Part shown: one piece after another, positions 1 to 32,252 of the stretch
Layout of the letters: each line of letters opens with the position of its first letter
Position numbering within the stretch: position 1 is the stretch's first letter
NCBI GenBank assembly: GCA_021815825.1
Contig: JAKAZO010000033.1
Coordinates: 1 to 32,252 of the forward strand
Source: Pseudomonadota bacterium
Lineage (GTDB): Bacteria > Pseudomonadota > Alphaproteobacteria > Acetobacterales > Acetobacteraceae
Length of the DNA stretch: 32,252 bases
Direction of reading: 5' to 3'
Program-made: the position numbers and the translations under genes
The notes under the pieces: model-generated
The model's input: only the letters and a program-made list of their open reading frames with translations
Database searches by the model: none
What the model was told of the DNA's origin: nothing

Positions 1-669
1 CGGCAGGTGACCGGGATGATCGGCCCTTCCGGCTGCGGCAAGTCCACGCTGCTGCGCGTGCTGAACCGGATGTACGACCTCTATCCGAACCAGCGCGCCA
101 GCGGGCGCGTGCTGATGGATGGGGAGAACATCATCGGCCCGGACGTGGATGTGAACGCGCTGCGCCGCCGGGTCGGCATGGTGTTCCAGCGGCCGACGCC
201 GTTCCCGATGTCCATCTACGAGAACATCGCCTTCGGCGTGCGCCTGCATGAGCGCCTGTCGCGCGCGGAGATGGACGAGCGGGTCGAATGGTCCCTGACC
301 CGCGCCGCGCTGTGGGAGGAAGTGAAAGACCGGCTGCGCAACGCGGCGGGCGGCTTGTCCGGCGGACAGCAGCAGCGGCTCTGCATCGCGCGCAGCATCG
401 CGGTCCGCCCGGAGGTGATCCTGCTCGACGAGCCGACCAGCGCGCTCGACCCGATCAGCACGCTCCGCATCGAGGAACTCATCGATGAACTCAAACGGGA
501 CTTCACCATCGCCATCGTCACCCACAACATGCAACAGGCCGCGCGCGTCGCGGACCAGGTGGCGTTCTTCTATCTCGGCGAGCTGGTCGAGGCGGGTCCA
601 TCGGCGCAGATCTTCACCGCGCCGCACGAACGTCGCACGCAGGAATACATCACCGGTCGATTCGGCTGA
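1..669 (+). CDS. pstB: Phosphate ABC transporter ATP-binding protein PstB (5' end cut by window)
   Basis: This is the ATPase of the high-affinity phosphate importer PstSCAB, which works at the inner face of the cytoplasmic membrane. The reading frame is open from base 1, so the start lies outside the window; about 30-35 N-terminal residues are missing compared with the roughly 257-residue family. Visible motifs in order are Walker A (GPSGCGKST, right at the start), a Q-loop in [10 protein letters not shown] (the FPMSIYENI stretch is typical of PstB), the signature [14 protein letters not shown], Walker [13 protein letters not shown] and the H-loop in VTHNMQQA. The C-terminus, with a [10 protein letters not shown] ending, is also PstB-like. 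phoU follows after a 19-base gap and then phoB, the usual alphaproteobacterial pst order. Regulation by phosphate through PhoB is expected but its site is not in the window. Confidence 0.97.
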
Positions 670-688
670 ACCAAGGGGGGAGACGCCC

Positions 689-1411
689 GTGCCGGACGCT
701 CCAGAGCATATCGTGAAGAGCTTCGAACAAGAACTCGCACGGCTGCGCGAGAAGCTGATCGAGATGGGTGGCGTGGTCGAGAGCCAGATGGCGCTGGCGC
801 TGCAGGCCATCGCACAGAAAGACACCGCCGCGGCGATGCGCGCCGTCGAGGAGGACGCGCAGGTCGACGCGCTGGAACGCGAGGTCGAGCAGTTCGTGGT
901 CCGGCTGCTGGCGCTGCGCCAGCCGGTGGCCGATGATCTGCGCCGCATCGTCGGCGCGCTGAAGATCACCGTGGACCTCGAACGCATCGGCGACTACGCC
1001 GCCAATGTCGCCAAGCGCAGCCTCGTGCTCACGGCTTCGGCGGTGCCGTTCAATCTCGGTGGACTGCTGCACATGGGCGCGATGGTGCAGGGCCATCTCA
1101 AGCTCACCGTCGATGCCATCGGCGATGGCGACCTGGCCAAGGCGGTCGAGATCTGGCGTGCCGACGAGCAGGTCGATGATCTGTACAACGTGGTTTTCCG
1201 CGAACTGATCACCTACATGATGGAAGATCCGCGCAGCATCACGCCCTGCACGCATCTCCTGTTCATCAGCAAGAATCTCGAACGGATCGGCGATCACACC
1301 ACCAATATCGCCGAAACGCTGTACTACGCGCTGAGCGGCCAGAGCCTGCCGCAGGCGCGACCGAAGGGCGATCACTCGGCCTATCTCGCCGAGCGTGGGG
1401 AGAAGAGCTGA
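689..1411 (+). CDS. phoU: Phosphate transport system regulator PhoU
   Basis: PhoU (240 residues here) links the Pst transporter to the PhoR/PhoB two-component system and represses the Pho response when phosphate is plentiful. The start is the GTG at 689, because a purine-rich AAGGGGGGAGA lies just upstream at 673-683; longer in-frame upstream extensions run through pstB and are unlikely. The protein consists of two repeated helical PhoU domains. Each carries the family's acidic metal-binding pattern, seen as DLERIGDYAANVAKR in the first half and NLERIGDHTTNIAE in the second. It lies between pstB and phoB with gaps of 19 and 43 bases, so the three are probably one transcript. Nothing unusual is seen in length or motifs. 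Confidence 0.96.
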   Translation: MPDAPEHIVKSFEQELARLREKLIEMGGVVESQMALALQAIAQKDTAAAMRAVEEDAQVDALEREVEQFVVRLLALRQPVADDLRRIVGALKITVDLERIGDYAANVAKRSLVLTASAVPFNLGGLLHMGAMVQGHLKLTVDAIGDGDLAKAVEIWRADEQVDDLYNVVFRELITYMMEDPRSITPCTHLLFISKNLERIGDHTTNIAETLYYALSGQSLPQARPKGDHSAYLAERGEKS

Positions 1412-1454
1412 CATGCAGACAAGCACGACTGCCAGCGAAGCAAGGGGAACGGCG

Positions 1455-2171
1455 ATGTCCGAGTCCGCGGCGAATCAGGCCAAGCCGCTCGTTCTCGTCG
1501 TCGAGGACGAGCTGCCTCTGGTGACGATGCTGCGCTACAATCTCGAGCGGCAGGGCTTCCGCGTCGAGGAAGCCGCCGACGGGCAGGAGGCGCTGGACCG
1601 TATCGGCGAGGTGCAGCCGGACCTGGTCCTGCTCGACTGGATGCTGCCCGGCGTCTCCGGGCTCGAGGTCTGCCGGCAGCTGCGCCGGCGCAGCGCCACC
1701 CGCGACCTGCCCGTGATCATGGTCACGGCGCGAAGCGAGGAGCAGGATTCGGTGCGCGGCCTCGATACCGGCGCGGATGACTACATCACCAAGCCGTTCA
1801 ACATGGATGCGCTGCTGGCGCGGATGCGCGCGCTGCTGCGCCGGGCCAATCCGATGCCGGTGAAGGGGCGTCTGGCGTTCGGCGGCATCGAGCTCGATCT
1901 CGCCTCGCACCGCGTCCAGCGCAGCGGCCGCCCGGTGCATGTGGGGCCGACGGAGTTTCGCCTGCTCGAATTCCTGCTGCAGCATCCGCGGCGCGTGTTC
2001 TCGCGCGAGGAACTGCTGGATGCGGTCTGGGGCAAGGATATCCACGTCGAGCCGCGCACGGTCGATGTCCATATCCGCCGCTTGCGCAAGGCGATCAACG
2101 GCCCGGGTGAGACCGACCTGGTGCGGACCGTGCGCGCCGCTGGCTACGCGCTCGATGTCGAGGTGAGCTGA
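1455..2171 (+). CDS. phoB: Phosphate regulon response regulator PhoB
   Basis: This is an OmpR/PhoB-family transcription factor of 238 residues. The receiver domain covers residues about 12-125, with the acidic pair E17/D18, the phospho-acceptor D61 (in LLDWMLPG), T91 and K113. A winged-helix DNA-binding domain occupies about 140-235 (FRLLEFLLQHP..VFSREELLDAVWG, then RTVDVHIRRLRKAI). The ATG at 1455 is chosen because AAGGGGAA precedes it at 1442-1449 and the receiver begins soon after; an in-frame ATG at 1413, directly after the phoU stop, is the alternative and would add 14 residues. Position behind pstB and phoU supports PhoB rather than another OmpR-type regulator. The sensor kinase phoR is not in the window and may lie upstream of the pst genes. 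Confidence 0.95.
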   Translation: MSESAANQAKPLVLVVEDELPLVTMLRYNLERQGFRVEEAADGQEALDRIGEVQPDLVLLDWMLPGVSGLEVCRQLRRRSATRDLPVIMVTARSEEQDSVRGLDTGADDYITKPFNMDALLARMRALLRRANPMPVKGRLAFGGIELDLASHRVQRSGRPVHVGPTEFRLLEFLLQHPRRVFSREELLDAVWGKDIHVEPRTVDVHIRRLRKAINGPGETDLVRTVRAAGYALDVEVS

Positions 2172-2176
2172 ACGCC

Positions 2177-2200
2177 GCGCTTCACGGCCGCCCGAAGCGC
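2177..2200. terminator. Possible bidirectional hairpin between convergent genes
   Basis: A perfect 7-bp inverted repeat, GCGCTTC (2177-2183) and GAAGCGC (2194-2200), encloses a 10-base loop. It sits 5 bases after the phoB stop and overlaps the last codons of the convergent membrane-protein gene. Neither strand has a T-run after the stem, so intrinsic termination is uncertain. Confidence 0.3.
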
Positions 2201-2622
2201 AACACGGCAATCCCAAAGAAGCCGCCGAGGGCGGTGACGACGAGGACCAGCATACGCAGGCGCGCGGCCAGCGCCGCGGCTTCGGCGGTGAGGCGCGCGT
2301 GCATCTCCGTGCGCGCGCGGCCTACCCGCTCGCCGAGCGGGCCGCCGCCGTCGATGACGAGCGCGGCCTCCTCGCCGAGGCGCGGGCGCATGGCGGCGAG
2401 CGCGGCCGCCGGGTCCGCGGCCGTGGCGGTCGTCAGCGCCTCGTCGAGCATGGCGTCTCGCGTCAGGGCGCGCATCAGCGGCACCGGCACCGCGTAGGTC
2501 GCGAACAGCCCGACGAGGCCGACGACCGCGAAGGCCATGGCCAGGAACGCGGCCCAACCGCCACCGCCGCCTGCCCTTCCGCTGCGGGGGACGGCGCGCT
2601 GCGGATCCTCGTGCTGCATCAT
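2182..2622 (-). CDS. Small membrane protein of unknown function, two transmembrane helices
   Basis: I do not recognise a family for this 146-residue protein. A basic, Gly-rich N-terminus (residues 1-22) is followed by a clear hydrophobic segment (about 23-45), a soluble region rich in Ala and acidic residues (about 50-118), and a second hydrophobic segment near the C-terminus (about 122-141) ending in RFGRP. The middle part is probably periplasmic; AALVIDGGGPLGERVGRARTEMHARLT hints at a small globular segment before the second helix, loosely like the sensor part of a truncated membrane signalling protein. The start ATG at 2622 is preceded by GAGGCGAGGCG; the longer frame to 2682 lacks a site. 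It converges on phoB with 10 bases between the stops. Strong third-position GC bias supports it as a real gene. Confidence 0.7.
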   Translation of the reverse strand: MMQHEDPQRAVPRSGRAGGGGGWAAFLAMAFAVVGLVGLFATYAVPVPLMRALTRDAMLDEALTTATAADPAAALAAMRPRLGEEAALVIDGGGPLGERVGRARTEMHARLTAEAAALAARLRMLVLVVTALGGFFGIAVLRFGRP

Positions 2623-2786
2623 CGCCTCGCCTCGTTCCGATGGGTCACGGTGTTCGTTCGCCCGTTCGTGGCGGGCCGTCAACCCATGGTAAAGGAGGCG
2701 CGATCTTGTAACGTTGAATTGGGTGGCAGCCGGCCCGCGCCGGGCTGGGTGCGCGGCGGTGAAGCCAGCTCGACTTGGGAGGATGG

Positions 2787-3752
2787 ATGGCCGGCTTGGT
2801 CGACTGGGTCGTGTCGGTGGATGGCTGGCTGCGTCAGGCGATGGGTGCGCCGGACGACGAGGTGGCGCTGCCGGGGAACGATCGTCCGCCCCTGGACGGG
2901 GTGATGCCCGTCGCGGCTTTGCCTGCCTCGGGCCTATCCGCCGGCGCGGCCGACCCGTTCGCGATCCGTGACATGATCTGCGGGCCGGGGCACATGCTGC
3001 CCGGCGGGGCGGAGGAGGCGCAATGGCTGGCGCGGCCGCTCGGACTCAGCGAAAAGACGACGCTGCTGCTGCTCGCCGCCGGGCGCGGGGGCGAGGCCGC
3101 GGCGATCGCCGCCGGCTTCGGTACCTGGGTGGAGGCCTATGAGGCTGACCATGACCTGCTCGCGCTCTGCGAGGCGCGGCTGCAGCGCGAGCAGCTCACC
3201 CGGCGCGTTCACGCCCAGCCCTGGCATCCGGCGGTGCCGTGGTTCAAGCCGCGCGCGGCGACCCACGCGCTCGCGCTGATGCCGCTGCGCGGCATCGCCG
3301 CCGGGCCGGTGCTGCACGCGCTGGCCGGCGCGCTGCGGCCGGGCGGCAATCTGGTGCTGCTCGAACTGGTCGCCGACCGGCCGCTGGATCCGTCGGAGCC
3401 GGCGGTGGCCGCCTGGATCAGGGCCGAGCAGCGGCCACCGCCGCTATCCTCCGGCGCGGAGATCACGCAGAGCCTGGTCGAGGCCGGTTTCGACGTGCGC
3501 GTGGTCGAGGACGAAGGCCAGCGCCATCGCCGCCACGTGCTGGCGGGCTGGCAGCGGCTGATGGCGGCGGGGCCGGCGCCGCTGCGAGAGGCGCGCGCGC
3601 GGGTGCTGGCCGAGGCGGAGTTGTGGATGCAGCGGCTGCGGCTGATGGAGATGCGCCGGCTGCGCCTGGTGCGCTGGCACGCCATCCTCGCTGCGCGCCC
3701 GCCGGGCTTGGGCGAAGCGGCCGCGTCTGGCGAGGCTCCACCGAAGGGCTGA
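2787..3752 (+). CDS. Methyltransferase-like protein, paralogue A
   Basis: A 321-residue protein with the outline of a class I SAM-dependent methyltransferase. After a short N-terminal region comes LLLLAAGRGGEAAAIA (residues about 93-108) in the place of motif I, then an acidic strand end in WVEAYEAD (about 114-121), and later GALRPGGNLVLLELV, which matches the post-motif III strand region. The C-terminal third is helical and Arg-rich. The first glycine of the usual GxGxG is Ala here, whereas the downstream paralogue has GAGRGG. The ATG at 2787 is preceded by GGGAGG (2777-2782). The protein is similar along most of its length to the next gene (shared GGAxEAQ, RPLGLSE, FGTW, RLRLM, RLRLVRWH). 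Substrate unknown; a non-catalytic or altered SAM-binding role is possible. Confidence 0.75.
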   Translation: MAGLVDWVVSVDGWLRQAMGAPDDEVALPGNDRPPLDGVMPVAALPASGLSAGAADPFAIRDMICGPGHMLPGGAEEAQWLARPLGLSEKTTLLLLAAGRGGEAAAIAAGFGTWVEAYEADHDLLALCEARLQREQLTRRVHAQPWHPAVPWFKPRAATHALALMPLRGIAAGPVLHALAGALRPGGNLVLLELVADRPLDPSEPAVAAWIRAEQRPPPLSSGAEITQSLVEAGFDVRVVEDEGQRHRRHVLAGWQRLMAAGPAPLREARARVLAEAELWMQRLRLMEMRRLRLVRWHAILAARPPGLGEAAASGEAPPKG

Positions 3753-3810
3753 GGGCCGGTCTGATCGCGCCGCGGCGGTTGCCGACCGCGCTGGGGCCAG
3801 GTCACAGCGG

Positions 3811-3841
3811 CGGCAGAAAGAATTTGTCAATTCTCCTGCCG
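3811..3841. promoter_or_regulatory. Long AT-cored inverted repeat between the methyltransferase-like genes
   Basis: CGGCAG (3811-3816) pairs with CTGCCG (3836-3841), and AGAATT (3819-3824) pairs with AATTCT (3829-3834) around a TGTC loop, giving 12 bp with one small internal bulge. It lies 26 bases before the ATG of the second methyltransferase-like gene. No T-run follows, so it is not a typical terminator. TTGTCA in the centre (3824-3829) could be a -35 hexamer, but no good -10 is seen. An operator or an mRNA structure is more likely; this is inference. Confidence 0.5.
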
Positions 3842-3867
3842 TCTCATGACCGACGGAAGGAGATCGC

Positions 3868-4815
3868 ATGGGCTCCCTGGTTGACCGCGTCCTGGCGCGG
3901 CAATTTTGGCGAGGATCGGTCGCGTCTCGAGCCGCGGCTGAGACCCCACGCCCGGCGCCCGGCGCGCCGCCGGCCCGCGCGGCGGGCGCCGCCGCAGGCG
4001 CGGCCACGGAACCCGAGGCGAGCCTCGGCGCCGCCGCGGCCCGCGCGGCGCTGTGCGACGATCTCTGCGGCCCCGGGCTCAGCCTGCCCGGTGGCGCGTC
4101 CGAGGCGCAGCGCCTCGTGCGTCCGCTCGGGCTCTCCGAACAGACGACATTGCTGATGCTAGGTGCCGGCCGGGGCGGCGAGGCGGCGGCGATCGCCAGC
4201 GGCTTCGGCACCTGGATCGAGGCGTACGAGGCCGATCCCGCCCAGAGCGCGCGGGCGCAACTGCTCCTGCAACAGACCAATCTGTCGCGCCGCGTCCGGC
4301 TCTCCAGCTGGGAACCGAAGGCACCGGAGCTGAATCGGCACCGCTGCCAGCACGCTTTCTCCATGATGTCCCTGCGCGGCGCGGCGCCTGAACCGGTGCT
4401 GCGGGCCATCGCCGATATGCTCGGGCCCGGCAGCCAGCTCGTCCTGCTCGAATTCGTCGCCCCGACGCCGCTCGATCCGTCCGACCCCACGGTCGCCGCG
4501 TGGCTGCGTGCCGAGGAACTCGCCGGGCCGCTCGGCAGCGAGGCCGCGATCACGAGCAGCCTGACCGGGCTGGGCTTCGATGTCCGCATCACCGAGGATC
4601 TCTCGGCGCTGCATCGCACCCAGGCCTTGGGAGCCTGGCAGGAGCTGCTCAGCCGCCAGCGTGGCCGCAAGCTGCAGCCCGCGACCGCGGCGGTGATGGT
4701 GACGGAAGCCGAGCGCTGGCTGCTGCGCCTGCGGCTGATGCAGGACCACAGGCTTCGCCTGGTGCGCTGGCATGGTATCCTGGGCGTGCCGCCTCCGCGC
4801 CAGGCGGCGTCTTGA
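3868..4815 (+). CDS. Methyltransferase-like protein, paralogue B
   Basis: A 315-residue paralogue of the gene just upstream. It opens with a similar MxxLVD, followed by an Ala/Pro-rich low-complexity stretch (about 20-60) and then the shared core: LCGPGLSLPGGASEAQ, RPLGLSEQTTLLMLGAGRGG (motif I at about 95-104, with an intact GxGxG), FGTWIEAYEAD, a ML-GPGSQLVLLEFV strand, and the C-terminal RLRLMQDHRLRLVRWHG. The fold is most likely a class I SAM-dependent methyltransferase; the substrate is not evident. The start ATG at 3868 has a strong GGAAGGAG site (3855-3862). It is separated from paralogue A by 115 bases holding an inverted repeat, so it may be transcribed or regulated separately. A perfect 16-bp tandem duplication covers its last codons and stop. 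Confidence 0.78.
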   Translation: MGSLVDRVLARQFWRGSVASRAAAETPRPAPGAPPARAAGAAAGAATEPEASLGAAAARAALCDDLCGPGLSLPGGASEAQRLVRPLGLSEQTTLLMLGAGRGGEAAAIASGFGTWIEAYEADPAQSARAQLLLQQTNLSRRVRLSSWEPKAPELNRHRCQHAFSMMSLRGAAPEPVLRAIADMLGPGSQLVLLEFVAPTPLDPSDPTVAAWLRAEELAGPLGSEAAITSSLTGLGFDVRITEDLSALHRTQALGAWQELLSRQRGRKLQPATAAVMVTEAERWLLRLRLMQDHRLRLVRWHGILGVPPPRQAAS

Positions 4816-4834
4816 CAGGGCGGCGTCTTGACAG
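4803..4834. repeat. Perfect 16-bp tandem duplication
   Basis: The 16-mer GGCGGCGTCTTGACAG occurs at 4803-4818 and again, without change, at 4819-4834. The first copy contains the stop codon of the upstream methyltransferase-like gene; the second lies in the gap before rpmJ. Each copy holds a consensus TTGACA hexamer. Confidence 0.95.
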
Positions 4835-4856
4835 GCCGGGGCGCGCAGCCTAGCAA
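4828..4856 (+). promoter_or_regulatory. Probable sigma-70 promoter for rpmJ
   Basis: TTGACA (4828-4833) is a full match to the -35 consensus. After exactly 17 bases comes TAGCAA (4851-4856), a 3 of 6 match to the -10 consensus. Transcription would start near 4863, about 30 bases before the rpmJ ATG. The other TTGACA (4812-4817), in the first copy of the duplication, has no plausible -10 at 16-18 bases. Confidence 0.55.
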
Positions 4857-4892
4857 CCCGCGACATTTCCGCGAGTTCCGGGGCGCCTGACG

Positions 4893-5018
4893 ATGAAAAT
4901 CCGCAACAGTCTGAAATCGGCGAAGCTGCGCGACAAGAATTGCCGCGTCGTCCGCCGCCATGGCCGGGTCTATGTCATCAACAAGAAGAATCCGCGCATG
5001 AAGGCGCGGCAGGGCTGA
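4893..5018 (+). CDS. rpmJ: 50S ribosomal protein bL36
   Basis: This gene encodes 41 residues beginning [17 protein letters not shown] and ending [11 protein letters not shown]. It is the bL36 protein of the large ribosomal subunit. It is the alphaproteobacterial form with a single cysteine, so it lacks the four-ligand zinc ribbon of the zinc-binding form. The [15 protein letters not shown] core is highly characteristic. The ATG at 4893 is the only sensible start; the Shine-Dalgarno signal is weak, with only a G-rich stretch at 4879-4885. The gene stands alone, outside the ribosomal protein operons, as is common for rpmJ in this class, and probably has its own promoter upstream. The glcD start follows 71 bases after its stop. 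Confidence 0.95.
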
Positions 5019-5089
5019 CGCGCAGGCACCTTGCGAGGCGCACCGATCGGGGCCATTTTGCCGCGGTCGGGGCTGCTGGGAGTGGTGCC

Positions 5090-6520
5090 ATGATCGCATT
5101 GCCGGAACCGAAGGCCGAGGTGCTCGCCCGCCGCGACGATATCGTCGCCGGCCTCAGGGCGCTGTTGCCCGCGGACGCGGTGATCGCCGAGCCCGAGCGG
5201 CTGCGTCCCTACGAAACCGATGGTCTGACCGCCTACCGCCAGATCCCCCTGGCCGTGGCTCTGCCCTCGACCACCGACGAGGTCGCCGCGGTGATGGCGT
5301 TCTGCCATCGCGAAGGGGTGCGAGTCGTGCCGCGTGGCGCCGGCACCAGCCTTTCCGGCGGCGCCCTGCCACTGGCGGATGCGATCGTGATCGGTCTGAT
5401 GCGCCTCAACCGCATCCTCAGCGTCGATTACGCCGACCGCGTTGCCGTGGTGCAGGCCGGGGTGACGAATATCGGCATCACGCAGCGCGTGCAGGAGGAG
5501 GGGTTCTTCTACGCTCCGGACCCGTCCAGCCAGCTCGCCTGCATGATCGGCGGCAACGTCAACATGAATTCCGGCGGCGCGCACTGCCTGAAATACGGCG
5601 TGACCGCGAACAATCTGCTCGGCCTCAGGATCGTCACCGTCGAGGGCGAGATCGTCGAGATCGGCGGCGCGCATCTCGATGCCGCCGGTTATGACTGGCT
5701 CGGCCTGCTCACCGGCAGCGAGGGCCAGCTCGCCATCGTCACCGAAGTCACGGTGCGCATCCTGCGCAGCCCGGAAGGGGCGCGTGCCATGCTGGCCGGG
5801 TTCCGCGCCAACGAGGTCGCCGGTGCCTGCGTCGATGCCATCATCTCCTCGGGCATCATCCCGGTTGCGCTCGAATTCATGGATCGCCCGGCGATCCATG
5901 CCTGCGAGGCCTTCGCCCACGCCGGCTACCCGCTCGATGCCGAAGCGCTGCTGATCATCGAGGTCGAGGGCAGCGTCGAGGAGCAGGACCGGCTGCTCGG
6001 GCAGATCCGCACCATCTGCGAGCGCTTCGATCCGGTCAGCCTGCGCGTGGCGCAGACGGCGGAGGAATCAGCGGCGATCTGGAAGGGCCGCAAGGGCGCG
6101 TTCGGCGCCGTCGGGCGCATCAGCCCGGACTATCTCTGCATGGACGGCACGATCCCGACCTCGCGTCTGCCGGAAGTGCTCGGCCGCATCGGCGCCATGA
6201 GCCGCGAATACGGGCTGCAGGTCGCCAACATCTTCCACGCCGGGGACGGCAATCTGCACCCGCTCATCATGTTCGACGCCAACGATCCGGCCTCGATGCA
6301 CAAGGCCGAGTGTTTCGGCGCCGACATCCTCAAGCTCTGCGTCGAGGTCGGCGGCTGTCTCACCGGCGAGCATGGCGTCGGGGTCGAGAAGCGCGACCTG
6401 ATGGACGTGCAGTTCACCCCGACCGAGCTGGACCAGCAGCGCCGCATCAAGTCCGCCTTCGATCCCGGCTGGCTGCTCAATCCCCACAAGGTCTTTCCGC
6501 TCGCCGCCGCGGCGGCATGA
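5090..6520 (+). CDS. glcD: Glycolate oxidase FAD-linked subunit GlcD
   Basis: GlcD is the main FAD-binding subunit of membrane-associated glycolate oxidase/dehydrogenase (GlcDEF), which oxidises glycolate to glyoxylate. The 476-residue product is close to the family's 480-500. The N-terminal PCMH-type FAD domain shows PSTTDEVAAVMAFC and PRGAGTSLSGG (about 81-91), then NIGGNVNMNSGG-like phosphate contacts in CMIGGNVNMNSGG. The C-terminal FAD-oxidase domain shows NIFHAGDGNLHP (about 380-391) with the metal-binding His residues, and GGCLTGEHGVGVEKRD. The ATG at 5090 is chosen because FAD-domain homology begins just after it; longer upstream frames run into rpmJ. The stop overlaps the glcE start by 4 bases. 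D-lactate dehydrogenase is a related family, but the glcE and glcF neighbours decide for GlcD. Confidence 0.96.
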   Translation: MIALPEPKAEVLARRDDIVAGLRALLPADAVIAEPERLRPYETDGLTAYRQIPLAVALPSTTDEVAAVMAFCHREGVRVVPRGAGTSLSGGALPLADAIVIGLMRLNRILSVDYADRVAVVQAGVTNIGITQRVQEEGFFYAPDPSSQLACMIGGNVNMNSGGAHCLKYGVTANNLLGLRIVTVEGEIVEIGGAHLDAAGYDWLGLLTGSEGQLAIVTEVTVRILRSPEGARAMLAGFRANEVAGACVDAIISSGIIPVALEFMDRPAIHACEAFAHAGYPLDAEALLIIEVEGSVEEQDRLLGQIRTICERFDPVSLRVAQTAEESAAIWKGRKGAFGAVGRISPDYLCMDGTIPTSRLPEVLGRIGAMSREYGLQVANIFHAGDGNLHPLIMFDANDPASMHKAECFGADILKLCVEVGGCLTGEHGVGVEKRDLMDVQFTPTELDQQRRIKSAFDPGWLLNPHKVFPLAAAAA

Positions 6521-7716
6521 GCGTGCTGGCGCCGGAGAGCGAGGCCGAACTCGCCGCCAGCATCCGGTCCGCCTGGGAGGCAGGCGAGCCGCTCGCCATC
6601 CAGGGCAATGGCAGCAAGGGCGCCATGCTGCGCCCGGTGCAGGCCGCGCGCACGCTGTCGACCCGCGCGCTGTCCGGGATTTCGCTCTACGCGCCGAACG
6701 AACTCATCCTCGAGGCCGGCGCCGGCACCCCTCTCGCGACGGTAGAGGCGGCGGTGGCGGCGGCGGGCCAGCAGATCATCGCCGAGCCGCCGGATCTGTC
6801 CGCCCTGCTCGGCGCGAGTTCGGTCCAGACCATCGGCGGTGTCGTGGCGGCGAATCTGTCCGGCCCGCGCCGCGTCGCCGCCGGGGCGATGCGCGACCAT
6901 CTGCTCGGCATCCGCGCCGTCAATGGCACCGGCGAGGTCATCCGCTCCGGCGGGCGGGTGCTGAAGAATGTCACCGGGCTCGACCTCTGCAAGCTGCTGG
7001 CCGGCAGCCATGGCACGCTCGGCGTGCTCAGCGCGGTGACGATCAAGGTCCTGCCGGCGGCCGAGTCCGCGGGCACGCTGGTGCTCGGGGGGCTGGATCC
7101 CGCGAGGGCCGTGGCCGCCTTGTCCGCCGCCCTGGGCTCGCCCTACGGCGTTTCCGGCGCCGCCTTCCTGCCCGCTGCGGCGGCGGCGCGCGTGCCGGCG
7201 CTGGCCGGACTCGGCGCTTCGGCGACGCTGGTCCGGATCGAGGAATTCGCCGTCTCGGTCGCCTATCGCACGGCGCGGCTCCGCGATGATCTCGCCCGCT
7301 TCGGTCGCGCCGACCTGCTCGATGACCCGGCCAGCCGAGCCGTCTGGCGTGCGGTGCGCGACGTGGTGCCGCTCGCGGGTGGGTCGGGGGAGACGGTGTG
7401 GCGGGTCTCGGTGCGCCCGTCGTCCGGTCCGGCCGTGCTCGAAGCCGCCGAGGCGGCGGGCGGGTGCGGCATGCTCGATTGGGGGGGCGGCCTGGTCTGG
7501 ATCACCGCCCCGACGGCGGCGGCCGAGGCGGTGATGGCGGGCGCGCGCGCCGCCGGCGGCACCTGGATGCTGATGCGCGCCCCGGAGACATTGCGGGCCG
7601 TTCTGCCGGTGGTGCCGCCGGAGCCGCCGGCGCTGGCGCGGCTGACCCGGGCGGTGAAGGCCGCTTTCGACCCCAAGGGCATCCTCAATCCCGGGCGCGT
7701 CTTCGCCGGAGTGTGA
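6517..7716 (+). CDS. glcE: Glycolate oxidase FAD-binding subunit GlcE
   Basis: GlcE is the second flavin-fold subunit of the GlcDEF complex. The 399-residue product carries an FAD-binding PCMH-type domain: the segment ASSVQTIGGVVAANLSGPRR (around residue 103-122) and GGRVLKNVTGLDLCKLLAGSHGTLG are typical GlcE landmarks. The C-terminus ends in VKAAFDPKGILNPGRVF, the conserved tail of this flavoprotein family. It is somewhat longer than the E. coli protein (about 350), with an Ala-rich middle. The ATG at 6517 overlaps the glcD stop (ATGA), so translation is probably coupled, and glcF begins 9 bases after its stop. Confidence 0.95.
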   Translation: MSVLAPESEAELAASIRSAWEAGEPLAIQGNGSKGAMLRPVQAARTLSTRALSGISLYAPNELILEAGAGTPLATVEAAVAAAGQQIIAEPPDLSALLGASSVQTIGGVVAANLSGPRRVAAGAMRDHLLGIRAVNGTGEVIRSGGRVLKNVTGLDLCKLLAGSHGTLGVLSAVTIKVLPAAESAGTLVLGGLDPARAVAALSAALGSPYGVSGAAFLPAAAAARVPALAGLGASATLVRIEEFAVSVAYRTARLRDDLARFGRADLLDDPASRAVWRAVRDVVPLAGGSGETVWRVSVRPSSGPAVLEAAEAAGGCGMLDWGGGLVWITAPTAAAEAVMAGARAAGGTWMLMRAPETLRAVLPVVPPEPPALARLTRAVKAAFDPKGILNPGRVFAGV

Positions 7717-7725
7717 CAGGCCGCG

Positions 7726-9054
7726 ATGCAGACCAACTTCTCCCCTGACCAGCTGCGCGATCCGGAACTCGCCGAATCCAACACGATCCTGCGCACGTGC
7801 GTGCATTGCGGCTTCTGCACCGCGACCTGCCCGACCTTCGTGCTGCTCGGTGACGAGTTGGACAGTCCGCGCGGCCGGATCTATCTGATCAAGGACATGC
7901 TGGAATCCGGCGGCCCGGCGACGGAGCCGGTGGTGCGGCACGTCGATCGCTGCCTCTCCTGTCTGTCCTGCATGACCACCTGCCCCTCGGGCGTGCACTA
8001 CATGCACCTGGTCGATCATGCCCGGACGCATATCGAGAACACCTACCGGCGCCCGCTGCCCGAGCGCGTGCTGCGCAGCGTGCTGGCTCTGGTCCTGCCG
8101 CGCCCATGGCTGATGCGCCTGGCCCTGCTCGGCGCCGGCGTGGCGCGCCCGTTCCGCTCGCTGCTGCCGGGGAAGGGCATGATGGCGCAGCGGCTGCGCG
8201 CCCTGCTCGCCCTGGCGCCGCGCCGCTTGCCGCCGCCGAGCGCCGCCCAGTCGCCGCAGGTGCATCGCGCCGAGGGCAAGCGGCGGGGCCGGGTGGCGCT
8301 GCTCACCGGTTGCGCCCAGCAGGTGCTGGCGCCGGAGATCAACGAGGCGACGATCCGCCTGCTCACCCGGCTCGGCATCGAGGTGGTGATCCCCAGGGGC
8401 ATGGGCTGCTGTGGTGCGCTGACCCATCACATGGGCAAGCACGAGCCGGCGATGGCAGCGGCGCGCGCCAACCTCGCCGCCTGGAGCGCGGAGGCCGAGG
8501 GCGAGGGGCTGGACGCCGTCATCATCAACACGTCCGGCTGCGGCACCACGGTGAAGGATTACGGCTTCATGTTCCGCGCCGAGCCGGAGCCCTGGCGCGG
8601 CCGGGCCGAGCGCATCTCGGCGCTGGCGATGGATGTGAGCGAATATCTCAGCCGTATCGGCTACGCGCCGACGCGGCCGGCGCCGGCGCTGACCGTCGCC
8701 TATCACGCCGCGTGCAGCCTCCAGCATGGCCAGAAGATCACCGTCGAGCCGAAGGCGTTGCTTCGGCGGGCCGGGTTCACCGTGGTCGAGCCGGCCGAGG
8801 GGCATCTCTGCTGCGGCTCGGCCGGCACCTACAACATGATGCAGCCGGCGATCGCGACCCGGCTGCGCGAGCGCAAGCTGGCCAATCTCGCCGCCCGCCG
8901 GCCGGACCTGGTGGCGGCCGGCAATATCGGCTGCATCACCCAGCTCTCCGGCGGCGATTTTCCGCTCGTGCATACCATCGAACTGCTCGACTGGATGGCC
9001 GGCGGGCCCGCGCCGGCATCGCTCGGTCCTCTGCTGGCCGCGCGCGCGGCATGA
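7726..9054 (+). CDS. glcF: Glycolate oxidase iron-sulfur subunit GlcF
   Basis: GlcF passes electrons from the flavin subunits towards the membrane quinone pool. The 442-residue protein has two 4Fe-4S ferredoxin motifs, CVHCGFCTATCP (from about residue 25) and CLSCLSCMTTCP (from about 75), followed by two CCG domains seen in RGMGCCGALTHHMGK (about 225-240) and GHLCCGSAGTYN (about 360-371). These CCG domains are the cysteine-rich domains shared with heterodisulfide reductases. The start ATG at 7726 lies 9 bases after glcE. The stop overlaps the start of the TPR gene (ATGA at 9051), so this operon has at least four genes. No glcC-type regulator or glycolate permease is in the window. Confidence 0.96.
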   Translation: MQTNFSPDQLRDPELAESNTILRTCVHCGFCTATCPTFVLLGDELDSPRGRIYLIKDMLESGGPATEPVVRHVDRCLSCLSCMTTCPSGVHYMHLVDHARTHIENTYRRPLPERVLRSVLALVLPRPWLMRLALLGAGVARPFRSLLPGKGMMAQRLRALLALAPRRLPPPSAAQSPQVHRAEGKRRGRVALLTGCAQQVLAPEINEATIRLLTRLGIEVVIPRGMGCCGALTHHMGKHEPAMAAARANLAAWSAEAEGEGLDAVIINTSGCGTTVKDYGFMFRAEPEPWRGRAERISALAMDVSEYLSRIGYAPTRPAPALTVAYHAACSLQHGQKITVEPKALLRRAGFTVVEPAEGHLCCGSAGTYNMMQPAIATRLRERKLANLAARRPDLVAAGNIGCITQLSGGDFPLVHTIELLDWMAGGPAPASLGPLLAARAA

Positions 9055-9641
9055 CCGCGATCCCATGGCCCCGGCGTGGCCTGATCGCGCTCGCCGCCGC
9101 GGCGCTGGCGGCGCCGCTGCGGGCCCGGCTGGCGCTGGCCCAGCCGTCGCCCGAGAAGCGGGCGGCGATGCTGGAGGCGATGATGGCCGCGCTGCACGCC
9201 GCCCGCGACGAGGCCGAGGCGGCCGCGATCGAGGCGCGCATCCGCGGCGTCTGGCTCGAAGCGACATCCCCGGCGGTTCGCCTGCTCATGGCCCGCGGCA
9301 TCCGGGACCTGCGCGCCGGCGCCGGCGCCGATGCGGAGCGGGTATTCGACGATGTCATCGTCCTCGACCCCAACCTGGCGGAAGCCTACGTCCAGCGCGG
9401 TCTGGCGCGGCTCAAGCAGGGCGACAGGCGCGGCGCGGTGGCCGATCTCGAGGAGGGGCTGCGCCGCGAGCCCCGGCATTTCGATGCCATCCGCGCGCTC
9501 GCCGACATCGCCGCCGAGCGTGGCGACTATGCCAGCGCCTATGCCGGCTGGCAGCGCCTGCTCGCGATCGATCCGCTGGCCCCCGGCGGTGCCGCGCGGC
9601 TCAAGGAGCTGCGCCGCCGCGCCCTGGGCGAGAACGCCTGA
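9051..9641 (+). CDS. Exported tetratricopeptide-repeat protein
   Basis: A 196-residue protein with an N-terminal signal sequence: basic PRR at 7-9, a hydrophobic stretch to about 29, and a likely signal peptidase I site after LALA (about residue 30). The mature part holds three helical TPR-type repeats at about 75-108, 109-142 and 143-176, visible through the spacing of A-x-x-x-G/A and the terminal DPN, EPR and DPL. It should be periplasmic and act in protein-protein contacts; no catalytic residues are seen. The ATG overlaps the glcF stop, implying translational coupling with the glycolate oxidase genes. A role in that complex is possible but rests only on position. No terminator is evident in the 24 bases before the convergent gamma-glutamyltransferase gene. 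Confidence 0.82.
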   Translation: MTAIPWPRRGLIALAAAALAAPLRARLALAQPSPEKRAAMLEAMMAALHAARDEAEAAAIEARIRGVWLEATSPAVRLLMARGIRDLRAGAGADAERVFDDVIVLDPNLAEAYVQRGLARLKQGDRRGAVADLEEGLRREPRHFDAIRALADIAAERGDYASAYAGWQRLLAIDPLAPGGAARLKELRRRALGENA

Positions 9642-9665
9642 CGAGGCGCGGGCCGGGCGTGCGGG

Positions 9666-11249
9666 TCATGGCTGCGCCAGCGCCGCCGACCAGGGGGACT
9701 GCACGTCGCTGATGCCGAACCGGCTGCCGTCGCCATTGAGGGCGATGAGGTTCGGGCAGGCGAAGTTGATCGGCAGCACCCCGTGCTCGACGATGTCCAC
9801 CGCGCCGCCTTCGCGCAACGCCGCGATGACGTCGTCGGGCAGCCGGCGGTCGGCGCTCACCAGGTCGGGACCGGAGACATCGATGCGCGGCTGATGCGCC
9901 GCCGCCTCGGGCGTCATGCCGAACTCGGCGACGAAGGCGAGAAGCTGGAATACGGCGGCAAGGATGCGCCGCCCGCCGGAGCCGCCGCCGGCCAGCCAGG
10001 GCCGTCCGCCCTCGGTGCCACCGGCGCGCAGGATCACCGGGCACATATTGGTCAGTGGCCGCTTCCCCGGTGCGATCGAATTGGGCTGGCCGGGGCGCGG
10101 ATCGAACCACATCACGCCGTTGTTCATCAGAACGCCGCTGCGGGGCAGCACCACGCGGCTGCCCATCGAGGAGAGCAGGGTCGTGGTCATGGCTACGACC
10201 CCGCCCTCAGCGTCGCACACCGTCACATGCGTCGTGCAGCCCTCCGGCGCAGCCTCGGGTGCGCCGAGCCCGGCCAGGCGCTCGGCATAGGCCTCCTTCA
10301 TCGCGCTGGCGAAGGCGGCGAACCAGGCCGGGCCGGGCGTGCCCTCCGGCTCCTCGTCGGGCATGGCGCGCAGCACGCGCGCGAAGGTCGGCGCCGCGGT
10401 CAGGCCGCCGGCGAGCTGCACCGTGCGGTCGCGCCAGGCGACGCGCTGGGCCGGACGGATCACCGCCTCGCAGCCGCGCAGATCAGCCGGGCCGAGCACC
10501 GCGCCGGCCTCGTCGAGGTCCGCCGCCAACGTCGCCGCGACCTCGCCCTCATAGAAGTCCCGCAATCCGGCCCGCGCCAGCCGTTCCAGCGTCTCCGCCA
10601 GCGCGCCGAGGCGGAAGAAGCCCGGCGTGCCCTGATAGGGCGCCACCGGCGGCAGCCCGTCGGGCAGATAGATGCGCGCCGATTCCGGATAGCGCCGCAG
10701 CGCCGAGGCAGCGTTGGCAATTTTCAGGGTCGTGAACCAATCGGCAGGCAGGCCCCGCCGCGCCAGCGCGATCGCCGGGGCGGCGATCTCGCCGAGCGGC
10801 AGCCGGCCCCAGCGTGCATGCATCGCGGCGTAGCCGGCCACGGCGGAGGGGACGACGAAGGAGAGCGGGCCTTGGCTGTTGGCGTCGCCCTCCACCTCCG
10901 GCCAGGGGAACAGATCCTGCGTCATGCGGCCGGTGAGGCGAAAATGGGAGGGGTCGAGGCCGCGCGGGGCGACGGGGCCGAAATCGACCGCCGAGGCGTC
11001 GGCAGCGCCGGCCGGCTGCACCAGCGCATGGCCGATGCCGCCCAGTCCCGAATTCCACGGCTCGACCGCGGCCAGCGCCAGCGCCGTGGCAATGGCGGCA
11101 TCGACGGCGTTGCCGCCGGCCTCGAGCACCGCGACGCCGGCGAGCGCCGCGCTCTCCGCCTGGGCGACGACGATCCCCTTGCGTCCGCGCGCCGCCGGCT
11201 TGCGGATCTGCCAGTTCTGGGTGCGGTGCGGCGGCGGCGTGAACGTCAT
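9666..11249 (-). CDS. Gamma-glutamyltransferase family protein (no signal peptide)
   Basis: A 527-residue Ntn-hydrolase of the gamma-glutamyltransferase/acylase family. These proteins self-cleave before a catalytic Thr, seen here in CTTHVTVCDAEGG (T339 or T340), giving predicted subunits of about 338 and 188 residues. Other family marks are GGNAVDAAIATALALAAVEP near the N-terminus, GLGGIG, and the small-subunit stretch SGVLMNNGVMWFDP and PGKRPLTNMCP. True GGTs are periplasmic and degrade glutathione; this one lacks a signal peptide (the N-terminus is polar, MTFTPPPHRTQNWQ), so it is probably cytoplasmic and its substrate may differ, for example another gamma-glutamyl or acyl amide. The ATG at 11249 has GGAGGAGA upstream. 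It follows recQ after 45 bases on the same strand. Confidence 0.85.
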   Translation of the reverse strand: MTFTPPPHRTQNWQIRKPAARGRKGIVVAQAESAALAGVAVLEAGGNAVDAAIATALALAAVEPWNSGLGGIGHALVQPAGAADASAVDFGPVAPRGLDPSHFRLTGRMTQDLFPWPEVEGDANSQGPLSFVVPSAVAGYAAMHARWGRLPLGEIAAPAIALARRGLPADWFTTLKIANAASALRRYPESARIYLPDGLPPVAPYQGTPGFFRLGALAETLERLARAGLRDFYEGEVAATLAADLDEAGAVLGPADLRGCEAVIRPAQRVAWRDRTVQLAGGLTAAPTFARVLRAMPDEEPEGTPGPAWFAAFASAMKEAYAERLAGLGAPEAAPEGCTTHVTVCDAEGGVVAMTTTLLSSMGSRVVLPRSGVLMNNGVMWFDPRPGQPNSIAPGKRPLTNMCPVILRAGGTEGGRPWLAGGGSGGRRILAAVFQLLAFVAEFGMTPEAAAHQPRIDVSGPDLVSADRRLPDDVIAALREGGAVDIVEHGVLPINFACPNLIALNGDGSRFGISDVQSPWSAALAQP

Positions 11250-11294
11250 CCTGGGTCTCCTCCGTGCTCTCGAACCCTGCGAGTCTAGCACTCC

Positions 11295-13130
11295 TCAGCC
11301 TTCGGCGAGAGCCTGCAGGACCGCGGCGCCGTAGCGACGGAGCTTCGAGGCGCCGATGCCGCGCACCTCGGCGAGATCGTCCAGCGAGGCCGGGCACTGC
11401 GCCGCCAGTTCCTGCAGCACGCTGTCGTGGAAGATCACGTAGGGCGGCACACCCTGCGTACTCGCCTCACGCTTGCGCCACGCCCGCAGCGCCGCGAAGC
11501 GCGCCTCCGCCCCCGGTGACATCGAGGCCGGTGGCATCGAGGCCGGGTGGGGCCGCGCTGCGACCCGCCCGCGGGCCGGCTTGGGGCCGGGCACCGATGC
11601 GCGCAGCATCACCGCAGTCTCTCCGCGCAGGATCGGCCGGGCGGCCTCGCTCTCCAGCGTCAGACTGGCGAACTCCCCGGTGGCGACGGAGAGCGCCCCG
11701 CGGACGACGAGCTGGCGCACCACCTCGCGCCAGAACGCGACCGGCCGGTCGTGCCCGAGGCCGAACAGCGCGAGCCGGTCGTGGCCGTGCCGCAGCACCG
11801 TCTCGCTGCGCTCGCCGCGCAGCACGGCGATCACGTGCAGGGCGCCGAACATCTGCCCGGTGCGATAGACCGCCGAGAGCAGCATGCGCGCCGCCTCGGT
11901 GCCATCCTGCATTTCCGGCGGCGCGCGGCAATTGTCGCAATGGCCGCAGGGCTCGGCGAGCCCCTCGCCGAAACAGGCCAGCAGCGCGCGGGTGCGGCAC
12001 TCCGCGGTCTCGGTGAGCGCCACCATCGCTTCCAGCCGCGCGCGCATCGACTGCTTCTGCGTCTCCGAGGCCGCGGACTGGGCGAGGAAATAGCGGGCGC
12101 GGGCGACGTCCTCGCCGCCATGCAGCAGCAGCGTCTCAGCCGGCTCGCCATCGCGCCCGGCGCGGCCGATCTGCTGATAGTAGGCCTCCGGGCTGTCGGG
12201 CATGTCGAGATGGGCGACAAAGCGGACGTCCGGGCGGTCGATGCCCATGCCGAAGGCGATCGTCGCCACCATCACCACAGGCTCGCCGGAGCGGAAGCGC
12301 GCCAGCGCCGCACGCTTTGCCGCCGGTTCCAGCCCGGCGTGGAAAGCGAGCGCCGGGGCGCCGCGCTCGGCCAGGCGGGCGGCGATGCGTTCGGTGCGGG
12401 CGCGGCTGCCGCAATAGACGATGCCCGCCTCGCCCTCGTGGCGGGCGAGGAAGGCGGCGAGCTGCGCGGTCTCGCCGATTTTCGGCTCGGCGGCGAGGAA
12501 CAGGTTGGGCCGGTGGAAGCTGGCGGCGAAGACGCGCGCCCGATCGAGCCCGAGGGCGGCGAGGATGTCGCTCTGCGTGCGGGGATCGGCCGTGGCCGTC
12601 AGCGCGATGCGCGGCACCCCGGGGAAGCGCTGCGGCAGCACCGAAAGGGCACGGTACTCGGGGCGGAACTCGTGGCCCCACTGCGAGACGCAGTGCGCCT
12701 CGTCGATCGCGAACAGCGCCAGGTCGAGCCCGTCCAGCCGGTCGATCAGCCCCGAGAGCAGGCGTTCGGGCGAGACGTAGAGCAGGTCCAGCGCGCCGCG
12801 GCGGAGGTCCTGCAAGGCGGCGCGCGCATCCGGCGGCTCCAGCTCCGAATGCAGCGCCGCGGCCGCGACGCCCGCCTGCCGCAGCGCCGCCACCTGGTCG
12901 TCCATCAGCGCGATCAGCGGCGAGACGACGATGCCGGTGCCGCGGCGGCAGATCGCCGGCACCTGGTAGCAGAGGCTCTTTCCACCCCCGGTCGGCATCA
13001 GCACCAGCGCGTCGCCGCCGGCGATGACGTGCTCCACCGCCTCCTGCTGCAGGCCGCGGAAGCCGGCGAAGCCGAAGACCTCGCGCAGGACCGCGCGCGG
13101 CGCGCTGTCAGGCGGCGGCGGCGACGGCAT
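11295..13130 (-). CDS. recQ: ATP-dependent DNA helicase RecQ
   Basis: RecQ is a 3'-5' DNA helicase of recombination and replication-fork repair. The 611 residues match the family length (about 609 in E. coli). Motif I is MPTGGGKS (45-52), motif II DEAH (143-146) followed by CVSQWGHEFRPEY, the aromatic-rich loop. Motif VI is QQIGRAGRDG (319-328). The zinc site has four cysteines (378, 395, 398, 401), then a winged helix, and a C-terminal HRDC domain (about 535-605, with VRGIGASKLRRYG). The start ATG at 13130 overlaps the cydC stop by 23 bases, so expression is probably tied to cydDC. A gamma-glutamyltransferase-family gene follows after 45 bases. Confidence 0.96.
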   Translation of the reverse strand: MPSPPPPDSAPRAVLREVFGFAGFRGLQQEAVEHVIAGGDALVLMPTGGGKSLCYQVPAICRRGTGIVVSPLIALMDDQVAALRQAGVAAAALHSELEPPDARAALQDLRRGALDLLYVSPERLLSGLIDRLDGLDLALFAIDEAHCVSQWGHEFRPEYRALSVLPQRFPGVPRIALTATADPRTQSDILAALGLDRARVFAASFHRPNLFLAAEPKIGETAQLAAFLARHEGEAGIVYCGSRARTERIAARLAERGAPALAFHAGLEPAAKRAALARFRSGEPVVMVATIAFGMGIDRPDVRFVAHLDMPDSPEAYYQQIGRAGRDGEPAETLLLHGGEDVARARYFLAQSAASETQKQSMRARLEAMVALTETAECRTRALLACFGEGLAEPCGHCDNCRAPPEMQDGTEAARMLLSAVYRTGQMFGALHVIAVLRGERSETVLRHGHDRLALFGLGHDRPVAFWREVVRQLVVRGALSVATGEFASLTLESEAARPILRGETAVMLRASVPGPKPARGRVAARPHPASMPPASMSPGAEARFAALRAWRKREASTQGVPPYVIFHDSVLQELAAQCPASLDDLAEVRGIGASKLRRYGAAVLQALAEG

Positions 13131-14736
13131 GCCCGGCCGAGAGGCGCCAGATCCGGTCGAGCCGCTCCACCCCGGTGAGCCGGTGCGCGATCAGGATGAC
13201 GCTGCGCCCCCCGGCGACGGCGTTGAGCGTGGCGAGGAAGGCGCGCTCGGTCTCGGCGTCCAGTCCGGCGCAGGGTTCGTCGAGGATCAGGATCGCGGCC
13301 GGGGAGAGCAGGGTGCGGGCGAGGGCGAGGCGGCGGCCCTGGCCACCGGAGAAGCGTACGCCGCTCTCGCCCACCCAGCTCGCCAGCCCATCGGGCAGGG
13401 CGCGGACGGTATCGCCGATCTGCGCCGCGTCGAGCGCCGCCCATAGCGTGGCGTCGTCGGCCTCCGGCGCCGCGAGGCGGAGATTGTTGGCGATGGTGTC
13501 GTCGAAGAGATGCGTCGTCTGGCCGAGCCAGCCGATGCGCCGGCGCAGGTCGGTCGCCGCCAGCGTCGCGATATCGGTGCCGCCCAGAAAGATGGTTCCG
13601 GCCTCCGGCGCGGCGGTGCGCAGCGCCAGGGCGGCGAGGGTGGATTTGCCGGCGCCGGAGGGGCCGAGGATGGCGACCCGCGCGCCCTGCGGCACCTCCA
13701 GGCTGAGCCCGTCGAACACCAGCGGCCGGTCCGGCTGCCAGCGGAAGCGCACCGCCTCGAAGCGCAGGGCGAACCCGGGCGGCAAGGGCGCCGGCTGGTC
13801 CGGCTCAGGCACGGCGGGCGCGGCGTCGGCCGCCGCCTCCAGCACCCGCGCCGCCGCTGCGGCGGCATGGCCGGCCAGTGCGCCGGCACGCGGCAGCCCG
13901 CCGATCGCCTCAAACGCGGCGGCGACGAGAAAGGCGGCGCCGATGGCCGGCAGCGGTTGCGCGCCGGCGGCGATGAGCACCGCCAGCAGGGCCGCCTGGC
14001 CGCAGAGAAAGGCCAGCGCGCCGGCGACGGCGCCGCGCCCGGCGACGCGGGACTGCGCCGCGAGCAGCGCCGATTCGCGGCCCTGGATCAGGGCCAGCAT
14101 GCGCCCCTCGGCGCCGAAGGCGCGCACCTCGCGGATGCCGCTCAGCGTATCGAGCACGGCGATGCGCAATTCGGCGGCCGCCTTGGTCAGCATGCTGCCG
14201 CCCTCCAGCGCCCCGCGCGCCGCGAGCGCGGGCAGCACGAAGCCGGCGAGCAGGAACAGCGCGACCACGACGAGCCCGAGCAGCGGCGCGCGGCGGGCGA
14301 ACAGCAGCGCCAGCGCCAGGCACAGCACCACCCCGCCGGCCAACGGCACCAGGATGCGCAGATAGAGCCCATCCAGCGCCTCGACGTCGTTGACCAGACG
14401 CGAGAGCATGTCGCCGGCGCGGCGGAAGCCGAGCCCGCTGGCGGCGCGGACGGCCAGGCCACGAAAGAACCACACCCGCAGATCGGCCAGCGCGCGGAAG
14501 GTCGCCGCATGGGTGAGCAGCCGCTCGGCATAGCGGAGCAGGACGCGGGACGTGCCGAGAAAGCGCAGCAGGCCCGGCATCATCACCCCGCCGGCGAGAA
14601 CGGTGGCGACGACCGCGCCGGAGCGGGCCATCAGCGCCACCCCGGTCGCCGTCGCCATCATCGCCACGATCAGGCCGGCGCCGAGCCAGCCGGCCTCGCT
14701 CCGCCACAGCGCGAGGATTCGCCGCAGCGCTCTCAC
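13108..14736 (-). CDS. cydC: Thiol reductant ABC exporter subunit CydC
   Basis: CydC is one half of the heterodimeric CydDC exporter, which sends glutathione and cysteine to the periplasm and is needed for assembly of cytochrome bd and c-type cytochromes. The 542-residue protein has an N-terminal six-helix membrane domain (to about 310) with RAGDMLSRLVNDVEALD, typical of CydC. The ATPase domain follows: Walker A GPSGAGKST (about 355), signature FSGGQGRRLALARTLL (about 460), Walker B AILILDEPCAGLD, and the H-loop in LIAHRLT. The GTG start at 14736 overlaps the cydD stop by 4 bases. Its own stop lies 23 bases inside recQ. Confidence 0.93.
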   Translation of the reverse strand: MRALRRILALWRSEAGWLGAGLIVAMMATATGVALMARSGAVVATVLAGGVMMPGLLRFLGTSRVLLRYAERLLTHAATFRALADLRVWFFRGLAVRAASGLGFRRAGDMLSRLVNDVEALDGLYLRILVPLAGGVVLCLALALLFARRAPLLGLVVVALFLLAGFVLPALAARGALEGGSMLTKAAAELRIAVLDTLSGIREVRAFGAEGRMLALIQGRESALLAAQSRVAGRGAVAGALAFLCGQAALLAVLIAAGAQPLPAIGAAFLVAAAFEAIGGLPRAGALAGHAAAAAARVLEAAADAAPAVPEPDQPAPLPPGFALRFEAVRFRWQPDRPLVFDGLSLEVPQGARVAILGPSGAGKSTLAALALRTAAPEAGTIFLGGTDIATLAATDLRRRIGWLGQTTHLFDDTIANNLRLAAPEADDATLWAALDAAQIGDTVRALPDGLASWVGESGVRFSGGQGRRLALARTLLSPAAILILDEPCAGLDAETERAFLATLNAVAGGRSVILIAHRLTGVERLDRIWRLSAGHAVAAAA

Positions 14737-16406
14737 GCCGCGCCTCGCGCGGCCGTCGCCCGCCCGGCGCGCAGTTCCAGGCGTCGGCCGGGGAAGGCGT
14801 GGACCGCGGCCGAGTGGCTGGCCAGGATCACCGTCCGCCCGATCGCCAGCCGGCGCAGACTGTCCAGCACTTCGGATTCGGTGACGGGATCGAGATGCAC
14901 GGTGGGTTCGTCGAGCAGCAGCAGCGGCGCATCCTTGAGGAAGGCCCGCGCGATGGCGATGCGCTGCGCCTGGCCGCCGGAAAGCCCGTAGCCGCCCTCG
15001 CCGATGACCGTGTCGAAGCCCGCCGGCAAGGCGTCTGCGAAGGCATCGACGCGGGCCGAACGGGATGCCGCCTCGACCTCGGCGTCGGTCGCCTCGGGGC
15101 GCGCGAAGCGGATATTCTCGCGCAGCGTGCCGGCGAACAGCACCGGACGCTGGCCGATCCAGGCCGTCATGCGGGCCAGGGCCGCGGGAACGATGCTCGC
15201 GATATCGGCGCCGTTGAGCGTCACCCGCCCGGAGCCGGGACGGATGAAGCCGAGCAGCATCTCGAGCACGGTGGATTTGCCGGCGCCCGAGGGACCGATC
15301 AGCAGCAGGGTCTCACCGGCCGGCACGCGGAAGCTGATGCCATCGAGCGCCGGGCCACGGGCTTCGTCCCAGGCGAAATGGACATCCTCGAAGGCGACGG
15401 ACACACCGCGCGCGGCGACGGTGCGCACGGCGGCTGCCGGGGGCGGGGCCGGGCGCGGCGGCACCGAGGGCAGGTCGGCGAGTGCGTCGGCCGCGCCGGT
15501 GGCGTGCATCCGGTCCTGATACGCGGCGGCGTAGGTGCGCAGCGGGGCGAAGAATTCGGGCACCAGCAGCAGCGCGAACAGCGCCGTTTCCGGCGCGGCC
15601 AGCCGATGGGCGGCGAGAGTGGCGCCGTAGTGCAGCGCCAGCCCGACGAGAGCCGCCGCCATGGCGAGATCGAGCACGGCCGAGGAGAGGAAGGCGACGC
15701 GCAGCACCCGCATCGTGCGTCGCCGCAGATCGGCCGCCGCCGCGGCCAGGGCGCGCGCCTCGTCCTCGGCACGGCCGGCGAGGACGATGGTGGCGATACC
15801 GCGCACGCGGTCGAGAAACCGCGCCTGGAGCCGAGCCATGGCCAGGAACTGCCGGCGCGAGGCGACGGCGGCGCCGATGCCGGCGAGCGCCATGCCGAGC
15901 GGGACGAGCAGCCCGGCCCCAGCCAGAACGGCGGCGGCGAGAGGGTCGGCGAGGAGGGCAGCGAGCAGCACCAGCGCCGGTCCGGCGACGGCCACGATCG
16001 AGGCCGGCAGCCAGCGGGCGAACAATCCGTCGAGCGCTTCGACCCGGTCCACGACGGCGGCGGCCAGCTCGCCCGAATGGCGCTGCCGCACCAGCGCCGG
16101 ACCGGCCTCCAGCAGGCGGCCCAGCACGTCGTGCCGCAGGCGGCGGCGTCCCGCCGCGCCAGCCGCCACGGCAGCGCGCTCGGCGGCGATGCCGAGCCCG
16201 GCCCGCGCCAGGGCGAGGGCGACGAAGCCGGCGAGCAGCCAGGGCCGGGCACCGCTCCCGATCAGGGCGGCGGCAACGATCCGGGCCTGGGCGACGGCCA
16301 GCACCACCAGGACCAGTCCCAGCGCGACCGCCGGCAGCGCGGCGGCGCGCGCGCCGGACGTCTGCTGGCGCACCCAGCCTTTCGCATCCAGCCTGGACTC
16401 GGTCAT
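14733..16406 (-). CDS. cydD: Thiol reductant ABC exporter subunit CydD
   Basis: CydD is the partner of CydC in the glutathione/cysteine exporter. The protein is about 557 residues, with an N-terminal transmembrane domain (AKGWVRQQTSGARAA near the start is a typical CydD opening) and a C-terminal ATPase: Walker A GPSGAGKST (about 374), signature LSGGQAQRIAIARAFL, Walker B LLLLDEPTVHLD and H-loop ASHS. The start is unsure: the ATG at 16406 is taken, but a GTG at 16418 in the same frame would add four residues, and neither has a clear ribosome-binding site. It is 83 bases downstream of the DUF488 gene. No cydAB (cytochrome bd oxidase) lies next to it in this window. Confidence 0.92.
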   Translation of the reverse strand: MTESRLDAKGWVRQQTSGARAAALPAVALGLVLVVLAVAQARIVAAALIGSGARPWLLAGFVALALARAGLGIAAERAAVAAGAAGRRRLRHDVLGRLLEAGPALVRQRHSGELAAAVVDRVEALDGLFARWLPASIVAVAGPALVLLAALLADPLAAAVLAGAGLLVPLGMALAGIGAAVASRRQFLAMARLQARFLDRVRGIATIVLAGRAEDEARALAAAAADLRRRTMRVLRVAFLSSAVLDLAMAAALVGLALHYGATLAAHRLAAPETALFALLLVPEFFAPLRTYAAAYQDRMHATGAADALADLPSVPPRPAPPPAAAVRTVAARGVSVAFEDVHFAWDEARGPALDGISFRVPAGETLLLIGPSGAGKSTVLEMLLGFIRPGSGRVTLNGADIASIVPAALARMTAWIGQRPVLFAGTLRENIRFARPEATDAEVEAASRSARVDAFADALPAGFDTVIGEGGYGLSGGQAQRIAIARAFLKDAPLLLLDEPTVHLDPVTESEVLDSLRRLAIGRTVILASHSAAVHAFPGRRLELRAGRATAARGAA

Positions 16407-16489
16407 GTTGCGGTGCACATCGCGGGACGGAAAGTTCTTAGCGGCTGGCGCGGGCCGGGAAAAGGGCGCCCGGCGGTCGCTGCGTCCAT

Positions 16490-16936
16490 TCAGGCCAGCG
16501 GCAGATGGGTGACGTTGAAGCCGCGCGTGTCATGCAACCATTCCGCGACGCGCCGGCGATGGCAGATGTGCCAGTCGGATTCGTAGCAGAGCAGGCAGCA
16601 CGGCGTTTCGGCGGCGAGCGCGGCGGCGCGGGCGAGATCGTGCTGGGCCTCGTCGGTCGCCAGCTTGGCCTCGACGATCGCCCAGAAGCGCGGCCAGTCA
16701 TGGCGATGGTTCGCCTCCCGCCCCTCGGGTGGCGTGCCCAGCGCGCGCAGATGGACATAGCCGACCCCGGCCGCTTCCAGCGAGGCGGCCAGGCTCTTCT
16801 TGGAGAAGCCGGCGCGGCGCGAGAGCGGGCGGTCGCGCACGTCCAGCACGGTCTGTACCCCGGCCGCCCGCAGCGTGGCGATCACGTCGGCCTGCGCTGC
16901 CTTCTCGTAGCCGATGGTGAAGACCGTGCCGCTCAT
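16490..16936 (-). CDS. DUF488 family protein
   Basis: A 148-residue DUF488 domain protein. The family marks are all present: TIGYEK at the start, VLDVRDRPLSRRAGFSKKSL, YVHLRALGTPPEGR, and near the C-terminus CCLLCYESDWHICHRRRVAEWL, which carries the conserved Cys, His and Arg residues. The biochemical role of the family is not established. The ATG at 16936 overlaps the trpE stop (ATGA), so it is probably translated by coupling with trpE; the longer frame up to 17050 lies inside trpE and is rejected. It is followed by cydD after 83 bases, a gap with only a weak 6-bp inverted repeat (16454-16474). Confidence 0.88.
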   Translation of the reverse strand: MSGTVFTIGYEKAAQADVIATLRAAGVQTVLDVRDRPLSRRAGFSKKSLAASLEAAGVGYVHLRALGTPPEGREANHRHDWPRFWAIVEAKLATDEAQHDLARAAALAAETPCCLLCYESDWHICHRRRVAEWLHDTRGFNVTHLPLA

Positions 16937-18444
16937 GCCTTCAGCGCGGCGAAGCGCACCGCTTCCTCCGCGGCGCGGAACAGGGCCCGCGCCTTCTGCC
17001 GGGTCTCCTCGTATTCGGCCTCCGGATTGGAATCGGCGACGACGCCGCATCCGGCCTGGACGTGCATCACCCCGTCCTTGACGATGGCGGTACGCAGGCC
17101 GATGCAGGTATCCATCGTGCCATTGGCGGCGAAATAGCCGATGCAGCCGGCATAGATGCCGCGCCGGACCGGTTCGAGCTCCTCGATGATCTCCATCGCC
17201 CGCACTTTCGGCGCGCCGGTCAGCGTGCCAGCGGGGAAGCCCGCCACCAGCGCGTCCACCGCGTCCAGCCCGGGGCGCAGCTTGCCCTGCACGTCGGACA
17301 TGATGTGCATGACGTGGGAGAAGCGCTCGATGGCGAAGCTCTCGGTGACGCGCACGCTGCCGATCTCGGCGACGCGGCCGACATCGTTGCGGCCGAGATC
17401 GAGTAGCATCAGGTGCTCGGCGCGCTCCTTGGGGTCGGCGAGGAGTTCGGCCTCGAGCGCCTTGTCCTCCTCGTGCGTCGCACCGCGCCGCCTCGTGCCG
17501 GCGAGGGGGCGGATGGTGACGGTGCCGTCGCGCAGCCGGACCAGGATTTCCGGGCTGGAGCCGACCACGGAAAAACCGCCGAAATCGAGGTGGAACAGGA
17601 ACGGTGCCGGGTTGATGCGGCGCAGCGCGCGGTAGAGGGCGAAGGGCGGCAAGGCGAAGGGCACCGAGAAGCGCTGGCTCGGCACGATCTGGAAGGCATC
17701 GCCGGCGCGGATATAGTCCTTCGCCCGCTCGACCGCGGCGATGAACCCGTCCTTGGTGAAATTCGATGACGGGGCCGGCAGGGGCGGCAGCTCGACCGGC
17801 GGGGCCGGGTGCGGCAGCGGTCGGTCGAGCGCCGCCTCTGCCTCATCGAGCGCGGCCTCGGCCTCGGCATGGGCGCGCTCGGCGCTGACCCCGCGGCGCG
17901 GATAGACCGGCGCGATCAGGCTCAGCTCGTCGTTGATGTTGTCGAAAATCGCGAACAGCGTCGGCCGCACCAGGATCGCGTCCGGCATGCCGAGCGGGTC
18001 GACGTTCTTCGCCGGCAGCCGCTCCATCTGGCGCACCATGTCGTAGCCGAGATACCCGACCAGACCGCCGGCCATCGGCGGCAGGCTCTCCGCCACCTCC
18101 AGGCGCGTCTCGGCGATCAGCGCGCGCAGACTTTCGAGCGGGGCGAGCGCATCGGCGACGAAGGCGTGCGGCGCGGAGCGGGCGTCGCGGTTGATCTCGG
18201 CCCGCCCGTCGCGACAGCGCCAGATCAGGTCCGGAGCCAGGCCGATGATGGAATAGCGCCCGCGCGCCGCTCCGCCCTCGACGCTCTCGAGCAGAAAGGC
18301 GTTGGGTTTGCCGTGGCCGAGCTTGAGAAAGGCGGCGACCGGCGTCTGCAGGTCCGCCACGCCGCGCCGCCAGAGCAGCGTCCCGCGCCCGGTTTCATAC
18401 GCCGAGCGGAAGGCGGCGAAGCCGGGGGAGACGGAGACATTCAT
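16933..18444 (-). CDS. trpE: Anthranilate synthase component I (TrpE)
   Basis: TrpE converts chorismate to anthranilate, using ammonia delivered by TrpG, in the first step of tryptophan synthesis. The 503 residues match the family. The N-terminal part has the tryptophan-binding region, LLESVEGGAARGRYSIIG. The C-terminal chorismate-binding domain shows PLAGTRRRG, HLMLLDLGRNDVGRV, FPAGTLTGAPKVRAMEII and GIYAGCIGYF. The ATG at 18444 has AGGAG upstream and an in-frame TGA just before it, which fixes the start. No trpG, trpD or trpC follows; the next gene is DUF488. The 91 bases upstream hold a 19-bp tandem repeat but no recognisable Trp-rich leader peptide, so no attenuator of the classical kind is seen. 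Confidence 0.96.
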   Translation of the reverse strand: MNVSVSPGFAAFRSAYETGRGTLLWRRGVADLQTPVAAFLKLGHGKPNAFLLESVEGGAARGRYSIIGLAPDLIWRCRDGRAEINRDARSAPHAFVADALAPLESLRALIAETRLEVAESLPPMAGGLVGYLGYDMVRQMERLPAKNVDPLGMPDAILVRPTLFAIFDNINDELSLIAPVYPRRGVSAERAHAEAEAALDEAEAALDRPLPHPAPPVELPPLPAPSSNFTKDGFIAAVERAKDYIRAGDAFQIVPSQRFSVPFALPPFALYRALRRINPAPFLFHLDFGGFSVVGSSPEILVRLRDGTVTIRPLAGTRRRGATHEEDKALEAELLADPKERAEHLMLLDLGRNDVGRVAEIGSVRVTESFAIERFSHVMHIMSDVQGKLRPGLDAVDALVAGFPAGTLTGAPKVRAMEIIEELEPVRRGIYAGCIGYFAANGTMDTCIGLRTAIVKDGVMHVQAGCGVVADSNPEAEYEETRQKARALFRAAEEAVRFAALKA

Positions 18445-18471
18445 CGGGCGCGGACTCCTGTCATTGCCGGT

Positions 18472-18509
18472 GCAGGCTGGGCACGTTTTTGCAGGCTGGG
18501 CACGTCTTT
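18472..18509. repeat. 19-bp tandem repeat upstream of trpE
   Basis: Two copies of GCAGGCTGGGCACGTTTTT (18472-18490 and 18491-18509) match at 18 of 19 positions. A third partial copy of the core GGCACGTCT follows at 18514-18522. The array sits between 28 and about 80 bases upstream of the trpE ATG, in the leader or promoter of trpE on the minus strand. It could be a set of protein-binding sites or just a slippage product. Confidence 0.85.
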
Positions 18510-18535
18510 ATTCGGCACGTCTGGCGTCGGGTGCC

Positions 18536-20458
18536 TCAGGGCTGGGCGATGCCCTGCAGCAGCGCTTCGTTGATGTGGGGCTTGGCCTCGGTCCGCACCG
18601 CCTGGAGATAGAGCGTCTCGATGTCCGCGCCCATGCGCCGCGTGAGCAGGTCGCGCAGGCGGCCGTAGCCGACCGCATCGGCCTTCGGGTCCGGCTCGGT
18701 GATGGTCGTGAGCGTGGCGACGAGGAAGCCTTCCGGCGTCTCCACCATCGTCGCTTCGCCGCGTTTCATGCTGAACAGCAGCACGTTGAGCTGCGACGGA
18801 ACCCCGGCCGCCGGGGCGAAGCGGCCGGTCGGCGGCAGCGTCGTCACGGTGAGCCCCGCCTTGGCGGCGGCGGCGGCGAGCGTCTCGCCGGCCCTGACCG
18901 CGGCATAGAGCGTGGCGGCGGCCTGTTCCTGGGCGCGGCGCCGCGCCTGCTCGGTCCAGGCCTGGGTCACCGCGGCCTGAACCTCGGCGAACGGCTTCTG
19001 CGCCGGGGGGGTGACCGATTCGACGACGAGCGCGTAGTAGGACGAGGCCTGCGGCTGGGTCTTGCCCTCGGCGGGGGCGGGAACCTCGGTCAGGTGCGGC
19101 GGCTGGCCGGGCTTGGTCTGGAAGGCGGCGGCGATCAACGCGGCGCGCAGCTCCGCCGGACCGGGGATCGGCGCCGGCGTGCCGGACGCCGTGTCGCCCT
19201 TGGCATCCAGCGTGCCGCTGACCGCGGCCAGGCCGACATCGCCGGGCAGTTCGTCGAGCTTGGCGCCGCCGGCGAGCTGGTCCTCGATCTTGTTGGCGCG
19301 GTCGTAGATGGCATCGGAGGCTTTCTGCAGCGCGACGCTGCGGCGCAGCTCGTCCTTCACCTGCTCCAGGCTGCGCTTGGCGCCCTGGGTGATCTTGCCG
19401 ACCTTGAAAACGTAGTAGCCGATATCGGTCTTGACCGGGCCGGAGACCTCGTCGGGCTTGGCGGCGAACAGCGCCTCGGCGAGCGGCGGGATGGGGACTT
19501 CCGCCGCCGTGGTGTCGGTGAGGGTGATCGCATTGCCGCCCGGCCCCCGCGCGGCCTTCTCCATTGCGGCCCAGTCCGCGCCGCCGCGCCACTGTTCCGC
19601 CAGCGTCTTGGCCTTGGCCTCGTCCTGCGCCAGCAGCACGTCGGCCGAGCGCTTCTCGGGCACGTCGAACTCGGCCCGGCGCTGGTCGTAGGCGGCGGCG
19701 AGCTCCTCGTCGGAGACCTGGACGGTCTTGGCGATGGTCTCCGGGGCGAGGACGACGGCCTTGATGCGGCGCAGCTCGGGGGTGCTGAACAGGTCGGGAT
19801 GGTTGGCCCAGAATCGTTCCAGGCTCGCCGTCTGCGGCGCCGCCGGTGCCGGCGCGCTGGCGAGGGGGAAGCTGACGGCGTCGGCGGTGCGTGTCTCGCC
19901 GCGGAAATCGAAGAAGGCCTGGACCATGCTCTCCGGCGCCACCGCGCCGGCACGCACCGCGGCGAGGAGCTGGCGCTGCGCGAGGTCGCTGCGCAGCAGG
20001 CCGAGGAACCGTGCCTCCGAGAGCCCGGCATTCTGCAGCATCCGCTCGAGCGCGATCCGGTCCAGTCCGCCATCCTTGCGGCGCAGTCCCGGAAGGTCCA
20101 GCACCGCAGCGCGCAGCGCGTCGTCGGGCACGACCAGGCCGAAGCCGGTGATCTGCGCCGCGACCGCGCTCTCGGTGATCAGCTGTTCGACGGCGCGGCG
20201 GGCGAGCGCGGTGCGGATCTCGGCCGTGGGTTCGGCGTTGGCGCCGGCATTGCGCTGATATTGTGCCAACTGCTGCTGGTAGGCCTGCTGCACCACCGGA
20301 ATTTCGAGCTTCTGCCCGGCCGCGGTCGCAACGGTCGTGTCCACGCTGACCAGACGGACCATGTCCGCCACGCCCCAGAGCGCGAAGGCGGCGACCAGCA
20401 CCATGAACAGGGCGCGGACGATCCAGGTGTTCAGGTAGGCGCGGAACGAGGTGAGCAT
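18536..20458 (-). CDS. ppiD: PpiD/SurA-type periplasmic foldase
   Basis: A 640-residue membrane-anchored foldase that helps proteins fold in the periplasm after export by Sec. A short cytoplasmic N-terminus is followed by one transmembrane helix (about 13-33) and a SurA/PpiD-type N-terminal chaperone domain (to about 250, with many long helices). A parvulin-like domain follows at about 265-360, ending in the typical IGYYVFKVGKI, and then a second chaperone-like region. The conserved His at the start of parvulin domains (usually HIL) is not seen; RSADVLLA occupies that place, so proline isomerase activity is doubtful, as in E. coli PpiD. The ATG at 20458 is chosen because the membrane anchor begins directly after it. 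trpE is the next gene, 91 bases on, an arrangement I believe is shared with related bacteria. Confidence 0.9.
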   Translation of the reverse strand: MLTSFRAYLNTWIVRALFMVLVAAFALWGVADMVRLVSVDTTVATAAGQKLEIPVVQQAYQQQLAQYQRNAGANAEPTAEIRTALARRAVEQLITESAVAAQITGFGLVVPDDALRAAVLDLPGLRRKDGGLDRIALERMLQNAGLSEARFLGLLRSDLAQRQLLAAVRAGAVAPESMVQAFFDFRGETRTADAVSFPLASAPAPAAPQTASLERFWANHPDLFSTPELRRIKAVVLAPETIAKTVQVSDEELAAAYDQRRAEFDVPEKRSADVLLAQDEAKAKTLAEQWRGGADWAAMEKAARGPGGNAITLTDTTAAEVPIPPLAEALFAAKPDEVSGPVKTDIGYYVFKVGKITQGAKRSLEQVKDELRRSVALQKASDAIYDRANKIEDQLAGGAKLDELPGDVGLAAVSGTLDAKGDTASGTPAPIPGPAELRAALIAAAFQTKPGQPPHLTEVPAPAEGKTQPQASSYYALVVESVTPPAQKPFAEVQAAVTQAWTEQARRRAQEQAAATLYAAVRAGETLAAAAAKAGLTVTTLPPTGRFAPAAGVPSQLNVLLFSMKRGEATMVETPEGFLVATLTTITEPDPKADAVGYGRLRDLLTRRMGADIETLYLQAVRTEAKPHINEALLQGIAQP

Positions 20459-20499
20459 GCAAGCGATCCCGAAAAGCGGCGCCGCACCATAGAAACCGG

Positions 20500-20522
20500 G
20501 CCCCCGCTTGGCCAGAGGGGGC
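20500..20522 (-). terminator. Weak hairpin after the trmO-like gene
   Basis: GCCCCC and GGGGGC form a 6-bp stem with an 11-base loop, 19 bases beyond the stop of the trmO-like gene. On the minus strand it is followed by CCGGTTTCT, so the T-run is short. It may be a weak terminator or part of the ppiD leader. Confidence 0.25.
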
Positions 20523-20541
20523 GCGACCGCGGCACGGGCGC

Positions 20542-21033
20542 TCAGGTGCCGGGCGTGGCGTGCTCCGGGCGGAGGTCGATCAGCCGGGTGCCGTCGACGC
20601 AGTCCAGGCCGCGCACGCTGAGCGTGGTGCCGTCGATGCCGACGAGATCGACCACCGATGACGCGATCGGGTTGGGCCGGACCGGAGAGCGCAGTGCGAA
20701 GGTGCCGATCAGCAGGCCGTTGCGCCGCGGCCGCTGCAGCACGAGGTCGCGGCGCGAGAGGTGCATCCAGTACAGCACCTGCAGGCGAGGGTGCTGCTCC
20801 AGGCCGGTCAGCGCCTCGGCCCAGCGCGGGTCGACGACGATGGTGCAGATCGGCCCGTCGCGCCGGCCGCGGTGCGGGCATTCCTCCCGCTGCGCCCAGG
20901 GCGTGTGGATGACGCCGATGAAATAGAGCGCGGCATCGGTCTGCGCCGGCAGGGCGACCGGGACCTCGCCGGGACGCAGGTCCGAAGCCGCCTCGGTCGG
21001 CGAAACGGGCGCTTCGCTGTCGGTTGGGTGCAT
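20542..21033 (-). CDS. trmO: TrmO-like tRNA methyltransferase (TsaA / UPF0066 family)
   Basis: TrmO methylates the t6A37 base of tRNA-Thr to m6t6A, using SAM and a beta-barrel fold unlike class I methyltransferases. The 163-residue protein has the family marks in order: YFIGVIHTPW, EECPHRG (a typical substrate/SAM loop), RLQVLYWMHLSRRDL, the highly conserved FALRSPVRPNPIASS, and GLDCVDGTRLIDLRP. E. coli TrmO is longer, with a C-terminal extension; this is the shorter single-domain form, so the exact substrate is not certain. The ATG at 21033 has only a weak ribosome-binding site. It is 83 bases upstream of ppiD on the same strand and divergent from the glycosyltransferase cluster. Confidence 0.85.
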   Translation of the reverse strand: MHPTDSEAPVSPTEAASDLRPGEVPVALPAQTDAALYFIGVIHTPWAQREECPHRGRRDGPICTIVVDPRWAEALTGLEQHPRLQVLYWMHLSRRDLVLQRPRRNGLLIGTFALRSPVRPNPIASSVVDLVGIDGTTLSVRGLDCVDGTRLIDLRPEHATPGT

Positions 21034-21174
21034 GGGCGGACTATGCCTGCGGCGCGGACGAGGCGTCCAGGGATCGGCTGCCGGGTCGCCGCGCGCGAAA
21101 CGAGGCCAGCCCGTTCAGCGTTGTCAGGCTTGCGTCAGCTTCGGCCCCTATGACTGTGAGGGATCGGAACAGGT

Positions 21175-21193
21175 GTCGCCGCCCTGCGGCGAC
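21175..21193. promoter_or_regulatory. Perfect 8-bp hairpin in the leader of the glycosyltransferase cluster
   Basis: GTCGCCGC (21175-21182) and GCGGCGAC (21186-21193) pair perfectly around a CCT loop. The structure lies 89 bases before the ATG at 21283 in a 249-base divergent gap (21034-21282). No T-run follows. I cannot place a convincing sigma-70 promoter in this gap: TTGTCA (21121) and TATGAC (21149) are too far apart. Confidence 0.45.
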
Positions 21194-21282
21194 CCGGATC
21201 GGGCGAGGCGGCATCCGCACCGCGCCAGGTCTTGAGCGGGATGTCGTTCCGACCGAACCAGCGGAGCGGAAAGGAAGTTATC

Positions 21283-23883
21283 ATGCCCGACGGCAGTTTC
21301 GAATTCAGCTCCGAGCCATTCCGGGCCGGACCGGCGGGGCCGCGCGCCGCTGCCCGCTCGCGGGTGTTTCTCTATTCGCACGACACGTTCGGGCTCGGCC
21401 ATCTGCGCCGCAATCTCGCCATCGCCGAGCAGTTGCTGGCCTCCGATGATGGCTGCGAGGTGTGGCTGCTCAGCGGTTCGCCGGTGATCCGCCGGTGGGA
21501 TCTGCCCGCGGGCCTCTGGGTGCAGCCGCTGCCGCCGGTGGTGAAAGTCGGGGCCGAGCGCTACGTCGCGCGCGGCGGCGTGCATCCGTTCGGGCTGGTC
21601 AAGGGCTATCGCGAGGCGCTCATCCTCAATGCCGTGATGCGCGAGCGCCCGGACGTGATCGTGATCGATCATGCCCCCGCCGGCATGAAGAACGAACTCC
21701 TGCCGATGCTGGCGGCGGTGCGCCAGGAAATGCCGGATACGCGGGTCGTGCTCGGGCTGCGCGACATCATCGACGCGCCGGAAGTGGTCTGCCGCCTGTG
21801 GCAGGAGGAGGAGACCTACGAGCTGCTGGAACACGCCTACGACCAGATCATGGTCTATGGCAGCCGGGACCTGTTCGATCTCGCCGCGAGCTATCGTCTG
21901 CCGTCCACCGTCGCCGCGAAGCTGCGCTACGTCGGCTATGTCGGCCGCCCTGCCGCGGCGCGGGTCGACGCTCCGTGGCCGGGCCTGGAGGCCGCGCCCG
22001 GCAAGCGGGTGCTGGTGACCGCCGGCGGTGGTGGCGACGGCTACGGCATGATGCTGGCGTATTTGAATGCTCTGGCGTCGCTGCCGGTGCACGCCACCGC
22101 CTCGCTGCTCGTGCCCGGCCCGCTGATGCCGCATGAACAGGTGGAGGCGCTGAGGCACCTGGCGGCGGCGCGGCCGGATGTCGGGCTCCTGCCCTTCACG
22201 ACCGATCTCGTGCACAGCGTGGCGCGGGCCGATCTGGTGGTGGGGATGGGTGGCTACAACACGGTTTCGGAGATTCTGGCGGCGAACAAGCCGGCCATCA
22301 TCGTGCCGCGCGCGGCGCCGCGGGTGGAGCAGTTGTTGCGGGCGCGCCTGCTGGAGCGGCTCGGCCTGGTGCGGGTGGCCGAGGAGGGGGCGGACCTGGC
22401 GGCGCGGCTCGCCGCCATGTTGCCGGTCGTGCTGGCGGAGCGGGCGCCACCGGCACGGCGCGCCGGCGTGATCGATCTCGATGGCGCGCGCCGCGCCGCC
22501 GCGGCGATCGCCGACCTCGCGGCCACGCGGAGCCCCGCGCCGGTGCCGGCGGCGCCAGCCCCGGTGCAAGCGGCGCCGACGCCGGCGCATGGCCGGCGCG
22601 TCGCCTATGTCATGAAGCGCTACCCGCGGCTCAGCGAGACCTTCATCCTCAACGAGATCTGCGCCATGGAGGAACTCGGCGAGCGGCTCGAAATCTATTC
22701 GCTGCTGCCGCCGGAGCCGCCGCCGCACCATCCCATGGTGTCGCGGGTCGCGGCGCCGGTGCACCATCTGCCGCTCACCCTGGGCCGGAAGCTGGCGGTG
22801 CTGGCGCGGGCCCACGCGGCGAGTCTGGCGGCGGCGCCGCTGCGCTATGCCGGCGCGGTCGGCCGCGCCGCGCTCTGGTCGGTGCAGTCGCCGAACCCGC
22901 TCTCGGTGTGGAAGCAGTTCCTGCGGGCCGGGTTCCTGGCCACGCTTTGCCGCGAGCGCGGCATCACCCACATCCACGCCCATTTCGCCAATGCGCCGGC
23001 GGCGGTGGCGCGATTCGCCTCGGTCATGTCGGGACGGCCGTTCAGCTTCACGACCCACGCCAAGGATCTGTACCTGACGCCGGCAAAAGTCATACGCAAG
23101 CGCGTGAACGCCGCCGCGTTCGTGGTCACCTGCACGCATCACAATGTGGAGTATCTGCGCCAGGTGCTGCCGGCGGAGTCGCACCGCAAGGTGAACCTCA
23201 TCTATCACGGCATCGATCTATCGCGGTTCCGCTATCGCGTGCCGCGCTACAGCTTCCTGGCGCTCGGCGCGGAGGCGCAGATCCTGTGTGTGGCCAGGCT
23301 GGTGGCGAAGAAGGGGCTCGATGATCTGATCGCCGCCTGTGCCATTCTGGCGGCCCAGGGGCAGCGGTTCCGCTGCCGCATCGTCGGCGCCGGGCCGCTG
23401 CGCGAGACGCTCGCTGCCGACATCGCCGCCCGTGGCCTCGATGGCGTCGTCACGCTCGAAGGGGCGATGACCCACGACAATCTGATCGGGCTGTTCGCCC
23501 AGGCGGACCTGTTCGCGCTCGCGCCGCGCATCACCGACGATGGCGATCGCGACGGGATTCCCAATGTCATCGTCGAGGCGATGGCGACGGGCGTGCCCGT
23601 GGTTTCCACCGCGGTCTCGGGCGTCCCCGAACTGGTCGAGCACGAGCGCACCGGGCTCCTGGTGCCGCCGAACGACCCCGCGGCGCTGGCCGCGGCGATG
23701 GCGCGTCTGCTCATCGAGCCGATGCTCGGCCAGCGGCTGGCCGCCGCCGCGCGCAGCCGGCTCGATGGCTGCTTCGATTGCTGGCAGAACACGCGGGCGC
23801 TGCGGGGGCTCGTCGGCTCCCTCGTCTGCGAGGCGGTCACGCCCTCGCTCGCCGACGCCGACGCCGAGCCGGCGGCGGCGTGA
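21283..23883 (+). CDS. Fused glycosyltransferase: GT28/MurG-like domain plus GT4 domain
   Basis: An 866-residue protein made of two different GT-B glycosyltransferases. Residues about 27-405 resemble the MurG-like predicted glycosyltransferases of COG4671: FLYSHDTFGLGHLRRNLAIAE at the N-terminal acceptor side and VGMGGYNTVSEILAANKPAIIVPR (about 318-341), the donor-binding GGxxT/SxxE pattern. A Pro/Ala-rich linker (about 415-436) follows. Residues about 438-850 form a GT4 enzyme with YVMKRYPRLSETFILNEI at the start, LCVARLVAKKGLDDLI, and the donor-binding GIPNVIVEAMATGVPVVST (EX7E type, about 758-776). The linker is in frame without a stop. The ATG at 21283 has AAGGAAG upstream; a TTG at 21232 and an ATG at 21241 are poorer. 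It is followed after 5 bases by another GT4 gene. The sugar and acceptor are unknown. Confidence 0.88.
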   Translation: MPDGSFEFSSEPFRAGPAGPRAAARSRVFLYSHDTFGLGHLRRNLAIAEQLLASDDGCEVWLLSGSPVIRRWDLPAGLWVQPLPPVVKVGAERYVARGGVHPFGLVKGYREALILNAVMRERPDVIVIDHAPAGMKNELLPMLAAVRQEMPDTRVVLGLRDIIDAPEVVCRLWQEEETYELLEHAYDQIMVYGSRDLFDLAASYRLPSTVAAKLRYVGYVGRPAAARVDAPWPGLEAAPGKRVLVTAGGGGDGYGMMLAYLNALASLPVHATASLLVPGPLMPHEQVEALRHLAAARPDVGLLPFTTDLVHSVARADLVVGMGGYNTVSEILAANKPAIIVPRAAPRVEQLLRARLLERLGLVRVAEEGADLAARLAAMLPVVLAERAPPARRAGVIDLDGARRAAAAIADLAATRSPAPVPAAPAPVQAAPTPAHGRRVAYVMKRYPRLSETFILNEICAMEELGERLEIYSLLPPEPPPHHPMVSRVAAPVHHLPLTLGRKLAVLARAHAASLAAAPLRYAGAVGRAALWSVQSPNPLSVWKQFLRAGFLATLCRERGITHIHAHFANAPAAVARFASVMSGRPFSFTTHAKDLYLTPAKVIRKRVNAAAFVVTCTHHNVEYLRQVLPAESHRKVNLIYHGIDLSRFRYRVPRYSFLALGAEAQILCVARLVAKKGLDDLIAACAILAAQGQRFRCRIVGAGPLRETLAADIAARGLDGVVTLEGAMTHDNLIGLFAQADLFALAPRITDDGDRDGIPNVIVEAMATGVPVVSTAVSGVPELVEHERTGLLVPPNDPAALAAAMARLLIEPMLGQRLAAAARSRLDGCFDCWQNTRALRGLVGSLVCEAVTPSLADADAEPAAA

Positions 23884-23888
23884 CGCCG

Positions 23889-25145
23889 ATGCGGATCGTC
23901 TACCTCAATCTCGATCGCGGCATTCCGGTCCTTGGCGACAAGGGGGCCTCGGTGCATGTGCGCTCGGTCGTGACGGCGCTGGCGCGGCTCGGCCACGACG
24001 TGACGCTGGTCTGCTCGCGCGCCGGGGAGGGCAATGCGCCGCCGCCTGGGCGGCTGATCGAGCTTCCGCCGGCGATCGACGAGGCGGCGCTCCTCGCGGA
24101 GGGCGAGCGCCTCGGCCTGCCCGCCGCCACACTGGCCGAGCCACTGTATCGGCGCGAGCTGACCGTGCTGGCGCATGATCGCGCGCTGGTGGCGCGGGCG
24201 CTCGCCGCATTGGCGCTGGAAGGGGTGCGGCCGGATCTCGTCTATGAACGGCACGCTCTGTTCCATCTGGCCGGCATCGCCATCGCCGCGGCCTGCGGTG
24301 TGCCGCGCGTGCTCGAGGTGAACGCGCCGCTGGCGGAGGAGCAGGCACGATACCGTGGCCTCGCCCTGCGCGACCTCGCCGCCGAGCGCGAGGCGCGCTC
24401 GTGGCGGGGAGCGGATCTCGCCGTCCCGGTTTCGGACGACGTGCGCGCGCACCTGCTGGCCGCCGGGGTGCCGGATGCCCGCGTGCTGGTCACGCCGAAC
24501 GGTGTCGACACGGGCTTGTTCCGGGCCGACCCGTTGGGCGCCGCCGAGGTCCGCCAGCGCTGGGGGCTGGGCGATGATCCAGTGATCGGCTTCGTTGGCA
24601 GTTTCAAGGCGTGGCACGGCGTCGGCTTCCTGATCGAGGCGCTGGGCCGGCTGCGCCAGGCGATACCGCGGGTGCGGCTGCTGGCGGTCGGCGCGGGGCC
24701 GAAGCTGGCCGAGGCGCAGGCGCTGGCTGCCTCGCTCGGCCAGGGCGAAGCGGCGGTGTTCACCGGCGCGGTGCCACACGCCGCGATCCCGGCGCATCTG
24801 GCGGCGATGGACCTGACGGTGGCGCCCTATCCAGCCCAGGACGGGTTCTATTTCTCGCCCCTGAAGATCGTGGAATCGCTGTCCGCCGGGCGGCCGGTGG
24901 TGGCGCCGCGCATCGGCCAGATCGAGTCCCTGCTGGCCGACGGTGTCACCGGGCTGCTCTATCCGCCCGACGACCTCTCCGCCTGCGTCACCGCGATCCG
25001 GCGGCTCCTCGACGAGCCTGGACTCTGCCGCCAGCTCGGCGGGCAAGCGGCCTCGCAGGCGCGGGCGGCCTGGGACTGGACCGCGGTGGTGAGCCGCGTG
25101 CTCGACCGTGCCGCCCGGGCGCCGGCATGCGAGGTGCTCGGATGA
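23889..25145 (+). CDS. GT4-family glycosyltransferase
   Basis: A 418-residue GT-B fold glycosyltransferase. The N-terminal half opens with MRIVYLNLDRGIPVLGDKGASVHVR, with the GASVH acceptor loop usual in GT4. The C-terminal half has VSDDVRAHLLAAGVPDARVLVTPNGVDTGLF, IGFVGSFKAWHGVGFLIEAL and GFYFSPLKIVESLSAGRPVVAP (about 320-341), the donor-site region, in which a Phe/Tyr-rich stretch replaces the first Glu of EX7E, as in many GT4 enzymes. No signal peptide or membrane helix is evident, so it should be cytoplasmic or peripheral. It begins 5 bases after the fused glycosyltransferase gene, and its stop overlaps the ABC exporter start (ATGA), so these genes are expressed together. Donor and acceptor sugars cannot be told from the sequence. 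Confidence 0.92.
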   Translation: MRIVYLNLDRGIPVLGDKGASVHVRSVVTALARLGHDVTLVCSRAGEGNAPPPGRLIELPPAIDEAALLAEGERLGLPAATLAEPLYRRELTVLAHDRALVARALAALALEGVRPDLVYERHALFHLAGIAIAAACGVPRVLEVNAPLAEEQARYRGLALRDLAAEREARSWRGADLAVPVSDDVRAHLLAAGVPDARVLVTPNGVDTGLFRADPLGAAEVRQRWGLGDDPVIGFVGSFKAWHGVGFLIEALGRLRQAIPRVRLLAVGAGPKLAEAQALAASLGQGEAAVFTGAVPHAAIPAHLAAMDLTVAPYPAQDGFYFSPLKIVESLSAGRPVVAPRIGQIESLLADGVTGLLYPPDDLSACVTAIRRLLDEPGLCRQLGGQAASQARAAWDWTAVVSRVLDRAARAPACEVLG

Positions 25146-26929
25146 GTGCCATGCCCTGGCGCCTTCGCCGCTACCTCGGCGTTGAACGGCGGCGGATCCT
25201 GCTCGGCAGCCTGGCCATGGCGGCCCGGGCCAGCGTGCTCGTGCTGCTGCCCTGGCCGCTGAAATATCTCGTCAATGTCGTGATGTTCGGGAAGTCGCCG
25301 CCGCATTGGCTGGCGCATCTGTTGGGCTGGGCGCCGTCCGATCGGTTCCTGCTGCTGAACCTGCTCAGCGCGGTGATGCTGGCGCTCGCTCTGGCCGACT
25401 CGCTGCTCGATTATCTCGGCAACCGGCTGTTCCTGGAAGCCGGACAGCGCGTGGTCTTCTCGGTTCGCCAGGACCTGTTCGGCCACCTCGCCCGGCTCCC
25501 GCCCGCCTTTCACCGGGCGCGCCGCGGCGGCGAACTGATGTCGCGACTGAGCGAGGATGTTGGCCGGATGAAGGATCTGGTCACTGTGGTGGGTACGGCG
25601 CTGCTGCCGCATATGCTCACGCTCCTCGGCATCGTCGCCACCATGCTGGTGGTGGACTGGCGCTACGCGCTGCTGGCCACGGCCATTCTCCCGCCGCTCA
25701 TCTTCGTCAGCCGGCATTGGTCGCTGCGGCTGCGCCATCAGTTGCGCAGTCTGCGCATGCAGGATGGTGAGCTCTGGGCGATGGCGCAGGAAGTGCTGGC
25801 CGTGCTGCCGCTGGTGCAGGCCTGCGCGCGCGAGCCACACGAGCTCGGCCGCTTCGTCCGCCGTGCCGCGCATAGCCTGCGCTCGGGCATGGTGACGAGC
25901 CACACCCAGTCGCAGTTCGCGCCGCTGATCAACCTGCTGATCGGGCTCGGCGCCGCGACGGTGGCCTGGTACGGCACGCGGCGCGTGATCGCCGGCACAC
26001 TCACACCGGGCGATCTGATGCTTTTCCTCGCCTATCTGCGCGGCATGGTCACGCCGGCGCGCCAGATCGCCAAGGCGGCGCCGGTGCTCGGCCGGGCGAG
26101 CGTGGCGCTCGAGCGGATCCGCGAACTGTTCGCCGAGCACGCCGCCATCGCCGACGCGCCGGATGCCACGGCGCCGGAGCGCTGCATCGGCCATCTGGAG
26201 TTCCGCGGCGTCCGGTTCGGCTACGCTGCCGGGGCGCCGACGCTGGAGGACCTCTCGTTCGCGCTGGAACCGGGGCGGAAAGTGGCGCTGGTGGGCCCGA
26301 GCGGGGCGGGCAAGAGCACCATCGCTGCGCTCGCCGTTCGCTTCGCCGACCCCGATGCCGGCGCGGTGCTGCTGGACGGGCAGGATCTCCGCGGCCTGCC
26401 CCTCGGCTTCCTGCGCAGTCACGTCGCGCTGATGCTGCAGGACGCGCCGTTGCTGCACGGCACGGTATGGGAGAACATCGCCTATGGCCGTCCCGGCGCC
26501 GATCGGGCCGACGCCATCCGCGCCGCCGTGGCCGCCGGGGTGGACCCGATCATCCGGGCGCTGCCCGCCGGCTACGACCAGCCGGTCGCCGAACGGGGCG
26601 CCACGCTCTCGGGCGGGCAGCGCCAATGCATCGCCATCGCCCGGATCACGCTGGCGGAGGCGAGGGTGGTGATCCTCGACGAGCCGAGCAGCAGCCTGGA
26701 TGCGGCCACCGAGCAGGGCGTCGCGGCGGCGCTGGCGCGCCTGACGGCGACGCGCTCGACCCTGGTGATCGCGCACCGTCTCGCCACCATCCGCGATGCG
26801 GACCAGATCCTCGTGCTCGAGCGCGGCCGGATCGTGCAGCGCGGGACCCATTCGTCGCTGCTGCGCGAGGGCGGGCTCTATGCCCGGCTGCTGCAGGCGC
26901 AGGAGCGGACACCGGTGGCGGCCGAGTAG
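25142..26929 (+). CDS. Type I ABC exporter, membrane and ATPase domains in one chain
   Basis: A 595-residue half-transporter of the MsbA-like exporter type, expected to work as a homodimer. The membrane domain (about 1-325) has six helices. In the ATPase domain, Walker A is GPSGAGKST (about 385-393), followed by the Q-loop LMLQDAPLLHGTVWENI, signature LSGGQRQCIAIAR (about 489), Walker B VVILDEPSSSLD and H-loop VIAHRLATI. The Cys after GGQRQ replaces the usual Arg of LSGGQRQR. It starts inside the last codon of the GT4 gene, and the phosphatase gene follows after 2 bases. In this context the substrate is probably the glycolipid or glycan made by the neighbouring glycosyltransferases; this is inference from position only. 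Confidence 0.93.
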   Translation: MSAMPWRLRRYLGVERRRILLGSLAMAARASVLVLLPWPLKYLVNVVMFGKSPPHWLAHLLGWAPSDRFLLLNLLSAVMLALALADSLLDYLGNRLFLEAGQRVVFSVRQDLFGHLARLPPAFHRARRGGELMSRLSEDVGRMKDLVTVVGTALLPHMLTLLGIVATMLVVDWRYALLATAILPPLIFVSRHWSLRLRHQLRSLRMQDGELWAMAQEVLAVLPLVQACAREPHELGRFVRRAAHSLRSGMVTSHTQSQFAPLINLLIGLGAATVAWYGTRRVIAGTLTPGDLMLFLAYLRGMVTPARQIAKAAPVLGRASVALERIRELFAEHAAIADAPDATAPERCIGHLEFRGVRFGYAAGAPTLEDLSFALEPGRKVALVGPSGAGKSTIAALAVRFADPDAGAVLLDGQDLRGLPLGFLRSHVALMLQDAPLLHGTVWENIAYGRPGADRADAIRAAVAAGVDPIIRALPAGYDQPVAERGATLSGGQRQCIAIARITLAEARVVILDEPSSSLDAATEQGVAAALARLTATRSTLVIAHRLATIRDADQILVLERGRIVQRGTHSSLLREGGLYARLLQAQERTPVAAE

Positions 26930-26931
26930 CC

Positions 26932-27555
26932 ATGGATGGCATGGAGGGCGCCGCTCCCCCGTCGGCCCCGCGGCGCCTGTTATTGGTGCGTCATGCGGCA
27001 ACGGAGTGGACCGCCGAGGGGCGCTATCAGGGCCGCCGCGATCCGCCGCTCTCGGCTGCCGGCTGCCTTGAGGCGGCCCGGCTCGCCACAGCGCTTGCCG
27101 GGCGGCCGATCGGTCTCATCATCTCGAGCCCGCTCTGCCGCGCGCTGGCGACCGCCCGGCCGATCGCCGCGGCGACCGGCGCCGCGCTCCGCATCGACGA
27201 GCGGCTGGTCGAGATCGCCTATGGAGACTGGGAGGGGCTGACCCAGGCGGAGGTCAAGGCGCGATTCCCGGACGAACTGCGCAGCTGGAAACGGACACCC
27301 GCGACCGCGCGCCCGCCGGCCGGGGAAACCCTGGCCGAGGCCCGCGCCCGGCTCGAGGCGGCCCTGGCCGACCTGCCCGCACGGACCGGCGGCGGCGAGG
27401 TCGCCGTGGTCACACATGACCTGCTCATCCGCCTCGCCCTGCTGATGGCGAACGGCGAGGGGCTGGAGCGGGTGCGGTCCATTGCCGTGCCCCCCGCATC
27501 CGCCCATCCGCTGCTGCTGCGCGGCGGACGGCTCGCGCCAGCCGCTGCGGCGTGA
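26932..27555 (+). CDS. Histidine phosphatase family protein
   Basis: A 207-residue member of the histidine phosphatase superfamily (phosphoglycerate mutase/CobC/GpmB branch). The catalytic motif is LLLVRHAATEW (about 17-27), with A in place of the G of RHG. Other marks are the GRYQGRRDPPLSAAG loop, ISSPLCRALATARPIA, ERLVEIAYGDWEGL (catalytic Glu region) and the second His in VVTHDLLIRLAL. A phosphatase is more likely than a mutase. Related enzymes act on phospho-glycoconjugates, cobalamin precursors or glucosyl-3-phosphoglycerate; with glycosyltransferases next door, a phosphorylated sugar or lipid intermediate is a reasonable guess. The ATG at 26932 lies 2 bases after the exporter stop; an in-frame ATG at 26941 is an alternative. 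It closes the cluster. Confidence 0.88.
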   Translation: MDGMEGAAPPSAPRRLLLVRHAATEWTAEGRYQGRRDPPLSAAGCLEAARLATALAGRPIGLIISSPLCRALATARPIAAATGAALRIDERLVEIAYGDWEGLTQAEVKARFPDELRSWKRTPATARPPAGETLAEARARLEAALADLPARTGGGEVAVVTHDLLIRLALLMANGEGLERVRSIAVPPASAHPLLLRGGRLAPAAAA

Positions 27556-27612
27556 CGTTCGGACCGTGGATCAGCCTCCGGCCTGACCAGCCCCTCAGCT
27601 CGGACCAAGCTT

Positions 27613-28437
27613 CTAACGCTCGCCTCCGCGCAGCCGCGCACTGCGCCGGCGCAGCAATTCGATCGCCAGCAGCAATGAGGTCGAGACCAGTGTCATCAGC
27701 ACCGCCGCGGCCAGCAGGGTCGGGCTGATCGTCTCGCGCAGCGAGAGGAACATCTGTTTAGGCAGGGTCATCTGCGCCGGGCCGGAGAGGAACAGCGCCA
27801 GCACCACCTCGTCGAACGACGTTGCGAACGCGAACACCGCGCCGGACAGCAGGCCAGGGGCGATCAGCGGCAGCACGACGCGACGAAAGGCGGCAAGCGG
27901 CGGCGCGCCGAGAGATGCGGCGGCCCGCAGCAGCCCCGGGTCGAACCCGGAGAGCGTCGCGGTGACCGTGATGACGACGAACGGCACCGCCAGCGTGGTA
28001 TGCGCCAGCAGCAAGCCGAGCAGGCTGTTGGTCAGCCCGGCGGCGGAGAACACGAAGGTCATCCCGACCGCGAGGACGACGACCGGCACGATCATCGGCG
28101 AGACGATCAGCGCCATCAGCACCCCGCGCAGCCGCAGCCGGCTATTGGCCAGCCCGAGCGCGGCAAGCGTGCCGAGCGTCGTCGCCGCCAGCGTCGTCCC
28201 CGCGCCGAGCAGGAGCGAGGTGCCGAGCGCGCGGGTCCAGAGCGGGCTCGACAGGAAGTCCGAATACCAGCGCAGGGAGAGGCCGGGGAGCGGGTAGGTG
28301 AGGAAGCTGCCAGCGGAGAAGGACAGCGGCACGATCGCCAGCACCGGAGCGGCGAGGAAGACCAGCGTCAGGATGGCGATAACGGTATTGACCCGCCGCG
28401 CCAGGCGCGCCGAGAGCGGTTCGGCCGGACGGGTCAT
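27613..28437 (-). CDS. ABC transporter permease, PotC type
   Basis: A 274-residue inner-membrane permease of the polyamine/opine-type importer family (PotC-like). About six hydrophobic segments are visible, starting with ITLVFLAAPVLAIVPLSF-like helix 1 (about 20-42). The cytoplasmic EAA loop, which docks on the ATPase, is LLRAAASLGAPPLAAFRRVVLP. The Arg-rich C-terminus is cytoplasmic. The ATG at 28437 overlaps the stop of the partner permease by 4 bases, so the two are coupled. The gap to the convergent histidine phosphatase (27556-27612) holds no clear terminator. Confidence 0.92.
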   Translation of the reverse strand: MTRPAEPLSARLARRVNTVIAILTLVFLAAPVLAIVPLSFSAGSFLTYPLPGLSLRWYSDFLSSPLWTRALGTSLLLGAGTTLAATTLGTLAALGLANSRLRLRGVLMALIVSPMIVPVVVLAVGMTFVFSAAGLTNSLLGLLLAHTTLAVPFVVITVTATLSGFDPGLLRAAASLGAPPLAAFRRVVLPLIAPGLLSGAVFAFATSFDEVVLALFLSGPAQMTLPKQMFLSLRETISPTLLAAAVLMTLVSTSLLLAIELLRRRSARLRGGER

Positions 28438-29657
28438 CCGAGCCGCAGCACGCCTATGCCCGCCAGGCGCGCATAGGCAGCATAGAGGATCAGCGTCGCC
28501 GCCAGCAGCACCGCGCTGAGCGCCGCCGCCATGCCCCAGTTCGCGGTGCCGATGGTGTAGAAGGCGATCTGCGAGGAGATCATCTGATCCGCCGCGCCGC
28601 CGACCAGGGCCGGGGTGATGTAGTAACCGATCGCCAGGATGAACACGAGCAGCGACCCGGCGGCGATGCCGGGCAGGCATTGCGGCAGGAAGACGCGGCG
28701 GAACGCCGCGAAGGGCGGCGCGCCGAGCGAGGCGGCGGCGCGCAGATAGACCGGCGGGATCGACCGCATCACGCTGTACAGCGGCAGGATCATGTAGGGC
28801 AGCAGCACGTGCGTCATGGCGATGAGTACGGCGCTGCGGGAGTAGAGCAGGGGCAGCGGCTGGCCCGTGAGGCCGAGCCCGGTCAGCGTGTCATTGATCA
28901 CGCCGTGCTCCTGCAACAGCACGATCCAGGCTGCGATGCGCACCAGCAGCGGGGTCCAGAAGGGCAGCAGCACCAGCAGCATCAGCAGTCCCGCCCGGCG
29001 TGGCGGCGCGCGCGCCAGCAGCAGCGCCACCGGGAAGCCCAGCGCCAGGCACGCGGCCGTGGTGGCCGCGGCGATGCCGAGCGTGCGCCCGAGCACGATG
29101 CGGAAGATGGCCCGCTCCGCGGGCACTGCGACGACGCCCTGCTCACCCTGTTGCAGATCGAGCGCGGCGAGGAGGTAGAATCCGGTGACCGGGGCGGCGG
29201 CACGGCGCATGGCCAGCCAGATCGCGCGCTCGCCCCAGCGCGGATCGATCGCCTCCATCGCCGCGCGCGGCCCCTGCGCGAAGGGGGGCGAGAGACGGTT
29301 GGCCGTCTTGAGGATCAGCGTGCGGTAGCCGGGCTCCTCGTAGTTCAGCCGCTTGGCGAGCAGGCCGGCGGCCTTGTCCTGCGCGGCACGTGCGAGTTCC
29401 TCGGTGGCGGCGGCGAACACGGTATCGCTCGGCATTCCGGCGCCGTTCCATGCGCGCAGCAACGCCGCGGTGCGCGGCAGCGCGGCGCCGAGCTCCGGGT
29501 CCGCCACTGCGCGCCACAGCATGGAGGCGAGGGGCACGGCGAAGGTGAACGCGAGAAAGCCAAGCAGCGGCGCGACGAGAGCGAATGCGCGCCACCGAGC
29601 GCGGCGCTCGGCGCGCATGAGGCGCCGACGCAGCGCCGTCGTTGCATCCGCTGCCAT
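28434..29657 (-). CDS. ABC transporter permease, PotB type, with a long periplasmic insertion
   Basis: A 407-residue permease, longer than the 280-320 of typical PotB. After a first helix (about 25-48) comes a hydrophilic insertion of about 135 residues (50-185) with Trp- and charge-containing helices, predicted on the periplasmic side, before the usual permease helices begin at about 190. The EAA loop is YLRAAASLGAPPFAAFRRVFLP (about 304-325), nearly identical to that of the partner permease. Long versions of this kind occur in some alphaproteobacterial polyamine-type transporters. The start ATG at 29657 lacks a good ribosome-binding site; an ATG at residue 14 is the alternative. It follows the binding-protein gene after 26 bases. 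Confidence 0.9.
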   Translation of the reverse strand: MAADATTALRRRLMRAERRARWRAFALVAPLLGFLAFTFAVPLASMLWRAVADPELGAALPRTAALLRAWNGAGMPSDTVFAAATEELARAAQDKAAGLLAKRLNYEEPGYRTLILKTANRLSPPFAQGPRAAMEAIDPRWGERAIWLAMRRAAAPVTGFYLLAALDLQQGEQGVVAVPAERAIFRIVLGRTLGIAAATTAACLALGFPVALLLARAPPRRAGLLMLLVLLPFWTPLLVRIAAWIVLLQEHGVINDTLTGLGLTGQPLPLLYSRSAVLIAMTHVLLPYMILPLYSVMRSIPPVYLRAAASLGAPPFAAFRRVFLPQCLPGIAAGSLLVFILAIGYYITPALVGGAADQMISSQIAFYTIGTANWGMAAALSAVLLAATLILYAAYARLAGIGVLRLG

Positions 29658-29683
29658 GCGCCGCGCCCGTGCCGGCGCAAGCG

Positions 29684-30721
29684 CTATTTCCCGACCCAGG
29701 CGTTGAAGCGCTGATTCAGCCGGTCGATGTTCTCGGTCCAGAACGCATCGTCGATATGCAGCGACTCATCGAGATGCTGCGGCGAGGTCGGCAATTCCTG
29801 CAGCAGCGCCGCGGGGATCAGGCTGCCGGCCTGCTTGCTGGTGACGCCGTAGGGGATCAGCGGCGGCAGCTTGGCCTGGTTTTGCGCCTCGCCGGCGAAG
29901 GCGAGGAATTTGTAGGCGGCATCGGTATTCTTGCTGCCCTTGAGAATGACCCACGAATCCAGCGTGTAGAGGCTGCCGGTCCAGACCATCTGGAAGTGGC
30001 GCTGATTGGCCTTGTTGGCGGCCGCGATGCGGCCGTTATAGGCCGAGGCCATGGCCACCTCGCCGGAGGCGAGCAACTGCGGCGGCTGGGCGCCGGCCTC
30101 CCACCAGACCAGCTGTGGCTTGATGCGATCGAGCGCGGCGAAGGCGCGATCGACACCGGCCGGGGTGGCGAGGGTCTTGTAGACCTGGCTCGCCGGCACG
30201 CCGTCGGCCATCAGCGCGATCTCGAGGTTGGTCTTGGGTCCCTTGCGCAATGCGCGCTTGCCCGGCCATTTCGCCGTATTGAAGAAATCGGCCCAGGTCT
30301 TCGGCCCGTCGTTGATCTTGTCGGCGTCGTAGGCGAGGACGAAGTTGTAGAGGATCGCGCCGACCCCGCACGGGCTCACGGCCGACGGCAGATAGGCGTC
30401 CTTGCCGCCGATCCGGGCCCAGTCGAGCTTCTCGAAGACACCTTCCTCACAGCCGACCTGCAGCTCCTCCGATTCGACCTGGACCACGTCCCAGGCCGGA
30501 CTGCCAGCCTCGACCTTGCTGCGCAGGATGCCGATGCCGCCATCCCAGGAATCCTGCACCAGCTTCACCCCCGTCGCCTTGACGAAAGGCTCGAAATAGA
30601 TCTCGGTTTGAGCCTTCTGATAGGCGCCGCCCCAGGAGACTACGGTCAATTCCTCGGCGCGCGCGCCGGGGGCGAGGGCGAGAGCGGTGAAGGCCGCGGC
30701 GAACAGACCCAGATACCTCAT
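29684..30721 (-). CDS. Periplasmic substrate-binding protein, PotD/PotF family
   Basis: A 345-residue extracellular solute-binding protein of the polyamine/opine class. The signal peptide is short (MRYLGLFAAAFTALALAPGARA, cleavage after about residue 22). The mature part begins ELTVVSWGGAYQKAQ, the first strand and ligand loop of this family, and continues with DVVQVESEELQ, TWADFFNTAKWPGKRAL, WWEAGAQPPQLLASGEVAMASAYNGRI, which is typical of PotD-like proteins, and LDSWVILKGSKN. The ligand could be a polyamine or another amine; this cannot be fixed by eye. The ATG at 30721 has GGGAAGGA upstream. It lies between the ATPase gene (29 bases) and the first permease (26 bases). Confidence 0.92.
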   Translation of the reverse strand: MRYLGLFAAAFTALALAPGARAEELTVVSWGGAYQKAQTEIYFEPFVKATGVKLVQDSWDGGIGILRSKVEAGSPAWDVVQVESEELQVGCEEGVFEKLDWARIGGKDAYLPSAVSPCGVGAILYNFVLAYDADKINDGPKTWADFFNTAKWPGKRALRKGPKTNLEIALMADGVPASQVYKTLATPAGVDRAFAALDRIKPQLVWWEAGAQPPQLLASGEVAMASAYNGRIAAANKANQRHFQMVWTGSLYTLDSWVILKGSKNTDAAYKFLAFAGEAQNQAKLPPLIPYGVTSKQAGSLIPAALLQELPTSPQHLDESLHIDDAFWTENIDRLNQRFNAWVGK

Positions 30722-30750
30722 GACGTCATCCTTCCCTGGAAAGCCATGCC

Positions 30751-31881
30751 CTATTGCAGGGCCGGGGGATGCAGGCTGTCAATCGCGGCCGCTCCCGGCA
30801 CGTCGAGGGCGCGGCAATCGCGCGCCTCGAAGCCGAGCTCGACCGTTTGCCCCGGGGTCAGCGGATGAGGTGCCGCCCGGGGGCCAAGCTTGACGACGAG
30901 TTCGGTGGCGTCGGCGAGAAGCACGCGCAGGCGGACGTGGTCGCCATGAAAGGTGACGTCGGCCAACCGCGCGGCCAGCCGGTTCTCGGCCGCCAGACCG
31001 AGATGCAGCCGCTCCGGGCGGATCGATAATGTACAGCCGGCCCCGCGCGGCAGATCGAGCCCGAGCGTGGCGCTGATCGTGCTGCCGTCGGCGAGGCGCA
31101 CCCGGCAACGCCGCCCCTCGATCGCCGCGACCACGCCGGCGAGGCGGTTGTTCTCGCCGATGAACTGGGCGACGAAGGCGGAGGCGGGCGCGTCATAGAG
31201 TTCGGTCGGGGTGCCGATCTGCTGGATGGCGCCCTGGCTGAACACCGCGATGCGGTCCGACATGGTCAACGCCTCGCCCTGGTCGTGGGTGACATAGACG
31301 ACGGTGACGCCGAGCTGGCGGTGGATCGCCTTGATCTCGAATTGCATATGCTCGCGCAACTGCTTGTCCAGTGCGCCGAGCGGCTCGTCCATTAGGACCA
31401 GGGCGGGGGAGAAGACCAGCGCCCGGGCGAGGGCGACCCGCTGCTGCTGGCCGCCCGAAAGCTGCGCCGGATGGCGCTCGCCCAGCCCTTCGAGGCGAAC
31501 CATTTCGAGTGCGCGCCGCACGCGCGGCCCGATTTCGCCCCGCGCCACGCGGCGCACGCTGAGCGGGAAGGCAACGTTCTCGGCCACCGTCATGTGCGGG
31601 AACAGGGCGTAGTTCTGGAACACCATGCCGATATTGCGCTTGTGCGGCGGCGCGCGGAGCAGCGAGCGGCCCTCGAGGCGAATCTCGCCCCGCGTCGGCG
31701 TCTCGAATCCGGCGAGCATGGTGAGCGAGGTGGTCTTGCCCGACCCGGACGGACCGAGCAGGGTGAGGAACTCGCCGCGCGCGATGGCGAGATCGAGGTT
31801 CCGGACCACCAAGGTGCGGCCGTCATACGTCTTCTCGACGCCGATGAATTCGACATGCGGCGGCAAACGCGTCTCCTGCAT
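30751..31881 (-). CDS. ABC transporter ATP-binding protein, PotA type
   Basis: A 376-residue ATPase of the polyamine/opine-type importer, first gene of the four-gene operon. Walker A is GPSGSGKTT (43-51), the Q-loop Gln is in [14 protein letters not shown] (Q89), signature [15 protein letters not shown] (141-155), Walker [13 protein letters not shown] (161-172) and H-loop [12 protein letters not shown] regulatory TOBE-type region covers about 280-365 (SIRPERLHL..). The ATG at 31881 has no Shine-Dalgarno signal upstream, while AGGAG lies just inside the frame before a TTG at 31866 (residue 6), so a TTG start is possible. A GC-rich hairpin lies 20-38 bases upstream. Confidence 0.94.
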
Positions 31882-31900
31882 AGACGGAAGGCGCCCGCAT

Positions 31901-31919
31901 GGTGCCGGCGGCCGGCGCC
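31901..31919. promoter_or_regulatory. GC-rich hairpin in the leader of the ABC importer operon
   Basis: GGTGCCGG (31901-31908) pairs with CCGGCGCC (31912-31919), 8 bp with one G-T pair and a 3-base loop. It lies 20-38 bases upstream of the ATG of the ATPase gene, which has no clear ribosome-binding site. The rest of the 235-base divergent gap (31882-32116) shows only the tRNA promoter. Confidence 0.35.
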
Positions 31920-32072
31920 GATGGCAATTCCGCGGGCGGGACCCTGAAGCGTCCCCGCCAGCCCGACGGACGTGCCTGACGCCAGAGCTCTTCCCCCACA
32001 GGTCGCCCGCCGCCGCCCGTGACCATGACCCTGCCAGGCATCCCCTTGCGGCTGATCGGCCAACGCACGGAC

Positions 32073-32101
32073 TTGCGTCACGCGGGAAGCCCCTCTAAAA
32101 C
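32073..32101 (+). promoter_or_regulatory. Probable sigma-70 promoter of tRNA-Gly
   Basis: TTGCGT (32073-32078) and TAAAAC (32096-32101) are separated by exactly 17 bases. Transcription would begin near 32108, about 9 bases before the mature tRNA. TTG of the -35 and TA-AA of the -10 match the consensus. Confidence 0.6.
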
Positions 32102-32116
32102 GCGACCCGCTGGTGA

Positions 32117-32191
32117 GCGGGCGTAGCTCAGGGGTAGAGCACAACCTTGCCAAGGTTGGGGTCGAGGGTTCGAATCCCTTCGCCCGCTCCA
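32117..32191 (+). tRNA. tRNA-Gly (anticodon GCC)
   Basis: The 75-base gene folds as a full cloverleaf. The acceptor stem GCGGGCG pairs with CGCCCGC, the D-stem is GCTC/GAGC, the anticodon stem CAACC/GGTTG holds the loop TTGCCAA with GCC at 32149-32151, and the T-arm is GAGGG/CCCTT around TTCGAAT. The discriminator base is T and the 3' CCA is encoded. It reads the glycine codons GGC and GGU. Confidence 0.97.
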
Positions 32192-32220
32192 GATTTCCTC
32201 AAGTAAATCAGTAAGTTAGG

Positions 32221-32243
32221 GCGGTCCTTCGGGGCCGCTTTTT
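32221..32243 (+). terminator. Intrinsic terminator of the tRNA-Gly transcript
   Basis: A 7-bp stem GCGGTCC/GGGCCGC (one T-G pair) closes a stable TTCG tetraloop and is followed by five T residues. It is 29 bases after the tRNA 3' end, and is the best intrinsic terminator in the window. Confidence 0.92.
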
Positions 32244-32252
32244 GCTTACCCG

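Follow-up and report, generated by a model that had tools for sequence, protein, structure and literature searches.

Two glycosyltransferases of different families are fused in one protein in a clade of the Acetobacteraceae

The window analysed here, i.e. the whole 32,252-nucleotide stretch of an Acetobacteraceae contig, contains a long frame in which an earlier note had seen two glycosyltransferases of different families joined by a Pro/Ala-rich linker at about residues 415–436. Such a frame raises the question of whether it is a genuine fused gene, how widespread the architecture is and what the two enzymes would do together. Translation gave a single open frame of 866 codons followed by one terminal stop at positions 21283–23883 of the forward strand, and the purine-rich GGAAAGGAAG precedes its ATG at 21283. 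An equal fused frame is present in five further genomes (G001, G002, G214, G209 and G398), whose proteins are 71–92% identical to that of the window. The window belongs to a 150-contig draft assembly, in which two genes might have been joined by an assembly or sequencing artefact. This explanation is refuted by the open junction in six genomes, including Rhodopila globiformis DSM 161, with linkers that differ, and we attach next to no probability to it.

Two modules in one reading frame

The 866-residue protein consists of two complete GT-B glycosyltransferase modules, assigned by Pfam to GT28 and GT4, and a disordered Pro/Ala linker; the two different families and the linker are as the earlier note had claimed. 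The N-module, of the GT28/GT1 kind, covers residues 1–415 (21283–22527, forward strand), the linker residues 416–437 (22528–22593, forward strand) and the GT4 C-module residues 438–866 (22594–23880, forward strand). The AlphaFold model of the full protein had a mean pLDDT of 89.6 with values below 50 at residues 1–4, 848–866 and 417–435, the last of which places the linker where it had been proposed. With a pTM of 0.58 the mutual placement of the two modules in the full-length model is not trustworthy, and the model lends no structural support to channelling between them. Across residues 401–450 the GC content by codon position was 0.84, 0.72 and 0.92, a coding-like pattern that is unbroken through the linker. 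The long minus-strand frame 21148–23208, which covers this part of the window too, was rejected as a gene, as a Pfam scan at E 0.01 gave no match for it. Internal duplication was likewise rejected, in agreement with the earlier note: the best BLASTP match between the N-half and the C-half had an E value of 0.059 over 19 residues. Profile comparison revealed a weak resemblance of the C-terminal domains of the halves (probability 72%, E 3.4e-5, 154 columns), which does not exceed what is expected for two GT-B enzymes. The unstructured Pro/Ala linker would be an easy cleavage site for a protease, and the C-module might also be made from an internal start, but the in-frame starts at residues 396, 421, 428, 444 and 462 are not preceded by a clear ribosome-binding stretch as judged by eye. 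That the fused protein is cut, or the C-module also made separately, appears very improbable.

The N-module matches the GT28 C-terminal domain (PF04101) at residues 297–379 with 35.0 bits against a cut-off of 22. This domain was found at E values up to 0.01 in all rows of the N-family alignment A2 (32 rows, the window's sequence among them), in which 42 columns are invariant. Landmarks of the module are the YSHDTFGLGHLRR loop at residues 31–43, GGGGDG at 248–253 and MGGYN at 322–326. Modelled alone, the N-module reached a pTM of 0.90 and formed a complete GT-B fold. This fold, at residues 23–410, resembles that of MurG/GT28 and of GT1 enzymes (CalG1, vancomycin-type Gtfs), and the GT28 C-terminal Pfam domain is common to the N-module and MurG-like enzymes. 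The best fold match was CalG1 (3oth; Z 27.5, 335 residues, 3.7 Å), and Pseudomonas MurG (3s2u) matched with Z 26.1 over 312 residues at 23% identity. MurG is the UDP-GlcNAc:lipid I transferase of family GT28. In contrast to MurG proper, the N-module stays far below the NCBIfam MurG cut-off (TIGR01133, 26.9 versus 250.25 bits), and in the N family the N-terminal Pfam domain of GT28 was not recognized at E 0.01. Judged by its family, the N-module is probably inverting.

Having a GT-B fold is not in itself proof that the N-module acts as a transferase. Among the 50 fold matches listed (Z 23.6–27.5) are the UDP-GlcNAc 2-epimerases 3ot5, 7vz6, 5enz, 7vza and 3beo with Z 24.2–25.0, and the N-module might accordingly be pictured as a non-transferase GT-B enzyme, e.g. 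UDP-GlcNAc 2-epimerase-like, that feeds the C-module. Since epimerases have the GT-B fold too, it is the sequence families and not the fold that mark the module as a transferase. Besides the GT28 C-terminal domain in 32 of 32 rows, Pfam listed no epimerase family, and the 14 PDB sequence matches of the N-family profile were all MurG or GT1-type transferases by name (top match MurG 1f0k, 3.2e-9). Furthermore, transferase fold matches scored equally high or higher, with up to 23% identity. We regard an epimerase-like N-module as extremely improbable.

For the C-module, the GT4 domains PF13439, PF00534 and PF13692 were recognized between residues 537 and 825; from highest to lowest, the three Pfam scores were 117.5, 115.2 and 30.6 bits against cut-offs of 27, 26.4 and 28.5. 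The C-family alignment (29 rows including the window's sequence) has 27 invariant columns. GT4 transferases carry an E/D-x7-E motif whose canonical first acidic residue is Glu; in the C-module the first acidic residue is instead Asp, and the motif D757-x7-E765 of the fused protein (D321/E329 of the C-module) is invariant in 29 of 29 rows. The GT-B fold and the GT4 Pfam domains are as in BshA, HepE (Alr3699) and EpsE. The fold matched BshA of Staphylococcus aureus with Z 38.5 (350 residues, 2.7 Å) and HepE with Z 36.1, and the top NCBIfam model was EpsE (NF041876) with 208.7 bits, below its cut-off of 400. Going by the GT4 family, the C-module is probably retaining.

Distribution and origin of the fusion

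Of 397 genomes sampled from the family to which the window belongs, 32 gave a match (E up to 1e-40), and six of these show one stop-free match over both halves. These six fall into three genus groups, namely the window with G001 and G002, G214 with G398, and G209 alone. The halves are separate in 25 of the other 26 genomes with homologues (on separate neighbouring frames in 24, and likewise in G163), and G295 shows the C-half only, at a contig start, where fused or separate cannot be told. In a cross-phylum set of 64 loci, three were fused, 56 had the halves in separate frames and five (L085 and L087–L090) were without one half. The three fused loci L028, L029 (R. globiformis DSM 161) and L030 were taken as G002, G398 and G001 and not counted twice. 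At 54 of the 64 loci the separate genes are adjacent, N before C; at L045, whose C match (25% identity) lies 4.7 kb away, and at L084, with C at a distance of 950 bases, they are separate and not adjacent. The set covers Pseudomonadota, Actinomycetota, Planctomycetota, Nitrospirota, cyanobacteria, Verrucomicrobiota (Opitutaceae), Desulfovibrio and others. The check for two adjacent separate genes in relatives, which the earlier note had proposed, thus gave a positive answer both within and beyond the family.

Matches were also found in 129 of 385 genomes of the class (E up to 1e-50), 24 of 395 of the order (1e-50) and 32 of 388 of the phylum (1e-55), these samples overlapping one another and the family sample. 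Independent fusions were not seen in them: among the matches listed, every span over both halves had an internal stop except in the six known genomes. At 25 loci the C-half lies in a long open frame that might have held a fusion, and at none of them did a single frame contain both halves (L155 and L178 are the same place; 11 are class-sample rows with the C-half only and a frame of at least 800 residues). Nine further loci yielded seven with both halves and no fusion and two, L188 and L194, with the C-half only. These searches would miss a fusion with very divergent halves. Within the samples searched, the fused architecture is restricted to one clade and uncommon.

Some loci deserve mention in their own right. 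In G199 (L147:7078–8793, forward strand) the N-half is cut by one in-frame stop, and a Crocosphaera MAG (L031:7246–8484, forward strand) has one in-frame stop in the C-half; in each case either the gene is broken or the sequence is in error. Genome G061 has two differing N/C loci, L127 and L128, both at contig ends and incomplete; they stand apart on the tree and are possibly two paralogous copies. Near the unfused pair of L034, a frame of 1192 residues (11431–15006, forward strand) combines an ABC exporter, a cyclic-nucleotide-binding domain and a GGDEF domain.

The fusion arose once. A 48-row tree built from both halves in concatenation places the six fused rows in one clade with support 100/100, present in 200 of the 200 bootstrap trees counted; 17 outgroup rows were hand-picked from the available loci, and L124, L127, L128 and L147 are among the incomplete rows. 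For 24 unfused loci (23 genomes of the family), the N gene stops within ATGA (16), GTGA (4) or TGATG/TAATG (4), and an overlapping start lies in the C frame at 22 of them (15 ATGA, 3 GTGA and 4 TGATG/TAATG; the exceptions are L128 and L139). Since the genomes are related, these counts are not independent of one another. A occupies 7.8% of the third codon positions in the N genes of these loci. The overlaps in the unfused family members suggest that overlapping, coupled genes were probably also the state in the ancestor of the fused clade. Fusion would then have required a change of frame plus the loss of the stop.

The linker varies in length among the six fused proteins, being shortest in G398, and has a higher dN/dS than the modules. 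Using NG86, we obtained for the window versus G001 dN/dS values of 0.12 (N-module), 0.63 (linker) and 0.16 (C-module), and for the window versus G002 values of 0.10, 0.52 and 0.20, the linker values being computed over residues 401–438. The linker value for G001 versus G002, 0.93, rests on very few changes. For four more distant pairs the modules gave 0.16–0.30, rough ratios since the module dS of 0.63–1.39 is high. Both halves are under purifying selection. This bears on the possibility that one module is catalytically dead and now serves as scaffold or acceptor-binding partner of the other. A division of labour between catalytic and scaffold partners is known among glycosyltransferases, and activity of either module is here a prediction. 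Selection on both halves and the presence of all family-invariant columns (42 in the N-module, 27 in the C-module) in the window's protein nevertheless argue against a dead module, which we consider quite improbable. Probably both modules are active, judged by their full GT-B folds and the residues conserved throughout the families.

The gene cassette around the pair

In the window the fused gene is followed by three genes on the same strand. A second, separate GT4 gene (23880–25145, forward strand) begins with a GTG that overlaps the stop of the fusion as GTGA, with an alternative ATG at 23889. The fourth gene of the cassette, counting the two halves together with this GT4 as the first three steps in the order N-C-GT4, encodes an MsbA-like ABC exporter with membrane and ATPase parts (25142–26929, forward strand) and overlaps the preceding stop as ATGA. 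The run ends with a histidine phosphatase superfamily (branch 1) gene (26932–27555, forward strand; PF00300, 3.4e-54), which starts two bases past the exporter's stop. Upstream, on the opposite strand, lie a frame for a SurA/PPIC-type peptidyl-prolyl isomerase and trpE. Pfam and NCBIfam recognized no polymerase among the cassette genes scanned.

To call the cassette elsewhere, a GT4b match of at least 100 bits and an ABC match of at least 200 bits downstream of the pair were demanded. The cassette recurs in several phyla, the order N-C-GT4b-ABC being complete at nine unfused loci of the 64 (L031, L040, L041, L044, L050, L059, L075, L077 and L091) and at the three fused ones. L043, L056 and L061 have the GT4b gene and no ABC match at this threshold, the contig of L056 ending early. 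Most of the remaining cross-phylum loci show no clear GT4b or exporter match near the pair; an additional GT28-like gene is present at many of them. As most loci show no clear counterpart of the third or the fourth gene by the pair, the cassette is not universal. Within the family, the order is kept through ABC and HIS at all five fused loci fetched, where HIS directly follows the exporter, and at 20 of 25 unfused loci. The exceptions L126, L128, L129 and L147 end at contig ends, and L148 (G120, of a divergent type) gave no matches. A subclade of the family members without the fusion has one more gene, placed between exporter and phosphatase (L132:13839–14681, forward strand; L137:755–1621, reverse strand). 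A Pfam scan up to E 1 gave no match for it; by eye it looks like a putative secreted, outer-membrane barrel-like protein.

N-C-GT4-ABC also occurs on the plasmids of Escherichia coli (pCFSAN004179G, L182) and Paracoccus aestuarii (L185). The unfused pairs on E. coli, Paracoccus and Rhizobium plasmids, annotated as 'glycosyl transferase family 28' and 'glycosyltransferase family 4', have homologous halves in the same order and differ from the window in being two genes, not one. The listed Escherichia, Paracoccus, Rhizobium and Pseudorhodobacter rows show 34.6–37.3% identity. At the Rhizobium plasmid locus, unlike in the window, the exporter match is only weak. The E. coli cassette continues with two APH-type phosphotransferases, an alginate-export family protein and a nucleotide sugar dehydrogenase, and that of the Paracoccus plasmid with APH-type phosphotransferases; no such extras were seen beside the cassette of the window. 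The plasmid version looks like a mobile surface-glycan cassette. On a Manganitrophus plasmid the pair is followed by an alginate lyase family gene, and in the unfused family member L132 a UDP-glucose/GDP-mannose dehydrogenase follows HIS. In some lineages, these annotations hint at a surface saccharide that contains uronic acids. For the window, beside whose cassette no genes of the uronic acid type were seen, such a product is only a guess.

What the fused protein would do

On these data we favour, with a probability of roughly 0.7, a bifunctional glycosyltransferase that originated when two neighbouring genes of an assembly-and-export operon, already coupled in translation, were fused in a single event, and that adds two successive sugars. 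The N-module and the C-module would add two consecutive sugars to one membrane-associated acceptor at the inner face of the membrane, the flexible linker keeping the modules close; a further sugar would come from the GT4 encoded next, and flipping of the product would fall to the MsbA-like exporter. We infer the activities, their stereochemistry, the sugars, the acceptor, the order of transfer, any channelling and the export of the product. The earlier note had taken the fusion to suggest that two sugars are added in turn to the same acceptor. Conserved adjacency together with the cassette makes sequential action on one acceptor likely, and sequential transfer is plausible; a particular donor, acceptor or order does not follow from the fusion.

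A fusion can also persist without functional gain. The two enzymes might share a pathway and catalyse non-consecutive steps, so that the fusion merely replaced translational coupling, with its equal dosage, and brought no mechanistic coupling. This would fit the genes of unfused family members, which already overlap at ATGA, GTGA or TGATG, as well as the disordered linker with its changing length. Yet the N-then-C adjacency has been kept in several phyla despite differing neighbourhoods, which fits consecutive steps better, and we consider a neutral fusion unlikely.

Other families and combinations than GT28-like plus GT4 make up K4CP, LARGE1 and the Actinobacillus pleuropneumoniae capsule multienzyme 8qoy. 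K4CP and LARGE1 (PMC13411425) resemble the fused protein in having several catalytic modules in one chain that builds a glycan, and so, by the title of its PDB entry, does 8qoy. These proteins differ from the window's in that they extend polymers, whereas no polymerase was recognized among the scanned genes of the cassette. Fused glycosyltransferases are a known kind; within limited searches the combination of GT28-like and GT4 modules is new, and neither a description of this pair or of the fusion nor biochemical evidence for members of the N or C family was found in the literature searched. The fusion itself is genuine and of an ordinary kind.

A tentative possibility is an undescribed multi-phylum pathway in which a surface saccharide or glycolipid would be assembled and exported by the GT28-like enzyme, the GT4, the second GT4 and the MsbA-like exporter, the product of the first module of the fusion being passed directly to the second. 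Genes fused in one clade and adjacent but separate elsewhere are good evidence that the two enzymes work together. For this widespread glycosyltransferase pair, of which we found no characterization and whose unfused form is also carried on plasmids of E. coli and Rhizobium, the fused protein offers a single handle on donors and acceptor.
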